Source of the DNA: an uncultured Ruminococcus sp.
GTDB lineage: Bacteria > Bacillota > Clostridia > Oscillospirales > Ruminococcaceae
Length of the DNA: 64,000 bases
Assembly (NCBI GenBank): GCA_902780505.1
Contig: CACZFN010000002.1
Location: forward strand, 1 to 64,000
Reading direction: 5' to 3'
A program made the translations under genes and the position numbers. Below the pieces are notes generated by a model. The model ran no database searches. It saw only the letters and a program-made list of their open reading frames with translations, and had not been told where the DNA came from. This document shows positions 1 to 64,000 of the stretch, piece after piece; position 1 is the stretch's first letter, and each line of letters begins with the position of its first letter.

Positions 1-1665
1 TTCGGTAAGGGTATATGTTACGCCTTCCTTAGCTGTGAAGCTGCCCTTTGCCTTACCGTCGGATACCCAGACTATATCATCAGAACCGTCATCAGCCTTG
101 ATAGTTATCTCAGCGCCTGCGATCTCGTCCTGAGTAGTTACATCTACCTTGGAGAGCTCGATAGTCTTCTTTGTCTTGTAAGCGTCGTTTACAGTGATAG
201 TAATGCCTGTATTTTCGTCTGAATATACAATTTCACTGCCGTCGTCTTTAAGTGCAGAAGACTGATCAACAACTATATTGCCGTTTTCATCAATTGAGAA
301 TACGATCTTGGAATTTGTTACTATGTACTCCCTATCGGTTGTGCTTGAAGGCAATCCGGTTTCAGTAAGGGTATATTTAACACCTTCCTTAGCTGTAAAG
401 CTGCCTGTTTCACCCTTCTTTGATGTCCAGGAGTAAACATTCTTGCCGTCAGCTGTTACTGTTATTACAGCACCTTCGATCTCTTCCTTGCCGGTAATAT
501 CCAGCTTGTTGATGATAACTTCTTTTTCAGCAGGAACTCTTGCGTCCTTGATAACAAATTCGCCCTTGTCCTTATCAGCTGTCATTACAGAGCCGTTAGC
601 GTCCATAACTTCTGCGCTGACAGAAGTAACTTTACCATTATAAACAGTAAAGCCTATCTCGGAATCTGTGATGTAGTATTTCTTGCCGTTACCTGCTGTA
701 AATGTCTTGCCATCGCCTGTTTCAACAAGTTTATAATCACCGTCTGCAAGTGTTACTTCATGTACAGTGCCGTCAGAGGTCCAGCTTGTTGTCTTTGTAT
801 TGCCGTAAGCATCTGCTGCGTCTTTTCCGTCAGAAGCTTTAATCGAAATATGTGCGCCGCTGATTTCAGTACCATTAATATCAGTCTTGGATATCTTGAC
901 AGTTGTGGTCTTCATATTGAGGATCTTTACAACTGACGCGGATTTTACATCTTCGCCGTTGATCTTTGTGATCTTTCCATCAGCCACGGTGAATGTAGTA
1001 TCATCACCTTTTATAAAGCCTTCGGGAACAACAGTTTCTTTAATAGTATATGTACCGTTGGGGAGGTTTTTCAAAACCGCCGATTTAGTACCCGTTTCCC
1101 ACTTGAGTTCTTTGCCGCTTATAGTTTTAGCAGTACCGTCAGCTGCATCAAGCACGCCTTCTTTGAACTCTACATCAACTTCATTTGCTGAGGTAGCTTC
1201 CATCGTCTTACCTGTAAGTGTAAGGGTTGCGCCCTTGACAGGATCACCTGCGACGTCTGATTTGGAGATCTTGATATCTTTTGTTGCCACCGCATCACAA
1301 AGAGTAAGCGTCTTATCCCCGTCAAAGAGGAAATATGCATCTTCGGAAGTGGGGGTTTTCTGCTGTTTGAGAGAGGTCTGGTTTCCGTCAACTGTTACTG
1401 CACCTTTTTCATCAACAGTGAACTTTAACTCAGTATTTGTTACAGCATATGTGATCTGTGTATCAGGATCTGTAAATGTATCGCCGGTTTCACCGAAATA
1501 ATAAGTTCCGGGAACAAGCTTAACAGTTTTGGTTTTTCCGTCAGAAGTGATCCTCTGAACAAGTTTTTTCTCCGAATCCCTAATTGTTATGATAGCGCCT
1601 TTTATTTCATTCTCGCCTGTTATATCAGTCTTGCTGATCTTAACATCAAATGTTTCCTTAGGGAG
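1..1665 (-). repeat. Tandem SpaA/Cna-B module repeats within the adhesin
   Basis: Five diverged protein repeats of about 115-125 codons. Modules begin near 1660, 1287, 906, 530 and 175, reading right to left. Their openings are KISKTDITG, KISKSDVAG, KISKTDING, IINKLDITG and ELSKVDVTT, and each complete copy has a downstream GETG, KETV, VETG or TETG box. The fifth is cut by the window edge. They are diverged at the DNA level, so recent slippage is not indicated. Confidence 0.8.
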
Positions 1666-3762
1666 ATCAGAATAAAGGAAGTGCCACTCGCCGCCGGTAT
1701 TTGAAACATAACCCGCCGACTGAAGCCAGCCTGAGCTTGTGCCTGTAACCCTTGTAACAGAATCTGCACGCTTTACAAGGAAGATACCTGCGGTGTTATT
1801 AAGTGCAACGTCCTTAGCATTAACGAAGTTAAATACTACCTGTCTTGTAACATATTGATCAAGCCATGCATTTTTGCCGCCCTTAAGAACATTAACGCTG
1901 CCGCCGCTTGCACTGGTATAATCGTTGTCAAACGTTCCGTCCTTGTGGTATACAGTAGCATGGTATTCATTGATCAAAACCGAATCTGCGGTCTTAAAGT
2001 TGAATACTATCAACTGTCCCTCTTTTATAGCGAGGTTAAGGTTACCGGCATTAACAAAACTATCCTTGATCGAATCGCCGTCAACATAGATCGTAGCATC
2101 ATCAGCATATGCGGTCGTATCAATAAAGAACTTCGATCCGTCAAATACAGGTGTTACACTTGCAGCATTTGCAGCAAGTTCATCAGATTTGGTCTGCATT
2201 TGTGCGATTATAGGATCAACTACAGCCTTTACATCATCAGGCTCAGCAACCACCCCTGCAAACTTATCCTGCTTATCGTTTTCCTTAACCCTGCCTTCAA
2301 GACCGGTTTGAGGATCAGCCGCAGCATAATAAGGTCTGTCAGTGTGAAGAACCGAGCCGTTCTCACAAGCTGCACTTCCGAGATTATACTTGCCGTTGCG
2401 TTCGGTTTCAAGATTATCAAGAGAATAGTTAGTATTTGTACCGCCTGCATAATCGTAATTTTCGATATTATCCTTGTAGTTTACATAATTACCAATGTAA
2501 GTATGTCCGCCAAACAGGCCTGACAGGTCAGGCTCTACGCCTGCACCATTGCCCTGGTAATTGTTTGTAGCGATATTTGTTTCCATGTGGATTATCTGTT
2601 CAAATCTGTCGGCTGTTATACCATAATAAAGGCCATTGCCGAGTATAGATTTGAAAGTTTCATCACTGGAAGCGTCTTTTGCGGTAAATGTAACAGTGTC
2701 AAGAATTGATGTCAAGTGATTATCCTTGTCATCTGTTACCTGACGTTCTTCTTTTGTGACTGTACTGTTACCAACTATGATATCAGTGTTAGTGATCACT
2801 GTACAGCTATTACCCTGTGTAATGTCATTTACTTTAGGTGTTGCCATACCCTGTTCATACTTAGCGAATTTGATAACGTCGCACTCGATAGTTTCGTTAC
2901 CTGTGATGCGCTCGTTTTCAGCTTCATCGCCACCGATATAGATCCAGTTTTCGTCATCAAGAGTCTGAATATCGATTGTGGTTCCGATATCAGCATTTGT
3001 CAGCTTCTTGACATAGTAGGTATTCTGCGTTGTCTTATGACGCACAGTTACGCGAAGATAAACTTCTTCCCCCTCGCCGATCTTTGCATCACCGACAGAA
3101 TTGACCTTCACGCCATAGATAGCTTTGTTTTCCGATATCGAGAGAAATGTTGTATCATAATCTGCATCAAAATCGGAATACTTAGCCTTGGCCTTGCTGT
3201 CGCCGCCAAAAGCGTAGTCTGGGATACTGTCAATCGCGAGCGTCTTGTTCTCACAGTCAGCCATTGAACCAAGTGTCGTGGATTTGCTAAGTGTACGATA
3301 TACACGAAGTGTTATATCATAGCTATTAGCATTGTAATTAAGCTTTGATGACTTACTTGAACCGTCTGCACCATAACTATAGAAGTCATGGAACTGAACC
3401 CAGCTTGTAGAGGTATTAGAATACCAAGACTTACCTATCGGCCCATTGTGGATCGTTTCAGGATCAAAACTTTCCAAGCCCCACGCTACAACATTATCCC
3501 ATTTGCCGCTGGTCTTATCCTGAGTAACTTTAACGCCTTTGTTTGAAACCATAGCGAGCGCATAATAATTATATTCGCCGTTGGTTTCGAGCTTGGCTTC
3601 GTTTCCGTCAGCATTATACACTGTAATAAGCGCATTATGCCAAGTCGGGACTTGCCTGTTATCAGCTGCCAGAGATGTGATAAACGAACTTCCGATAGTC
3701 GTTACGGCCAGTGCAGCAGCCGAGAACAGGCTCAGAAGTCGTTTACCGAGTGTTTTCTTCAT
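1..3762 (-). CDS. Secreted adhesin: choice-of-anchor A-like domain plus SpaA/Cna-B modules (partial)
   Basis: Open reading frame of 1,254 codons with no stop, running off the left edge, so the C-terminus and any sortase signal are missing. The ATG at 3762 follows GGAAAGGAATGAAGAGCA. Residues 1-33 form a signal peptide (MKKTLGKRLL, hydrophobic core, ending SLAA). Residues about 34-390 are not recognised. Residues about 390-700 resemble the choice-of-anchor A fold, with VVFNFVNAKDVAL, GIFLVKRADS and GEWHFLYSD. From about residue 702 come five modules of roughly 120 residues, each opening KISKTDI-G or similar and containing an ET(G) E-box, as in SpaA/Cna-B domains that form Lys-Asn isopeptide bonds. 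The protein probably stands off the cell wall as an adhesin or pilin-like stalk. The domain family is confident; the ligand is unknown. Confidence 0.85.
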   Translation of the reverse strand, partial: MKKTLGKRLLSLFSAAALAVTTIGSSFITSLAADNRQVPTWHNALITVYNADGNEAKLETNGEYNYYALAMVSNKGVKVTQDKTSGKWDNVVAWGLESFDPETIHNGPIGKSWYSNTSTSWVQFHDFYSYGADGSSKSSKLNYNANSYDITLRVYRTLSKSTTLGSMADCENKTLAIDSIPDYAFGGDSKAKAKYSDFDADYDTTFLSISENKAIYGVKVNSVGDAKIGEGEEVYLRVTVRHKTTQNTYYVKKLTNADIGTTIDIQTLDDENWIYIGGDEAENERITGNETIECDVIKFAKYEQGMATPKVNDITQGNSCTVITNTDIIVGNSTVTKEERQVTDDKDNHLTSILDTVTFTAKDASSDETFKSILGNGLYYGITADRFEQIIHMETNIATNNYQGNGAGVEPDLSGLFGGHTYIGNYVNYKDNIENYDYAGGTNTNYSLDNLETERNGKYNLGSAACENGSVLHTDRPYYAAADPQTGLEGRVKENDKQDKFAGVVAEPDDVKAVVDPIIAQMQTKSDELAANAASVTPVFDGSKFFIDTTAYADDATIYVDGDSIKDSFVNAGNLNLAIKEGQLIVFNFKTADSVLINEYHATVYHKDGTFDNDYTSASGGSVNVLKGGKNAWLDQYVTRQVVFNFVNAKDVALNNTAGIFLVKRADSVTRVTGTSSGWLQSAGYVSNTGGEWHFLYSDLPKETFDVKISKTDITGENEIKGAIITIRDSEKKLVQRITSDGKTKTVKLVPGTYYFGETGDTFTDPDTQITYAVTNTELKFTVDEKGAVTVDGNQTSLKQQKTPTSEDAYFLFDGDKTLTLCDAVATKDIKISKSDVAGDPVKGATLTLTGKTMEATSANEVDVEFKEGVLDAADGTAKTISGKELKWETGTKSAVLKNLPNGTYTIKETVVPEGFIKGDDTTFTVADGKITKINGEDVKSASVVKILNMKTTTVKISKTDINGTEISGAHISIKASDGKDAADAYGNTKTTSWTSDGTVHEVTLADGDYKLVETGDGKTFTAGNGKKYYITDSEIGFTVYNGKVTSVSAEVMDANGSVMTADKDKGEFVIKDARVPAEKEVIINKLDITGKEEIEGAVITVTADGKNVYSWTSKKGETGSFTAKEGVKYTLTETGLPSSTTDREYIVTNSKIVFSIDENGNIVVDQSSALKDDGSEIVYSDENTGITITVNDAYKTKKTIELSKVDVTTQDEIAGAEITIKADDGSDDIVWVSDGKAKGSFTAKEGVTYTLTE

Positions 3763-3849
3763 TGCTCTTCATTCCTTTCCTTAAAAATTTATAACATTTC
3801 TGTGCCTTGGAATTCTATAGGGTAGACTTGCACAGTATATTATAGTAGT

Positions 3850-3878
3850 ATTATACCATATAATAAAAGATAATGCAA
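3850..3878 (-). promoter_or_regulatory. Sigma-A promoter of the adhesin gene
   Basis: On the minus strand, TTGCAT (3873-3878) and TATAAT (3850-3855) are separated by 17 nt. Transcription would start near 3843, giving a leader of about 80 nt before the ATG at 3762. Confidence 0.75.
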
Positions 3879-3977
3879 CAAAATGATAATTTCTTTGCAT
3901 AAAAATTTTTTTGACGATTTTGTGAAAATTGCACATAGATTTTATGTTTATTTAACAATTGTCAAAATAAAAATACC

Positions 3978-4004
3978 GCATCTTGCAGACGTATATCAAG
4001 ATGC
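3978..4004 (-). terminator. Rho-independent terminator of the decayed gene
   Basis: Perfect 8-bp stem GCATCTTG/CAAGATGC with an 11-nt loop. On the minus strand it is followed by GGTATTTTTATTTT. It sits just past the end of the disrupted gene at 4.0-5.1 kb, which suggests that region was once a normal transcription unit. Confidence 0.65.
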
Positions 4005-4019
4005 AGTAAAAAAATATTA

Positions 4020-5099
4020 AAAGTTGAATGCAAATTTTCCTTACATCAAATCTTTCTATATTTTCGCGGTTAAGATCGATAACATCAGCGTGGGTTATGC
4101 CGCGTTTTCCTTTTGGTCTGAGGAAGACGAACACACTCCCCCGCTTCATTGATTTCACAGGTGCAAGTCCGTCGCCGGCACCGCCAAAGCGCTTCAGCAA
4201 AATAATAGGATAGGTTAAGTGCTGGCTGTCTGCTCACAGATGCGGCCGCCCCTGAGCCGAAGTGCCGGCAGATAAATCCATAGGGCTGTTTATATATGCT
4301 GTCAAGTTCCCGGCTTGACAAGATTGCAAGGCTGTTGATAGCTGTAAGAAAACCGGGATCGGTGTCGCTGTGATGATTTGTGCTGCGCTATAGTTAGCCG
4401 CAACCGGGCTTTTTACGTCTTTTGGAGCTTTTGCAGGCAGATGATCCGCAATCCGGCGGCCTTTATACGGTACACCAGCAGCTGTCAAGTTTAAGGCCTT
4501 GTCAGTGGCACTTGGCAAATACACTGTGCACTTACAGTCAACGCCGTTTTTTAAGTGGACGATCATATTCACCTTTTCACAGTCTGTCTGTGATAGAATG
4601 TCGTTTATCCTTGAAACGAACTCTCTTGCATTATTCCCGGCCGAGTCTGCCGATCGCTGGGATCCGTAAAATACAGCAGCGCTATGATACTTGCAGGCAG
4701 AGCACTTTTGATGATCAGCGAAATCAGCAGAGTTCCGTTCTGATATGCCCGGGCGCCTTAAAACAGCGGAGTTATCTGCGTATGATAGGTGTACAGCCAA
4801 AAAGCAACAGTAATTATAATCACAAGCGTGAGAAGTGCACTGATCACACGCCTCAGATGCCTGTTTATCACATGATCTGTGCCGCCTTTGCCTTTAACAG
4901 CGGTGATATCATCAAAAAAGCAGGAAAGCCAGTACATCACTATGCTTGTGGGAATCGATGTGAGAAAGCCCTGCATATAGGTCATTCTGTCGCGGCGGCA
5001 CAGATATAGGATATAGCCTTCAGCCGCCAGAGCGACAAGGTAAAGAAGTACAAACAGCAGTGAAAATACTGCCCGTAGTTTTCTTTTTTTGCTGTTCAA
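4020..5099 (-). pseudogene. Disrupted membrane-protein gene
   Basis: Coding-like sequence is scattered over all three minus-strand frames. It begins with a TTG at 5099 behind a strong GGAGGTGAATAAGCC site and encodes MNSKKRKLRA followed by three hydrophobic segments, reaching a TAA at 4758-4760. The same frame then continues past the stop with a further membrane-like segment (LLISLIIKSALPASIIALLYF minus its first residue). The reading shifts to a frame with EFVSRINDILSQTDCEKVN (about 4560-4620), then to one with SSRELDSIYKQPYGFICRHF (about 4250-4320), and last to one with PVKSMKRGSVFVFLRPKGKR (about 4100-4160). A good start site, a terminator at the end and frame-hopping coding sense point to one gene broken by one stop and about three frameshifts. 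The intact family is not recognised. Alternatively, the first 113 codons could be a real small membrane protein. Confidence 0.5.
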
Positions 5100-5223
5100 G
5101 GCTTATTCACCTCCGAAAACGATTAATTGATGTCAGAAATCTTATTATAGATTAACATTTTAGCCGGAAGATGTCAAGTGGGCTGACAAAAATTGCGAAA
5201 TTCATCAAATTTCCTCAAACCCC

Positions 5224-5252
5224 TTGACAATTATTAATATTTATTATACAAT
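5224..5252 (+). promoter_or_regulatory. Sigma-A promoter of rny
   Basis: TTGACA (5224-5229) and TACAAT (5247-5252) are 17 nt apart. This gives a long leader of about 160 nt before the rny start. I see no other gene in the remainder of 5100-5417. Confidence 0.75.
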
Positions 5253-5417
5253 AGTATTATGCATTATGTTTTTATAAAGGCGAGCGATCGCTTTACATAA
5301 AATTATTTATGCTATTTGTATCTTTACAATTTAATATCGGCGGAAAACGTTATCGTAAAGCATAAACGCTATAATGATAGCGTGACCGTACTTTCTAAGA
5401 AGGAGGAAGGCTATACT

Positions 5418-6989
5418 ATGACTATAGGTATAGGAATGGCTGTAGTTCTGTGTGTGCTCGCACTGGCCGTCGGTGCTGTTGTGAGTGGCTTTATCTGCTT
5501 TAAGCAGGGCTCTGAACACAGAAGAAAAACAGCTGAGGCTGCGATCGGCTCGGCAGAAAATGAAGCTGAAAGAATAGTCGACGAAGCCAAGAAAAATGCA
5601 GAAAGTCTGAAAAAGGAAGCCCTCGTCGAGGCCAAAGACGAGATCTACAAGGCAAGGCAGGAATCCGAGAAAGAGATCAAGGAAAGGCGCGCTGAAGTGT
5701 CAAGGCAGGAAAGACGTATCACACAAAAAGAGGAAAACGTTGACAAAAAGCTTGACAACTTAGAGAAGAAAGAGGAAACCCTCAACCAGAAACTCAAAGC
5801 CGCTGATGAAAAAGTCGAGGAGGCTGACAGGATCAAGAAAAGCCAGCTCGATATGTTAGAAAAGATCTCAGAATTCACTGTAGAACAGGCAAAGGAGTAT
5901 TTGCTTAGTAATCTTGAAACAGAGCTTGTACATGAAAAAGCTGTAAAAATCACAGCTTACGAGGCACAGATCAAGGAAGAATGCGAAGCAAAGGCAAGGC
6001 AGTATATATCGCTTGCTATATCAAGATGTGCCGCGGATCAGGTATCCGAAACAGCAGTATCAGTCGTTGCACTGCCAAATGATGAAATGAAGGGCAGGAT
6101 AATCGGCAGAGAGGGAAGAAATATCAGAACGATAGAAACGCTCACAGGCGTTGATTTGATAATAGATGACACTCCCGAGGCAATTACACTCTCGTGCTTT
6201 GACCAGGTAAGGAGAGAGATCGCAAGGATAGCTCTCGAAAAACTTATTCAGGATGGCAGGATACATCCCACAAGAATTGAGGAAATGGTTGATAAGGCAA
6301 GGCGAGAGGTTGAGTATAAGATCAAGCAGGAAGGTGAAAGGGCAGTCCTTGAGACCAATGTTCACGGGCTTAACCACGAACTTGTAAAGCTGCTTGGAAG
6401 ACTTAGGTTCAGAACTTCTTACAGACAAAACGTTCTCGATCACTCAATCGAGGTAGCCCATCTTGCAGGTATGATGGCATCAGAGCTTGGCGTTGATGCA
6501 AACCTTGCAAGGAGAGCAGGACTTCTGCATGATATAGGAAAGGCGCTTAGCTACGAGATAGAAGGCTCTCACGTACAGATAGGCGTTGACGTATGCAAAA
6601 AATACAAGGAAAGCCCTGATGTGCTCCATGCGATAGAGGCCCACCACGGTGATGTGGAGGTCAAGACTGTCGTTGCGGCACTTGTTCAGGCGGCCGATGC
6701 TATCTCCGCCGCAAGACCGGGCGCGAGAAGCGAAAACTATGAAAACTACATAAAAAGACTGCAAAAGCTTGAGGAGATCTGCACATCTTATGATGGTGTT
6801 GAGAAATCCTATGCTATCCAGGCGGGCAGAGAGGTAAGAATAATGATCTCGCCCGATAAGATCAACGACGAGCGCATGGCTCTCGTTGCAAGGGAGATAG
6901 CAAAGCGTATCGAAGATGAGATGGATTACCCGGGGCAGATAAAGGTAAACCTTATCAGAGAGAGCAGAGTAGTAGAATATGCAAAATAA
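5418..6989 (+). CDS. rny: Ribonuclease Y
   Basis: Membrane-anchored endoribonuclease that starts mRNA decay in Firmicutes. The protein is 523 residues, matching the usual length of about 520. The start is set at 5418, behind AAGGAGGAAGG; the frame is open upstream to 5316, but that extension has no site and would bury the N-terminal anchor. Residues about 5-27 are a single membrane helix, followed by a long charged coiled coil to about 190. A KH domain follows ([15 protein letters not shown] near residue 226), then an HD phosphohydrolase domain with LLHDIGKA near residue 367, which carries the metal-binding His-Asp pair. The downstream membrane protein follows after 71 nt and may be co-transcribed. 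Confidence 0.97.
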
Positions 6990-6995
6990 ACCTTA

Positions 6996-7021
6996 TTCCC
7001 CTGCCGTTTCCGGCGGGGGAA
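6996..7021 (+). other. Intergenic hairpin after rny
   Basis: An 11-bp stem (TTCCCCTGCCG / CGGCGGGGGAA with one T-G pair) and a TTTC loop, directly after rny. No T-tract follows, so it is more likely an mRNA 3'-end stabiliser or partial attenuator than a full terminator. Confidence 0.5.
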
Positions 7022-7060
7022 AGTTATAGGCAACAGATATAATAATTAAGGGGTGGTTTT

Positions 7061-8599
7061 TTGGAAAGCAAAAAGCACTTGTTCGGCACGTCGGAAAAAT
7101 CTGATTTTATCTTGAATATGACACAGGAAACCGCACAAAAGCTGATGGGGCTGTTTTCGATAATATCTATGGCGCTGCTTGCGGTTTGTGCACTGCCTTA
7201 CTACCTGACAAAGGATATGGTAAAAAACGTTGAACAGTCAGATGTCGGCGAAGTAACACACTTTTACACGGAAAACACGGTAGCAATAATGTCTACCGTG
7301 CTTATAGCAGTCGGGTTTATAGGGATACTTATGTTCCTTATCGCAAGAATGAAGGAGCTTACAACGCTAAAAGGCAAATGGGGGCTTTTAACACTTGCAC
7401 TTGTAACAATTCTTTCGGCGGTATCGGTGTTTACATCAGGCGCTGTAAAGAACGCTTTTTTCGGCGACAGCTACCGTTCGGACGGCTACATCGAATTCCT
7501 CGCCTGCATAGGCTTTATAGCAATGGGGCTTATTGTTACAGACGATAAATGGCGCAGAAGATTTGCAGATACTATCATATACATCGGCACTTTTGAGGCA
7601 CTTTTCGGTATTATACAGTGCATAAGCCCAAAAGTCCCGAACTTCTTTGCCGGGCTTTTTATAGGATTTGAGCCGCTTGAGGACACAGATACCTTAGTCA
7701 ACGGCGCTTACTACATAAATGACACACTTTGTGCATCAGGGCTTATGGGCAGCCCGTTCGCACTTTCGGCAGTGCTTACCGTATGCTTTGCATTTGCGGC
7801 AGCGGCAGCTATGTACACAAAAGCAGGAAAGAAAAAGATATTCTACATCATAGCCTGCGGCATAATGGCGGCGGCAAGCATACTTACACACGTTTTTGCA
7901 GGGCTTGTCGGCATTCCTGCTGTACTGGCGGTACTGCTTACAGTTGAAATAGTACGCCTTGCCACAAAGCACGTTCTGTACAAGGGCAAAGCACTTGAAA
8001 ATGCTGTTACAAGCTGCATTATCGTTACCGTTGTAACGGTACTGACCTTTGCGGGGCTTAAAATAGGCGGGCTTACAAAACTGCACGACGAGAAGGTGCT
8101 TTTTACTGATACTTTTGTCAGGCTTTCGACAAGCTTCCATGACAGAACAAACACTGATCCGATATACGAAGACCTCAGGCATCAGGGCATTTCAAAGATA
8201 CAGGCAGAGCTTGACAACGGCGACCTGTTCGGTGTAGGGCAGGACTGCACAGATTCACTGCTTGACAACAATTTCAGGACAGACCGTGTCTACAACGATT
8301 ACCTTGATTTTATACTGCAAAGGGGTATCATTACATTTGTTTCATACTGCCTGTTCCTGTTATATGCGCTTTGGTGCGGAATAAAGGCGGCAGCGGCGTT
8401 TATCAGAAAAGAGCAGCCCTATTACGCAGCGGCAGCGCTCGCGGGGCTTGTGGGGTATCTGGTGAATATGTTCTGGAACACAAGCTCACATTCCTCGACA
8501 CAGTATATGTACCTTTGCATAGGTATGCTTATTCTCTACGCCGAGAAAAAGGAGTTATCCCCAAAAGCAAAACGTCAGAAGGAAAAATACAAAAACTGA
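7061..8599 (+). CDS. O-antigen ligase/polymerase-like polytopic membrane protein
   Basis: 512 residues with about a dozen hydrophobic segments. The TTG start at 7061 follows AAGGGGTGG at good spacing; no ATG fits better. The C-terminal third has the pattern of the Wzy_C/O-antigen ligase family: a large extracytoplasmic loop (about 325-415, including DRTNTDPIYEDLRHQG and FGVGQDCTDSLLDNN), then NDYLDFILQRGI and terminal helices ending in STQYMYLCIGMLILYAEKK. Members polymerise or transfer undecaprenyl-linked polysaccharide on the outer face of the membrane. No glycosyltransferase neighbours are present, so the substrate cannot be stated. It sits downstream of rny and upstream of a bidirectional terminator. 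Confidence 0.75.
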   Translation: MESKKHLFGTSEKSDFILNMTQETAQKLMGLFSIISMALLAVCALPYYLTKDMVKNVEQSDVGEVTHFYTENTVAIMSTVLIAVGFIGILMFLIARMKELTTLKGKWGLLTLALVTILSAVSVFTSGAVKNAFFGDSYRSDGYIEFLACIGFIAMGLIVTDDKWRRRFADTIIYIGTFEALFGIIQCISPKVPNFFAGLFIGFEPLEDTDTLVNGAYYINDTLCASGLMGSPFALSAVLTVCFAFAAAAAMYTKAGKKKIFYIIACGIMAAASILTHVFAGLVGIPAVLAVLLTVEIVRLATKHVLYKGKALENAVTSCIIVTVVTVLTFAGLKIGGLTKLHDEKVLFTDTFVRLSTSFHDRTNTDPIYEDLRHQGISKIQAELDNGDLFGVGQDCTDSLLDNNFRTDRVYNDYLDFILQRGIITFVSYCLFLLYALWCGIKAAAAFIRKEQPYYAAAALAGLVGYLVNMFWNTSSHSSTQYMYLCIGMLILYAEKKELSPKAKRQKEKYKN

Positions 8600-8647
8600 C
8601 AAGACTGTCCTTAGCAAAAAGGTACGGATAAATGAAAACTGACACAA

Positions 8648-8676
8648 AAAAGGCTTCCGCACAGCGGAAGCCTTTT
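8648..8676. terminator. Bidirectional terminator between convergent genes
   Basis: Perfect 13-bp stem AAAAGGCTTCCGC / GCGGAAGCCTTTT with an ACA loop. T-tracts flank both sides, so it can end both the plus-strand ligase-like gene and the minus-strand ABC transporter gene. Confidence 0.9.
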
Positions 8677-8695
8677 ATTATACCGTCAGACGGTT

Positions 8696-11600
8696 TTATT
8701 CTGTTCTGAGCGCCACAACAGGATCTTTCTTTGCCGCACTTCTTGACGGGATAATGCCCGCTATAAGTGTAAGTGTCATACTGATGATAATAAGTATTAT
8801 CGCCGCAGGTATAGGCAGGATAGCACTCAGATTATTAAGCCCTGTAAGTGAGTGGATTATAATATTTATCGGTATACATAACAGATATGTCACCACAACG
8901 CCGAGAAGCCCTGATGTAAAGCCGATAATAAGTGTTTCGGCATTGAACATACTTGATACATCTCTCTTTGATGCACCGATAGCACGCAGGATACCGATCT
9001 CCTTTGTTCTTTCCTGAACGGAAATGAGTGTGATAACGCCTATCATTATCGAAGAAACCACCAGTGAAATACCCACAAATGCTATAAGCACATATGTTAT
9101 TGCATTTATGATAGTTGTAATGCTTGACATCATAAGGCCGACATAGTCGGTATATTTTATCTGATCGACTTCCTCCTTGCCCTCGTTATAGTCAGATATT
9201 ACCTCCTCAATAACGTCCTTGTTTTCAAAGGTGGAAGCATAGAGGTTTATAGTTGCAGGCTTATCAAGGTCGATATATCCGAGTGTGAGCAGGTTATCTT
9301 CATAAGTCGATTTTGAGAATTCAAGCACATTATCATACATAAACACGCCCTGTTCTTCGGTAAGTGCCTTCATCATCTCGTCAAGTGCCTGTGCCTTCTG
9401 CTCGTTTGTCATACTTTCAAGCTGCTTTTCCACTGAAGCGGAATACTCTGTCTTCACACGTTCCTCTGTCATTTTGGTGAAGGTTTCGGTCAGTTCTTCA
9501 TCATTCATTGATGAAAGGTAGCCCTCTATCTCCTCCTCCGACATACCCATCTGCTGTGAAAGTGCTGACACAAGTGCCTGCTTCATAGTTTCAGGTGTCA
9601 TATCCTTCATAGCATCCTCAACCATTGTGGCAAGGGTAGCATCATCAGGGGTGGATATAGCCTTTAAATAAGTTTCGGCCTTACCCCTTTCATCAAGGGA
9701 AGCCACATAGTTTTTGAAATAATCTGTCTTCTGCTTTGCATCAAGTTCTGTTTCAGCGGTATTGAAAGGCAGTCCTGTAAGGATATCCTTGTTTTCGTCT
9801 TTAAGCTGAGCCGCTATAGCGTCACTCTTTTTCATTTCGCCTATAACGTATCTGGTAAGGTCTGATGTATAAGCAGCACCGCTGCCGAGCATTGTAGCGG
9901 CGGCATCGGGATCAGGTCTGATGATACCCGAAACATTGAGTTCAAGAGCGTTATCATAAAGGTACTGAAGCCCCGCATCAGTTTCCCTGAGGTCTGTATA
10001 GATACCCTTTTCCTCGTCATACTTATAGCAGGAGGAATTGAGTATCACCTTGAACCTCATACCGCACACCTGTTCGTAGCTGTAGCTCTGCCCCATTGTA
10101 GACATATCGAGGTCTTCGCCCTTCATTGAAGCCTTCATAACGTTATCGACTTCCTCTTTGGTTTCAAGGCCGAGGGCATAGAGGGTGAGGTCATCAAGTT
10201 CATTATTTTCATCAAGCACCAAAACTATATCATTATAGTTTTTAGGCCAGCTGCCGTAAACCAGTTCATACTGGCGTGTAAGGATATCGTTTATACCGGT
10301 ACCGTCATCTTTGGGAAGCATTTCCTGCCACAGCCTGTTTGAGCCGCCGCCCATAGCAGACATCATCGACATAGAATCCATACCGCCCATCATCTGTGAT
10401 TCAGCATTCATCATAGCATCCATATCAATGCCCATATGCTCGGAAATGATATCACGCATAAGTTCGGAGGTATCTGAATGTATTATCCTGCCGTCAACAT
10501 TCTTGGTATACACAAGCATATTCAGCCCATAAGAATACTGCACGCCGCTTAAAGCTTTACTAAGCTTACTGTCTTCCTTATTCCTTTCTTCCTCAATAAA
10601 GGTCTTAAAGCTTTTAAGGTCATTTTCCTGTGCTTCAAGGTGGTTGAAGGCATCGATTATCTCATATATTGCAGATTTCTTATAGACCGCGTCAAGCTCG
10701 TGATCTATACTCTTTTCATCGATCCCCATAAATGTTTCCATGATCTCGGAAAGATCCATTTCCGACTCACGTATCATAAGCGGGTATGAAGAAAGCGTCT
10801 GTTCCTGCACCTCATCTATATAAGTAGTAAAGCCTTCAGATATCGACAAAACAAGTGCTATGCCTATTATACCGATACTGCCCGCAAATGATGTAAGTAT
10901 AGTCCTCCCCTTTTTGGTAAAGAGATTTTTAAGCGAAAGCGAAAAGCTTGTCGCAAAGGACATTGAGGGCTTTTTGGCTTTGCCAGATTCTTCACGCTTT
11001 TTATTATCGGCTTCTGTCTGCTCGGCGATCTCCTCCTGTGTCATAGGCATTGAATCGTCCTTTATCTCACCGTCAAGCATCCTGATTATACGGGAAGAAT
11101 ACCTCTCGGCAAGTTCCGGGTTATGTGTTACCATAACTATAAGCCTGTCAGAGGATATCTTTTTAAGTATCTCCATTACCTGCACACTTGTTTCGGTATC
11201 AAGCGCACCCGTAGGTTCATCGGCAAGTATTATATCGGGATCATTTACCAGTGCCCTTGCTATGGCAACACGCTGCATCTGGCCGCCCGACATCTCACTC
11301 GGCCTTTTACTGAGCTGATTGCCAAGCCCGACGTCTTCAAGGGCTTTCTTTGCACGTTCACGCCTTTCAGACTTGGAAACGCCCGAAAGTGTAAGAGCAA
11401 GCTCAACGTTTCTGAGTACCGTCTGGTGAGGGATAAGGTTATAGCTCTGGAACACAAAGCCTATCGAATGGTTCCTGTAGGAATCCCAATCCCTGTCCTT
11501 GAAATCCTTGGTAGACCTGCCGTTTATGACGAGATCACCCTCGGTATACTTATCAAGACCGCCGATAATATTGAGCATTGTGGTCTTACCGCAGCCGGAA

Positions 11601-11716
11601 GGCCCCAGAATAGACACAAATTCACTGTTTCGGAATTTAAGGTCTATTCCTTTAAGCGCATGGACAGTTTCGCCGCCTGCGGGATAATCTTTCTTTATTC
11701 CCTTTAATTCAAGCAT
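8696..11716 (-). CDS. ABC transporter, fused ATPase and FtsX/MacB-type permease
   Basis: 1,006 residues starting MLELKGIKKD behind AGGAGTGG; upstream in-frame codons lack a site. Residues 1-225 are an ABC ATPase: Walker A GPSGCGKTT (39-47), signature MSGGQMQRVAIARAL (about 140) and Walker B IILADEPTGALD (about 158), typical of the LolD/MacB class. After a charged linker comes the first membrane helix (about 280-300), an extracytoplasmic domain of about 540 residues, then three C-terminal helices of the FtsX fold (VGISLVVSSIMIGVITLISV and following). MacB-type pumps act by mechanotransmission and export peptides or lipoproteins or sense antimicrobials. The extracellular part holds a Met-rich loop (about 429-456, 10 Met in 27 residues), which is unusual. 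No two-component system is adjacent. Confidence 0.9.
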   Translation of the reverse strand: MLELKGIKKDYPAGGETVHALKGIDLKFRNSEFVSILGPSGCGKTTMLNIIGGLDKYTEGDLVINGRSTKDFKDRDWDSYRNHSIGFVFQSYNLIPHQTVLRNVELALTLSGVSKSERRERAKKALEDVGLGNQLSKRPSEMSGGQMQRVAIARALVNDPDIILADEPTGALDTETSVQVMEILKKISSDRLIVMVTHNPELAERYSSRIIRMLDGEIKDDSMPMTQEEIAEQTEADNKKREESGKAKKPSMSFATSFSLSLKNLFTKKGRTILTSFAGSIGIIGIALVLSISEGFTTYIDEVQEQTLSSYPLMIRESEMDLSEIMETFMGIDEKSIDHELDAVYKKSAIYEIIDAFNHLEAQENDLKSFKTFIEEERNKEDSKLSKALSGVQYSYGLNMLVYTKNVDGRIIHSDTSELMRDIISEHMGIDMDAMMNAESQMMGGMDSMSMMSAMGGGSNRLWQEMLPKDDGTGINDILTRQYELVYGSWPKNYNDIVLVLDENNELDDLTLYALGLETKEEVDNVMKASMKGEDLDMSTMGQSYSYEQVCGMRFKVILNSSCYKYDEEKGIYTDLRETDAGLQYLYDNALELNVSGIIRPDPDAAATMLGSGAAYTSDLTRYVIGEMKKSDAIAAQLKDENKDILTGLPFNTAETELDAKQKTDYFKNYVASLDERGKAETYLKAISTPDDATLATMVEDAMKDMTPETMKQALVSALSQQMGMSEEEIEGYLSSMNDEELTETFTKMTEERVKTEYSASVEKQLESMTNEQKAQALDEMMKALTEEQGVFMYDNVLEFSKSTYEDNLLTLGYIDLDKPATINLYASTFENKDVIEEVISDYNEGKEEVDQIKYTDYVGLMMSSITTIINAITYVLIAFVGISLVVSSIMIGVITLISVQERTKEIGILRAIGASKRDVSSMFNAETLIIGFTSGLLGVVVTYLLCIPINIIIHSLTGLNNLSAILPIPAAIILIIISMTLTLIAGIIPSRSAAKKDPVVALRTE

Positions 11717-11763
11717 TATTCCACTCCTATCTTTGATAATATCAACATAAAACATACAGATTA

Positions 11764-11792
11764 ATTTTATCACAGTTCATTCCAATTTGCAA
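11764..11792 (-). promoter_or_regulatory. Promoter of the ABC transporter gene
   Basis: On the minus strand, TTGCAA (11787-11792) and TAAAAT (11764-11769) have a 17-nt spacer. The leader contains a perfect inverted repeat, TTGATA-A-TATCAA (11733-11745), just upstream of the ribosome-binding site, which could bind a regulator. Confidence 0.65.
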
Positions 11793-11825
11793 GGGTTATC
11801 ACAAAACTTGCACATATTGCAATAA

Positions 11826-12002
11826 ATATTAACATTATTTACATTATATGGTGTGGGATTTGACGGGGTGAATGGGAAGCTGCGGCAAACTGATAGAAGA
11901 ACCGTATACATACTCAAAGTGGGCAAGCCGACAAACAGTGGGGTTATAGCACTTATCACGGATAAGATAAGCCTTAAGTACAGGGCGAAGATATCGGCGT
12001 AA
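11826..12002 (+). other. Possible coding remnant in an otherwise empty gap
   Basis: The gap between the ABC transporter and the next gene (11717-12047) has no convincing gene. One plus-strand frame without a usable start reads GVNGKLRQTDRRTVYILKVG and on to a TAA at 12000-12002, which looks protein-like. There is no ribosome-binding site or ATG. It could be the tail of a lost gene or chance. Confidence 0.2.
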
Positions 12003-12012
12003 GGGTAGAAAA

Positions 12013-12040
12013 ATATCCCCCTGCGGGTGCAGGGGGATAT
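12013..12040 (-). terminator. Terminator of the HEPN-like gene
   Basis: A 12-bp perfect stem, ATATCCCCCTGC / GCAGGGGGATAT, with a 4-nt loop. On the minus strand it runs into ATTTTTC. It lies 8 nt beyond the stop of the gene at 12048. Confidence 0.85.
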
Positions 12041-12047
12041 TGGTTTA

Positions 12048-12578
12048 TCATTTTTTCTTTCCTAATTGGCACTTATCTTCTGCTCGTGTCGGAAATGCAG
12101 GTATTTCTTCAGAATCATAATATATGTTTCTGAATTCGGTTGTTTGCTCATACAGTTTATCAACAAGCGGTTTGCCACGTTTAGCCAAATCAAGGAACTT
12201 CTTATCCATACCTTCATAATTATTCAAGGTTACAAGTGCATGAACATATTTGTTTCTTTCTTTACACCAAACTATAATACTACCAAGCAACTGTGTATCA
12301 AAACTTTTTGTTCCCATATAATCAAGATTGGACAAACGTTTTAGACATTCAATACGTTTTACTATCCCAACTCTTTTGCTTAGATAGCAATTACGCTTAG
12401 AACATTTTTCAGATACTTTTTCTAATGTTCTCACTATTCTGCTTTCAAAACAAGAATAGCAAAGCCAACAGGCTTCTATACTACGTTTTTTCTTGATTGC
12501 AGTATCGATTCGTTTTAAGATGTCATTATGCATTTCAACCATTTTCAGCCTATCTTCATAGGAATCATTTGCATGCAT
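12048..12578 (-). CDS. Small HEPN-like protein of unknown function
   Basis: 176 residues, no signal peptide, mostly helical by composition and with a basic C-terminus (QLGKKK). The start follows AGGAGTGTGAAAA. Residues about 106-118 read VWCKERNKYVHAL, an R-N-x3-H pattern matching the catalytic Rx4-6H motif of HEPN ribonucleases. An upstream helix (ACWLCYSCFESRIVRTLEKV) would fit the first HEPN helix. HEPN proteins are often toxins or RNA-cleaving defence factors. The gene is second in an operon behind a Thr-rich lipoprotein, 55 nt apart, controlled from the operator region at 13.4 kb. No MNT-type antitoxin is next to it. The family call rests on one motif, so treat it as tentative. Confidence 0.55.
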   Translation of the reverse strand: MHANDSYEDRLKMVEMHNDILKRIDTAIKKKRSIEACWLCYSCFESRIVRTLEKVSEKCSKRNCYLSKRVGIVKRIECLKRLSNLDYMGTKSFDTQLLGSIIVWCKERNKYVHALVTLNNYEGMDKKFLDLAKRGKPLVDKLYEQTTEFRNIYYDSEEIPAFPTRAEDKCQLGKKK

Positions 12579-12633
12579 TTTTCACACTCCTGTTATTTAT
12601 TTCGTAGCTTATTATCCAGATTAATTAAATTGA

Positions 12634-13326
12634 TTAGCTTTTATTCCTTTTCACATAATTTACATAATCGGGATAAAGTCCCATGATTGAAGAACCTGCA
12701 TCCGTCCAAGCATCATTACAGCTAATTAAGTTTTCTAACATAATATTTGTCGATCTAATTAATGGAATTACTGTATCTTTTGTACCGTCCATATACTCTA
12801 CCTCAATTTTGGTTATCCATAAATAATAACACACTTTACTATATGCAGCTACATCTGATTTACTTACTATTGTAATGTAATTGTTCTTTGTTAATGGTCC
12901 TACACCTTGCCAAACATAACGGTTATTTCCTGTTATATCATCATATGCGGGATCTTTAACAGAATTCTCCATCTCAAAATAAAAATTACAATACTTTACT
13001 TCTTTTTCACCAATATATTTAAAAAAGCCTGTATATTGTAATCCCCCTACCGAGTTTTGACCTACAAAATAAAGATCACTTGATTCCTCATCAAACAATT
13101 GATCAAACTCAACATTTTGCTGTGCTGTTGTGGTAGTTGTAGCCTTTGTAGTAGTTGTTGTCGTAGTAGTCTCTGCTTGGGTAGTAGTTGTAGTCGCCGC
13201 AGTAGTCGTAGTCGTCGCCGCAGTAGCCTCACCACCATTATTACCTGTATTAGAAGTCTCACCACACCCCGTCAGACATCCAAACGACAGGAAAAAAGCT
13301 ATAGCAAAACATAATACTTTTTTCAT
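12634..13326 (-). CDS. Lipoprotein with Thr-rich linker
   Basis: 230 residues. Strong AAGGAGTTGGGG site before the ATG at 13326. A signal peptide ends in the lipobox LTGC, with Cys at about residue 21, so the mature protein should be lipid-anchored on the outer face. A Thr/Ala-rich linker (about 35-68) lifts a C-terminal domain of about 160 residues that contains YFVGQNSVGGLQYTGFFKYI and VKYCNFYFEMEN. That domain looks like a small beta-sandwich of the kind seen in Firmicutes lipoproteins, but I do not recognise a specific family. The gene is divergent from an XRE regulator and co-directional with the HEPN-like gene. Its promoter is overlaid with palindromic operators. Confidence 0.75.
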   Translation of the reverse strand: MKKVLCFAIAFFLSFGCLTGCGETSNTGNNGGEATAATTTTTAATTTTTQAETTTTTTTTKATTTTTAQQNVEFDQLFDEESSDLYFVGQNSVGGLQYTGFFKYIGEKEVKYCNFYFEMENSVKDPAYDDITGNNRYVWQGVGPLTKNNYITIVSKSDVAAYSKVCYYLWITKIEVEYMDGTKDTVIPLIRSTNIMLENLISCNDAWTDAGSSIMGLYPDYVNYVKRNKS

Positions 13327-13361
13327 TTATCCCCAACTCCTTCAAATTTATATTGCATAAT

Positions 13362-13430
13362 AACACAGTGTTGTGTTATTTTATATTATATTAGCACAAT
13401 TTTGTATCTTTGTCAACACAAATTTGTGTT
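13362..13430. promoter_or_regulatory. Operator array AACACA-N4-TGTGTT between divergent genes
   Basis: Two perfect copies of AACACA-N4-TGTGTT lie at 13362-13377 and 13415-13430, and a degenerate copy (AGCACA-N4-TGTATC) at 13393-13408. Centre spacings of about 31 and 22 bp put them on nearly the same DNA face. The right-hand site touches the lipoprotein -35 and lies just before the regulator's -10, the middle one lies in the lipoprotein spacer, and the left one lies downstream of its start point. This is the layout expected for an autoregulating XRE repressor. Confidence 0.75.
13388..13416 (-). promoter_or_regulatory. Promoter of the lipoprotein-HEPN operon
   Basis: On the minus strand, TTGACA (13411-13416) and TAATAT (13388-13393) have a 17-nt spacer. 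It is overlapped by the operator sites. Confidence 0.75.
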
Positions 13431-13434
13431 AATT

Positions 13435-13443
13435 TGCTACAAT
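13435..13443 (+). promoter_or_regulatory. Extended -10 promoter of the XRE regulator
   Basis: TG-C-TACAAT (13435-13443) is an extended -10 element directly downstream of the right-hand operator. No good -35 is present, as is common for extended -10 promoters. Confidence 0.55.
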
Positions 13444-13481
13444 AATTTACGAAAGCAAAACTAATTAAGGGGGATTTCACT

Positions 13482-13808
13482 ATGTCAAAATACCAGCGCA
13501 TCAGAGACCTGCGTGAGGACGCAGATATGACACAAAAGCAGGTCGCAGACAAGCTGTTTTTGCAGTTGACACAATACCGCAGGTACGAGTGCGGCGACAG
13601 CGAGGTGCCGCTTAGCATCGCTATCAGCATAGCAAGACTTTACAATGTCTCCCTTGATTATATCGCAGGGCTTTCCGAGCATAAGCGGGGGCTTACAAAA
13701 TCGGCGCTTGACGATCTTGAAACACAGCTTATATATGAGTTCCGTGAGCTTGATGATGTTTGCAAAGGGAGAATGTTAGAGAGAGCAAGAATTTTAAGAG
13801 GAATATGA
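13482..13808 (+). CDS. XRE-family helix-turn-helix regulator
   Basis: 108 residues behind AAGGGGG. Residues about 5-62 are a Cro/C1-type helix-turn-helix: IRDLREDADMTQKQVADKL is helices 1-2 and QYRRYECGDSEVPLSIAISI covers the recognition helix and what follows, with LYNVSLDYIAGLS closing the domain. The C-terminal 40 residues are helical and probably dimerise. It is divergent from the lipoprotein-HEPN operon and most likely represses that operon and itself through the AACACA-N4-TGTGTT palindromes. Such regulators often accompany toxin or mobile cassettes. Confidence 0.9.
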   Translation: MSKYQRIRDLREDADMTQKQVADKLFLQLTQYRRYECGDSEVPLSIAISIARLYNVSLDYIAGLSEHKRGLTKSALDDLETQLIYEFRELDDVCKGRMLERARILRGI

Positions 13809-13810
13809 TT

Positions 13811-13837
13811 TTCGGGCGCCCGAAAGCGCTGTTTTTT
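13811..13837 (+). terminator. Terminator of the XRE regulator
   Basis: The palindrome TTCGGGC/GCCCGAA, and an alternative GGCGC/GCGCT stem, end in GTTTTTTATTTTTTT, three bases after the stop codon. Confidence 0.65.
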
Positions 13838-13855
13838 ATTTTTTTATAAAAATCA

Positions 13856-13884
13856 TTGACAAGCGCGAAAAAATATGATATAAT
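13856..13884 (+). promoter_or_regulatory. Consensus promoter of tRNA-Pro
   Basis: TTGACA (13856-13861), 17 nt, then TATAAT (13879-13884) with an upstream TG two bases before it. This is a perfect consensus, as expected for a stable RNA gene. Confidence 0.9.
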
Positions 13885-13904
13885 ATTTTGGTGATAAAAC
13901 ATTT

Positions 13905-13981
13905 CGAGGTGTGGCTCAGTTTGGTAGAGCGCTGCGTTCGGGACGCAGAGGCCGCAGGTTCAAGTCCTGTCACCTCGACCA
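13905..13981 (+). tRNA. tRNA-Pro (anticodon CGG)
   Basis: A complete cloverleaf with encoded CCA. The acceptor is CGAGGTG/CACCTCG, the D arm GCTC...GAGC, the anticodon arm CTGCG-TTCGGGA-CGCAG and the T arm GCAGG-TTCAAGT-CCTGT. Anticodon CGG reads CCG. The C1-G72 pair, A73 and G35/G36 match proline identity. A single-gene unit with its own promoter and terminator. Confidence 0.97.
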
Positions 13982-14033
13982 ATATAAACGTCCGTAAGCA
14001 TAAGCGCGGGCGCAATAAAGAAATATTTATCAG

Positions 14034-14070
14034 GACACTTTTGCTGTATCACGGCAAAAGTGTCTTTTTT
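14034..14070 (+). terminator. Terminator of tRNA-Pro; first hairpin of compound repeat copy 1
   Basis: An 11-bp stem, GACACTTTTGC / GCAAAAGTGTC, with a loop containing TGTATCAC, then TTTTTT. The same hairpin recurs at 54061-54091 with a compensating base pair, so it belongs to a repeat element as well as serving as a terminator. Confidence 0.8.
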
Positions 14071-14083
14071 ATTTGAATTTAAC

Positions 14084-14220
14084 GCCGCCAAAAGAAAAAA
14101 GAAGAAAGAATACACAAGAAATGATCAAGGTATCGCCTTTGGCGGTTTTTTATTCGTCCGCAAAGCGGATACCTTGTTTATTCTTTATTCTTTCTTCTTT
14201 ATAATTATTCAATTAGCGGC
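14084..14220. repeat. Palindromic repeat, copy 1 (second hairpin of compound element)
   Basis: Long imperfect inverted repeat: left arm from GCCGC, through AAGAAAAAAGAAGAAAGAATA, to AAGGTATC; right arm from GATACCTT, through TATTCTTTCTTCTTTAT, to GCGGC. The tip holds two small hairpins, CGCCTTTGGCG and TCCGCAAAGCGGA, so the RNA would form a forked stem. A relative lies at 54114-54254. It ends 40 bp beyond the stop of the 1,615-residue gene on the other strand. Confidence 0.8.
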
Positions 14221-14260
14221 CGCGAAGATCAGGGGTATCGTTCACGCAGAAGCATCATTC

Positions 14261-17200
14261 TCAGTGATTGATCTTGATCTTTGGCTGATTGTTCTGATGA
14301 CCATATACCTCGATCTTCGGCTGATTATTCAACTCAACGACCGGTATATCATCCTTGATCGCCCTCAGATTACTGAATATAGTGTCAAACTTCGGGTTTG
14401 CCGCCCTGCCGCTTTTCTTGTTCGGATCGGGATATTTTGTAAGGCTCTTTCCGATCTCTTCTTCTCTATAGCCTGTCTTGCCATCTCTCTGTTCGTTAAA
14501 GCGGAGAGTTTTAAGCTCTTCTTTCTCCTCAGCGGTAGCGGTCTTTTTATTGACTTTTGCTGAAAGCTCAATGTATCTCGGCTTATTATGCATTTCATAC
14601 TGCTTTGATGTATTGAAACGTTCGGCTATATTCCTGTTCGCCTTATTTGCTGCCTTGAACTCGCTGATGAACTTCTTGGCGTATACAGGCTTTACGCCCT
14701 CGGTTTCAAATGTATAGCGGTCTTTATAGACATTCTCGAACTTAACGGAGAAGTCAGGGTTTATCGTACACTTTCTCGGCGGATATGTCGTGATGCCTGT
14801 ATAATACGCAAGTTCTTCCATCTGTCTGTTGACCTTATTATACATATCCACCATGCAGCGCTGGCGCATTTTTCCGAAGTCAGTTCCGGGCTTGTTCTTT
14901 TTGGTCAGATAATTCTCGATACGGTGCCTGAGCTTTTCATTCCTTTTCATAAGGCTGAAATAGAAGTTAGGATCCTCAGATGCAGGCGGCAGCTTGTCAG
15001 GAACAGGAAGTCCCTTTTCCCTTGCAAGATTCTGTGCAAATTCAAGCCTTTCCCTGCGTTCTTTCCTGATGAACTCAGCTGCCTCCTTGTTATTTTCAGC
15101 ATATGCCTGCCTGTTTGCAAGGTACTTCTTCTCCTCATTCATAAGCAGAGGCAGCTTATCAGCCCAGTCACTTATATCCGCAGCTGTTTCCATTACCTTC
15201 ATGTATTCAATGGAGTCACCGCTGATATTCTTATGCCAGCCGTATTCCTGTGAACGATCCTTATCCATAGCGTTTGCATCTGTAAGCAGAGTTTTGGAGT
15301 GGCGAAGCATTCTTTCAAGCTCCATATTCTGGAACACTGCATCGGATCTGGAATTATCTATAAGGAATGCTTTGTCAAGGCCTGCTCCGCGTTTTTCATC
15401 CTTCACTCCGAGGAACTGTGCATTGGTCTTATCTTTAAGTGCTTCATGACACGCCTTCGGCATAGCTGCGATTGTATCAAAAATATTAACAGGCTCGACC
15501 TTATCTCTGTCCCTGAAACTTGCTTTATTTCTTGCAATAGCAAGGTCGTCCATGTGTATATTCTTGAATTCTTCATCACTTACTACACGGATATACCCTT
15601 TTTCGACCTTGAATCCGCCGGGAACTATATTGCCCTCCTCGTCCCTGATATCCTCAAACTTATGGTCCTTGGAAAGATCGACCTGCAAAAGTATACCATT
15701 AACACGGTGCATGAAAGCTTCCCTGCTCTTTTCGGGGAGTTTTTCAAGCAGTTCCTTTTCCTTTGGCATAAACTGGCCCTTTTTCCAGCGTCTTAGTTCG
15801 CTCTCCATCTTTTCGCTGATTATAAGCATATCCTCGGGGTTTGTAAGCAGGGCTCTTTCCTCCTCGCTTATATCCAGTCCTCTTGCAAACGGCACATCAT
15901 CAGTGAAAGCGCCGCCTATACCCTGCACCTCGGGCAGATACCTGCCCTTTGAATCTGTTTTCTGCGTATCTATCTGGAACCTGATACGGATATCATCGGG
16001 CTTACGCTTCTTGATACCCATTAAGTAGTCCATTACCTGAAGGTCAGCTGCATTCTTTAAGACCTGCGGCTTGTTGAATGAGTTATAGTCACGGCTTGCC
16101 GCAGATGTGAATGCACTGTATGTGCCGTTTTGTATCCTGCGCTTTAGTTCCTCTTTACGCTGTTTAAGAAAATCACTCATTTCCTTCTCGGTCTTGCCTT
16201 TAAGATACTCGTTATTTACGACATCATTTCTCAAACGGCCGCCAAGCTCGCCGACAAAGTCACTTGAGCGGAAATTCTTTGTCGTTGTATAGAAGGACGG
16301 TCTGAAGATCTGATCGTTTTTGGACTGCTTTGAGGTAACATCGTAGTTAGGCTGCATCTCGCCTATCTGGATAACAGATACCTGATCGAACTTTGCCTTT
16401 CCTCCCGCAAGGGGGATCTTCGACTCGCCCTTCATTTTTGCTGCAGGAAGCAGGCCTTCCGAGCCCATGCCGAGAGAGAGCTCATAAGCGAACTCTCGTG
16501 CGTGCCCCTCGTTATAGCCGGCAGGCACATTCTTCATCCTTGCATCCTCACAGAAGCCCGCGTTGTAGAGGTTTCTGTTAAGCTGCTCTATGAACTTTGC
16601 AAGGTCGGGATCCATATCCTCAAAATCTCTTTCAAACTGCGTAAAGAAGCCGCCCTTGCCGTCCTGTGTGTTATAGAAATCAAGGTTTCCGCTCGGGCTT
16701 ACAGGCTTCCTGCCGCCCTTGCCGTCATCACTGTAGAGTATATGCTCGTCGATAGCCTTGCGCATATACTCCTCAACATTGACAGTGACCTTTTCTCCTG
16801 TCAGGGGATCGGTAAGCTTTACCTCCTTGATATTCTGCGGCAGGTTGAGGATAGACTTGTTGAAGATCTTCATAAAGTTTTCATGGTCCATATGGGTAGC
16901 AAACTGGTAGATATTATCGTTGACACCCGTCTGCTTTTTAAGCAGGTCATATTCCTTTAGGCTGTCAAGCTTTCTCTTGCCGCCCTCCCACTTGATCTTT
17001 GCAGCGTTTTTCTCAAATTCATATGCAGCGTCGATATCCTTCTTTGCATTCATCATTGAAAGAATATGTGTAACGCGGGGGGACTTATGATCCTCAAAGA
17101 GATACTGAGGAAGCAGCGTGCCGTTTTTTATATGCTCCTTACAGCTCATAGCATACTCGTAGAAAGCGGCGTTTTCCGCACCTTGACGCTGCTGTGCAGG

Positions 17201-19108
17201 GGTATTGTTATAATTTGTTATCTCATCAGTAAGTGTATTTTCGTTTTCATCAAGAAGGTAGCCCAAAAGTATGAACTTGCCTGCTGCACGGGCAGATACT
17301 GCCTTGAGGTCTTCAAAGAATTCCTTTTCGCCCTCTGCAAACTTCGCATTTTTAGCGACTCTTTTATCATAATCACGAATGAATTCATTGGCATTCAGGT
17401 AAATATTCTTGTAGCTCTCATAAAGTGCCTTGAGCTGCTCCGGCTTTACAGGGTTTACCGTATCCTCTCCGAGATCTGCCGAATGTTTGAATACATCTGG
17501 GATTATCTCCTCGGTCAGCTTTCTGACAGACTCTTTCACCTCACGGTAAGCGTTTGATGCATTTGTATATGCCTTGCCGCCCTTATTCATAGCCTTGCTT
17601 TCGATCTCGGCGCCGCGGCGCTTGAGGGAATCAACATATCTTAAAAAGCCCGCATGGGCATCGGGGTTCATCCTGCCCTGTAATTCATAGAGCGAGAATA
17701 CCTTTGTATCCTTGTCTATGTTTTCTCCGCCGTAGTTTTCAACATATTTGCGCGTCTGATTGAGTGCCGATGAGGTATAGCTCACCGCTTTACGTGCTTC
17801 CTCGACCGTATCCGACACAAGCTCGGCAGTCTTATTTGCCTTCAGAGGACGAACGAAACGTGAAGCCTGAGATTCAAAATCAATAAGCTGATTGAACATA
17901 GACTCCATCTCGGCATCGCTCATCATGTGGGCGTCCTTATTATTAGGATCAAAGCGTTCTGCTGTGATTGTTGCTATATTTACGGCAAGCCTTTTAAGTT
18001 CACGCAGCTCATTATGCATATTCCTGGTGATCGTCTTGCCGGTGCTCAGGGTATATGACATATTCTCGGGTATATCATTCTCGTTTATACCGAGAACGGC
18101 GATAATATTATTAAGGAACGGCACTTCCTTATAGCCCGGATCGTTATCTATCACCTTTTGGAACATGAGCTGATCCTGATTTTTGTATCCCTGATCCTGC
18201 ATATCCTGCTCGATCTTCTGTTCTTCCTCCTTGCGGTACACCTGTGTACGGTATTCCCACTCAGCCCACTTATTTGCGGTTGCCAAGGTAGTAATAGCGT
18301 TGAGGTCTGTCTGAAGGTCTTCGCTTGTCTTGTTAACTATTGCTTCAAGCTTTTCAGCCGCATCAGCATTTACCTTGCGGAGATTTTCAACAGCGATCTT
18401 ATTCTCTGCTATAAGCATACCCACATTCTGTGCAAGCGGGGCGATAGGATCGGCGCTGTTTATCTTGCTTCTTGAATCGGCATCAAAAAGGTTATCGTTA
18501 TAGAACACAACGATATGGCTGATAGACCTTGCAGCAGCGTGCTGATCCTCAAGGCTCATCGCGCCGTTGTTAGTAACAGCTATAAGGTTTGCATTGAGGT
18601 GATTCATAAGCTCTGCGGTCTTTGCATCGAGCTTTTTCTCATTTACAAGCTGATTGGCGCGCTGCAATGCATAATATGAATTATTCGTATATCTGTCTAT
18701 ATCAGACCTCAGCACGCCTTCATGCATAGCCTTGCTGTTGTTTGCTATATTTGTAACAAAATCATCGGCAGTTATCCTGAAAACACCGTTTCCGGGTTTT
18801 GTGCCAATTGTGTTAAGCTTTGCGGAAAGGCGCTCACCTATAGCGTTTATATTGGCAAGGCTTTCATTTTCCTGCGCGTTTTTAGGATCCCCCCCGAATG
18901 CCTTATCATATGCATCAAGGTATTCCTTTATATCGCCATAGATATCCTGACGTTCGTCCTGAGTGGTGAGCTTATGGTTATCGTGAAGCAGGCCCCCGAA
19001 AGCTTCCGCCTGCTGTATGAGAAGTTTGAATATCGCATTCTCTGATTTATTGTTCTTTTTCAGGTCCTTAATATAGCTGCTAAGCTGTCTGAAAGAAATA
19101 TTCGGCAT
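14261..19108 (-). CDS. Giant cytosolic protein of unknown function (family member C)
   Basis: 1,615 residues, start behind AATAAGGAGAGG. No signal peptide and no membrane segment; Lys/Asp/Asn-rich and largely helical. The N-terminus (SSYIKDLKKNNKSENAIFKL) matches the pattern of the neighbouring 484-residue protein (QRYITLANEGKTSELAVLLI), and both carry a later D-PG(Y/F) motif (VIDNDPGYKEV near residue 322). Residues about 870-1070 have a faint kinase-like layout: GHAREFAYELSLGMG, LQVMDYLMGIKKRKPDD where kinase-like folds keep a DRHxxN-type loop, and VQGIGGAFTDDVPFA where they keep a metal-binding Asp. If real, it is probably a pseudokinase. The C-terminus has a repeated NNQPKI. I do not recognise the family. 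It has its own shared-type promoter and forms an apparent three-gene regulon with the two genes upstream. Confidence 0.8.
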   Translation of the reverse strand: MPNISFRQLSSYIKDLKKNNKSENAIFKLLIQQAEAFGGLLHDNHKLTTQDERQDIYGDIKEYLDAYDKAFGGDPKNAQENESLANINAIGERLSAKLNTIGTKPGNGVFRITADDFVTNIANNSKAMHEGVLRSDIDRYTNNSYYALQRANQLVNEKKLDAKTAELMNHLNANLIAVTNNGAMSLEDQHAAARSISHIVVFYNDNLFDADSRSKINSADPIAPLAQNVGMLIAENKIAVENLRKVNADAAEKLEAIVNKTSEDLQTDLNAITTLATANKWAEWEYRTQVYRKEEEQKIEQDMQDQGYKNQDQLMFQKVIDNDPGYKEVPFLNNIIAVLGINENDIPENMSYTLSTGKTITRNMHNELRELKRLAVNIATITAERFDPNNKDAHMMSDAEMESMFNQLIDFESQASRFVRPLKANKTAELVSDTVEEARKAVSYTSSALNQTRKYVENYGGENIDKDTKVFSLYELQGRMNPDAHAGFLRYVDSLKRRGAEIESKAMNKGGKAYTNASNAYREVKESVRKLTEEIIPDVFKHSADLGEDTVNPVKPEQLKALYESYKNIYLNANEFIRDYDKRVAKNAKFAEGEKEFFEDLKAVSARAAGKFILLGYLLDENENTLTDEITNYNNTPAQQRQGAENAAFYEYAMSCKEHIKNGTLLPQYLFEDHKSPRVTHILSMMNAKKDIDAAYEFEKNAAKIKWEGGKRKLDSLKEYDLLKKQTGVNDNIYQFATHMDHENFMKIFNKSILNLPQNIKEVKLTDPLTGEKVTVNVEEYMRKAIDEHILYSDDGKGGRKPVSPSGNLDFYNTQDGKGGFFTQFERDFEDMDPDLAKFIEQLNRNLYNAGFCEDARMKNVPAGYNEGHAREFAYELSLGMGSEGLLPAAKMKGESKIPLAGGKAKFDQVSVIQIGEMQPNYDVTSKQSKNDQIFRPSFYTTTKNFRSSDFVGELGGRLRNDVVNNEYLKGKTEKEMSDFLKQRKEELKRRIQNGTYSAFTSAASRDYNSFNKPQVLKNAADLQVMDYLMGIKKRKPDDIRIRFQIDTQKTDSKGRYLPEVQGIGGAFTDDVPFARGLDISEEERALLTNPEDMLIISEKMESELRRWKKGQFMPKEKELLEKLPEKSREAFMHRVNGILLQVDLSKDHKFEDIRDEEGNIVPGGFKVEKGYIRVVSDEEFKNIHMDDLAIARNKASFRDRDKVEPVNIFDTIAAMPKACHEALKDKTNAQFLGVKDEKRGAGLDKAFLIDNSRSDAVFQNMELERMLRHSKTLLTDANAMDKDRSQEYGWHKNISGDSIEYMKVMETAADISDWADKLPLLMNEEKKYLANRQAYAENNKEAAEFIRKERRERLEFAQNLAREKGLPVPDKLPPASEDPNFYFSLMKRNEKLRHRIENYLTKKNKPGTDFGKMRQRCMVDMYNKVNRQMEELAYYTGITTYPPRKCTINPDFSVKFENVYKDRYTFETEGVKPVYAKKFISEFKAANKANRNIAERFNTSKQYEMHNKPRYIELSAKVNKKTATAEEKEELKTLRFNEQRDGKTGYREEEIGKSLTKYPDPNKKSGRAANPKFDTIFSNLRAIKDDIPVVELNNQPKIEVYGHQNNQPKIKINH

Positions 19109-19167
19109 AATAACCTCTCCTTATTCATTAATTTAGGCAGTCCGGCAAAGCAGACCGTCCTGAGCGT

Positions 19168-19204
19168 TCTATAATTAATACCCCCCCAAAAAGCGATCGG
19201 GTGC
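19168..19204 (-). promoter_or_regulatory. Shared promoter-like motif before the 1,615-residue gene
   Basis: On the minus strand, GCACCC (19199-19204), exactly 15 nt, then GGGTATTA (19176-19183) followed by ATTATAGAA. The same motif at the same spacing precedes the two sister genes. GGGTAT resembles the -10 of the sigma-B/sigma-F class, not sigma-A. Confidence 0.65.
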
Positions 19205-19253
19205 ATTTTTATGAATATTTTTTTACTGCATCATTCCACACTTGAAAAAGAAA

Positions 19254-19285
19254 AGGCAACACCGCATGATTATGCGGTATTGCCT
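19254..19285 (-). terminator. Terminator of the 484-residue gene
   Basis: Minus-strand stem AGGCAATACCGCAT / ATGCGGTGTTGCCT (14 bp with one G-U) and a 4-nt loop, then TTTTCTTTTTC. Its GGCAAYACCGCA sequence recurs in several palindromes of the window. Confidence 0.85.
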
Positions 19286-19309
19286 ATACGGTCTGTGATA
19301 CAGTGCAGC

Positions 19310-20764
19310 TTATTTCAATGCGGGACCGTTATTGACGATGACTTTTTCGTTTGCGTTATCATTTACATTATTCTGAGCTTTATCCTTCAGACCTGCAAGC
19401 TCTTTTGATGCTTTTGAAAGCTCACTTATAACAGCCTTTGCAGTCGGTGAGAGCGCCTTCTTTGCAAGCTTGACAGCATCTATCCTTGCAAGCTGCTTCT
19501 GCTCGTTTGCTATCGTCTTGGATATGGCGCAGGAGGGCAGCTTTTTGGCAAGCGTTTCTAACTTAGGAAGGTGTTCATCTCTGAGGTCTTTTATTGTTTC
19601 GTCAACAAATTCGTCATGCTCGGTGAACGGAAAAGAATCAGGATCATAGATCTTATCTACCCTTTTTGAATGGGCATCTGCTTTATCTAAGGTATCCTTG
19701 ACAGCCTTAACTACTTTGTCAGGAAATATCTCATTTGTCTTTACTACCCTGACCTTGTCTTCTTCAAGTTGTAAGTGTACCTTGAATCCATCTGTTCCAA
19801 GCCTTGTCAGATTCCTGAGCGAGCCACTGAAGGCTTTATATATCTGATTACCCTTGATCTCATCTATATTGCCGGATCCTTTTATATCATCAAGGTGACC
19901 ATTTGCCTGGGTAACAAGTTCTCCTGTAAGGCGCTGGAATTCCTCTGCGTTTTTAAGCGTTTCGAGATGCTTCTGTCTTATTTCGTCAAGCTGCTCGGCT
20001 GTCTTTGCTTTCATGATCTCGTCAAGATAGTTTGGCAATTTATAGAATATCGGCTTATCGGGGGAATACTCGTAATCCTCCTCAACTTTAAAGCTATACG
20101 AGGCAGTCGCCGGCTGAGGGTTATCACCGAACATTTTATGAAACTGACGTATTTCATCAGCCGTCACTTCTGTGTGCTGCTTGTATATATCGCCTACAAA
20201 CGGCACATCCAGAATATCCCTGTTAATGAGGATGATTTTATCTGAAAATTTCTGGTATTCAGGTGTTTTTACTTCATCATTCCATTTCTGGCCGGAGTTT
20301 TCAAGAATTGATTTAAGGCCTCCATTGAGCTGGTTTGCCCATGTCAGTTTTTTACCCTCTACTGTCTTGCAAAGCGCCATATCATGTGCGAGAGCATCGG
20401 AAAAGCCGGGATCATCAATGATATTTGCTTCCTGTATCTCGCCGTCAGCCACACGCTGTTTCCATTCTTTGTACTTCTTGCCTGTTTCTATTACCGCGTT
20501 TGAGCGTATTCTGGCAAACTCCTCCGAGAGCTTATAAACGATCTCCTTCTTTGCAGGATCTATCTCACCCTCCGGTGTAAGCTCGGCAAGATGATTGTAA
20601 AATGCCGAAACAGTATCTCCTATACTATCGGCCTCCTCATTGTTGCGGCCTTCCAGAACAGGCAGCTTTGAGTGATTATTGATAAGCAGCACTGCAAGCT
20701 CGGAGGTTTTGCCCTCGTTTGCAAGCGTTATATATCTTTGCAGCATTTCCTGATTAACAGCCAT
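19310..20764 (-). CDS. Cytosolic helical protein of unknown function (family member B)
   Basis: 484 residues, start behind TAGGAA. No signal peptide or membrane helix; highly charged, consistent with helical bundles. The N-terminal segment (LQRYITLANEGKTSELAVLL) parallels the start of the 1,615-residue neighbour, and a D-D-PGF motif (NIIDDPGFSDALAHD, about residue 119) matches the D-PGY motifs of both neighbours. The middle part contains TPEYQKFSDKIILINRDI; the C-terminus is a long helix ending in an Asn-rich tail (NNVNDNANEK). No catalytic motif is visible. It is flanked by its own GCAC(C/A)C-N15-GGGTATTA motif and its own terminator, so it is a separate transcript of the same regulon. Confidence 0.75.
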   Translation of the reverse strand: MAVNQEMLQRYITLANEGKTSELAVLLINNHSKLPVLEGRNNEEADSIGDTVSAFYNHLAELTPEGEIDPAKKEIVYKLSEEFARIRSNAVIETGKKYKEWKQRVADGEIQEANIIDDPGFSDALAHDMALCKTVEGKKLTWANQLNGGLKSILENSGQKWNDEVKTPEYQKFSDKIILINRDILDVPFVGDIYKQHTEVTADEIRQFHKMFGDNPQPATASYSFKVEEDYEYSPDKPIFYKLPNYLDEIMKAKTAEQLDEIRQKHLETLKNAEEFQRLTGELVTQANGHLDDIKGSGNIDEIKGNQIYKAFSGSLRNLTRLGTDGFKVHLQLEEDKVRVVKTNEIFPDKVVKAVKDTLDKADAHSKRVDKIYDPDSFPFTEHDEFVDETIKDLRDEHLPKLETLAKKLPSCAISKTIANEQKQLARIDAVKLAKKALSPTAKAVISELSKASKELAGLKDKAQNNVNDNANEKVIVNNGPALK

Positions 20765-20804
20765 GATAAATTCCTACGTCATTTATGTTTTTTGCATTCA
20801 TACA

Positions 20805-20833
20805 TAATACCCCCGTGCCGCCCGAATGTGTGC
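20805..20833 (-). promoter_or_regulatory. Shared promoter-like motif before the 484-residue gene
   Basis: On the minus strand, GCACAC (20828-20833), 15 nt, GGGTATTA (20805-20812), then TGTATGAA. Same spacing and core as before the two sister genes. Confidence 0.65.
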
Positions 20834-20846
20834 ATATGAAAAAAGC

Positions 20847-20883
20847 AAGGCAATACAGCACGCATATCGCACTGTATTGCCTT
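20847..20883 (-). terminator. Terminator of the 787-residue gene
   Basis: 12-bp stem AAGGCAATACAG / CTGTATTGCCTT; on the minus strand it is followed by GCTTTTTTC. It belongs to the same hairpin family as 19254-19285. Confidence 0.85.
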
Positions 20884-20904
20884 AAAATAATTATCTTCCG
20901 ATCA

Positions 20905-23268
20905 TCACATACCAAACTTTACAGGCGGCTTTTTCATTTCAAGTTCAGGTGCTTTCTTCTCCCTGATCTTCTCGATCGCCTTTTCCTTGCCGACCTTGAT
21001 ATGTGCCTCGCCGAGCTTAGCCATAAGCCCCTTGCCGTTCTTGACTGTTGCGGCGTTTATCAGGTCATCAACAGAGTTATCCTGCATCATGCGCTGGAAA
21101 TCGTCACGCTCTATGATAGCTTTCATATGTGTCTGTACATCCATACTAAACAAGCTGGAGTTGTCGATCTCCTTGATCTGACCGCTTTTTATAGCCGATT
21201 CGTATTTGTTATTGACTGTCTTTATAGCAATTATCTTTGCAAGATTCTGAGCGACCTGCTGCTTTGCTACAAATTCCTCCATCGGCGACGGATTTTTGTT
21301 GGCTTGGCGCATCTGTTTGTGCTCATTAAGTTCTGCCACGGTCTCCTTGTACTTGTTATCAAAGTCATTTTTATTATTTATGTTTTCTATCTGCGTGCGC
21401 TGTTCTTCAAGTGTCAGCTCCTCAGTAATAAGCTCAGGGGCAATGCTCATAGCGAGCTTTTCTATAGCAAGAGCGCCCTTGTAGCGATCCTTGCCCATAT
21501 CCGAGGAAGGCTCCCACCCCTGCTTGCCGAAGTTGCTCTTTGCGACCTTTTTCTGGTAAGCGATACTTGCCTTGTAGGCTTCAACTGCTGCCTGCTGATA
21601 TTCGGGGCTGTCCTTTATATCGCCGCTTAAATGGTCAAAACTACAGTATATTTCCTTCAGGTCAAGCATCTTTTCCCTGAGCGTCCTTATCTCAGCCGAA
21701 TCCTGGTGGCCTGACTGGAAAATGCTCTTGGGCGTTGAACTTAGAAGCTCGATATTCTCGTTGAAGGAGTTGACCGCTTTCAGGTTTGCATCATACGTTG
21801 CACTGATATTATTGGCAATATCGATCTTTTCCCTGTAGCCGGGGCTGTCAATGATAGGTCCCTTTGTGTAGTCATACTCTTCATTGAGCTGTTTAAGATC
21901 GGCATATACCGCCTTCAGCATAGCCTTTGTTTTATCAAACTCAGGGGCGGTATCAGCATCAAGTTCCTTGATCTTTTCACCGAAATACTTTGCGTTTTCA
22001 AAGCAGACAGCATGGCTCATGTCGCGCTCGACCTTTTCCATCTGCTTTTTGTAGGAATCTCCTGACTTTGTAAGCTTATCTGAAAGCGTTGTATCAAGCG
22101 GCATTGTATCCTTAAATATTTCAAATGATATATTATTTGCATTATCAATGGCTTTGGATAATTCTTTATTGTCCTTAGCCTCTACTATCTGCTTATACTC
22201 GGGCAGTTCCCTTAAAAGCGGCAGGTATTTTTCTTTCAGCTTCTCGGTAGTTCCATTGATATAGTATGTGTCGAGAGGGGAAACATAGTTATTCTCGAGC
22301 GCATTGATAGAATCCATATAGGAGCCGGCTGATGCTTTTTTACACAGTTCTCTCTCCACAGGATCCTTGGATCTACTGGAAAAGCCGTTGAATGTATCAA
22401 TAAGGTTGCCGCCTTTTTTCAAGCCGGGCGCATAGCTGTCGGCATATTTTTTGCCGATTTCATGTGTATCATTATATACCATGTCGGTACTGTTAAAGTC
22501 ATAATACTCGGTATTTGAGAGCATTCTGCCAAACAGGTAATCCTCAGCTGCCTTTTTACGCTCCTCGCTGTTTGCCGGCGGGGGGTTATTTGAAAGCAGC
22601 TTATCTTCAACGGGTGCAAATTCATCATATGCCTTGATCTGCTCACCGGCACTTTTTAGCTTTGCTTTTTCCGTATCAGTGAAATTGCTTGCAAAATCAA
22701 CATTAGGGTTATCGAGCAATTCACCGAGAATGACCGACATTTCGTAGGAGCACCTGCCCTGTGAGTGATGAGAATCCTTAAGGGAAACATGGTCAAGGTG
22801 GTGGTTCTTTGCGTGGTCGGCAAGTGTTTTCAGGTGCTTGTTGACAAGCGACTTGTCGCCGTTCTGGTAAGCGATAAGTGCCTTCTGAGCTTCCTTTCTT
22901 GAATCCACAAGAATATCGGAAAAGCCCCTTGATCTTGCATCACTGACGGTGATGTTCGTATAGTGGAACGCCTGATTGAACAGAGTCATATCACCGCCCG
23001 AACTTGAATCTGTCATATTCTTGCTGTAGTCATACTTTTCCAGATCCATAGCAGCACCCATAGCTACCATGGCAACTATCTCGGGTGTCAAGCCCTCGGG
23101 CACGGGAAGCTCGATGCTGTTATATTCTTTGGCGGCATTAGGTTCAACGTGTACGTCATTTCCGAATTCATCTACATACCCCTTAACGACCTGTCCTTTG
23201 GGGCCGTATACATTTAAAATCTTATTTTTTCTTTCCTGTGATACAGCGCTTATCTGTGGGTTTGGCAT
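20905..23268 (-). CDS. Cytosolic helical protein of unknown function (family member A)
   Basis: 787 residues starting MPNPQISAVSQERKNKI, set by AAGGAGGAAAAAAAT; the frame is open upstream to 23346, but that part overlaps the promoter motif. There is no signal peptide or membrane helix. An N-terminal domain (about 10-190) has mixed character, with VYGPKGQVVKGYVDEFGNDV and a His-rich stretch KNHHLDHVSLKDSHHSQGRC that could bind metal. The rest is helical, with two related motifs, IIDSPGYREKI (about 476) and IKDSPEYQQA (about 556), echoing the D-PG(Y/F) motif of both downstream genes. The C-terminus is Lys/Pro-rich. First gene of the three-gene set. Family not recognised. Confidence 0.75.
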   Translation of the reverse strand: MPNPQISAVSQERKNKILNVYGPKGQVVKGYVDEFGNDVHVEPNAAKEYNSIELPVPEGLTPEIVAMVAMGAAMDLEKYDYSKNMTDSSSGGDMTLFNQAFHYTNITVSDARSRGFSDILVDSRKEAQKALIAYQNGDKSLVNKHLKTLADHAKNHHLDHVSLKDSHHSQGRCSYEMSVILGELLDNPNVDFASNFTDTEKAKLKSAGEQIKAYDEFAPVEDKLLSNNPPPANSEERKKAAEDYLFGRMLSNTEYYDFNSTDMVYNDTHEIGKKYADSYAPGLKKGGNLIDTFNGFSSRSKDPVERELCKKASAGSYMDSINALENNYVSPLDTYYINGTTEKLKEKYLPLLRELPEYKQIVEAKDNKELSKAIDNANNISFEIFKDTMPLDTTLSDKLTKSGDSYKKQMEKVERDMSHAVCFENAKYFGEKIKELDADTAPEFDKTKAMLKAVYADLKQLNEEYDYTKGPIIDSPGYREKIDIANNISATYDANLKAVNSFNENIELLSSTPKSIFQSGHQDSAEIRTLREKMLDLKEIYCSFDHLSGDIKDSPEYQQAAVEAYKASIAYQKKVAKSNFGKQGWEPSSDMGKDRYKGALAIEKLAMSIAPELITEELTLEEQRTQIENINNKNDFDNKYKETVAELNEHKQMRQANKNPSPMEEFVAKQQVAQNLAKIIAIKTVNNKYESAIKSGQIKEIDNSSLFSMDVQTHMKAIIERDDFQRMMQDNSVDDLINAATVKNGKGLMAKLGEAHIKVGKEKAIEKIREKKAPELEMKKPPVKFGM

Positions 23269-23303
23269 ATTTTTTTCCTCCTTAAATTTATCGCTTTCAT
23301 AAG

Positions 23304-23332
23304 TAATACCCTCTCCCCTGCCCTTTGGGTGC
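23304..23332 (-). promoter_or_regulatory. Shared promoter-like motif before the 787-residue gene
   Basis: On the minus strand, GCACCC (23327-23332), 15 nt, GGGTATTA (23304-23311), then CTTATGAA. The third occurrence of the motif. Confidence 0.65.
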
Positions 23333-23518
23333 AATAATATAAACATTTTCTCTTTGCCGTATAATTATCTGTTTTTACGCCTTTTATAAAGGTATATACA
23401 TTATTATAATATTTCTTAACCCCGCAGCCTGACCGGAGCAAGCCGCGTGATGTTGATTTCCATATTCTTTTATTCTCCCTGCACCCGATAATATGACGGA
23501 TACCCATATAGAAATTTT

Positions 23519-23546
23519 GCCCCCAAACGTTTATGCGCTTAGGGGC
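23519..23546. terminator. Hairpin downstream of the GNAT gene
   Basis: 11-bp stem with two wobble pairs, GCCCCCAAACG / CGCTTAGGGGC, and a 6-nt loop. Only weak T-runs follow on either strand, so it is a possible terminator for the minus-strand acetyltransferase. I see no gene in the rest of 23340-23587. Confidence 0.4.
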
Positions 23547-23587
23547 ATTATATTTTATTTTATACGGTTGCTAAGATAAATCAGAAT

Positions 23588-24022
23588 TTACAACCATTGT
23601 ATAAAAGCAGTTTTATCATTCTGGTTATATCCTGCTTGTTTATAAAAATCGAGAGTGGATTTTTCTTTTGAACCGGTCAATAGCATCATTTTATAGCAAT
23701 TCTCTCGCAGGGCTATTTCTCTTGCATAATTCAGGCAAGCTGTTGCATACCCCCTTTTTCTGTAATTCTTATCAGTAATCACATTTTCAATAAAAGCATA
23801 TGGACGCTGTCCTCGTGTTAGATTAGGAATTATAACGCAGACACATGATGATACTATGATGTCGTTTTCTTCAGCTACAATAATATGATGATTTTCATCA
23901 TTCAGTATGCTATTCCAGACACTAATCACCATATCATTCTTTTCAGGGAATGGATTATCATGAAGTTGCATATATAATTTTAAAAGATTATCAAAATCAT
24001 TTTCTGTTATTTCTCGTATCAT
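23588..24022 (-). CDS. GNAT-family N-acetyltransferase
   Basis: 144 residues, start behind GGAGGTAACCTT. Single GNAT domain: N-terminal IREITENDFDNLLKLYMQLH, central strands HHIIVAEENDIIVSSCVCVI, motif A with IENVITDKNYRKRGYATACL, where R-K-R-G-Y-A is the acetyl-CoA pyrophosphate loop, and a C-terminal STLDFYKQAGY typical of motif B. Transfers acetyl from acetyl-CoA to an amine; the substrate cannot be read from sequence. Monocistronic. Confidence 0.9.
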   Translation of the reverse strand: MIREITENDFDNLLKLYMQLHDNPFPEKNDMVISVWNSILNDENHHIIVAEENDIIVSSCVCVIIPNLTRGQRPYAFIENVITDKNYRKRGYATACLNYAREIALRENCYKMMLLTGSKEKSTLDFYKQAGYNQNDKTAFIQWL

Positions 24023-24060
24023 AAGGTTACCTCCGTAAATTCCGATTTATGTTCGTAACA

Positions 24061-24089
24061 ATTATAGCATAACATTGCTTCATAGTCAA
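24061..24089 (-). promoter_or_regulatory. Promoter of the GNAT gene
   Basis: On the minus strand, TTGACT (24084-24089) and TATAAT (24061-24066), 17-nt spacer. Confidence 0.75.
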
Positions 24090-24227
24090 TATAAACGCCA
24101 TCGTACTTCTGACTGTAAATCAGAAATACTATGGCATAAAACTTCTATATTAGCATAGCACGTAAGGGGATCGTCTTTTTTGTTTAAAGGAAATTATGTA
24201 AATTCTTTAAATATTAATATATTACTA

Positions 24228-24256
24228 TTGCAAAATATACAGAAAAATGTTATAAT
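24228..24256 (+). promoter_or_regulatory. Promoter of murT-gatD
   Basis: TTGCAA (24228-24233) and TATAAT (24251-24256), 17-nt spacer, about 55 nt before the murT start. Between the two divergent promoters is a small hairpin, TTCTGA/TCAGAA, near 24106-24124 and nothing else. Confidence 0.75.
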
Positions 24257-24314
24257 ATATTCTGTATGTGGAACATTATCCCCGCACTATATATGGAGCT
24301 GAATGTAAAATAAT

Positions 24315-25703
24315 ATGAAACCGATTAGATTTTATTTCGCACTTGTATGCGGAAAGTTGACTATAGCGGTATTAAAGCTGTTCCGTAAGCGTGCCACGAA
24401 CTTTCCGGGTTCGGTCGTTCTGACACTGTGCCCGAAGTTTTTAAAGTATATCGAAAAGCCCGGGAAAATCATCGCTGTAACAGGCACAAACGGCAAAACG
24501 ACTGTCAGCAATATGCTGCTTGATATACTTGAAGACAACGGCTATGACTGCACCAACAACAACTTCGGCGGGAATGTCGATACGGGCATTTGTGCAGCGC
24601 TTCTTAAAGACAGTACAGTTACGGGCAAGGCAAAAAAGAAATACTGTGTTCTTGAAATAGATGAACGCAGTGCAGCAAAGATATACCCGTATCTTGAACC
24701 TGATATCCTTATAGTCACGAACCTGACACGCGATTCTTATAAAAGAAACGCCCATGTTGAGTACATATTCAGCATTTTGGACAATAACATACCCGATAAG
24801 ACACATCTTATACTCAACGCTGATGACCTTATAAGTTCATCACTTAAAAAGAATAATAAAAGGACTACCTTCGGTATGCAGCCGTTTGAAGGGGAAGAAC
24901 TCGTTGATAACATTGTGCGCGATATCAACGCCTGCCCTGTGTGCAGTGCACCGCTTGAATACAGCTTTCTGCGCTACAACCATATAGGGCGTGCCAAATG
25001 CTCGGTGTGCGATTTCTGCTCGCCTGTGCCCGATTTTGATGTGACATCCAGAACGCTTACAGGTGACGGCCACGCGGATATGACGATAGCACACGGCAAA
25101 ACTATCGAAAAATACAACGTCCCCTGTGAAAACACTATAAACCTTTACAACGCTGTAGCTGTTATAACGGCGCTCAGAGTATTCGGGCTTGAACAGCAGC
25201 AGCTTGAAAAGTCCTTCAAAAGGATACAGGTAGTAAGGTCAAGATATGATATAACAGAGGAAAACGGCCGTGTTCTGAGGTGCATTATGGCAAAGGGACA
25301 GAACCCTGTTGCCTGCTCACATTCTTTGAAGATCGCAAAGGACACGCCTGACTGCGCTATAATTCTTTTGTGGGATGATTTCTATGACAGGAAGGAAACA
25401 TCTGAAAATACAGCATGGTACTATGATGTCGATTTTGAATTTCTTGTAAACGACAATATCAGGCAGATAATCGTTGCAGGAAAGCGTTCCCCCGATCTGC
25501 TTCTCAGGCTGCTGATCGCAGGGATACCCGAAGAAAAGATAAAGACCACCGAACAGGAGGCTGATGCGGCGGCACTGCTAAGCCTTGAAAGCATAAAGAA
25601 TATCTATATATTCTTTGATATGTACGAAGACCAGTACAAGGAAATGCTCAAAGTGAAAATAAAGGAAATGATGAAAAATGCAGATCGAAGTGCTATACCC
25701 TGA
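24315..25703 (+). CDS. murT: MurT-like Mur ligase (lipid II isoglutaminyl synthase subunit)
   Basis: 462 residues. MurT with GatD amidates the alpha-carboxyl of D-Glu in lipid II at the inner membrane face. Seen here: the Mur ATP-binding loop GTNGKTT (57-63), central domain motifs LNADDLISSSL and ENTINLYNAVAVI, and a MurT-specific Cys4 zinc ribbon CPVC...CSVC (about 207-233). The C-terminal DUF1727-type region includes NTAWYYDVDFEFLV, where MurT usually supplies an Asp to the amidotransferase triad. The ribosome-binding site is weak. The last 26 nt overlap gatD, indicating translational coupling. The ligase half looks intact, unlike its partner. Confidence 0.88.
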   Translation: MKPIRFYFALVCGKLTIAVLKLFRKRATNFPGSVVLTLCPKFLKYIEKPGKIIAVTGTNGKTTVSNMLLDILEDNGYDCTNNNFGGNVDTGICAALLKDSTVTGKAKKKYCVLEIDERSAAKIYPYLEPDILIVTNLTRDSYKRNAHVEYIFSILDNNIPDKTHLILNADDLISSSLKKNNKRTTFGMQPFEGEELVDNIVRDINACPVCSAPLEYSFLRYNHIGRAKCSVCDFCSPVPDFDVTSRTLTGDGHADMTIAHGKTIEKYNVPCENTINLYNAVAVITALRVFGLEQQQLEKSFKRIQVVRSRYDITEENGRVLRCIMAKGQNPVACSHSLKIAKDTPDCAIILLWDDFYDRKETSENTAWYYDVDFEFLVNDNIRQIIVAGKRSPDLLLRLLIAGIPEEKIKTTEQEADAAALLSLESIKNIYIFFDMYEDQYKEMLKVKIKEMMKNADRSAIP

Positions 25704-26388
25704 ACAGTGTAACCTTTTCGGTGATTCGGGGAATATAAGATACCTTAAAAAATGCCTTCCTGATGCTCAGTTCATCAACACTTCTCTCCATGATATACCC
25801 GCATTTGTTACGGGCAGCCCTGATATGATATACATGGGGGCGTGCACTGAAAGCGATCAGGAAAAGATAATACGCTGCCTAACCCCGTTTAAAAATGAGC
25901 TTAAAACTATGATAGACAGCGGCACAGTGATGCTTTTTACGGGCAATGCGCCTGAAGTTTTCTACAAATATATAGAAAAGGACGATAGATCACGGATAGA
26001 ATGTCTGGGGCTGTTTGATTTTTATACAGAGCAGCGGTTGTTTGAGCGTTACAACTCCCTTGTGCTTGCAGAATTTGACGGGCGTGATATAGTCGGTTTT
26101 AAGACACAGTTCACACAGGTCTACGGCGACAACAGCAGCATCTACTTTTCAAAGGTCAAACGTGGTTCGGGTATAAACAAGGATTCAATGCTTGAAGGGA
26201 TACACGTTGGTAATTTCTTTGCTACAAGCCTTGTGGGGCCGTTTCTGGTCATGAACCCGTATTTTACCGAGCATATTATGGCGTTGCTCGGGGTAAAAGA
26301 ACCCAAATGTGCCTTCAGGGAACAATCAATAAAGGCATATAATGACAGGATAGAGGATTTCAAGACCTGTAAGTGTGTAACAGAATAA
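25678..26388 (+). CDS. gatD: GatD-like glutamine amidotransferase lacking catalytic residues
   Basis: 236 residues, overlapping murT. The framework of GatD/CobQ-type class I amidotransferases is clear: QIEVLYPEQCNLFGDSGNIR, DMIYMGACTESDQEK and VYGDNSSIYFSKVKRGSGIN. Two key places differ from the family. The nucleophile elbow, normally (I)CGGYQ, reads LFTGNAPEVF (about 86-95), with Thr for Cys. The catalytic His segment, normally T-x-L-HGP, reads ATSLVGPFLVMNP (about 181-193), with Val for His. As read, it should not hydrolyse glutamine. It may use free ammonia, act as a structural partner of MurT, or have a new role. The gene assignment is good; the activity is doubtful. Confidence 0.8.
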   Translation: MQIEVLYPEQCNLFGDSGNIRYLKKCLPDAQFINTSLHDIPAFVTGSPDMIYMGACTESDQEKIIRCLTPFKNELKTMIDSGTVMLFTGNAPEVFYKYIEKDDRSRIECLGLFDFYTEQRLFERYNSLVLAEFDGRDIVGFKTQFTQVYGDNSSIYFSKVKRGSGINKDSMLEGIHVGNFFATSLVGPFLVMNPYFTEHIMALLGVKEPKCAFREQSIKAYNDRIEDFKTCKCVTE

Positions 26389-26400
26389 ACAAATATCAAA

Positions 26401-26438
26401 CGGTGTACTCAGATAACAAGTACACCGCTTTTTCTTTT
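26401..26438 (+). terminator. Terminator of murT-gatD
   Basis: Stem CGGTGTACT / AGTACACCG with a 9-nt loop, then CTTTTTCTTTT, 12 bp after the gatD stop. Confidence 0.9.
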
Positions 26439-26517
26439 ACTCTCTTTTTACAATAGTGTTTCTAAGCTGCACTGTAAAACATCTCAGCATCAACACAAAA
26501 GCAAAAAGGTACTTTAT

Positions 26518-27150
26518 TTATAAATAAAACACAGTAGGCGAAAGCAGCTTCATAACGTTTTCCACCTGATATGATTTGTGCACGCCGGTCTTGCACCAGA
26601 TGGCAAAATGTTCACAATTATTGAAAACGAGGTCATACTGTTCTTTGAAGCGGTACTCGTTGGCCCCGATAACGCTTTTAGCACGCGCAACGGTTTCTTC
26701 GGGGGAATAGATAACAGAAATATCCGCGTCCTCTCTATCGCTCAGAGCATCAGTAAGGGCATCTTTCAGCACCTTTGCACCGACCTGGACAAGCGGTGTT
26801 GTTACATCAGCACTACCATGTGAATGTTTGACAGGGCGCTTGCCTGCCCCACTGAAATCAAGCACAAAGAATTCCTTCTGCCCGTCAAGAAAATCGGAGA
26901 ACGGGGCTTCCCTTACCTGTGCATCACCAAAGTCCCCGCCTGAAGCCGCAAAATGGATAACACGCTGATCCCCGATATACACTGCATAATGCTCGTAGCC
27001 CGCAGGCCTTGTAACGCCTATGATATCCCCTGCTTCAAGCCCCCAGGTGGGATCGTCATCAGAAGAACTGAATTTATACGGATCATACCCACCCTTCTCT
27101 CTGAGAGCAGGCTCAATGTTACTCTGAATTATCTTAAAAAGTCTTCCCAT
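26518..27150 (-). CDS. LRAT-domain protein (NlpC/P60 superfamily)
   Basis: 210 residues behind GGAGGTTTTTGCC. No signal peptide. The lecithin:retinol-acyltransferase fold is recognisable: GLEAGDIIGVTRPAGYEHYA carries the catalytic His, VYIGDQRVIHFA follows, and NNCEHFAIWCKTG (about 185-197) carries the catalytic Cys in the typical NCEHF box. Bacterial LRAT proteins are thiol acyltransferases or thioesterases on lipids or protein Lys, with few studied. The segment between the two motifs holds a variable 60-residue insert. It is convergent with murT-gatD. An inverted repeat lies directly upstream. Confidence 0.85.
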   Translation of the reverse strand: MGRLFKIIQSNIEPALREKGGYDPYKFSSSDDDPTWGLEAGDIIGVTRPAGYEHYAVYIGDQRVIHFAASGGDFGDAQVREAPFSDFLDGQKEFFVLDFSGAGKRPVKHSHGSADVTTPLVQVGAKVLKDALTDALSDREDADISVIYSPEETVARAKSVIGANEYRFKEQYDLVFNNCEHFAIWCKTGVHKSYQVENVMKLLSPTVFYL

Positions 27151-27176
27151 GGCAAAAACCTCCGTTATTATAATTT

Positions 27177-27225
27177 AGTCAACACCGAAAAAAAGGCGTC
27201 AGACGGCGGTTGTGCAGTGTTGACT
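27177..27225. repeat. Short palindrome of the GGCAACACCGCA type
   Basis: Perfect 9-bp arms AGTCAACAC / GTGTTGACT flank a centre with GGCGTCAGACGGCGGTTGTG. It resembles a diverged copy of the palindromes at 19254, 20847 and 45318. On the minus strand it precedes the LRAT gene, whose promoter I could not identify with confidence. The rest of 27226-27398 is AT-rich with no gene. Confidence 0.45.
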
Positions 27226-27398
27226 TAATGTTACAGCCGCCGACAGATTATTTTAAATAGTTACAATTTAGTTACAATGCAAATGTAAGTTTATGTAATT
27301 TATTGGCATATTATAGAAGATATTTCGTTGTTCTGCATATATATCAGAGAAATTGTTTATACATTTTGTTGCCTATGCGGAAAAATTCGGCAAAAGAG

Positions 27399-27427
27399 TT
27401 TACAAAACGGTTAAAACATGGTATAAT
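27399..27427 (+). promoter_or_regulatory. Promoter of the NlpC/P60 gene
   Basis: TTTACA (27399-27404) and TATAAT (27422-27427), 17-nt spacer. Confidence 0.75.
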
Positions 27428-27456
27428 AGTAATTGTTAAATGATAACACTCATTCA

Positions 27457-27477
27457 GCGATAAAGAATATTTATCGC
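27457..27477 (+). other. Leader stem-loop before the NlpC/P60 gene
   Basis: Perfect 8-bp stem GCGATAAA / TTTATCGC with a GAATA loop in the 5' leader, 13 nt before the ribosome-binding site. It could be an operator or an mRNA-stabilising hairpin. Confidence 0.45.
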
Positions 27478-27502
27478 AAAAACGAAAAGAAAGGTTGGTT
27501 TG

Positions 27503-28654
27503 ATGAAAGAAAAAGGCTTGGCTAAAGCATCTGTGTCTATCGTGCTTGCTGCTATTATGTCGGTGAATACACTCACCTACGTAAACGCCGAAAACGAAAT
27601 AATGACACCTGATACATCAGCGGGCGAAAGTATCATTGTCTGTACGAAGCATACTTACGATAACGGTAAGGTAATTAAAGCGGCAACTATCAAAGAAAAG
27701 GGAGAAGTGAAATACACCTGTATCCACTGCGGTGAGGAAAAAACAGTAAAGACACCCGCACTTGTCAGCATAACAAAGGCAGAGGTAAGCGGTATCAAGG
27801 AAAGGTACAAATACACAGGTACCGCACGCAAACCAAAGCTTATACTCAAATATGACGGCAAGACACTCAAAGCAGGAACGGATTACAAGATAACTTATAA
27901 AAACAACCTGACACCCGGAAAGGCAACAGCGATCGTAACGGGTATCGGCAGGTTCGGGGGAAGCTTCAAGAAAAGCTTCGTGATCATCCCCTCGGACGGT
28001 ATTATTAAGTCTGCAAAGGCAAGCAAGGCAAATACCGTTACAGTTAAATTCAAAGCACTCAAAAAGCCATCGGGCTACAGAGTCGCTTATTCAACAAACA
28101 AAAACTTCAAGTCCGGCACAGTAAAATACAAATACGTTAAAGCCGACAAAACAAGCGTTAATATCACAGGCCTTACAGGCGGCAAGACATATTATTTCAA
28201 GGTTCAGGGTTACAAGCTTGTAGGCGGAAAGAAATACTTCGGTGTTTTCAGCAGTGTCAAAAAGGCAACTGTCAAGAAATCCGCTGCTGAACTCAGAAAA
28301 GAAAAGCAGGAGATCGTCTGCGACTTTGCCAATAGCAATGTAGGCGGTGCGTATATCTACGGCGGCGCAAGCTACAGGGCAACAGACTGCTCAGGGCTTA
28401 CAATGCAGTGTTTAGCACAGATAGGCGTAAGCCTCCCCCACAATGCAGCAGCGCAGGCAAACTACGGCAAAGCCGTTTCATATTCGGATATGCAGCCCGG
28501 TGATGTAATAATCATGTGCTACGGCGGCCACGCAGGCATATATGTAGGCAACGGAAGATTTGTCCACGCCACAAACGAATACCGCGGCATAGTGTCAGAT
28601 CCCGTATCGCAGTTACAGTATTATCACGTAGATGCGATCAGAAGATTTATCTGA
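27503..28654 (+). CDS. Secreted NlpC/P60 peptidase with Fn3-like domain
   Basis: 383 residues; ATG at 27503 behind GAAAGGTTGG. Signal peptide to about residue 29 (ending VNAE). Next a C-x-K-H...CIHC segment (about 45-80), of the zinc-ribbon-like type found in Firmicutes surface proteins, then a YTGTARKPKLILKYDGKTLK module of the MBG/bacterial-Ig type (about 95-165). A fibronectin-III-like domain (about 172-255) follows, with LTGGKTYYFKVQGYK. The C-terminal NlpC/P60 domain (about 270-383) has DCSG (catalytic Cys), GGHAGIYVG (catalytic His) and VHATN. These enzymes cut gamma-D-Glu to diamino-acid bonds in wall peptides; gut homologues also process dietary or host peptides. Confidence 0.9.
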   Translation: MKEKGLAKASVSIVLAAIMSVNTLTYVNAENEIMTPDTSAGESIIVCTKHTYDNGKVIKAATIKEKGEVKYTCIHCGEEKTVKTPALVSITKAEVSGIKERYKYTGTARKPKLILKYDGKTLKAGTDYKITYKNNLTPGKATAIVTGIGRFGGSFKKSFVIIPSDGIIKSAKASKANTVTVKFKALKKPSGYRVAYSTNKNFKSGTVKYKYVKADKTSVNITGLTGGKTYYFKVQGYKLVGGKKYFGVFSSVKKATVKKSAAELRKEKQEIVCDFANSNVGGAYIYGGASYRATDCSGLTMQCLAQIGVSLPHNAAAQANYGKAVSYSDMQPGDVIIMCYGGHAGIYVGNGRFVHATNEYRGIVSDPVSQLQYYHVDAIRRFI

Positions 28655-28736
28655 CCTGCACGGGCATAAAGAATAATGAATGCCTGCATTCATTATAGCA
28701 TATCCCCGTGATTAATTCAATACGCACAGACAAAAA

Positions 28737-28777
28737 AACCGAGGAGGATCACAATGATCCCCCTCGGTTCGCTTTTT
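28737..28777 (+). terminator. Terminator of the NlpC/P60 gene
   Basis: 15-bp stem with one mismatch, AACCGAGGAGGATCA / TGATCCCCCTCGGTT, loop CAA, then CGCTTTTTG. An additional ATAATGAATG/CATTCATTAT hairpin without T-tract lies just before it, at 28673-28696. Confidence 0.85.
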
Positions 28778-28790
28778 GTTTGTTATAGAA

Positions 28791-28824
28791 AAGAGGTACC
28801 ACCCGAAACCGGGCGATACCTCTT
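28791..28824 (-). terminator. Terminator of rpoC
   Basis: Minus-strand stem AAGAGGTA / TACCTCTT enclosing CCCG/CGGG, followed by TTTCTATAAC. On the plus strand it is followed by ATTTTTATTT, so it may act in both directions. Confidence 0.75.
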
Positions 28825-28844
28825 ATTTTTATTTCAGCTTTCTG

Positions 28845-32435
<3,591 letters not shown>

Positions 32436-32516
32436 TATAGTGTACCCTCTTCCTGTTTTAAACGTAGGGCAGGGGGCAGACCGTTTTGTCTGCCTTGCCC
32501 GTTCGGTTAGTTGTTA

Positions 32517-35500
32517 TCACTCTTCTTCGTCGTCGCCCAAGAACAGATCCCCGTCATCGGTATAATCGTCGTCGTCATATGAATAATCGTCGTCGTCATC
32601 ATCATATCCGTCAAGGCTGCTCTGGTTGCCCTGTTCGTCCTCGCCGACAAAGCCGTCGCCGAAGCCGCTGTTTGTTTCACCGTAATTGGACTCGTTATTT
32701 ATCTCAGACGAAGCGGGAACATAATCGTCGTCATCATCAAAGGTCTGTTTAAGGTCGATCTCCTCACCCTTATCATCAAGGACCGCAACATCAAGGCCGA
32801 GCGACTGCATTTCCTTAAAGAGTACCCTGAATGCTTCGGGAACGCAAGGCTTAGGAATATTCTGTCCCTTAACGATAGCCTCATATGTCTTGACTCTGCC
32901 GACGGTATCGTCAGACTTGACTGTGAGTATTTCCTGAAGTGTATAGGCAGCACCATAAGCTTCAAGTGCCCATACTTCCATTTCACCGAAACGCTGACCG
33001 CCGAACTGCGCCTTACCGCCGAGCGGCTGCTGTGTAACAAGTGCATACGGACCTACGCTTCTTGCATGGATCTTATCATCAACAAGGTGGTGGAGTTTAA
33101 GGTAATACATATACCCGACTGTTACACGGTTATCGAACTTTTCGCCCGTCCTGCCGTCATAAACGTCAAACTTACCGTCCTCGCTGTAGTTGAGGGCCTT
33201 GGTATTTATTATCTCACCCATTGTCCTGACTTCAAACTCGTCGTCCTTATGCTCCTCGTGGATCTTCTGTGCCATCTTGAAGGCTTCTCTGATATCCGCC
33301 TCGTGAGCGCCGTCGAATACAGGTGTCATTATCTTGATACCAAGTGCCTTGCACGCCATACCGAGGTGTACTTCAAGCACCTGACCGATATTCATACGTG
33401 AAGGAACGCCCAGAGGGTTAAGCACGATATCAAGCGGTGTACCGTCTTCAAGGAACGGCATATCCTCCTGCGGGAGTATCCTCGAAACAACGCCCTTATT
33501 ACCGTGACGTCCCGCCATCTTATCGCCGACAGAGATCTTTCTCTTTTGTGCGATATAGCATCTTACGAGCTTATTGACACCAGGGGAGAGCTCGTCGCAG
33601 TTTTCTCTGGTGAATATTTTTACATCAATTATGATACCTGCTTCACCGTGGGGCACTTTAAGGGAATTATCCCTTACTTCCCTTGCCTTTTCACCGAAAA
33701 TAGCACGCAGAAGTCTTTCTTCAGCCGTAAGCTCGGTCTCGCCCTTAGGTGTTACCTTACCTACAAGGATATCGCCTGATCTTACTTCGGCGCCTATCCT
33801 GATTATACCGTTCTCGTCAAGGTCCTTGAGGGCATCTTCGCCGACATTGGGGATATCCCTTGTGATCTCCTCAGGTCCGAGCTTGGTATCTCTCGCTTCA
33901 ATTTCATATTCTTCTATATGGATAGAAGTATACCTGTCCTGCTTTACGAGGTTTTCATTAAGAAGTACAGCGTCCTCGTAGTTATAGCCTTCCCATGTCA
34001 TAAAGCCGATAAGAGCATTCTTACCGAGGGAGAGTTCACCGTCGCAGGTAGCAGGGCCGTCACCGATTATCTGGTGTGCGCTTATACGCTCGCCCTTATC
34101 AACGATAGGCCTCTGATTGGTGCAGGTACCTGCATTTGATCTCTTGAACTTTGTGAGCGGATAGGTGTGCATTTCACCTGTATCCTCTCTTACAACTATC
34201 TTATCAGCATCAACGCTTTCAACAACGCCCGGTGCATCAGAAACCACAGCAACGCCGGAGTCAAGGCAGGCCTTATATTCCATACCTGTACCAACTATAG
34301 GCGATTCTGTTTTGAGGAGAGGCACAGCCTGCCTCTGCATATTAGAGCCCATAAGCGCGCGGTTAGCGTCATCATTTTCAAGGAACGGGATACAAGCCGT
34401 AGCCACAGAAACGACCATCTTAGGAGATACGTCCATAAAGTCGATCTGATCCCTTTCTATTTCAAGGATCTGGTCACGGTATCTGCCGTTTACCTTAGCC
34501 CTTGCAAACTTATGATCCTCTGTAAGCGGCTCATTTGCCTGCGCCACCATATAGTTATCTTCGACATCAGCCGTCATATAAACAACTTCGTCGGTAACAA
34601 CGCCCGTTGCCTTATCTACCTTTCTGTAAGGGGCTTCGATAAAGCCGTACTCGTTTATTCTTGCAAATGATGCAAGGTAGGATATAAGTCCGATATTAGG
34701 ACCTTCAGGTGTTTCGATAGGGCACATTCTGCCGTAGTGGGTATAGTGAACGTCCCTGACCTCAAATCCTGCACGATCTCTTGAAAGACCGCCGGGACCG
34801 AGGGCAGAAAGCCTTCTCTTATGTGTAAGTTCTGCAAGCGGGTTATTCTGATCCATGAACTGTGAAAGCGGTGATGAACCGAAGAATTCCTTTATTGCAG
34901 CGGTTATAGGTCTGATATTGATCAGAGCTGTAGGTGTTATGACCTCCATATCCTGTGACTGGGTGTTCATTCTTTCACGGATAACGCGCTCCATTCTTGT
35001 AAAGCCTATCCTGAACTGGTTCTGTAAAAGCTCACCTACAGAACGTATTCTTCTGTTGCCCAGGTGATCTATATCGTCGATACTGCCGACACCGTCACAG
35101 AGGTTAAGGAAATAAGAAACAGTGGCAACTATATCGTCGATAGTAATATGCTTGGGGACAAGCTCGTCACGCCTTGCGGCGATAGTTTCCCTGAGTTCTT
35201 CCTCATCGTCTTCATTATTATCAAGTATATCCTTGAGCACTGCGAAGGATACTTTTTCGTTTATGCCGAGCTCTGTGCAGTCAAAGTCAACATAATCCCT
35301 GATATCCACCATGCCCGAGCCGATTATCTTGACTTCCTTTTCCTCAAACTTAGTGGAGGTTTCACCTGTGGGGGTGGTATAGTATTCCTTTACCTCGACA
35401 GTAACGTAAGCTTCATTTACGCCTGCCTGCTCGATTTCAAGTGCCCTGTCATATCTGATAAGGGTACCTGCTTCAGCCATAAGCTCACCTGTCAGGGGGT

Positions 35501-36392
35501 TTACGATATTTCTTGATATCGTATGCCCTGCAAGACGTGAACCTATGCCAAGCTTCTTATTATACTTATATCTGCCGAACCGTGACAGGTCATATCTTCT
35601 TGCATCAAAGAAAAGGTTATTGAGGTGTGTAACAGCACTGTCTACCGTAGGGGGCTCACCGGGGCGAAGCTTTTTATATACTTCCAGCAGTGCTTCCTCC
35701 CTATTGGCTGTCTGGTCTTTCTGGAGGATAGTTTCGTGTATCCTCAGGTCAGGCCCGAAAAGTTCTTCTATTTCTTCGTTAGTGCCAAAGCCTATTGCAC
35801 GTATAAATATAGTAAGGGGGATCTTTCTGTTCTTATCTATCCTTACATACACAACGTCGTTTGAATCCATCTCGTATTCAAGCCACGCACCGCGGTTAGG
35901 GATAACTGTAGCACGGAAAAGGTCCTTACCTGTCTTATCCTTATCGACTGCATAATAAACACCCGGTGAACGAACAAGCTGTGATACTATAACACGTTCA
36001 GCACCGTTTATTACAAACGTACCCGAATCGGTCATCATAGGGAAATCACCCATGAACACTTCGGATTCCTTGATCTCGCCTGTTTCGTTGTTGTTAAGTC
36101 TTGCAGTAACTCTTAAAGGCGCGGCATAGGTAACGTCCCTGTCCTTACACTCTGCAACAGTATACTTAGGCTTTTCGTCGATACGGTAATCAACGAAGGT
36201 GAGCTCTAAATTACCGTTGTAATCAGTGATCGTAGATACGTCACGGAATACCTCCCTGAGTCCTTCGTCAAGAAACCACTTATACGAGTTTTTCTGCACC
36301 TCGATAAGATTAGGCATCTCAAGGACTTCGTTGATCTTGGCAAAGCTCTTTCTTGTGTTCTTGCCAAGCTTCACGTCCTTTACATTCAGCAT
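32517..36392 (-). CDS. rpoB: RNA polymerase beta subunit with Asp-rich tail
   Basis: 1,291 residues. The rifampicin region near residues 500-560 ([19 protein letters not shown], then [14 protein letters not shown]) keeps the residues of drug-sensitive enzymes. The lobe and wall motifs and the C-terminal clamp segment [20 protein letters not shown] are intact. Beyond the normal end, residues about 1217-1291 form an extra tail very rich in Asp, Glu, Ser and Tyr (runs DDDDD, DDDDDD and a final LGDDEEE), probably disordered. The upstream gene is not rplL but a metabolic operon, separated by a terminator; rpoB has its own promoter and a structured leader. Confidence 0.99.
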
Positions 36393-36422
36393 AGGCTCTT
36401 ATCACTCCTTCTCAAATGTGTA

Positions 36423-36488
36423 AGAGTTTGTCAAAGTCCCTTAAAACTGCTGTTTTTCAGGCATTTCAAGGGCGCTTTCCAAAACTCT
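36423..36488 (-). promoter_or_regulatory. Structured 5' leader of rpoB
   Basis: Nested stems in the rpoB leader: AGAGTTT(T)G with CAAACTCT outside, CCCTT with AAGGG inside, and a CTG-AAAAA-CAG tip. It begins about 30 nt after the start point and ends about 30 nt before the ATG. It is not the L10 leader, which belongs with rplJ. It could hold an autoregulatory or processing site. Confidence 0.5.
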
Positions 36489-36522
36489 AAGCGTACAAAA
36501 TTCCATTATGATACAGTATATA

Positions 36523-36551
36523 ATTTTACACTAAATAAAACAAAAAGTCAA
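36523..36551 (-). promoter_or_regulatory. Promoter of rpoBC
   Basis: On the minus strand, TTGACT (36546-36551) and TAAAAT (36523-36528), 17-nt spacer, about 120 nt upstream of rpoB. Confidence 0.8.
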
Positions 36552-36589
36552 GGGGAAAGCCCTTACAAACCCGCCGAAGAAAGCAAAAA

Positions 36590-36615
36590 CGGCGATTTGC
36601 ACAAACAAACCGCCG
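36590..36615 (-). terminator. Terminator of the PurF-like to cyclase operon
   Basis: Minus-strand stem CGGCGGTTTG / CAAATCGCCG (10 bp, one G-U), loop TTTGTG, then TTTTTGCTTTC. It isolates rpoB from the upstream operon. I see no gene in 36616-36719. Confidence 0.85.
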
Positions 36616-36719
36616 CTTTGAGTCCAAAGTTCTACTATGACAGAACTATTACCAAACCGTAAATTTTTATGCGAAATATTATCATGCAACTTACATTGCA
36701 TTCAAACCCCCGCGAAATA

Positions 36720-37301
36720 TCATTTAATAAGTATTGCCCTGCACGGTGCACCGTCACAGCCGCCTAAATTGACAGGCATTGCCGAAAGAAAGTACCTTCC
36801 CTCCTCTACCCCGTCAAGTCTGATGCCTTCAAGAAGCACCACTTCCTTTGAAAGCAGTATCATATGCACTTCCTTCGGCGCATCTTCGGAGCCGACTGTC
36901 TGGCTCTCGTTGCCTATAAGCAGTATCCCCGCATCTGCGAACACCTTTGCAGCATCTGCTGTAACAGTCGCCCTGCCGGCAATAAGTATACGTTTATCAG
37001 CACCGGCATCTGCCGCCCTTGCAAGGACTGCCTTTGCATCATCAGCACTTACATCGCCCGTATGCCTTGCCACATAGCATTCGCCCACAAAGTGCTCGGG
37101 GGCGATCTCATCTACAGTCTTGCCGTCATTTATAAAATGAAACGGCGCATCGATATGTGTACCGTTATGGGCGCACATTTTAAAATATGTAAGGTTGCAG
37201 ATATCCCCCTTTGATATCTGCATTGTCATGTCCATTTCCGGACTCGGATCACCAGGGAACACATTACAGGTAAAAACCTCCTGCGAAATATCTATTATCA
37301 T
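36720..37301 (-). CDS. Cyclase-family (kynurenine formamidase-like) hydrolase
   Basis: 193 residues starting MIIDISQEVFTCNVFPGDPS, behind AAGGAGAAAGAT. The family signature H-x-G-T-H-x-D-x-P-x-H is complete: NGTHIDAPFHFINDGKTVD, preceded by CAH. This metal site defines the cyclase/amidohydrolase family that includes KynB. Tryptophan-degradation genes are absent, so the substrate could be another formylated or cyclic amide. It is last in the apparent operon, 66 nt after glycogen phosphorylase. Confidence 0.85.
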   Translation of the reverse strand: MIIDISQEVFTCNVFPGDPSPEMDMTMQISKGDICNLTYFKMCAHNGTHIDAPFHFINDGKTVDEIAPEHFVGECYVARHTGDVSADDAKAVLARAADAGADKRILIAGRATVTADAAKVFADAGILLIGNESQTVGSEDAPKEVHMILLSKEVVLLEGIRLDGVEEGRYFLSAMPVNLGGCDGAPCRAILIK

Positions 37302-37367
37302 ATCTTTCTCCTTACAACAAACTCTCCCCATATGGACGACGCCCGTATGTGAGAGAGTGTTCTTTTA

Positions 37368-39749
37368 TTATATTTTCACCGGCACTATTTTCCAGATATT
37401 TTCAGCATAGTCCTTTATCGTTCTGTCAGAGGAGAACTTACCCGCATTACACATATTCATCCAGCATTTTCTTGCAAACGCACGCTCGTCCCTGTAATCA
37501 CGGTTTACCCGCAGCTTTGCCTGAACATAGTCTTCAAGGTCGCCAAGCAGGTAATAGTGATCGGGCACGTGCCAGCTTGCGCCGTCTGTAAGTGCTTTGT
37601 ACAGTTCTTTAAAACTCCCCTCCTCGTCAGAGGGCACGCCGCCGTCATCAAGTGTGCCGTCAATAAGCTTATTGATGACTCTGCCGATCTTTTCGTTTCC
37701 AAATGCAAGCTTTCTCGGATCATAGCCGGGCATTATCTTTTCAAGCTCGTCCACCCTTGCGCCGAAGATATAGTTGTTATCCACGCCCGCTTCCTCTGCA
37801 ATCTCTATATTAGCGCCGTCATATGTGCCGAGAGTAACAGTACCGTTGAGCATGAGCTTCATATTGCCTGTACCGCTTGCTTCTGTTCCCGCAGTCGATA
37901 TCTGCTCGGAAACATCACTGCCCGCAACAAGCTTTTCAGCGTAAGAAACATTATAGTTTGAAACAAACACTACCTTTATAAGATCCCTTGTCTGTTCGTC
38001 CTCACTTACAAGCCTGCCTATTTCATTTATAAGCTTGATCACAGCCTTTGCCCTTCTGTAACCCGGGGCTGATTTAGCGCCGAAAATAAATGTCGTAGGC
38101 GTAAAGTCTGCAATAGAGCCGTCCTTGATGCCGAAATATATATAAAGGATCGAAAGAGCATTGAGCAGCTGTCTTTTATACTCGTGAAGTCTTTTTATCT
38201 GTGTGTCAAATATCGTATCAGGGCTTATCTTAACACCGTCATGTGCAAAAATGAAATCAGCAAGCTGGCGCTTTTTCTCTTTCTTTACAGCTATGAACTT
38301 ATCAATGACCTTATCATCATCTGCATATTTTTCAAGCTTTTTAAGCTCGTCTAAGTTCTTAACCCACGCATTGCTGCCGAGCAGTCCGGTGATAAGGGCT
38401 GACAATTCCTCGTTGCAAAGTGCGAGCCAGCGTCTCTGGGTAATACCGTTTGTCTTGTTCTGAAACCTTTCGGGGTAGAGTTCATACCAGCCTTTAAGGG
38501 TATCAGCCTTCAGTATCTCGGTATGTATCTGTGCCACACCGTTTATATAGCTTGAAGAATACGTCGCGAGGTTTGCCATTCTGACCTGACCGTCATAAAC
38601 CGGCGCAAGTGTCTTTATAGTTTCCTTATCCTTTTCAAGGGTATACATATCCTTCATAAAGCGCTCGTTTATCATCAGACAGAATGCATATACCCTCGGC
38701 AGAAGCTTCTCGACCGTCCCGGAATCCCACTTTTCAAGCGCTTCCTGCATGACCGTGTGGTTTGTATAATTAAAGGTCTTTCTTGTTATTTCAAAGGCCC
38801 TTTCAAAGTCATAGCCGTTTTCATCCACAAGTATACGCATAAGTTCTGGTATAGAAATAACAGGGTGAGTATCATTGAGCTGGATGGTCACATACTTATA
38901 AAGTTCATCAAGCGAGCCGAAGCGTGCTTTATGCTTTTTAACTATATCAGCAAGTGATGCCGCAGAGAAGAAATACTCCTGCCTGAGCCTCAGCACCTTA
39001 CCCTCGTAAAAATTATCATTAGGGTAGAGCACCTTTGAGATATTCTCGGCAAAGGTCTTTGCCTTTACCGCCTTTTCATACTCGCCGTCGTTAAAGAGGG
39101 TAAAATCAAACTCTTTTTCCGCTTCAGCCTGCCACAGCCTGAGCGTCCCGACATTAGCCGTACCATAGCCGATTATCGGCATATCGTATGGAACAGCCCT
39201 TACTGTCATATCACTGTAAACTACATCTACAGCGTCGGTGTCGTTCCTCTTGCTCCACGGATCCCCGTATTTCTGCCAGTCATCGGCATATTCCTTCTGG
39301 AAGCCGTTTTCTATCCGCTGTTCAAAAAGGCCGTACTTATATCTTATACCATAGCCGTCAAGCGGAAGGTCATGTGCTGCCGCAGAATCAAGGAAGCAGG
39401 CGGCAAGTCTGCCAAGACCGCCGTTTCCGAGGGCGGCATCCTGTATATCCTCAAGATCAGCAAGGCTTCTGCCGTTTTCTTTAAGGATCTCATCAACATC
39501 GTCCTTTATACCAAGACAAAGAAGGTTATTATAAACCGCCCTGCCCACTAAGAATTCCATAGAAAGGTAGCAGGCACGCCTGCTTTCAAGGTGGGCTTTG
39601 CGGCTTTTGATCCAGTTATTATCTATAAGTGCCATCACCTCAGCAGAAACAGCATCATGCAGCTGCCAGGAGGGGGCACTTTTTATATCCGTCCCGAATT
39701 TGTTTTTGAGCGCCGATTCAAGCGCACTCAGAAAAGCCTTCCTATCCAT
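37368..39749 (-). CDS. glgP: Glycogen/starch phosphorylase
   Basis: 793 residues, start at MDRKAFLSALE behind GGAGGAAAAGACA. It releases glucose-1-phosphate from alpha-1,4-glucan in the cytosol. The N-terminal LSMEFLVGRAVYNNL and DAALGNGGLGRLAACFLDS and the C-terminal pyridoxal-phosphate loop TEASGTGNMKLMLNG (about 628-642, Lys as Schiff base) are textbook, followed by VTLGTYDGANIEI. The start overlaps the stop of the preceding membrane-anchored gene by 8 nt. In a Ruminococcus-like host it would mobilise intracellular glycogen or maltodextrins. Confidence 0.97.
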   Translation of the reverse strand: MDRKAFLSALESALKNKFGTDIKSAPSWQLHDAVSAEVMALIDNNWIKSRKAHLESRRACYLSMEFLVGRAVYNNLLCLGIKDDVDEILKENGRSLADLEDIQDAALGNGGLGRLAACFLDSAAAHDLPLDGYGIRYKYGLFEQRIENGFQKEYADDWQKYGDPWSKRNDTDAVDVVYSDMTVRAVPYDMPIIGYGTANVGTLRLWQAEAEKEFDFTLFNDGEYEKAVKAKTFAENISKVLYPNDNFYEGKVLRLRQEYFFSAASLADIVKKHKARFGSLDELYKYVTIQLNDTHPVISIPELMRILVDENGYDFERAFEITRKTFNYTNHTVMQEALEKWDSGTVEKLLPRVYAFCLMINERFMKDMYTLEKDKETIKTLAPVYDGQVRMANLATYSSSYINGVAQIHTEILKADTLKGWYELYPERFQNKTNGITQRRWLALCNEELSALITGLLGSNAWVKNLDELKKLEKYADDDKVIDKFIAVKKEKKRQLADFIFAHDGVKISPDTIFDTQIKRLHEYKRQLLNALSILYIYFGIKDGSIADFTPTTFIFGAKSAPGYRRAKAVIKLINEIGRLVSEDEQTRDLIKVVFVSNYNVSYAEKLVAGSDVSEQISTAGTEASGTGNMKLMLNGTVTLGTYDGANIEIAEEAGVDNNYIFGARVDELEKIMPGYDPRKLAFGNEKIGRVINKLIDGTLDDGGVPSDEEGSFKELYKALTDGASWHVPDHYYLLGDLEDYVQAKLRVNRDYRDERAFARKCWMNMCNAGKFSSDRTIKDYAENIWKIVPVKI

Positions 39750-40488
39750 TGTCTTTTCCTCCGTCATCAGAATTTTTTTCATGCGGCTGTTCGATTATGC
39801 GTTCACGTCTTTTCGCCTTTTTCGCCCTGAAATAACGTTTTATTTCTTTCATATGCAAAAGCGAGAACATTCCGCCCGCAAGCAGTACAAACAGCAAAAT
39901 CTTCGTAACAGTCCCAAGCGGTGTCTTAAAAAACAGCAGCACGCGGTAAAGCGGCTTATCAAGCTTTTCCTCGCAGTCATCATATCCTGTATCACTGAGC
40001 ACTATCACATTATCGCGCTTTAATATATACACATACGTTTCTTTACTGTGCAGTTCATTATTATCCCTGTCGCTTACCGTAAGCACAGCCCTGAACAAAT
40101 TCTGCTCACCCTGCGGCTTCAGCCTTACGATCTCGCCATAAGTCGGATAATACCCGCCGTTTGAACTTTTCCGGCAGACATATCTGTCACTTGCAACAGA
40201 TGAATACACGTAAACACGCTGACCGTTTTCGTCCATTCCCTCTATCTCACAGCCCTCGCCCGAATACAGTACAAGCTTTGCACTTGTGCCGTCGGGCATT
40301 TTTTCGTGGGTGCCGAAGCCTATAGTAAACTGTACAGGGTAATCCCCTGCATCATCAATTATTTCGTTGTCAAACTCAGGTATAAGCTCGACATAATTGT
40401 CATCAGCCTCACCCGCAAGCGCCGTGATACAGCACACTGCCGACAATGCCGCCGCCGAAAGGAACGCCGCAATCTTCTTAAAAACCAT
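39742..40488 (-). CDS. Secreted protein with C-terminal membrane anchor, unknown
   Basis: 248 residues. Signal peptide (FKKIAAFLSAAALSAVCCIT, ending ALAGE). An extracytoplasmic beta-rich domain of about 160 residues contains FTIGFGTHEKMPDGTSAKLV and FRAVLTVSDRDNNE. A membrane helix follows (about 195-215, TKILLFVLLAGGMFSLLHM), then a basic cytoplasmic tail (RYFRAKKAKRRER). Not recognised. It lies between the PurF-like gene and glgP, overlapping the latter by 8 nt. A small CGTCAGC/GCTGACG hairpin (40498-40514) separates it from the upstream gene. Confidence 0.75.
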   Translation of the reverse strand: MVFKKIAAFLSAAALSAVCCITALAGEADDNYVELIPEFDNEIIDDAGDYPVQFTIGFGTHEKMPDGTSAKLVLYSGEGCEIEGMDENGQRVYVYSSVASDRYVCRKSSNGGYYPTYGEIVRLKPQGEQNLFRAVLTVSDRDNNELHSKETYVYILKRDNVIVLSDTGYDDCEEKLDKPLYRVLLFFKTPLGTVTKILLFVLLAGGMFSLLHMKEIKRYFRAKKAKRRERIIEQPHEKNSDDGGKDNG

Positions 40489-40527
40489 ATCGAAATCCGT
40501 CAGCCCGGCTGACGCCTCTGTTGATCA

Positions 40528-41940
40528 TTATTCTTCCCCGTCCCAGCAATAGGTACACAGGTCGCACTTGTCAAGGCCTATTGATTCTATCATATCATCA
40601 AGCCTGTGGTATCTCAAAGTGGTGAAGTTGAGCTGTTTGCAGATCTCATCAAGCATTTCCTTATAATTACGGCTTTCGGGGTTTGCATAATCCTTGAGAA
40701 CCTCATCGGAAACAAAGTCGCCTTCCCTTTCCTTGATTATACGCCTTGTTATCAGATCCATCTCGGAATTTGAACGTGAGAAGTTAAGATATCTGCACCC
40801 GAACAGAAGCGGCGGACAGGCAGGGCGGATATGGACCTCCTTAGCGCCGCTGGCGTAGAGGTATTCAGTAGTTTCCCTAAGCTGCGTCCCGCGGACGATA
40901 GAGTCATCTATCAGAAGCAGGCTCTTATCCTTTATAAGTGCTTCAACAGGGAGCATTTTCATCTTTGCTATAACATTTCTCTTGGACTGGTTTGTCGGCA
41001 TAAACGAACGCGGCCATGTAGGGGTATACTTTATAAAAGGCCTTGAAAACGGCACGCCCGATTCATTTGCATAGCCTATTGCGTGAGCAGTACCCGAATC
41101 GGGAACGCCTGCTACAAGGTCAGGCTTTACATGGTCACGCTTTGCAAGGAGCCTGCCGCAGTTATAGCGCATCTCCTCGACGGATATCCCCTCGTAGGAA
41201 GAACAGGGGTAGCCGTAATATATCCACAGGAAAGAGCATATCTTCATTTTCTTCTGCGGTGCCGAGACCTGTTCAACGCCGTCAGGCGTAATGAACACTA
41301 TCTCAGCAGGGCCGAGTTCTTTATAATGTGTATACCCGAGGTTTAAATAAGCAAATGATTCAAATGAAACACAGTAGCCGTCATCATCATTCTTTTTGCC
41401 TACAGCGACGGGTGTTCTGCCAAACTTATCCCTTGCGGCATAGATCCCCTTTGATGTAAGCACGAGCAGTGTCATAGAACCGTCAACGCTTTCCTGAACA
41501 TACTTTATGCCGTCAACGATACTGTCTTTCTGATTGATAAGCGCTGCCACAAGCTCTGTAGGGTTTATATCACCGCCGCTCATTTCAAGGAAGTGTGATG
41601 TTCCGCCCTGATAGACACTTTCAACAAGTTCCTCGGTATTGTTTATCTTGCCGACTGTGGTAATGGCATACGTGCCGAGATGACTCCTGACTATAAGCGG
41701 CTGTGGTTCATAGTCGGAAATACAGCCGATACCGAAGCGCCCCTCCATTTTATCCACCTCGTCCTGAAACTTGGTACGAAAAGGTGAATTCTCGATATTA
41801 TGGATAGATCTGTCAAAGCCCTTATCGCCATAAACCGCAAGGCCTGCTCGTCTGGTGCCTAAGTGAGAATGATAGTCCGTCCCGTAAAAAAGATCAAATA
41901 CACAGCTTGTTTTAGATACAGCGCCGAAAAAACCGCCCAT
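40528..41940 (-). CDS. PurF-like amidophosphoribosyltransferase without N-terminal Cys
   Basis: 470 residues behind GGGAGGCATTTTCA. The phosphoribosyltransferase half is intact: PRPP motif LLLIDDSIVRGTQL, DLVAGVPDSGTAHAIGYA and PFSRPFIKYTPTWPRSF. The Ntn-type glutaminase half is degenerate. True PurF starts at Cys after processing (CGI-G); here it is MGGFFGAVSK. The HNGNL motif is replaced by TVGKINN. The C-terminus carries CDLCTYCW, reminiscent of the Fe-S cysteines of Bacillus-type PurF. It should be unable to use glutamine by the usual route and could use ammonia or have a regulatory role. No other purine genes are near. Confidence 0.8.
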   Translation of the reverse strand: MGGFFGAVSKTSCVFDLFYGTDYHSHLGTRRAGLAVYGDKGFDRSIHNIENSPFRTKFQDEVDKMEGRFGIGCISDYEPQPLIVRSHLGTYAITTVGKINNTEELVESVYQGGTSHFLEMSGGDINPTELVAALINQKDSIVDGIKYVQESVDGSMTLLVLTSKGIYAARDKFGRTPVAVGKKNDDDGYCVSFESFAYLNLGYTHYKELGPAEIVFITPDGVEQVSAPQKKMKICSFLWIYYGYPCSSYEGISVEEMRYNCGRLLAKRDHVKPDLVAGVPDSGTAHAIGYANESGVPFSRPFIKYTPTWPRSFMPTNQSKRNVIAKMKMLPVEALIKDKSLLLIDDSIVRGTQLRETTEYLYASGAKEVHIRPACPPLLFGCRYLNFSRSNSEMDLITRRIIKEREGDFVSDEVLKDYANPESRNYKEMLDEICKQLNFTTLRYHRLDDMIESIGLDKCDLCTYCWDGEE

Positions 41941-42008
41941 TGAAAATGCCTCCCGAAAGAAAATTACACAAATCCATTGCCTTTACCAAAGTAAAAGCAT
42001 ACAACAAT

Positions 42009-42037
42009 ATAATACCATATTTACGCCCTTTTGTCAA
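42009..42037 (-). promoter_or_regulatory. Promoter of the PurF-like operon
   Basis: On the minus strand, TTGACA (42032-42037) and TATTAT (42009-42014), 17-nt spacer. Confidence 0.8.
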
Positions 42038-42086
42038 TCTGACTGCGGTTTTGCAATTGTAAATTTATTTATGATGACAAAAAAAC

Positions 42087-42127
42087 AAGTGACCGAAACT
42101 GCCATTCAAGCAGTTCTCCGGTCACTT
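42087..42127 (-). terminator. Terminator of the amidase gene
   Basis: Minus-strand stem AAGTGACCG / CGGTCACTT enclosing GAACTGC/GCAGTTT, followed by GTTTTTTTG. Confidence 0.88.
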
Positions 42128-42142
42128 ATATATAAATATGCT

Positions 42143-43093
42143 TTAATTTACGGACTTATTCACCTTTTCGTCTTTTGTAATGAACGACTGTGTTTTTGAA
42201 TCCCACTGCGGCTTTGTAGAAAGGTACGGGGTGCTGATAAGCCTTTTTCCGTTCTCGTCCACGATCTCAAGTTCTACAGCAGTCTTTTCCACAGCATCGG
42301 CTATAGCCTGTGCATATTCGTCCATGTACTTGTCATAGTATTCGTTATCTTCTTCATTTGTTATAAAGCCCATTTCACAAAGACAGCTCGGCATATGCGT
42401 ACAGCGGTTTACGTGGTAGTTGCTCTGCGGTTCGCCGAAAAAGCCGTAATTCACATTTCTGTTATCCGTAATGCCAACTTTGTCGATAGCCGAAAGGATA
42501 TTTGATGCAAGCAGTGTATCCGCCTCGGGTTCATAATTGCTCACCCATATCTCAAAGCCCTGATATTCAGGATTTGCGCTGTTACGGTGCAGTGATACAA
42601 AAAGGTCAGCATTGGCGTTATTTGCAATATCCGTTATTTCATCAAGCGCAAGCAAAACATCGGTATCCCTTGTCATTACAACTGTTATGCCCTTTTCTTC
42701 AAGTGCATCACGCACTTTAAGGCCAAGCTTCAGGGTGTCATCCTTTTCAAACCTTGTGCCCTCGACATTCTCTGCGCCGCAGTCCTCACCGCCGTGTCCG
42801 GGATCTATACACACTTTAAGTTCATACCCAAGCTCATCTGATGAAGTGTCGTCATTACTGCTTTCGGCTTTATCACCTGATACAGCCGCTTGTTTGACAG
42901 ACGAGCTTTCGTCCTTGTCCCCGCCGCTGAAAGCGCCGACAATGGCGCTTATTATCTTCACGACCACAGCAATAAGCAGAGCAAGCAGGACAAGAGCTAT
43001 TATCACCCTGTCCCAATATACCTTTACTTTTGCGTGCTGCCCAGGCTTTACAGGAGGTCGGCCGTATTTTTCCTCAAATTCTTTATCTGTCAT
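42143..43093 (-). CDS. Membrane-anchored N-acetylmuramoyl-L-alanine amidase
   Basis: 316 residues; start MTDKEFEEKYGRPP behind CGGAGCACATCA. A short cytoplasmic part, then one membrane helix (about 27-50), a Ser/Asp-rich linker, and an Amidase_3 domain (about 93-285). Zinc-ligand and catalytic motifs are seen: IDPGHGGEDCGAEN (first His), the Glu region after it, SLHRNSANPEYQGFEIW (second His) and CEMGFITNEED (catalytic Glu). It cuts the MurNAc-L-Ala bond in peptidoglycan. Monocistronic and divergent from argG. Confidence 0.93.
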   Translation of the reverse strand: MTDKEFEEKYGRPPVKPGQHAKVKVYWDRVIIALVLLALLIAVVVKIISAIVGAFSGGDKDESSSVKQAAVSGDKAESSNDDTSSDELGYELKVCIDPGHGGEDCGAENVEGTRFEKDDTLKLGLKVRDALEEKGITVVMTRDTDVLLALDEITDIANNANADLFVSLHRNSANPEYQGFEIWVSNYEPEADTLLASNILSAIDKVGITDNRNVNYGFFGEPQSNYHVNRCTHMPSCLCEMGFITNEEDNEYYDKYMDEYAQAIADAVEKTAVELEIVDENGKRLISTPYLSTKPQWDSKTQSFITKDEKVNKSVN

Positions 43094-43137
43094 TGATGTG
43101 CTCCGTTTCAAGTCATTTCATACTGTTATACATAAAT

Positions 43138-43166
43138 ATTATAACATAAAAACATCGGCTTTACAA
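43138..43166 (-). promoter_or_regulatory. Promoter of the amidase gene
   Basis: On the minus strand, TTGTAA (43161-43166) and TATAAT (43138-43143), 17-nt spacer. Confidence 0.7.
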
Positions 43167-43353
43167 TATCTTATTTATATAAATTACCTGCCGTATGCAA
43201 AGGCTTCGTTTGTGGATATATACTATCTGATATCCAGTTTTTTGTATATCCGCACGCTTTTTATTATCAAACGGTTGCAATCGTTAAAATGATGTGCTAT
43301 AATATAATATGTATATACAGGCTTTGCCTGCTTTTGGTATATCGGACAGGTTT

Positions 43354-43490
43354 TATGCATTAACGTTTGCATATATGCATAATATACACTTAGATTTGAG
43401 CGTTTATGCACCGAAAATATGTATAAATCTTAAAATATGCGAAAAATGCTTGACAAAGCCGTATAAAAGTGTATAATAATATTTATACAC
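43354..43490. promoter_or_regulatory. Candidate ArgR operator region upstream of argG
   Basis: Several AT-rich palindromes resemble ARG boxes. TATGCA-N8-TGCATA lies at 43354-43373, TGCATATATGCA at 43369-43380, and a perfect 22-bp inverted repeat GTGTATAA-N6-TTATACAC at 43469-43490. The last covers the argG -10 box. The placement and the downstream pathway argue for arginine repression; the repressor gene is not in the window. Confidence 0.5.
43450..43477 (+). promoter_or_regulatory. Promoter of argG
   Basis: TTGACA (43450-43455) and TATAAT (43472-43477), 16-nt spacer; the -10 lies inside the perfect palindrome at 43469-43490. Confidence 0.85.
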
Positions 43491-43530
43491 AAAGTATTTT
43501 TACTTATTTTATATAACGGAGGTTTTTACA

Positions 43531-44760
43531 ATGGCAAATGACATCAAAAAAGTCGTACTTGCGTATTCAGGCGGGCTTGATACATCTATCATCATCCCGT
43601 GGCTGAAGGAGAATTACAATAACTGTGAGGTAGTAGCTGTTTCCGGAAATGTAGGTCAGGGCACAGAACTTGACGGACTTGAGGAAAAAGCTATCAAGAC
43701 AGGCGCTTCAAAGCTTTATATTGAGGATCTTACTGAGGAATTTATAAGGGATTATGTTTTCCCGACTGTTCAGGCGGGGGCTATATATGAAAACAGATAT
43801 ATGCTCGGCACTTCCTTTGCACGCCCGATAATCGCAAAAAGAATAGCAGAGATAGCTATAGCTGAGGGCGCAGATGCCATCTGCCACGGCTGCACGGGCA
43901 AGGGCAACGATCAGGTAAGATTTGAACTTGCAATAAAGGCATTTGCACCTGATATGAAGATAATCGCCCCCTGGAGGATATGGAACATCAAGAGCCGTGA
44001 CGAGGAGATCGACTACGCTGAGGCGCACAATATCCCCCTGAAGATAAACAGGGAAACAAACTATTCAAAGGATAAGAATATCTGGCACCTTTCTCACGAA
44101 GGTCTTGACCTTGAAGATCCCGCAAACGAGCCGCAGTATGAAAAGCCCGGCTTCCTTGAAATGGGCGTATCACCTATCATGGCACCCGATAAGCCCACTT
44201 ATGTGACGATCCACTTTGAAAAAGGCGTTCCTACCGCTATCGACGGCAAGGATATGGGGCCTGTTGAGATAGTTACAACACTAAATAAACTCGGCGGTGA
44301 AAACGGCATAGGTCTTGCTGACTTAGTTGAAAACAGGCTTGTAGGCATGAAGTCCCGCGGTGTTTATGAAACCCCCGGCGGCGCAATACTCTACCACGCG
44401 CATGAGGTCCTTGAAACAATAACAATAGACAAGGAAACTGCAAGGGTTAAGCAGTATATGTCGATCAAGTTTGCTGACGTTGTATACAACGGCCAGTGGT
44501 ACACACCTCTGCGTGAAGCTATGACAGCATTTGTAAACGAAACACAGAAGACAGTTACAGGTGATGTAAAGCTCAAACTCTACAAGGGCAATATCATAAA
44601 CGCAGGTGTTACATCGCCCTATACACTCTATGATGAAGAAGTAGCTACATTTGACGAGGATAATGTTTATAATCAGGCTGACTCAGCAGGGTTTATAAAC
44701 CTGTTCGGTCTGCCGATAAAGGTAAAGGCTAAGCTTGACCAGAAAAGAAACAGCAAGTAA
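43531..44760 (+). CDS. argG: Argininosuccinate synthase
   Basis: 409 residues behind ACGGAGGTTTTTACA. Joins citrulline and aspartate using ATP, the seventh step of arginine synthesis. The N-type PP-loop [20 protein letters not shown] starts near residue 9; [15 protein letters not shown] and the aspartate/citrulline-binding region ([15 protein letters not shown]) follow. Length is normal. The C-terminus ends LDQKRNSK. First gene of the arginine region, with its own promoter and probable ArgR site; a pentapeptide-repeat gene follows after 25 nt. Confidence 0.98.
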
Positions 44761-44785
44761 GCCTTTGTTAAGGAGGACTTTTACT

Positions 44786-45247
44786 ATGAACAGTGAAAAC
44801 ATAAGCGGCCTTCTGGAGCCTGCAATAGACAAGAAGGTAGAGATAACATATGACAGCCTGCCGAATTCGTCTTTTGAGGACGTAAACCTCGGCAACGCAA
44901 CTTTCACGAACGTAAGCCTCAAAGCGGCTGATTTCAATGACGTAAACCTTGATGAAGTCACCTTCAATGATGTTTCCATGAAGGGTTCAAGCTTTACTGA
45001 TATGTATATGGTAAATTCAAAGTTCCTGGGGGTAAATCTGAGCTCTACAAAATTCGGGTGCTCTATTATGAACAATGTGGAATTCAAAAACCCCGATCTT
45101 AAAAATTCACAGTTTATACACTGTGACCTTTCAAACGTCGAGATAAACGAATGCATTATCGACGGCCTGAAAATAAACGGTATAGACATTCAGAAGCTTA
45201 TCGAAAGATACGAGGAGGAAAAGCTCGAGGCTGAACACAAGGCTTAA
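44786..45247 (+). CDS. Pentapeptide-repeat protein
   Basis: 153 residues; start MNSENISGLLEP behind AAGGAGGACTTTTACT. Residues about 28-135 are consecutive five-residue repeats of the A(D/N)LXX type in diverged form (FEDVN LGNAT FTNVS LKAAD FNDVN LDEVT), which fold as a right-handed quadrilateral beta helix. The C-terminus (CIIDGLKINGIDIQKLIERY) is a common cap. No signal peptide. Some such proteins mimic DNA and protect gyrase, but most are of unknown role. It shares the argG transcript and ends at a strong terminator. Confidence 0.88.
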   Translation: MNSENISGLLEPAIDKKVEITYDSLPNSSFEDVNLGNATFTNVSLKAADFNDVNLDEVTFNDVSMKGSSFTDMYMVNSKFLGVNLSSTKFGCSIMNNVEFKNPDLKNSQFIHCDLSNVEINECIIDGLKINGIDIQKLIERYEEEKLEAEHKA

Positions 45248-45270
45248 AGCTTTTCACCAAAAAAATAAAG

Positions 45271-45308
45271 GCAAGAAACAGAAGATGCGAGAGTTTTCTG
45301 TTTCTTGC
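45271..45308 (+). terminator. Terminator after argG-pentapeptide gene
   Basis: 13-bp stem GCAAGAAACAGAA / TTCTGTTTCTTGC, 12-nt loop, then TTTACATTTTT. Confidence 0.85.
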
Positions 45309-45317
45309 TTTACATTT

Positions 45318-45428
45318 TTAAGGCAACACCGCACAAAGATTGTGGTACAGTATACGGTTGCTTAGCTTTGCTAAGCAAGTAGATGTGCCGCAAAGCTCTC
45401 AGGCGGTCTTTGTGCGGTGTTGCCTTAA
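45318..45428. repeat. 111-bp MITE-like palindromic element
   Basis: Perfect 22-bp terminal inverted repeats (TTAAGGCAACACCGCAC and on to AAAGA, at 45318-45339 and 45407-45428). The ends include TA, which could be a TA target duplication. The inside holds a TTGCTTAGC-TTT-GCTAAGCAA hairpin and a small CCGC/GCGG hairpin. No ORF. The termini match the hairpins near 19254, 20847 and 27177. It lies between the argG terminator and the next arginine-cluster genes. Confidence 0.85.
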
Positions 45429-45451
45429 TAATAAAGGGGTAAAAGCAAAAT

Positions 45452-46372
45452 ATGAACGGCAGTATAAAAAAGCTTTTAAATGCGGTATTCCGGGCAGTGA
45501 TATTCTGCTGTGCCGTTGCATCTGTTATGATGATAGTAAAGATAGTGAACTTTTCTGTTGAGGTAGAGGAAAAGCAGCGGCTTACTGACGGGATAATCGA
45601 GAATATACAGTCATTTGCATCTATTTTTTCGGGGCTTGCCTATGCAACGCTCGCCTGTGCAGTGCTGAGTGTGCTCGCTAACAATTACAAAGCATCAGGC
45701 GCAGCGGTGGTGTTCAGGACAGGACTTCTGGGTATTACAGCATATAACTTGTTCAAGGGCAGCGCAGTCGTTAAAGCTATGTCTGAATCATGTGAGCTGT
45801 TAAGCGGATTTGATGTTTCCGATTATGATGATATAACAAACGAAATGCTGACAGAAGCAGGCGTTACCGAGCAAAAAGCACAGAAGCTTATAGATGCTAT
45901 GAATGACGAAAGTGCTATATTAGCAATGATTCTTGCAATGTGTCTTTGTATTGCGGTTTATGTTCTGCTTAGCTTCACCTCGCTGCATAATCTCCTTAAA
46001 AAGCAGGGCGGCAATGTGAACTGCGGCGGCTGCGAAGATGCATCAAGGCTTGAACAGGGCGACGCTTCAATGCTTGCGGGCGGCGGACATTATGCCCCGC
46101 AGGATATGCCGCAGATACTTCAGAATATGAACCGTGAACTTGGCGGTGGTATAGAAAACTCAAAGCTTATAAACAGATATATGGCAGCAGCACAGCAGCA
46201 CACTCATGACCACCATGACAGCGCAGAAGCACACGATATGGAAGCTGACGGTGAATTTACAGGCTATGCACAGGCCGAAGCTGATATAAGGGACAGCGGG
46301 GACGATTACGTTTCCGAGCTGCTTAACGAGGAAAACAGCAGCGGCAGGATAACAGACGAAACTTTTATGTGA
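45452..46372 (+). CDS. Membrane protein of unknown function
   Basis: 306 residues behind AAAGGGG. Three or four hydrophobic segments: about 11-32, 48-70, 84-100 and 155-178 (LAMILAMCLCIAVYVLLSF). The C-terminal 120 residues are soluble and start with a CGGC pair, followed by a His/Asp-rich stretch (QQHTHDHHDSAEAHDMEADG) that could bind metal ions, and an acidic end. Family not recognised. It is 19 nt before argH, so it seems to head the second arginine transcript, yet no clear promoter lies between the element at 45318-45428 and this gene. Confidence 0.7.
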   Translation: MNGSIKKLLNAVFRAVIFCCAVASVMMIVKIVNFSVEVEEKQRLTDGIIENIQSFASIFSGLAYATLACAVLSVLANNYKASGAAVVFRTGLLGITAYNLFKGSAVVKAMSESCELLSGFDVSDYDDITNEMLTEAGVTEQKAQKLIDAMNDESAILAMILAMCLCIAVYVLLSFTSLHNLLKKQGGNVNCGGCEDASRLEQGDASMLAGGGHYAPQDMPQILQNMNRELGGGIENSKLINRYMAAAQQHTHDHHDSAEAHDMEADGEFTGYAQAEADIRDSGDDYVSELLNEENSSGRITDETFM

Positions 46373-46391
46373 CCAAAGGACGGTATTGATT

Positions 46392-47771
46392 ATGGCAGGA
46401 AAAATGTGGGCAGGACGCTTTACAAAAGAAACCGACGAGAGGGTAAATGACTTTAACTCCTCGATAAAATTTGATGCGAGAATGTACAGACAGGATATTG
46501 AAGGCTCGATAGCACACGCGACTATGCTCGGCGAATGTGGGATAATATCGGCTGATGACAGCAAAAAGATAACCGAAGGCTTAAAAGGCATTCTTGCCGA
46601 TATCGAAAGCGGGGCCTTGCAGTTTGACATGACAGCCGAGGATATACATATGTTCAATGAAGCCGAACTTACAAAACGCATAGGTGATGCAGGAAAAAGG
46701 CTTCACACAGCAAGGTCAAGGAACGACCAGGTCGCACTTGATATAAGAATGAACCTTAAAGTTGAGATAAAGGAAATAGAAAAGCTTACAAAAGAGCTTA
46801 TAGAAACACTTTGCAAAATAGCGGAGAAAAACCTCACCACAGTAATGCCGGGGTATACACATCTGCAAAGGGCACAGCCGGTAACGCTTGCGCATCACAT
46901 GATGGCTTATGCTATGATGCTTATCCGCGACCTCGGCAGACTTGAGGATACATACAAAAGGACAAACATCATGCCCCTTGGCAGCGGGGCTTTGGCCTCC
47001 ACCACCTACCCTATCAACAGACAGAGGGTATGTGAACTGCTCGGCTTTGACGAAATAACACAGAACTCCCTTGACGGCGTTTCTGACAGGGATTTCTGCA
47101 TAGAGCTTACTTCGGCTCTCTCTATCCTTATGATGCACCTTTCAAGGTTTTCAGAGGAAATAATACTCTGGTGCTCGTGGGAATTCAAATTTATTGAACT
47201 TGATGATGCATATGCAACAGGCTCGTCAATAATGCCGCAGAAGAAAAACCCCGACGTGACAGAACTTATCAGGGGCAAAACAGGCAGAGTGTACGGCGAC
47301 CTGAACACATTACTCGTAATGATGAAAGGGATCTCCCTTGCATACGACAAGGATATGCAGGAGGATAAAGAAGCGATATTTGATGCAATAGACACAGTAA
47401 AGCTTTGCCTTACAACATTTATACCAATGCTTGATACAATGACTGTACTGAAAGGAAATATGCGGGCTGCCGCAGCAAAGGGCTTTATAAACGCTACCGA
47501 CTGCGCTGACTACCTTGTAAAGAAAGGGCTGCCGTTCAGGGACGCTTACAAGATAACAGGCACACTTGTGCACACCTGCATTGAAAAGGGGCTGACGCTT
47601 GAAACGCTCCCACTTGAGGATTACAGGGCTCTTTGCGACACCTTTGATGAAGATGTATATGAAGCTATCAGTCTTGACACCTGCGTTATGCAGAGAAAGG
47701 CGGCAGGCGGTCCCGCACCGGAAGCTGTAAAAGTTCAGATAGAATACGCCCGCAAGGCAATAGGCTTATGA
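46392..47771 (+). CDS. argH: Argininosuccinate lyase
   Basis: 459 residues; ATG at 46392 is 8 nt behind AGGACGG, while a TTG at 46386 is too close. Splits argininosuccinate into arginine and fumarate. Starts MWAGRFTKETDERVNDFNSS, carries HTARSRNDQVALDIRM and TVMPGYTHLQRAQPVTLAHH, and the superfamily signature GSSIMPQKKNPDVTELIRG near residue 280, whose Ser loop is catalytic. Its last 4 nt overlap the next gene (ATGA). Confidence 0.98.
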   Translation: MAGKMWAGRFTKETDERVNDFNSSIKFDARMYRQDIEGSIAHATMLGECGIISADDSKKITEGLKGILADIESGALQFDMTAEDIHMFNEAELTKRIGDAGKRLHTARSRNDQVALDIRMNLKVEIKEIEKLTKELIETLCKIAEKNLTTVMPGYTHLQRAQPVTLAHHMMAYAMMLIRDLGRLEDTYKRTNIMPLGSGALASTTYPINRQRVCELLGFDEITQNSLDGVSDRDFCIELTSALSILMMHLSRFSEEIILWCSWEFKFIELDDAYATGSSIMPQKKNPDVTELIRGKTGRVYGDLNTLLVMMKGISLAYDKDMQEDKEAIFDAIDTVKLCLTTFIPMLDTMTVLKGNMRAAAAKGFINATDCADYLVKKGLPFRDAYKITGTLVHTCIEKGLTLETLPLEDYRALCDTFDEDVYEAISLDTCVMQRKAAGGPAPEAVKVQIEYARKAIGL

Positions 47772-48187
47772 TATACAGGCACGAACACCTTTTGCGTTCC
47801 TGCCTTATAGTGCTGTGGGCAGCGGCAGTGACAGGTGCGTATTACCTTTCCGAAATGTTTAACGGGGTATTGCTTATAAGGTTTTTTATATACCTGTTTT
47901 TAAACCCCGCGCTGCTTCTTGCAGGCAGCTTCATGCTTGCAAAGACATTCGGTGCCAAATGGTACTATACCGCGGCGGTAATAGCGGCTTCGGCAGTGAT
48001 ATATTTCGTAACGCCGGTCAGAAACGTTGTGCCGAATCTTATTATAGTTACAGCAGTATGCACTGTATTCGGTTCGGGCGTGGGAAGTGTATTTGCACCG
48101 CCGGAAGATAAACGGGAAAGTAAGAAAGAAAGCTACACGCCGATTCTTTCTGAAAGTAATATAAACAAAAAGAAGGCTAAAAAATGA
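47768..48187 (+). CDS. Small membrane protein in the arginine operon
   Basis: 139 residues with four predicted membrane helices (about 9-25, 30-52, 62-80, 86-107) and a Lys-rich tail (NINKKKAKK). It starts in an ATGA overlap with argH and ends in a 4-nt overlap with argC, so it is translationally coupled on both sides. The family is not recognised. Such placement suggests it is expressed with the pathway but does not prove a metabolic role. Confidence 0.75.
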   Translation: MIYRHEHLLRSCLIVLWAAAVTGAYYLSEMFNGVLLIRFFIYLFLNPALLLAGSFMLAKTFGAKWYYTAAVIAASAVIYFVTPVRNVVPNLIIVTAVCTVFGSGVGSVFAPPEDKRESKKESYTPILSESNINKKKAKK

Positions 48188-49131
48188 AAACAAAGATCTT
48201 TATTGACGGAAAAGAAGGTACGACAGGCTTACAGATATACGAGAGATTTGAAAAGCGTGATGACCTTGATATTCTGCTTATCGACGAGGATAAAAGAAAA
48301 GATACGGCTGAGCGTGCAAGGCTTATAAACGAAAGTGACATCACTTTCCTCTGCCTGCCCGATGCGGCAGCTAAGGAAGCCGTAAGCTTAGTAACTAACG
48401 ATAAAGTAAGAATTATCGACGCTTCCACCGCACACAGAACAGACCGCGCATGGGATTACGGCTTCCCCGAACTTTCAAAAGAACACAGGGCGGCAATAGC
48501 AGCATCTAAAAGGGTGGCTAACCCCGGGTGCTATGCAAGCGGGTTCATAAGCCTTGTTTATCCGCTTGTTCAGGCAGGCGTGCTGGGCGAGGATTATCCG
48601 CTTACCGCCCACGCAGTATCCGGCTACAGCGGCGGCGGAAAGAAAATGATAGCAGCTATCGAGGGTGAGGGCAAAACCAAGGAAATGGCATCACCAAGAC
48701 AGTATGCACTCACACAGTCGCACAAGCACCTGCCCGAGATGCAGGCAGTATGCGGGCTTAAATACAAGCCTATGTTCAACCCCATAGTTGATGATTACTA
48801 TGCAGGCATGGTGGTATCTGTACCGCTTGTTACAAGAGCGCTTGCAAAGAACTGCACCCCGAAAGATATCCACGATATCCTTTCGGCACATTATGAAGGG
48901 CAGAGATTTGTTAAGGTCATGGAGCTTTACGGCAGGGAAACGCTCCCGGACGGCTTCCTGGCTGCAAATACACTTGAAGGCACAAATGATATGCAGCTTT
49001 TCGTTTTCGGAAATGATGAGCAGATCCTTCTCTGCTCGCGCCTTGACAACTTAGGCAAGGGCGCAAGCGGTGCTGCGGTGCAGAATATGAATATAATGCT
49101 CGGCCTTGACGAAGCGACAGGCTTAGTATGA
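48184..49131 (+). CDS. argC: N-acetyl-gamma-glutamyl-phosphate reductase (short form)
   Basis: 315 residues, the length of type-2 ArgC. Reduces N-acetylglutamyl phosphate with NADPH, third step. The nucleotide-binding start is KIFIDGKEGTTGLQIYERF; the active-site Cys lies in VANPGCYASGFISLVYPLV (about residue 116), and HKHLPEM supplies the later His. Overlaps the preceding small membrane protein gene by 4 nt; argJ follows after 18 nt. Confidence 0.97.
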   Translation: MKTKIFIDGKEGTTGLQIYERFEKRDDLDILLIDEDKRKDTAERARLINESDITFLCLPDAAAKEAVSLVTNDKVRIIDASTAHRTDRAWDYGFPELSKEHRAAIAASKRVANPGCYASGFISLVYPLVQAGVLGEDYPLTAHAVSGYSGGGKKMIAAIEGEGKTKEMASPRQYALTQSHKHLPEMQAVCGLKYKPMFNPIVDDYYAGMVVSVPLVTRALAKNCTPKDIHDILSAHYEGQRFVKVMELYGRETLPDGFLAANTLEGTNDMQLFVFGNDEQILLCSRLDNLGKGASGAAVQNMNIMLGLDEATGLV

Positions 49132-49149
49132 TAAAAAGGAAGTAATATT

Positions 49150-50433
49150 ATGAAAGAAATAACACTTATACCCTTTGAGGGGTACAAATACATTGAGGGC
49201 GGCGTGTGTGCAGCTAAAGGATTTAAGGCAAGCGGTACATACTGCGGAATAAAGAAAAGCGAAGCACCCGACGGCAACGAGAGCCCATTCAAGGCAAAAA
49301 ACGATATAGGAATGGTAGTTTCCGACTGCATATGCTCGGCGGCGGCAGTTTATACACAGAATAAAGTCAAGGGCGCACCGATAACCGTAACAAGAAAAAA
49401 CCTTGAAGCCACAGGCGGCAAGGCAAGGGCGATAATAGTAAACTCAAAAAACGCAAACACCTGCAATGCTGACGGTGAGCAGAAGGCTAAGAAAATGTGC
49501 GAGCTGACAGCAAATGCGCTCGGTATCAGGGCAGAGGAGGTAATAGTTGCATCAACCGGCGTTATCGGGCAGATACTCCCCATTGAGCCTATAGAGAAGG
49601 CTGTACCTGTACTTGTGAAAGAACTTGATTACAACGGTAACGAGCAGGCAGCAACCGCTATAATGACTACCGACACTGTAAAAAAGGAAATAGCCGTGGA
49701 ATTTGAGATAGACGGCACAAGGTATCACTTAGGCGGCATGGGCAAGGGCAGCGGGATGATACACCCGAATATGGCGACGACACTTAACTTCTACACGACC
49801 GACTGCCGGATAAGCGCCGATGCTTTACAGGAAGCACTCAGCGAGGTGGTAAAGGTCACATACAACTGTCTGTCGGTCGACGGCGACCAGTCGACTAACG
49901 ATATGGTCTGTGTACTTGCAAACGGTATGGCAGGCGGAAGTGAGATAGTAACAGGCACAAAGCAGTTTGAGATATTCAAAAAGGCACTGTACATCGCCAT
50001 GATGAACATAACCAAAATGCTTGCTAAGGACGGCGAGGGCGCAACTAAACTCCTTGAAGTAAAGGTAAGCGGCGCTGACAGCCTTGCAACGGCTATAACC
50101 GTTGCTAAAAGCGTTGTAGGCTCAAACCTTTTAAAATGTGCAATATTCGGCGCTGATGCAAACTGGGGCAGGGTGCTTTGCGCTGTTGGCTATGCAGATG
50201 CCGAGTTTGACATAAACAAGGTCGATGTAAAAATGTCATCAAAGGCAGGCAGTATCCATGTGTGTGAAAACGGTGCAGGCATTGAATTTTCGGAAGATGT
50301 TGCCAAAAAGGTACTTTCTGAGGACGAGATAACCATTGATGTTTCAATAGGCGGCGGAGAGTTCTCTGCTGCGGCATGGGGCTGCGATCTTACATATGAT
50401 TACGTTAAGATCAACGGGGATTACAGAAGTTAA
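49150..50433 (+). CDS. argJ: Bifunctional glutamate N-acetyltransferase/ornithine acetyltransferase
   Basis: 427 residues. Transfers acetyl from N-acetylornithine to glutamate, so the pathway is cyclic. The self-cleavage site KGSGMIHPNMATTLNFY (about residues 197-215) provides the N-terminal Thr nucleophile of the beta chain. Also seen are the alpha-chain oxyanion loop VASTGVIGQ and the late NWGRVLCAVGYA. No argA or argE gene is near, which fits the ArgJ-type recycling route. Confidence 0.97.
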   Translation: MKEITLIPFEGYKYIEGGVCAAKGFKASGTYCGIKKSEAPDGNESPFKAKNDIGMVVSDCICSAAAVYTQNKVKGAPITVTRKNLEATGGKARAIIVNSKNANTCNADGEQKAKKMCELTANALGIRAEEVIVASTGVIGQILPIEPIEKAVPVLVKELDYNGNEQAATAIMTTDTVKKEIAVEFEIDGTRYHLGGMGKGSGMIHPNMATTLNFYTTDCRISADALQEALSEVVKVTYNCLSVDGDQSTNDMVCVLANGMAGGSEIVTGTKQFEIFKKALYIAMMNITKMLAKDGEGATKLLEVKVSGADSLATAITVAKSVVGSNLLKCAIFGADANWGRVLCAVGYADAEFDINKVDVKMSSKAGSIHVCENGAGIEFSEDVAKKVLSEDEITIDVSIGGGEFSAAAWGCDLTYDYVKINGDYRS

Positions 50434-50447
50434 AGGAAGTAATGAAG

Positions 50448-51305
50448 ATGCAGATAGAAAACCATATCAGAAGCCAGATACTTATTGATGCTTTGCCGTA
50501 TATACAGAAGTATCATGATAAGATCGTAGTTATAAAATACGGCGGCAACGCTATGACCAATTCAGAGCTTAAAGAAGCTGTAATGCGCGATATCGTGCTG
50601 CTTTCCGAAGTCGGGATAAAAGTAGTGCTCGTTCACGGCGGCGGTCCCGAGATAAGCGCGATGCTCAAGCGCGTAGGCGTGGAAAGCAGGTTTATAAACG
50701 GGTTAAGATACACCGACGAACAGACTATGGATATCGTAAAGATGGTACTAAGCGGCAAGGTAAATAAAGAACTTGTTGCAGCACTTCAGTTAAACGGCGG
50801 CAAGGCGCTCGGCCTTTGCGGGTGCGACGGACAGATGATAGTAGCGCAGAAGCTTGAAAGCGAAGTTGACCTCGGCTATGTCGGTGAAATAAAGAAGATA
50901 ACCACAAAGCCCATACTTGATGCACTTACAAACGGATATGTTCCGATAATTGCAACAGTCGGCACAAGTGAAACAGGGCAGAGCTATAATATCAACGCTG
51001 ACACTGCCGCTGCAAGGATAGCAAGCTGTTTAAGAGCTGAAAAGCTTATACTTATGACGGATATCAAGGGGCTTTTGAAGAATAAGGACGATGAGAACAC
51101 ACTTATACCCGCTGTTAATGTATCGGAAGTTGCTTACCTCAAGAGTATGGGCATAATAAGCGGCGGGATGATACCAAAGATAGACTGTTGCGTTGAAGCT
51201 ATAAGACGCGGCGTAAAGAGAACATCAATAATAGACGGCAGAGTGCCGCACTCGATACTTATTGAGCTGCTTACAAACGAAGGTATCGGTACACAGTTCA
51301 CCTGA
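50448..51305 (+). CDS. argB: Acetylglutamate kinase
   Basis: 285 residues from the ATG at 50448, 8 nt behind AAGGAAG; the ATG at 50442 adds two residues but is too close to the site. Phosphorylates N-acetylglutamate, second step. Motifs are VVIKYGGNAM (phosphate binding), LVHGGGPEISAML and INADTAAARIASCLRAEKLI with TDIKGLL. The N-terminal helix LIDALPYIQKYHDK is of the arginine-sensitive hexamer type, so feedback inhibition is likely. Confidence 0.97.
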   Translation: MQIENHIRSQILIDALPYIQKYHDKIVVIKYGGNAMTNSELKEAVMRDIVLLSEVGIKVVLVHGGGPEISAMLKRVGVESRFINGLRYTDEQTMDIVKMVLSGKVNKELVAALQLNGGKALGLCGCDGQMIVAQKLESEVDLGYVGEIKKITTKPILDALTNGYVPIIATVGTSETGQSYNINADTAAARIASCLRAEKLILMTDIKGLLKNKDDENTLIPAVNVSEVAYLKSMGIISGGMIPKIDCCVEAIRRGVKRTSIIDGRVPHSILIELLTNEGIGTQFT

Positions 51306-51323
51306 TACACGGAGGGAAGCATT

Positions 51324-51866
51324 ATGCAGGAGGATCTGTACTTACAGCTGCGCTATAGGTTTGATAACGAAGAAGATGTTATAAATGTCATCGCAGCAGC
51401 GCTTTTTCGTAAAACAATATGGCTGATAGGTATTGAAGTCTTTTTGCTTTTATACTCGGTCACGGCAAGGTTTGTGCCGCTGCCGCATATTGGCAATTAC
51501 GCTGACATAATTATTTTCGCCCTGTTTTTAGCGCTTACAATTATTATGCCGTATGCTTATGCTGCACTGATGATGCCGTCTGTAAGAAACGCCGCGATAC
51601 AAAACGATTCACTGCTTTCCCTTTATCAGACATATTTTACCGAGGAAAGCGCTGAGGGCGTTTTAAGATACGATTATTCAGCTATAAAACGTGTCACCGT
51701 AACAAAAAAGGCAGTGACCATAAATGCGGGCAGTTTCAATTCTTTTATCCCTGCGGCGGCATTCAGCGGCATCAGCCTTTCGCAGGTGCTTGCATTTGTG
51801 CAAAGCAAGGGTGCTGACATACCCGCAGACGTGATACTGAAAGCTGACGAAATCATAAACAAATGA
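51324..51866 (+). CDS. YcxB-like membrane protein
   Basis: 180 residues. Two membrane helices (about 30-48 and 58-80) in the first half, then a soluble C-terminal region with VLRYDYSAIKRVTVTKKAVT and NSFIPAAAFSG, the pattern of the YcxB-like family (small membrane proteins with a PH-like end). Function unknown. It sits between argB (18 nt) and argD (14 nt), so it is certainly co-transcribed with the pathway. Confidence 0.65.
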   Translation: MQEDLYLQLRYRFDNEEDVINVIAAALFRKTIWLIGIEVFLLLYSVTARFVPLPHIGNYADIIIFALFLALTIIMPYAYAALMMPSVRNAAIQNDSLLSLYQTYFTEESAEGVLRYDYSAIKRVTVTKKAVTINAGSFNSFIPAAAFSGISLSQVLAFVQSKGADIPADVILKADEIINK

Positions 51867-51880
51867 AAGGAATGATATAA

Positions 51881-53068
51881 ATGGGTACGATAGAAAAATT
51901 CAACTCCCACATTATGCCGACATACGGAAGGTTTGATGTTGTTATGGAGTCGGGTGAAAGCCGTACAGCCACCGACGAAAGCGGTAAAACTTACGTCGAT
52001 TTCGGCTCGGGAATAGGTACAAACAGCCTTGGCTTCTGCAATGAGCATTGGGTAGAGGCTGTCTGCGCACAGGCACACAGGATACAGCACACATCAAATT
52101 ATTACTACACAAAGGTCCAGGCAGATTTTGCTTCAAGGCTTTGCGAATACACGGGCTACAGCAAGATGTTTTTCGGAAACTCCGGTGCCGAAGCCAACGA
52201 GTGTGCAATTAAGCTTGCAAGGAAATACAGCTTTGACAAATACGGAAAAGAAGCCGGGCGCAACATCATAATCACACTTGTCAATTCGTTCCACGGCAGG
52301 ACGCTCGCCACTCTTTCAGCAACGGGGCAGGAGGTCTTTCACAATTACTTCTTCCCATTTGTTGAAGGGTTTGTAAATGTTGAACCCAACAACACAGATG
52401 ACCTTAAAGCAAAGCTTTCAGAGTACAAAGGAAAAGTATGCGCCGTGATGTTTGAACTTATTCAGGGCGAGGGCGGCGTTTGTGCTCTTGACAAGGAATT
52501 TGTGAAAGCTATATTTGAAGAATGCGGCAAGGATGACATACTGACCATCTGTGACGAAGTACAGACAGGTGTCGGCAGGACGGGCACATTCTTAGCATCG
52601 GAACAGTACGAAGTAAAGCCCGATATAACCACCCTTGCAAAGGGGCTTGCAGGCGGTATTCCGATAGGTGTATGCCTTGCAGATGAAAAATGCGCTGACG
52701 TTCTTACAAAGGGCACACACGGTTCGACCTTCGGCGGCAACCCGATATGCTGTGCAGGCGGCAACGCTGTGCTTGATACAGTTCTTGAAAAGGGCTTTCT
52801 TGACGAAGTAACACAAAAGGGCTACTACATATGGCAGAAGCTTATCGACCACCCCGAAGTAGCAGGGATAAGCGGGTTAGGGCTTATGATAGGCATCAGC
52901 TTTAAAAACAAAAAGGCCGCAGACGTATGCAAGGCCTGCCTTGATAACGGTCTGCTCACACTTACGGCAAAGGAAAAGCTCAGGCTTCTGCCGCCGCTCA
53001 CTATCACCTATGAAGAAATTGATAAGGGTATAGAGATAATTAAGAAAGTTTTAGAAGAAAAGGAGTAA
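51881..53068 (+). CDS. argD: Acetylornithine aminotransferase
   Basis: 395 residues behind AAAGGAATGATATAA. Makes N-acetylornithine from the semialdehyde and glutamate, using pyridoxal phosphate. Class-III aminotransferase features: FGNSGAEANECAIKLARKY, NSFHGRTLATLSATGQ, CDEVQTGVGRTGTFLASEQY and the Schiff-base Lys in ITTLAKGLAGGIPIG (about residue 254). Normal length. Confidence 0.97.
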   Translation: MGTIEKFNSHIMPTYGRFDVVMESGESRTATDESGKTYVDFGSGIGTNSLGFCNEHWVEAVCAQAHRIQHTSNYYYTKVQADFASRLCEYTGYSKMFFGNSGAEANECAIKLARKYSFDKYGKEAGRNIIITLVNSFHGRTLATLSATGQEVFHNYFFPFVEGFVNVEPNNTDDLKAKLSEYKGKVCAVMFELIQGEGGVCALDKEFVKAIFEECGKDDILTICDEVQTGVGRTGTFLASEQYEVKPDITTLAKGLAGGIPIGVCLADEKCADVLTKGTHGSTFGGNPICCAGGNAVLDTVLEKGFLDEVTQKGYYIWQKLIDHPEVAGISGLGLMIGISFKNKKAADVCKACLDNGLLTLTAKEKLRLLPPLTITYEEIDKGIEIIKKVLEEKE

Positions 53069-53073
53069 CCACA

Positions 53074-54000
53074 ATGAAACATCTGCTTAAACTGCTTGAC
53101 CTCTCAAAAGAGGAAATAACCGAGATATTAAACCTTGCCGATCAGCTCAAATACGAAAACAAAAACGGCATTGAGCACCACCTTTTAAAGGGCAAGACAC
53201 TTGGTATGATATTCCAGAAATCATCAACACGTACAAGGGTTTCCTTTGAAACCGGTATGTATCAGCTTGGCGGTCAGGCGCTCTTTCTGTCCTCACGCGA
53301 TCTCCAGATAGGCAGGGGTGAGCCTGTCCAGGATACAGCACGTGTACTTTCCCGCTACCTTGACGGCATAATGATAAGGACATTTGAACAGAAGGAAGTC
53401 GAGGACCTTGCAGAATACGGCTCTATTCCGATAATAAATGGCCTTACAGACTTCTGTCACCCCTGTCAGGTACTTGCTGACCTGATGACTATAAGGGAAT
53501 TCAAGGGGCACTTTGACGGCCTTAAAATGTGTTATATAGGCGACGGCAACAACATGGCAAATTCACTTATTGTGGGCGGCCTGAAAGTCGGTATGGCTGT
53601 TTCTATCGCCTGCCCTGATGATTACAGACCTGACAGCGAAGTTCTTCAGTTCACAAAACAGTACGGTGACAAGTTCAGTATGACAAATGTACCGATAGAA
53701 GCTGCAAAGGACGCTGATGTTATATTTACAGACGTATGGACATCAATGGGTGAGGAAGCTGAAACTGAAAAGAGAAAGATAGCATTCAAAGGCTACCAGA
53801 TAAACGACGAGGTAATGGCTGCTGCAAAGCCCGACGCAATGGTCCAGCACTGCCTGCCCGCACACCGCGAGGAGGAAATAACCGAAAAGGTATTTGAAGC
53901 CCACGCAAACGAGATATTTGAAGAAGCTGAAAACCGTCTGCACGCACAGAAAGCAGTTATGGTAAAGGTAATGGGCACAGAGGTTTCCGAAGAAAACTGA
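53074..54000 (+). CDS. argF: Ornithine carbamoyltransferase
   Basis: 308 residues behind AAGGAGTAACCACA, 5 nt after argD. Makes citrulline from ornithine and carbamoyl phosphate. Carbamoyl-phosphate loop SSTRTRVSFE (about 49-58), FCHPCQVLADLMT, DVWTSMGEE and ornithine loop HCLPAHREEEITEKVFE are intact. Last gene of the cluster; carAB is not in the window, so carbamoyl phosphate comes from elsewhere in the genome. Confidence 0.98.
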   Translation: MKHLLKLLDLSKEEITEILNLADQLKYENKNGIEHHLLKGKTLGMIFQKSSTRTRVSFETGMYQLGGQALFLSSRDLQIGRGEPVQDTARVLSRYLDGIMIRTFEQKEVEDLAEYGSIPIINGLTDFCHPCQVLADLMTIREFKGHFDGLKMCYIGDGNNMANSLIVGGLKVGMAVSIACPDDYRPDSEVLQFTKQYGDKFSMTNVPIEAAKDADVIFTDVWTSMGEEAETEKRKIAFKGYQINDEVMAAAKPDAMVQHCLPAHREEEITEKVFEAHANEIFEEAENRLHAQKAVMVKVMGTEVSEEN

Positions 54001-54060
54001 CATATACAAAACCAAAAAGGCTGTACGTAAGCGCATGCGCAATATAGAAGTTTTATATCC

Positions 54061-54091
54061 GACACTTCTGCTGTATCATGGCAGAAGTGTC
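54061..54091 (+). repeat. First hairpin of compound repeat copy 2
   Basis: 11-bp stem GACACTTCTGC / GCAGAAGTGTC with a TGTATCATG loop. Relative to 14034-14064, a T-A pair has become C-G on both arms at once, while the loop is conserved. The T-tract is weaker here (TTTGCG). Confidence 0.8.
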
Positions 54092-54113
54092 TTTGCGTTA
54101 TAAATGTCCGCGC

Positions 54114-54254
54114 CTGCTAAAAGAAAAAAGAAGAAAGAATAAATAAGAAATAATAAACAAGGTATCGCCTTCGGCGATTATTCTAAATCGTCCGCAAAGC
54201 GGACACCTTTATTATTCTTTATTCTTTCTTCTTTATTATTTATTCTTTTAGCAG
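54114..54254. repeat. Palindromic repeat, copy 2
   Basis: Arms CTGCTAAAAG / CTTTTAGCAG at the ends, an A/G-rich left arm (AAGAAAAAAGAAGAAAGAAT) and a matching T/C-rich right arm. The tip again has two hairpins, CGCCTTCGGCG and TCCGCAAAGCGGA. Same architecture as 14084-14220. Confidence 0.8.
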
Positions 54255-54328
54255 CAGCGAACACAGAACTTGGCTATTCAAATACTTCTATATCGCTGCT
54301 GCGCATATTGACCGTACAGCCTTTTTTA

Positions 54329-54946
54329 TCAGTAGCCGAGTATTATTATCTTTGCACCCATACCTTTTGGGACATATTTTATATTTATATACGCCCCTAT
54401 GCCATACGGTATATCACTTACCGCTGATGCTGTGCAGTCAATACCGTCTGCACGTTTGAAAGAAACTGTAAGCATACGTGTCTGTGCGTCATAATTCATG
54501 ACCTGCGCCCTTGCGATTATACCGTTTCTCCCGACAGAGCTGCCGGTGGCTTTACGAAAGACGATACTTATAAGCATTCCCCATGAAAGCGCTGTCATCC
54601 CGCCGAAAAGAGCATACAAAAACCACACCAGTGTTTTCTTTGCAGGGAGATAAACGGTATCCTCTTTACCGGGCAGATACTTGCCCGAGAAAGTCCTGCC
54701 GACATCTTTATTTCCGTCGTTTATGATACCCTTAGCGGTAACTGTTTCGCCCTTTTCGTTTTTATATTCTACCGTAACACTGCCGCCTGTGCCGCCTGCC
54801 CCGACGCCTTCGCTTTTAATTATAGTCGCCCTGACATCTATGCCGCTTTCTTTTAACTCTTTATTATCCCTATAAACTTTCAAAAGCAGGTACGGCATAC
54901 TTACGCTTAGCGCCAGCACCACTATAAGTGTGATCATCCTTTTCAT
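54329..54946 (-). CDS. DUF3592-like membrane protein
   Basis: 205 residues; start MKRMITLIVVLALSVSMPYL behind GGGAGATAAT. A helix at the N-terminus (about 3-22), an extracytoplasmic domain with RATIIKSEGVGAGGTGGSVT and GRTFSGKYLPGKEDTVYLPA, a second helix (about 108-132), then a related beta domain (ARAQVMNYDAQTRMLTVSFK). The repeated R-A-x-I/V start and the Y-x-PG/PKG elements fit the DUF3592 type. Function unknown. Convergent with argF. Confidence 0.6.
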   Translation of the reverse strand: MKRMITLIVVLALSVSMPYLLLKVYRDNKELKESGIDVRATIIKSEGVGAGGTGGSVTVEYKNEKGETVTAKGIINDGNKDVGRTFSGKYLPGKEDTVYLPAKKTLVWFLYALFGGMTALSWGMLISIVFRKATGSSVGRNGIIARAQVMNYDAQTRMLTVSFKRADGIDCTASAVSDIPYGIGAYINIKYVPKGMGAKIIILGY

Positions 54947-54966
54947 ATTATCTCCCCTAAAAAACA

Positions 54967-54995
54967 GGCAGGACACACATTATGCGCACCCTGCC
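54967..54995 (-). terminator. Terminator of the HU operon
   Basis: Minus-strand stem GGCAGG / CCTGCC with a partly paired GTGCGCA-TAA-TGTGTGT interior, followed by TGTTTTTT. Confidence 0.75.
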
Positions 54996-55021
54996 CGAAT
55001 TCTATAGCTTTAAGTAATGTA

Positions 55022-55447
55022 TTAAAGGTCAACCTTGCCGTCTACCTTGTCATTTACAACATAGTATGCAGCATTGTCCTCAGGCTTGATATAAACCTTA
55101 ACGCTCTTTACAGCGCCCTTGTTGTTAGCCTTATAATCAGCCTTAGCAGCCTCTAAAACGTCAAGTGCAGCAACCTGCTTGCCGTTGAATTCTACGAAAA
55201 CAGCGCTCTTGCTCTCAACTACCTTCTTAGCAGCTGTCTTAGCCTTTGCAGCAGTCTTATCAGCAGCAGTCTTAGCCTTTGCTGTAGCAGCCTTAGCTGT
55301 TGTCTTAGCCTTAGCAGCAGTCTTTGTTGTCTTTTCAGCAGCAGCCTTAGCTACCTTCTTTGTTTCTTTAACTGCCTTTTCTACCTTTTCAGCAGCAGCT
55401 TCCTTAACTTCAGCAGCTGTTGTCTTTACATTCTTTTCATCAGCCAT
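55022..55447 (-). CDS. Histone-H1-like Lys/Ala-rich protein (DUF6465-type)
   Basis: 141 residues. Residues about 8-85 are a low-complexity Lys/Ala/Thr region with repeated KAKTAAKA and KTTAKA units, like the tails of histone H1 and bacterial H1-like proteins. The last 55 residues form a small conserved domain with SAVFVEFNGKQVAALDVLEA and VKVYIKPEDNAAYYVVND, which I associate with DUF6465 of Clostridia. It follows hup by 34 nt on the same transcript. DNA binding through the basic tail is likely but not shown. Confidence 0.75.
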   Translation of the reverse strand: MADEKNVKTTAAEVKEAAAEKVEKAVKETKKVAKAAAEKTTKTAAKAKTTAKAATAKAKTAADKTAAKAKTAAKKVVESKSAVFVEFNGKQVAALDVLEAAKADYKANNKGAVKSVKVYIKPEDNAAYYVVNDKVDGKVDL

Positions 55448-55481
55448 TGTGATAAATCTCCCTTCAAACTATTTGCTTTAA

Positions 55482-55760
55482 TTACTTCTTGTCAACGAGC
55501 TCTTTAAGACCTCTGCCGGCCTTGAAAGCAGGAACCTTCTTAGCAGGAACATCAATAGGCTGCTTTGTAGCAGGGTTGATGGACTTCTTTGCAGCTCTGT
55601 CACGAACCTCAAATGTACCAAAACCTACTAAGGAAACCTTTTCACCCTTTGCAAGTGACTGTGAGATAGCGTCGATAACTGTGCTGAGAGCCTTGTTTGC
55701 TTCAGTCTTTGTATAACCGCCATTCTCAGCGATAAGTGCAACTAAATCTGACTTTTTCAT
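55482..55760 (-). CDS. hup: HU-family DNA-binding protein
   Basis: 92 residues; the ATG at 55760 is 9 nt behind GGAGG, better than the TTG three codons upstream. Starts MKKSDLVALIAENGGYTKTE, carries the family signature VSLVGFGTFEVRDRAAKKSI, and the DNA-clasping arm NPATKQPIDVPAKKVPAF with the intercalating Pro. The normal length is about 90. Nucleoid protein that bends DNA; first gene of an operon with the H1-like gene. Confidence 0.98.
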   Translation of the reverse strand: MKKSDLVALIAENGGYTKTEANKALSTVIDAISQSLAKGEKVSLVGFGTFEVRDRAAKKSINPATKQPIDVPAKKVPAFKAGRGLKELVDKK

Positions 55761-55794
55761 CTTGAACAACCTCCATAATTTTTATTCTGATGTT

Positions 55795-55823
55795 ATTATA
55801 GCCCATTTTACGCCGTTTGTCAA
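55795..55823 (-). promoter_or_regulatory. Promoter of hup
   Basis: On the minus strand, TTGACA (55818-55823) and TATAAT (55795-55800), 17-nt spacer; a full consensus, fitting a highly expressed gene. The rest of 55824-56029 has no gene, only a small ATCATAC/GTATGAT hairpin near 55980 after the next gene's stop. Confidence 0.9.
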
Positions 55824-56029
55824 ATATTCTCGGAGGTTTTTTCAGCATTTTTTAAATATTTGTAACTTTACATAAAAGCTTCAAGGTTTTTGAATGCAGT
55901 ATTTGTATTTATTAACATAATATTTATCATAGTTTTCCCGTCATCATCACCAATCAACGCTTTTTAGGGCTTTTAGTGATATCATACAGGTATGATCGGG
56001 GACTGTCACTGTTTACAAAATATTTATAA

Positions 56030-56341
56030 TCACTGTCTTAAATTTGAATAATATGCTATAGCGTGTACAGGGGTGCCTTTTTCGTCAAAGCCTTTGATAA
56101 CTGCTCCGTTACCGCTTAGAAGCGCCGCGATAACCGCGCCGCCGGTAACGAGCCTGAGCGCTTCCTTTCCATTACACACTATAACGATATTATCATCTGT
56201 CACAGAGATAGCCCCCTGCCTGCCGAGCAGCTTTTCCTCTCCGCCTAAGCGCTGCACAACATAGGAGATAGCCTTTTTATCAAATACTTTAAGCTGTGAC
56301 AATGTCATAGTGTCCTTTTTCTTTTTTGAAAACAAGCCCAT
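56030..56341 (-). CDS. Small conserved protein of unknown function
   Basis: 103 residues behind GGGAGGTATGAA. Basic N-terminus (MGLFSKKKKDTMTL), then QLGAISVTDDNIVI-like beta strands: the real text is LLGRQGAISVTDDNIVIVC, followed by KEALRLVTGGAVIAALLSGN. It looks like a small beta-rich fold; no catalytic motif and no membrane helix. The ATG is one base after the maf stop, so the two are translationally coupled. Not recognised. Confidence 0.65.
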   Translation of the reverse strand: MGLFSKKKKDTMTLSQLKVFDKKAISYVVQRLGGEEKLLGRQGAISVTDDNIVIVCNGKEALRLVTGGAVIAALLSGNGAVIKGFDEKGTPVHAIAYYSNLRQ

Positions 56342-56342
56342 T

Positions 56343-56975
56343 TCATACCTCCCTTAAAAACGCATCAAGCAGCAGTGCAAGTTCCTCAACAGGCAGACCT
56401 ATAACGTTTGTAAGGCTTCCGCTCTCTATATGGGCTACAGAAGCATCAAGTTCCTGAATACCGTAAGCGCCTGCCTTATCAAGCGGGCTGCCTGTTTTTA
56501 TATAAGCGCTGATAAATTCATCATCAAGCTTTGAAAAGACAACAGGGGTTTCATCCGACGAGCTTTTCATTTTACCTTTACAGCACACTGCTATACCGCT
56601 TATAACGCTGTGAGTTCGCCCCGAAAGCGTTTTGAGCATACTTCCCGCATCCGCTTCATCAGTCGGCTTGCCGAGGATAGTATCATCGACTATGACCGTT
56701 GTATCGGAGCCTATAACCACTGCATCAGGGTAATGCAAAGCGACAGCCCTGCACTTTTCACGCGCAAGGTACTCACTTGCCATCTGAACAGGTATAATCT
56801 CCGGAACATTTTCATCGATATCCGCAGGCTTCACCTCAAAATCCCCGCAGAATAATGACAGAAGTTCCTTTCTCCGCGGTGAAGCTGATGCAAGTATCAC
56901 CTGTTTATCCTCAAGGCTTTTCCTTACACGCCCAAGTGCATTTTGTATGTGTTTATCAAAACTGTATTTATTCAA
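56343..56975 (-). CDS. maf: Maf-like nucleotide pyrophosphatase
   Basis: 210 residues; the TTG start has a modest site (AAAGGAATG). House-cleaning enzyme that hydrolyses dTTP/UTP or modified nucleotides to monophosphates. Signature ILASASPRRKELLSLF near residue 28, GSDTTVIVDDTILGKPTDEA with the catalytic Asp, SGRTHSVISGIAVCC, and a late KAGAYGIQ. The N-terminal 20 residues are an extra helix compared with many homologues. Coupled to the downstream 103-residue gene. Confidence 0.93.
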   Translation of the reverse strand: MNKYSFDKHIQNALGRVRKSLEDKQVILASASPRRKELLSLFCGDFEVKPADIDENVPEIIPVQMASEYLAREKCRAVALHYPDAVVIGSDTTVIVDDTILGKPTDEADAGSMLKTLSGRTHSVISGIAVCCKGKMKSSSDETPVVFSKLDDEFISAYIKTGSPLDKAGAYGIQELDASVAHIESGSLTNVIGLPVEELALLLDAFLREV

Positions 56976-57000
56976 GCTTTTATCATTCCTTTAAAAAAAC

Positions 57001-57024
57001 GGGCAGCTGTCACAGCAGCCGCCC
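57001..57024 (-). terminator. Terminator of the SpoIID-like/zinc-ribbon operon
   Basis: Minus-strand stem GGGCGGCTG / CAGCTGCCC (one G-U), 6-nt loop, then GTTTTTTT. Confidence 0.9.
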
Positions 57025-57031
57025 ATAGTAT

Positions 57032-57880
57032 TTATTCGATAGGTGCGCCGCACTCCGAGCAGAAACGTGTTCCGACAGTTTCCTTATTGCCGCAGGCCGT
57101 ACAGAAGATAAACTGCGGTGCCGCAGCAGTATTCGGTACAGGGACAGGTGCGGGTGCCGGCTCAGGGATAGGCATAGGTTCAGGGATAACCGACTCGGGG
57201 ATAGGTGAAGGCTCGGGAATAGTCATAGGCTCGGGCGGGATATACTCTGGTATCGGCTTTAGCTCGGGCACTGCGGTTTCCTCGGCTTTTTCTTTCTCAA
57301 CAGGTTCCGGGATGACTATCGGCTCGGGATCGGGTTTTTCCTCCGGAATCGGATCGGGAATAGTCACAGGCTGAAGCTGCGGTATAACAGGTTCAGGCTG
57401 CGGCACAGGTGCAACAGGCTGCGGGACGGGTGCTGCCGGCGTTACAGGCTGCGGCATAGGCACAGGCTGCGGCTGAACATACTGCTGCGGCTGTACAGGC
57501 GCAGGAGAAGGAACAGGTGCCCCCCAACCACCACCCGCTGCGGGTGCGGCAGGTGCAGGCTGTGCTGCAACAGGCTGTTTGGTTCCGCAGTTAGGGCAGA
57601 ACGCAACATTTATACCTATCTGTGCACGACAGTTCACGCATTCTCTTATGCCCTTTAACTGGTTGATCTGTTTATTCATCACCTGAAGCTGTGCAAGCAT
57701 AGAATCTATCTCACCTGCAAGTCTTTTAACGTCGGCATCGTTGATATTATCAATATATTTAAGCTTCACGATCCTTCCTATATCCGTATACTTCTGATTG
57801 ATCACAGCAAGATTCTGATTGATCTGCTTGTTAAGCTGACTGATCTGTGATGAATTCGGGTTTGAACTAAAAAAAGCCAT
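57032..57880 (-). CDS. Zinc-ribbon protein with coiled coil and Pro-rich linker
   Basis: 282 residues behind TTAGGAGGAATACATA. Residues 10-75 are a predicted coiled coil (SQISQLNKQINQNLAVINQK). A Cys4 zinc ribbon CVNC...CPNCG (about 80-100) follows, then about 150 residues of Pro/Val/Glu-rich sequence with PIPEP-type repeats, and a second Cys4 ribbon CTACG...CSECG at the end. No signal peptide. Such double-ribbon proteins are common in Firmicutes with unknown roles, probably protein-protein scaffolds. It is 34 nt after the SpoIID-like gene and probably co-transcribed. Confidence 0.8.
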   Translation of the reverse strand: MAFFSSNPNSSQISQLNKQINQNLAVINQKYTDIGRIVKLKYIDNINDADVKRLAGEIDSMLAQLQVMNKQINQLKGIRECVNCRAQIGINVAFCPNCGTKQPVAAQPAPAAPAAGGGWGAPVPSPAPVQPQQYVQPQPVPMPQPVTPAAPVPQPVAPVPQPEPVIPQLQPVTIPDPIPEEKPDPEPIVIPEPVEKEKAEETAVPELKPIPEYIPPEPMTIPEPSPIPESVIPEPMPIPEPAPAPVPVPNTAAAPQFIFCTACGNKETVGTRFCSECGAPIE

Positions 57881-57914
57881 TATGTATTCCTCCTAATAAT
57901 AAATATGGGAAAAT

Positions 57915-59489
57915 TCATTCTTGTATGCTGCCGTCCACGGGCTGAGCGTTATCGCTGACTTCATCAGCGGCATCACTCTCCTGCGGCAGCGGTTCAGCTT
58001 CGGGTATTGTTGTCGTCGTCACCTGTTCTTCGGCAGGCTCCTCATCGGGTTCTGCCTGCTGTGTGGTTGTCTGCTCGGGTGCAGGCTCCTCCTCCACAGG
58101 TTCAGTTGTTACAGGCTCGTCACTCTGCTCAGGCTGTGCATCAACAGGTTCAGCCGCGGGCTGTTCTGACTGTGCAGCGCTTTCTGAAGCCGGTTCTGTT
58201 TCCGGCGCTTTACCTGCCTGTTCGGCTTCCTTTTTAAGCTGTTCTTCTGTCATAGCTGCACGCTCTACAGCCTTACTGTTCACATCTGACACAGCAAGTG
58301 TCGTACCTGTATAGTAATGTCTTAATATCTGATCATACGTATAGCCCGCATCTGCGTAGTAGCAGGCACCCCACTGCGACATACCCACGCCGTGTCCCCA
58401 GCCGAATGTTTTGAAAATGAACACGCCGTCCTTATATGATATCTCAAATGCCGTAGATTTAAGGTTTGAAGCGCCGAGTATCTTACTTCGCATAAGTGCG
58501 CCAGTAACACGGGTACTGCTGCCATTTACCGATATATACTGCTTGCCGTCAAGCTTCATCAGGTCAACATACCTGCCGCTGAACACACTTTCTATCTCAA
58601 ACCAGTTTTTAGGGTTATCGGAAAGCTTCAGCCCCGTATTGCCCTCTATGATCTTTTTAAGTTCTTCCTTTGTAAAGCGTTTTTCAACGCCGAAGTTCGG
58701 ATCTTTATAATCATACTCGCTTATTACCGCCTTTAGATAAGGCAAAGATCCGCCCCATATTTTCTCACTCGGTGCAGACGCACCTGCGCTTGACGCGGAA
58801 TACACCGCATCGATTATAGCCCCGTTATAGTAAACGCAAACGCCCTCGACAGCGCTCACACAGTTATTTATCTTTGAAGAATACCCCGGATTCAGCCCGA
58901 CTGACGGGATATATCCATGGGCGTCATTATACCTTAAAAACGTATATGCCGCAACAGCCTGTGCCTTTATAGCCTCACTGTTCCAGGAACCGCCGACTTC
59001 GTTATTGACTATCTGGCAGATCATTTCGTGGCCGCTTAATGTTACGTGCCTGCCTGAGCGTTCATCATAAACTGTATAATACTCCCCCGCTATACTTCTT
59101 GTGCCGACATTTACAGGCGTACTCCTTTCGGGGTGAAGCACCGCAGATCTGTCAGCAGGTATTTTCACAGTAAAGTCATTGACAGTTTCCTCTTCAGCTT
59201 CGCTTTTTTTAAGAGTGACCGTCTTCTGTCCGGGCTCGACGAACTGCATATCATATTCCTCTATACCCGCCTTTTTAAAGGTGATAAAGCTATCCACTTC
59301 TTCAAAAATATCCTCTGCTTCGACAGCCTCCTCAGGTACAGCCGCATCTTTTATTTCCTGCGGCACCGCAGATGTTTTATCGGCAGCGGCAGTTATACCT
59401 ATCACAGATGCGCCTATCACAGCCGATGCCGCAAGGCAGACCAGCGCTGCATTTTTATTCCTGATCATTGCTATGTTTCGTAAATTCAT
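57915..59489 (-). CDS. SpoIID/LytB-domain wall enzyme
   Basis: 524 residues. N-terminal signal anchor (about 12-34). A juxtamembrane motif ITFKKAGIEEYDMQFV (about 68-84) is shared with the SleB-like protein next door. The SpoIID domain (about 135-405) has YYTVYDERSGRHVTLSGHEM, the catalytic-Glu region NNEVGGSWNSEAIKAQAVAAY, and GWGHGVGMSQWGACYYADAG. SpoIID is a lytic transglycosylase acting on peptide-stripped glycan. The C-terminal 110 residues are an acidic Pro/Glu/Thr-rich tail with no fold. In non-sporulating relatives such proteins remodel the vegetative wall; the window does not decide which applies. Confidence 0.88.
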   Translation of the reverse strand: MNLRNIAMIRNKNAALVCLAASAVIGASVIGITAAADKTSAVPQEIKDAAVPEEAVEAEDIFEEVDSFITFKKAGIEEYDMQFVEPGQKTVTLKKSEAEEETVNDFTVKIPADRSAVLHPERSTPVNVGTRSIAGEYYTVYDERSGRHVTLSGHEMICQIVNNEVGGSWNSEAIKAQAVAAYTFLRYNDAHGYIPSVGLNPGYSSKINNCVSAVEGVCVYYNGAIIDAVYSASSAGASAPSEKIWGGSLPYLKAVISEYDYKDPNFGVEKRFTKEELKKIIEGNTGLKLSDNPKNWFEIESVFSGRYVDLMKLDGKQYISVNGSSTRVTGALMRSKILGASNLKSTAFEISYKDGVFIFKTFGWGHGVGMSQWGACYYADAGYTYDQILRHYYTGTTLAVSDVNSKAVERAAMTEEQLKKEAEQAGKAPETEPASESAAQSEQPAAEPVDAQPEQSDEPVTTEPVEEEPAPEQTTTQQAEPDEEPAEEQVTTTTIPEAEPLPQESDAADEVSDNAQPVDGSIQE

Positions 59490-59528
59490 AAAACAAATTT
59501 CACTCCAAAAAACAATTATCCAAAATAT

Positions 59529-59556
59529 ATTTTACCATACAAGAAAAAAAAGTCAA
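59529..59556 (-). promoter_or_regulatory. Promoter of the SpoIID-like gene, overlapping a terminator
   Basis: On the minus strand, TTGACT (59551-59556) and TAAAAT (59529-59534), 16-nt spacer. The -35 lies inside the distal arm of the upstream gene's terminator. Confidence 0.65.
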
Positions 59557-59585
59557 GACATACACAAAATACGTCCTGACTTTTT
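59547..59585 (-). terminator. Terminator of the SleB-like gene
   Basis: 16-bp stem with two G-U pairs, AAAAAGTCAGGACGTA / TATGTCTTGACTTTTT on the minus strand, followed by further T residues. It overlaps the next promoter. Confidence 0.85.
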
Positions 59586-59627
59586 GTTGATTTTCACAAA
59601 TAATATTACTGCTTTTTGTACAGCTTG

Positions 59628-60761
59628 TTACTTAAAGTACCTCTGGCCATCAAGTTCAAGGCAGAATGTAAGGGATTCAAACCAAGCTGCAACGCTTCCG
59701 CTGCAATACTTAGGTGCGTAGTAATAGACAGCACCGTTTGAATTATCCTCACCCTGAAGTGCCCTGAGCGCACAATCCCTTGTATTCTGGGAAGGCACCT
59801 TTGAGCCGTCATAGTAGCCATAGATAGCTGTAAACTGGTTAGGCGCCGTAAGGACAGCCTTTATAGACTTACCGAACCTGCCGTCTTTCACCCTGTTGAT
59901 AACAACGTTTGCAACAGCGATCTTACTTGCTTCCGAACAGTTGCCGACCTCACCCTGAAGAACATAGCAGAGCATTTCATATTCTTCATCAGTATAGCTT
60001 ATAACAGAAGATGTCTTCTTAGCAGCAGCAGTAGTAGTTGTTGCCACGGGAGCCTGAGCCTTTGCCTTTGTAGTTGTCACAGCTGCCTTTGTAGTTGTGG
60101 CTGCGGGCTTCTTTGTCGATACATATTCAGCGCTTACATAGCCTGTCTTATCACCGTACTTTACCTGATACCAGCCGTCAGCCTTGCCTGTAGCCGTTAC
60201 AGCCGTACCCTCTGACAAAGTACCGAGCTTATCATATGTAGTACCTGCGCCTGCCCTTACATTAAGTGCAGCAGTTGCATAAAGTGTAGTGTCGCTTATC
60301 TTTTCAACGCTGACCTTCTTTGTTGTTGCCGCCTTAGTTGCAGCGGCTGTTTTTGTTGTGGTCTTAGCCTTTGCAGCTGTTGTCTGCTCAGCTGCCTTAG
60401 TTGTCGTCTTAGCAGTGGTAGTAGTTGTTGCTTTGGTGGTTTTCTTTGCAGCGGCGGTTTCACTTGTTACCTCTGCAAAATCGTAATCCTCAACGCCCGC
60501 CTTCCACCATGTGATGGTTTCGGAGATCTCCACTTCTTCATCATCTTCAGGTGCAGCTGTTGTAACAACTGCCGAAGTGGTTGTAACTGAAAGGTCATCG
60601 CCATCTGTCTTTATTCTCGATCCGTCCTTAGTAAAGCCGTATACAGCCACCGCACCGACAGCGGCTACTGTAAGTACAAGCCCGAAGGAAGCACCGATCT
60701 TCTTTACAGAAACGGTTCTGACCTTGGCCTTGACGCCCTCCGAAGAATTTGTCTGCTTCAT
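59628..60761 (-). CDS. SleB-like cell-wall hydrolase with SH3 domain
   Basis: 377 residues; ATG at 60761. Signal anchor about 22-42 (IGASFGLVLTVAAVGAVAVY). A motif ITWWKAGVEDYDFAEV (about 81-96) matches the SpoIID-like neighbour. Thr/Ala/Lys-rich linkers flank an SH3_3 domain (about 157-220, ALNVRAGAGTTYDKLG) that binds peptidoglycan. The C-terminal Hydrolase_2/SleB domain (about 260-377) has the catalytic-Glu segment CYVLQGEVGNCSEASKIAVA and NVVINRVKDGRFGKSIKAVL. SleB-type enzymes are lytic transglycosylases of spore cortex or vegetative wall. Downstream of the sortase gene on the same strand. Confidence 0.9.
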   Translation of the reverse strand: MKQTNSSEGVKAKVRTVSVKKIGASFGLVLTVAAVGAVAVYGFTKDGSRIKTDGDDLSVTTTSAVVTTAAPEDDEEVEISETITWWKAGVEDYDFAEVTSETAAAKKTTKATTTTTAKTTTKAAEQTTAAKAKTTTKTAAATKAATTKKVSVEKISDTTLYATAALNVRAGAGTTYDKLGTLSEGTAVTATGKADGWYQVKYGDKTGYVSAEYVSTKKPAATTTKAAVTTTKAKAQAPVATTTTAAAKKTSSVISYTDEEYEMLCYVLQGEVGNCSEASKIAVANVVINRVKDGRFGKSIKAVLTAPNQFTAIYGYYDGSKVPSQNTRDCALRALQGEDNSNGAVYYYAPKYCSGSVAAWFESLTFCLELDGQRYFK

Positions 60762-60782
60762 TTTAATCACTTTCACCTTTCC

Positions 60783-60803
60783 GATAAGGCGTTACACCTT
60801 ACC
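60783..60803 (-). other. Hairpin before the SleB-like gene
   Basis: Minus-strand stem GGTAAGGTG / CGCCTTATC (9 bp, two G-U) with a TAA loop, ending just before the ribosome-binding site. A second pairing, CTTGCC/GGCAAG, lies upstream (near 60804-60835). Neither has a T-tract, so the sortase and SleB-like genes are probably on one transcript with a structured junction. Confidence 0.4.
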
Positions 60804-60842
60804 TTGCCTGCCAACCGTGAGCTTTGTCGGCAAGAGTTATTA

Positions 60843-61943
60843 TCACGAGCCCACTATGACTTTATTATTGCCGTAGCGATCTCTCCACGCTTTGAAGAAA
60901 TAGATATCCTTATCCGCCTTATCCTTATAGGACTTGACGATCTCCTCAAAGTTATCCTTTGCTGTAAGCTTTTTAGCTACCACTACCCACCTTGCGTTGT
61001 CCATTTCGTAAGAGCAGGTAGAGAGTGTGATGTAATCATCATCCTCGTTCAGATTCACACTTGACGATATCCACGAACACTTTTCAACATTCGTCTTCCA
61101 TGTTTCAAAGCTGTAATGGCCGTCTGATGCGAAGTTGCTGTAATTCCAAAAATCAAAGACGCTTGCACGGTCGTCCATACTTTTATCACCAACACCCACA
61201 AAAGTCGCAACTATCACATACTTCTGGTTCTTTTCATAGATAGTGTTGAATTCGATTATAGGATTCTGACTTATATAATCCGCACCGCGTTTGAGTCGTA
61301 TAGCACCTGCAAACTGTGTGCCCGCCATCATATTGTGCCCATAGATAATGACATTGTCCGCCTGTGAATCAAGCGTTATGGGAACATGGCTGTCAGCATA
61401 TATACTGCCCGAATCCGTGACCAGGCCGTCGATATTATGATGCAGATAATACTCGTTATTTGATTCATGCTGCAAAACCGGGTAATTGATTATCGCATTG
61501 CCATCGCCGTCCGTTATAAGCGGGATCTTTATCCAGCCCCTTACATCGGGGTTCCTTTCCAGAAGCGGCAGCGCCCAGTCCTGAAGTTCCCTCGGTTCAA
61601 CAGTAATAACAGGGTTTTCTATCTTGGTTATCTTGCCGTTCTTATCGGTGGTATCAACAGTATCCGTACTGCCTGAAACCCCCGAATTCCCCGTATCGCC
61701 GAAATCCGGTTCTAATGACTGGATATCCTCAAAATAGCTTAGTTCCTGTTTATCAGCCCTGAGGTAATCCGCCAATGAATCAAGCGAAACCGCAAATATT
61801 GCGATAGAAGCCACGAACATCAGCTTTCTGAAAACTTCGGAAACACCGTCGCCCTTCCACGGTACAAAATACTTTATAACACGAAGAAAGAAGTTTTCAC
61901 TGCTTTTAACGTGTATACCGTTTACTTCATTTGCCATAGACAT
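60843..61943 (-). CDS. srtB: Class B sortase
   Basis: 366 residues behind GAGGCGTGAAAA. Membrane helix near 41-60 (LMFVASIAIFAVSLDSLADY), a linker, then the sortase domain: GWIKIPLITDGDGNAIINYP, catalytic His in VIIYGHNMMAGTQF (about 203), catalytic Cys in ITLSTCSYEM (about 308) and Arg in NARWVVVAKKL (about 317). The long insert before TLSTC is typical of class B. These transpeptidases attach surface proteins to the wall, often haem- or pilus-related; no substrate with a sorting motif is visible in the window. It starts 3 nt after the cinA stop. Confidence 0.93.
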   Translation of the reverse strand: MSMANEVNGIHVKSSENFFLRVIKYFVPWKGDGVSEVFRKLMFVASIAIFAVSLDSLADYLRADKQELSYFEDIQSLEPDFGDTGNSGVSGSTDTVDTTDKNGKITKIENPVITVEPRELQDWALPLLERNPDVRGWIKIPLITDGDGNAIINYPVLQHESNNEYYLHHNIDGLVTDSGSIYADSHVPITLDSQADNVIIYGHNMMAGTQFAGAIRLKRGADYISQNPIIEFNTIYEKNQKYVIVATFVGVGDKSMDDRASVFDFWNYSNFASDGHYSFETWKTNVEKCSWISSSVNLNEDDDYITLSTCSYEMDNARWVVVAKKLTAKDNFEEIVKSYKDKADKDIYFFKAWRDRYGNNKVIVGS

Positions 61944-61946
61944 TTT

Positions 61947-62486
61947 TCACGCCTCACTCTCGTTAATCAGTTCAAGCAGCATTTCAAGTGACTTCTGAGC
62001 TGCCAGCGTTCGGACGCTTTCTCTGTCTAATCTTTCATATTCCTTATAAAGTCTGAGATCCCTGACCTTTTCCATATCCCGGAACCTTACCGACACATAA
62101 ACTGTGCCGACAGGCTTTTCATCGCTTCCGCCCGATGGGCCTGCGATACCTGTTATACCGACAGAAGCATCGGTACCCATAAGCTCCATAACGCCCTGTG
62201 ACATCTGTGATGCCACCTGCGGGGAATACACGGAAAACTCACTTAATGTCTGTGCCTTAACGCCGAGCACCCTTTGCTTTATCTCCTCACTATACGAGCA
62301 GACACCGCCCTTATATATTTCAGATGCCCCGGAAACCGCCGTAATACGCTCACTGAGCATTCCTCCGGTACAGCTTTCAGCCACAGACAAGGTCAGACCT
62401 TTTCCTTTCATATATTTTACTACACGTTGTGTTACCATGTCAAGGGTTTTTGTTACCACTTTGTAAGGCTTAGCAAATTCGCACAT
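61947..62486 (-). CDS. CinA C-terminal domain protein (nicotinamide-nucleotide amidase)
   Basis: 179 residues behind GAAAGGAGCGGAAAATA. Only the deamidase domain is present, without the N-terminal pyrophosphatase part found in full CinA; this stand-alone form (PncC-like) is common. Motifs are LSVAESCTGGMLSERIT with the catalytic Ser, YKGGVCSYSEEIK, GITGIAGPSGGSDEKPVGTV. Converts NMN to nicotinate mononucleotide in NAD recycling. Heads the cinA-sortase-SleB transcript. I see no clear promoter or gene in 62487-62683. Confidence 0.93.
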   Translation of the reverse strand: MCEFAKPYKVVTKTLDMVTQRVVKYMKGKGLTLSVAESCTGGMLSERITAVSGASEIYKGGVCSYSEEIKQRVLGVKAQTLSEFSVYSPQVASQMSQGVMELMGTDASVGITGIAGPSGGSDEKPVGTVYVSVRFRDMEKVRDLRLYKEYERLDRESVRTLAAQKSLEMLLELINESEA

Positions 62487-62683
62487 TATTTTCCGCTCCT
62501 TTCAAGCAATTTTGCACATATATTTCAATACATTTTTGTACGTTTTATTAACTCGACATTTTTCTCAAACAATTATTTTGACAAAAATCAACCACCCGAT
62601 TTACAAAACCGTTACGGCTGTAAATGGTTTGTATTCATATTTTATTTACTTATCAAGCGCCTGCATCCGGCTCTGTATTTCAC

Positions 62684-62710
62684 ACAAAAGCCCGATATAA
62701 TCGGGCTTTT
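62684..62710 (-). terminator. Terminator of thiI
   Basis: Perfect 12-bp stem CAAAAGCCCGAT / ATCGGGCTTTTG with a 3-nt loop, about 120 nt past the thiI stop on the minus strand. Both flanks have short T-runs only (TTTTG), so termination may lean on the stem's own T-stretch. Confidence 0.75.
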
Positions 62711-62827
62711 GTTTCATATTATCGCATACAGACATCAGTACGTTTTTTTACTCTTTGCCGTTTTTGCTGTTTAAATTCGGTTACATTTTTTACCGCTTTG
62801 TAACTTTTGAAAGCCTCGTCAGGTCAT

Positions 62828-64000
62828 TCAGTCAGCATTGATATAGTATGTTCTTGTGTCGTTTACGGCAGTTTCAACAAGCGGAGCAAAATCAAAACGC
62901 TGCTGTTCTTTTTCAACGTCTTTAAGAGTCGGGCGCGTCTTAGGGTGTTTAGGGGTAAAAACCGTACAGCAGTCTTCATACGGCTCGATAGATGTTTCAA
63001 ACGTATCTATCTTACGTGATATCTCAACTATCTCGCTCTTATCCATACCTATACACGGTCTGAAAACAGGCAGGGTGCTGACGGCATCTGTACAAACCAT
63101 AGCATACATAGTCTGGCTTGCCACCTGACCTAAGCTTTCACCTGTAACAAGGCACTGGATATCCTCCTTTTCAGCGATCTTTACAGCGATCTCCATCATA
63201 AGGCGGCGCATGATGATAGTGAAAAACTCCTCCTTGCAGTTATCCCTTATAGCCTCCTGTATCTTTGTAAAGGGCACACAGTGGAATTTGATATCCCCGC
63301 AGTACCCCGCCATGATCTGTGCAAGGCGCTCAACTTTCAGCCTTGCACGCTCTGATGTATACGGCGGCGCTTCAAAATGTACAGCCTGTATCTGTGCACC
63401 GCGCTTAGCAATCATACAGCCGGCAACGGGCGAATCTATCCCGCCCGAAAGCAGAAGCAGCGCTCTTCCGCTTGTACCTATCGGGATCCCGCCTGCCCCA
63501 TCAAGTGCTTTAGCATGGACAAACGCATTAGTTTCCCTTATCTCAACAGTAACTGTCACATCAGGATCATGCACATCAACACTCAGGTGCGGGTATCTTT
63601 CAAGTATAACGTGTCCCATTTCCCTGCATATCTCAGGAGATTTCAGGGCAAAGTGCTTATCCGAGCGCTTTGCAAACACCTTGAAAGTCTTTGCATTTTC
63701 AAGGCTTTCGTCAAAATAATCTGTTGTTTCCTTTGACAGCACGGCGTCCATTGACTTTTCTATCTTTTTTGCGCGGCACAGCTTTGCAATGCCGTAAACT
63801 TTCCGGAGCCTGTCCACAAGTTCATCCATATCCACATCATCTACAGGTTCAATATAAAGCGTTGACTGTGAACGGCTGTATTCTATCTTGCCCATATCCC
63901 TGAGTCTGTGCTTGATATTTTTCACCATTACAGCCTCAAATGTATTCTTGTTAAGCCCCTTCAGAGCGATTTCGCCGTATTTGCAAAGTACGATCTCTTT
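62828..64000 (-). CDS. thiI: tRNA 4-thiouridine synthase (5' end cut by window)
   Basis: The frame stays open to the right edge, giving 390 visible codons; the visible N-terminus reads KEIVLCKYGEIALKGLNKNT, which matches the usual ThiI start minus a few residues, so the ATG at 63928 is internal. A THUMP domain (about 60-165) binds tRNA; the PP-loop LLLLSGGIDSPVAGC (about 182) adenylates U8. The C-terminal SLGQVASQT region is present. There is no rhodanese domain, as in Bacillus, so sulfur would come from a cysteine desulfurase directly. Confidence 0.95.
   Translation of the reverse strand, partial: KEIVLCKYGEIALKGLNKNTFEAVMVKNIKHRLRDMGKIEYSRSQSTLYIEPVDDVDMDELVDRLRKVYGIAKLCRAKKIEKSMDAVLSKETTDYFDESLENAKTFKVFAKRSDKHFALKSPEICREMGHVILERYPHLSVDVHDPDVTVTVEIRETNAFVHAKALDGAGGIPIGTSGRALLLLSGGIDSPVAGCMIAKRGAQIQAVHFEAPPYTSERARLKVERLAQIMAGYCGDIKFHCVPFTKIQEAIRDNCKEEFFTIIMRRLMMEIAVKIAEKEDIQCLVTGESLGQVASQTMYAMVCTDAVSTLPVFRPCIGMDKSEIVEISRKIDTFETSIEPYEDCCTVFTPKHPKTRPTLKDVEKEQQRFDFAPLVETAVNDTRTYYINAD

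What the first reader, a model, noticed from the sequence alone, without database searches (positions are those of the whole stretch)
14261..23332. Three-gene set of large unknown cytosolic proteins under a shared unusual promoter
Three consecutive minus-strand genes (787, 484 and 1,615 residues) have no recognisable function, no signal peptide and no membrane helix. All carry a D-PG(Y/F) motif after an Ile (IIDSPGY, IIDDPGF, VIDNDPGY). The last two also share an N-terminal pattern (YI-L---K-SE-A). Each is its own transcript with its own terminator, and each has the same promoter-like motif at identical spacing. That makes them a co-regulated paralogous set, which is what an undescribed intracellular system would look like. 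Existence and co-regulation are seen in sequence; the biological role is unknown.
Basis: partly seen in the sequence, partly recalled or inferred. Interest (0 to 1): 0.75.

Follow-up and report, generated by a model that had tools for sequence, protein, structure and literature searches.

The report
Gram-positive type IV secretion effector genes
These three genes look like part of a scattered set of proteins that certain gut Ruminococcus bacteria switch on together with, and probably export through, a type IV secretion machine, something hardly known in Gram-positive bacteria.

Summary
The three genes and their shared upstream site are real, but are members of a larger regulon. The site (TGCACCC-N15-GGGTATTACTTA) lies in 46 stretches of a collection of 84,980 species, all in Ruminococcus or other Clostridia records; in 61 sampled genomes only the genus (7 of 7) has it and the reversed control has none. 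It also precedes an ECF sigma gene heading a chromosomal type IV secretion operon (pilin-like, VirD4, VirB4). In one genome sigma factor and -35 box differ together. Of 65 complete regulon proteins, 47 (A and B included) end in an undescribed ~70-residue domain plus a 15-34-residue N/Q/P/K-rich tail; the domain is in 3 of 119 family genomes, those with the close VirD4. Best explanation: substrates (effectors) of a dedicated T4SS without relaxase in its operon, recruited by C-terminal domain and tail much as XVIPCD or BID signals are. C shares promoter and tail composition, not the domain. The D-PG(Y/F) motif and the "paralogous set" do not hold; "co-regulated undescribed system" does. Export, targets and activities are inferred. 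It bears directly on whether Gram-positive T4SSs deliver proteins.

The parts
20905..23268 (-). Gene A, 787 aa, almost entirely helical predicted protein; proposed T4SS substrate
   Evidence: ORF; 88% orthologue in G005 and 43% relatives under the same promoter; AF2 mean pLDDT 77.8, pLDDT under 50 at 773-787
23300..23333 (-). Regulon promoter-like site of A (TGCACCC-N15-GGGTATTACTTA)
   Evidence: exact match
21430..21762 (-). 110-aa module of A (residues 503-613), found in 22 regulon proteins; predicted helical bundle
   Evidence: iterated profile; structure comparison (not conclusive)
20968..21180 (-). Shared C-terminal domain of A (residues 697-767)
20908..20967 (-). C-terminal tail of A (residues 768-787), mostly predicted disordered
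   Evidence: pLDDT under 50 at 773-787; tail composition test
20846..20884 (-). Terminator-like hairpin after A
19310..20764 (-). Gene B, 484 aa, shortened member of a large family (orthologue 911 aa in G001)
20801..20834 (-). Regulon promoter-like site of B (one mismatch in the -35 block)
19373..19477 (-). Second half of the shared C-terminal domain in B (residues 430-464); the last 58 aa of B match the C terminus of a protein with a dissimilar body
19313..19372 (-). N/K-rich C-terminal tail of B
19254..19285 (-). Terminator-like hairpin after B
14261..19108 (-). Gene C, 1615 aa; same promoter, no shared C-terminal domain detected
19172..19205 (-). Regulon promoter-like site of C
   Evidence: exact match
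14264..14338 (-). N/Q/K-rich C-terminal tail of C (last 25 residues)
   Evidence: listed; orthologue has a similar tail

Best explanation
A, B and C belong to a dispersed arsenal of large cytosolic proteins transcribed by a dedicated, self-activating ECF sigma factor. That sigma factor is the first gene of a chromosomal type IV secretion (T4SS) operon without a relaxase: ECF - VirB2-like pilin - surface protein - VirD4 coupling ATPase - membrane protein - VirB6-like - VirB3/VirB4-like ATPase - STAS protein - very large surface protein. When the sigma factor is active, machine and substrates are made together. The ~70-aa C-terminal domain and its 15-34-residue N/Q/P/K-rich tail are then recognised by VirD4, and the protein is fed through the T4SS to the surface or into a neighbouring cell. 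Shown by sequence: the regulon, the operon, the shared domain and tail, and their co-occurrence. Inferred: that the ECF factor reads the motif, VirD4 recognition, export, and the target. As no linked immunity gene was seen and several sister genomes come from the rumen, my guess for the target is a eukaryotic neighbour (ciliate or fungus) rather than bacteria; that part is weak. C is included on its promoter and tail only.
For: (1) Regulon: 8 exact sites in the genome, reversed control 0 (with up to 3 mismatches 47 against 9). In 61 sampled genomes, 7 of 7 of the genus and 0 of 54 others have sites, control 0 in all. 46 stretches in 84,980 species, all Ruminococcus, Ruminococcaceae, Clostridia or Clostridiales records. 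Of 105 distinct sites, 65 precede cytosolic ORFs (64 of 250 aa or more, 1 cut by the stretch end), 10 the ECF gene, 8 a 71-84 aa family, 6 membrane or secreted proteins, 16 other or short. (2) Sigma and machine: in 12 of 12 ECF loci examined the site (at most 1 mismatch) abuts the ECF start, and T4SS-type genes follow as far as the stretch reaches. Pfam names ECF sigma, VirD4 (5e-51) and VirB4 P-loop in G000. In G000 a second pilin plus surface gene elsewhere has its own sites. (3) Co-variation: in G003 the sites of the ECF gene, of 3 of 3 domain genes and inside virB4 read [TC]GCAACC, and its ECF alone has P where the other 11 have S at the start of the region 4.2 helix. (4) C terminus: domain in 47 of 65 complete regulon proteins (profiles trained on the same set); controls 0 of 65 reversed, 0 of 650 shuffled, 1 of 245 internal. 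Tail 15-34 aa in the 46 measured. Tail N/Q/P/K 0.398 against 0.206 in 218 other genes (p=3.5e-20) and 0.240 in the proteins' own bodies (the residue set was chosen after seeing tails). B's C terminus matches that of a protein with a dissimilar body. (5) Domain-first test: 31 of 41 domain genes have the promoter against 18 of 193 others, 13 of the 18 being ECF genes, C and its orthologue, or relatives of the set. (6) Co-occurrence: domain in 3 of 119 family genomes, the three with VirD4 at 87% or more, and in 5 of 5 further genus members.
Against: No export, binding or expression data. C lacks the domain, so it rests on promoter and tail. No fixed linear motif in the tails exceeds shuffles (9 against a shuffle maximum of 9). 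G004 (58% complete) has 11 domain matches but no VirD4 or ECF orthologue found. G003 also has a TGCACCC site with a 17-nt spacer before no long ORF. Other ECF proteins nearly as diverged (72%) keep TGCACCC. Two diverged T4SSs (G069, G109) lack the motif and the ECF orthologue, and their held stretches show only one weak, K-rich domain hit (E 0.001, G069). 10 of 41 domain genes have no promoter of that score. Six of 105 sites precede membrane or secreted proteins, which do not fit a T4SS substrate. Relaxase genes exist elsewhere in G000, G005, G006 and G101, so mobilisation by this T4SS is not excluded. No catalytic domain or clear fold was found.
Confidence: 0.74

Rival explanations
1. The proteins belong to the same ECF regulon but stay inside the cell, for example as scaffolds, chaperones or envelope-stress proteins made alongside the T4SS.
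For: No long hydrophobic stretch in 73 of 80; six sites precede membrane or secreted proteins, so the regulon is not purely substrates; C has no C-terminal domain.
Against: Repertoires differ between genomes and are partly broken; one conserved C-terminal domain followed by a tail of narrow length range sits on varied bodies; a C terminus has apparently been exchanged; the domain is absent from 116 of 119 family genomes, the three with it having the close VirD4. Housekeeping scaffolds would not be expected to show this.
Confidence: 0.13
2. The T4SS is a conjugation machine (a decayed or split integrative element) and the regulon proteins are accessory proteins of DNA transfer, or proteins co-transferred with DNA.
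For: VirD4 and VirB4 are of the conjugative type by Pfam; PF03432 relaxases lie about 25-30 kb away in G000 and G005.
Against: No PF03432 relaxase in the operons of G000, G005, G006 or G101, none on the 30.5-kb and 31.3-kb T4SS contigs of G006 and G101, and none in G069 or G109, which have related T4SSs but are 64% and 88% complete. Only PF03432 was searched. The window genes lie on another contig than the T4SS in G000; in G005 the A and C orthologues are about 1 Mb from it.
Confidence: 0.1
3. They are T4SS-delivered toxins against other bacteria, like the X-Tfe effectors of Xanthomonadales (a variant of the best explanation that differs in the target).
For: Anatomy like X-Tfes: dispersed genes, C-terminal recruitment domain, Q-rich end, decayed fragments.
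Against: 23 of 28 regulon genes checked have no same-strand ORF within 150 nt downstream; the five that do are followed by another regulon gene (2), an HD-domain protein, a 333-aa ORF and a 72-aa ORF (other strands and upstream neighbours not checked). No peptidoglycan-, lipid- or nucleic-acid-degrading domain in 58 members by Pfam.
Confidence: 0.25
4. The motif is an operator or RNA leader read by another regulator of the operon (for example the response regulator with HTH_3), not the promoter of the ECF factor.
For: The two blocks contain ACCC and GGGT half-sites that could form a dyad; a histidine kinase and a response regulator lie at the end of the operon in G000.
Against: The 7 + 15 + -10-like layout resembles ECF promoters (general knowledge, no call); no sigma-70-like site lies within 200 nt upstream of the three starts; the -35 block differs together with the ECF region 4.2 in G003.
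Confidence: 0.1

Closest known systems
X-Tfe effectors with XVIPCD of the Xanthomonadales X-T4SS (PMC6536674, passages read)
   Same: Genes dispersed over the chromosome, a common C-terminal domain with a Q-rich end that binds VirD4, decayed effector fragments occur
   Different: Gram-negative; XVIPCD about 120 aa; effectors have X-Tfi partners; here about 70 aa plus a tail, no Pfam match seen, no immunity partner seen, Gram-positive, ECF-linked
Bartonella Beps with BID domain plus positively charged tail (PMC6509941, abstract read)
   Same: Bipartite signal: helical domain plus C-terminal tail
   Different: No Pfam match seen in 58 members; different phylum; tail here rich in N/Q/P/K
Streptococcus suis 89K island T4SS secreting SspA-1 (PMC12857230, section 22 read)
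   Same: Gram-positive T4SS proposed to export protein
   Different: Encoded in a pathogenicity island, one substrate named in that section; here many co-regulated candidates with a shared C-terminal domain
Conjugative T4SSs of Bacillota elements
   Same: VirD4 and VirB4 ATPases, VirB6-like protein by size and position
   Different: No relaxase in the operon, own ECF sigma gene and a dispersed regulon
ECF sigma factors that regulate their own gene
   Same: Sigma70 regions 2 and 4, site directly before its own gene
   Different: -35 TGCACCC and -10 GGGTATT, unlike the ECF consensus I recall; regulon is a secretion system and its candidate substrates

Membership tests
ECF sigma factor (regulator of the set) | Sigma70 region 2 and region 4 in a protein of about 160 aa | tested here: met
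   Pfam Sigma70_r2 and r4_2 over cut-off in the G000 and G005 proteins
ECF sigma factor (regulator of the set) | Recognises the shared promoter | tested here: inconclusive
   Site at its own start in 12 of 12 loci and joint change in G003; no biochemistry
Type IV secretion system | VirD4/TraG coupling ATPase | tested here: met
   PF02534 5e-51, PF12696 2e-31
Type IV secretion system | VirB4 ATPase | tested here: met
   PF19044 over cut-off in both pieces searched (1e-10, 4e-7)
Type IV secretion system | VirB2, VirB3, VirB6, VirB8 components | tested here: inconclusive
   Assigned by size, hydrophobicity and gene order only; no Pfam match
Conjugative element | Relaxase in the T4SS operon | tested here: not met
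   Nearest PF03432 about 25-30 kb away in G000 and G005, none on the short T4SS contigs of G006 and G101; other relaxase families not searched, G003 not searched
XVIPCD effector | XVIPCD sequence domain at the C terminus | tested here: inconclusive
   No such Pfam match in 58 members at E<=0.001; whether this Pfam copy holds an XVIPCD model was not checked
XVIPCD effector | Paired immunity protein | tested here: inconclusive
   23 of 28 have no same-strand ORF within 150 nt downstream; other positions not checked
BID-domain effector | BID domain | tested here: inconclusive
   No such Pfam match in 58 members; no PDB sequence relative of the domain below E=0.07
T4SS substrate (functional) | VirD4-dependent export | not testable with these tools
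   needs experiment
Paralogous family of A, B and C | Detectable homology of all three | tested here: not met
   C has hhalign probability of at most 1.3% with all but its orthologue; A and B share the C-terminal domain

The most novel reading that the evidence does not exclude
A clade of Ruminococcus, several members from the rumen, carries a dedicated, chromosomal, protein-injecting type IV secretion system with its own sigma factor and a dispersed arsenal of effectors (3-24 matches per genome in the eight genomes counted) marked by a new C-terminal translocation domain, aimed at eukaryotic neighbours such as ciliates or fungi: the first such effector arsenal in a Gram-positive commensal.
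Probability: 0.35. Interest if true: 0.95.

Novelty: new variant of a known kind. Interest (0 to 1): 0.85.

Why it matters
[quoted passage not shown] suis 89K system as apparently the first (PMC12857230, section 22 read). Here a sigma regulon ties a T4SS to a large set of candidate substrates that share a C-terminal domain. That makes the question testable: motif and domain predict the substrates, and one carrier, Ruminococcus sp. FC2018, is a genome record not labelled a MAG. It would also give a function to a large body of unannotated proteins in a fibre-degrading gut genus (the last point is general knowledge).

Full report
OBSERVATION. The three minus-strand ORFs exist as described, with A starting at 23268. 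No curated family matches them above its cut-off. The upstream motif is present with equal spacing at all three. Terminator-like hairpins follow A and B, but none was listed on that strand after C. No sigma-70-like site lies within 200 nt upstream of any of the three starts. The D-PG motif and the B-C N-terminal pattern do not hold up as signatures.

THE REGULON. The pattern TGCACN{10,25}GGGTATTANNTA has 8 exact matches in the 2.82-Mb genome and 0 for the reversed control; with up to three mismatches to the fixed-spacing form there are 47 matches against 9 for the control. In 61 genomes of the genus, family and order the pattern is found in 7 of 7 of the genus (1-17 sites each) and in 0 of 54 others, control 0 throughout. 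A stricter form scanned against 84,980 species gave 46 stretches, all in records titled Ruminococcus, Ruminococcaceae, Clostridia or Clostridiales; three of the assemblies name sheep rumen, goat omasum and water deer rumen, and one record is Ruminococcus sp. FC2018. That scan has no reversed control. Viral contigs gave 0. Over the 91 sites with a 15-nt spacer, conservation is near 2 bits at TGCACC and GGGTATTA, largely built in by the search, and near zero in most of the spacer. Of 105 distinct sites with at most one mismatch, 65 precede cytosolic ORFs (64 of 250 aa or more, 1 of 150-249 aa cut off by the end), 10 an ECF sigma gene, 8 a 71-84 aa protein family, 6 membrane or secreted proteins, and 16 short, broken or other ORFs.

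THE REGULATOR AND THE MACHINE. The ECF gene (Sigma70 regions 2 and 4) starts right at a site with at most one mismatch in 12 of 12 loci examined: G000, G005, G006, G101, G003, and the records behind L100, L104, L117, L118, L122, L123 and L134. It heads an operon whose products in G000 include a small pilin-like protein, VirD4 (PF02534 5e-51), a membrane protein, a VirB6-like protein, a VirB3/VirB4-like ATPase (PF19044 in both pieces searched), a STAS protein and a very large surface protein. In G005, G006 and others a surface protein lies between pilin and VirD4. Outside G000 the genes were recognised by likeness in size, order and sequence ends, not by Pfam, and several stretches end before VirD4. 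In G000 that surface-protein gene, with a second pilin gene, sits on another contig behind its own sites (one exact, one with two mismatches), next to another regulon gene. In G005 the operon lies on a contig of 3.56 Mb, so it is chromosomal there. PF03432 relaxases are about 25-30 kb away in G000 and G005, not on the short T4SS contigs of G006 and G101, and not found in G069 and G109.

JOINT CHANGE. Other ECF proteins of these genomes are at most 34% identical to the query, the orthologues 71-100%, so orthology is clean. The G003 orthologue is the most diverged of 12 (69% to that of G000; the next are 72%). At the start of its region 4.2 helix the Ser of LQ[KR]S[VTA]NTVKS is Pro; the other 11 have Ser. 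In G003 the sites before the ECF gene and before all three genes with the C-terminal domain, and a site inside virB4, read [TC]GCAACC; one more G003 site, TGCACCC with a 17-nt spacer, precedes no long ORF. Elsewhere TGCACCC dominates (97 of 105, a count biased by the search pattern); a search started from TGCAACC found only three further TGCAACC sites in the other nine genomes. This is the best evidence that the ECF factor reads the motif; it remains inference.

THE SUBSTRATE-LIKE PROTEINS. 80 ORFs of 250 aa or more behind sites with up to two mismatches were collected; 67 form one BLAST network. They include orthologues from related genomes, so they are not independent. 61 of 80 start with Met-Pro. 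Bodies are varied. Window B matches at least 14 others at hhalign probability 100% and is a shortened copy (911 aa in G001). Window A belongs to a group of 11 used for folding and carries a 110-aa module found in 22 proteins. Window C matches only its G005 orthologue, 88% over its full length. Models of A and of the intact B-family member L111 are almost entirely helical, with low-confidence C termini, and have no significant PDB match.

SHARED C-TERMINAL DOMAIN AND TAIL. Profiles started from the C termini of A and of L111 converge on the same domain (hhalign 99.2%, 6e-20) and hit 47 of 65 complete proteins (32 and 43, 28 in both), each at E<1e-3. These profiles were iterated on the same 65 proteins, so the count is not independent. 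In the 46 where it could be measured the remaining tail is 15-34 residues, median 21.5. Controls: 0 of 65 reversed, 0 of 650 shuffled, 1 of 245 internal segments. Of 454 other C termini, 6 (ctA) and 10 (ctB) are hit at E<1e-3; those I looked at are further large cytosolic proteins or gene fragments of this kind. The 18 without a hit include C and its orthologue, six membrane or secreted proteins, truncated or masked ORFs, and some divergent ones. Tails are N/Q/P/K-rich compared with 218 control genes (0.398 against 0.206, p=3.5e-20) and with the proteins' own bodies (0.240, p=5.5e-14) (53 non-redundant tails; the residue set was chosen after seeing tails). No fixed linear motif stands out. The last 58 residues of window B match the C terminus of a protein with a dissimilar body (36% over 58, 49% over 37; E 8e-6 and 3e-9), as if this part were exchangeable.

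CROSS-CHECKS. Starting from the domain rather than the motif, 31 of 41 domain genes have a promoter score of 12 or more near the ORF start, against 18 of 193 other genes (Mann-Whitney 6e-13). The 18 are 3 ECF genes, C and its orthologue, 5 regulon proteins of the same kind below the domain cut-off, 3 truncated or broken members (one gene counted twice), 2 of unclear kind, and 3 membrane or secreted proteins. The domain profile was trained on motif-defined genes, so only the newly found loci are independent. Ten domain genes, several of them fragments, have no such site. Across 119 family genomes the domain is found in 3 (matches: G000 12, G005 24, G101 3), the three with VirD4 at 87% or more (the two samples have the same size and the handles shown agree, but not all rows are listed). 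It is in 5 of 5 further genus members (13, 20, 4, 11 and 19 matches; some genes match twice) and, in an order-wide sample of 394, in G000 plus one discounted hit. Against: G004 (58% complete) has domain genes but no VirD4 or ECF orthologue found. Two diverged T4SSs (G069 69%, G109 66% VirD4) lack the motif and the ECF orthologue, and their held stretches show only one weak, K-rich domain hit (E 0.001).

MECHANISM. Most likely the ECF factor switches on machine and substrates together; VirD4 binds the C-terminal domain and tail; the T4SS exports the protein. This works like XVIPCD effectors (passages read) and BID effectors (abstract read), but membership in either is not established: no Pfam match was seen and no immunity partners were found (23 of 28 regulon genes have no same-strand ORF within 150 nt downstream). 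That, and the rumen samples among the sister genomes, make a eukaryotic target my preferred but weak guess.

NOVELTY. Section 22 of PMC12857230 (read) calls Gram-positive effector-translocating T4SSs a long-standing question and describes S. suis 89K as apparently the first. The rows listed by my searches hold no paper on this system; for four of these nine searches and for 103 only part of the matches was listed, and most subscription papers and preprints are not held. I rate it a new variant of a known kind: a T4SS with an apparently unreported sigma regulon and candidate signal domain in a Gram-positive gut genus.

Noticed in passing
L074:14878 (-), L155:1743, L159:7683, L185:16631: A copy of the promoter-like site (1-2 mismatches) lies inside the virB4 coding region in four genomes and has the G003-type -35 in G003; it may be an internal promoter for the STAS and surface-protein genes, or follow from conserved codons.
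   Followed up: partly
L076:6048-8953 (G000 contig C3): Second copy of the pilin gene with a surface-protein gene outside the T4SS operon, behind two copies of the site.
   Followed up: yes
L077:4609-4929 (-), L118:4318-4539 (-), L122:4545-4793, L134:3743-3988: A 71-84 aa protein family, behind the site or directly after the ECF gene or a regulon gene; possible partner, anti-sigma factor or small substrate.
   Followed up: partly
L084:4810-6375, L101:2249-3841 (-), L102:4299-5888 (-): Proteins with a signal-like N terminus under an exact site in three genomes, not fitting the substrate pattern.
   Followed up: no
L090:4088-5537 and L090:9734-11807 (G005): The gene pair beside the window's set (window 24315-26388, MurT/GatD-like by recall) also lies near a regulon site in G005, there with a broken B-family relative; A and C orthologues are elsewhere in G005 (L086).
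   Followed up: partly
L153:1833-12260 and L154:13287-15470 (G109): Large proteins flanking a diverged T4SS without the motif, several with N/Q/P/K-rich tails; possibly another substrate set.
   Followed up: partly
window 12634-13326 (-): Protein with a lipoprotein-like N terminus and a long Thr-rich low-complexity stretch.
   Followed up: no
regulon ORFs: 61 of 80 regulon ORFs of 250 aa or more start with Met-Pro.
   Followed up: no
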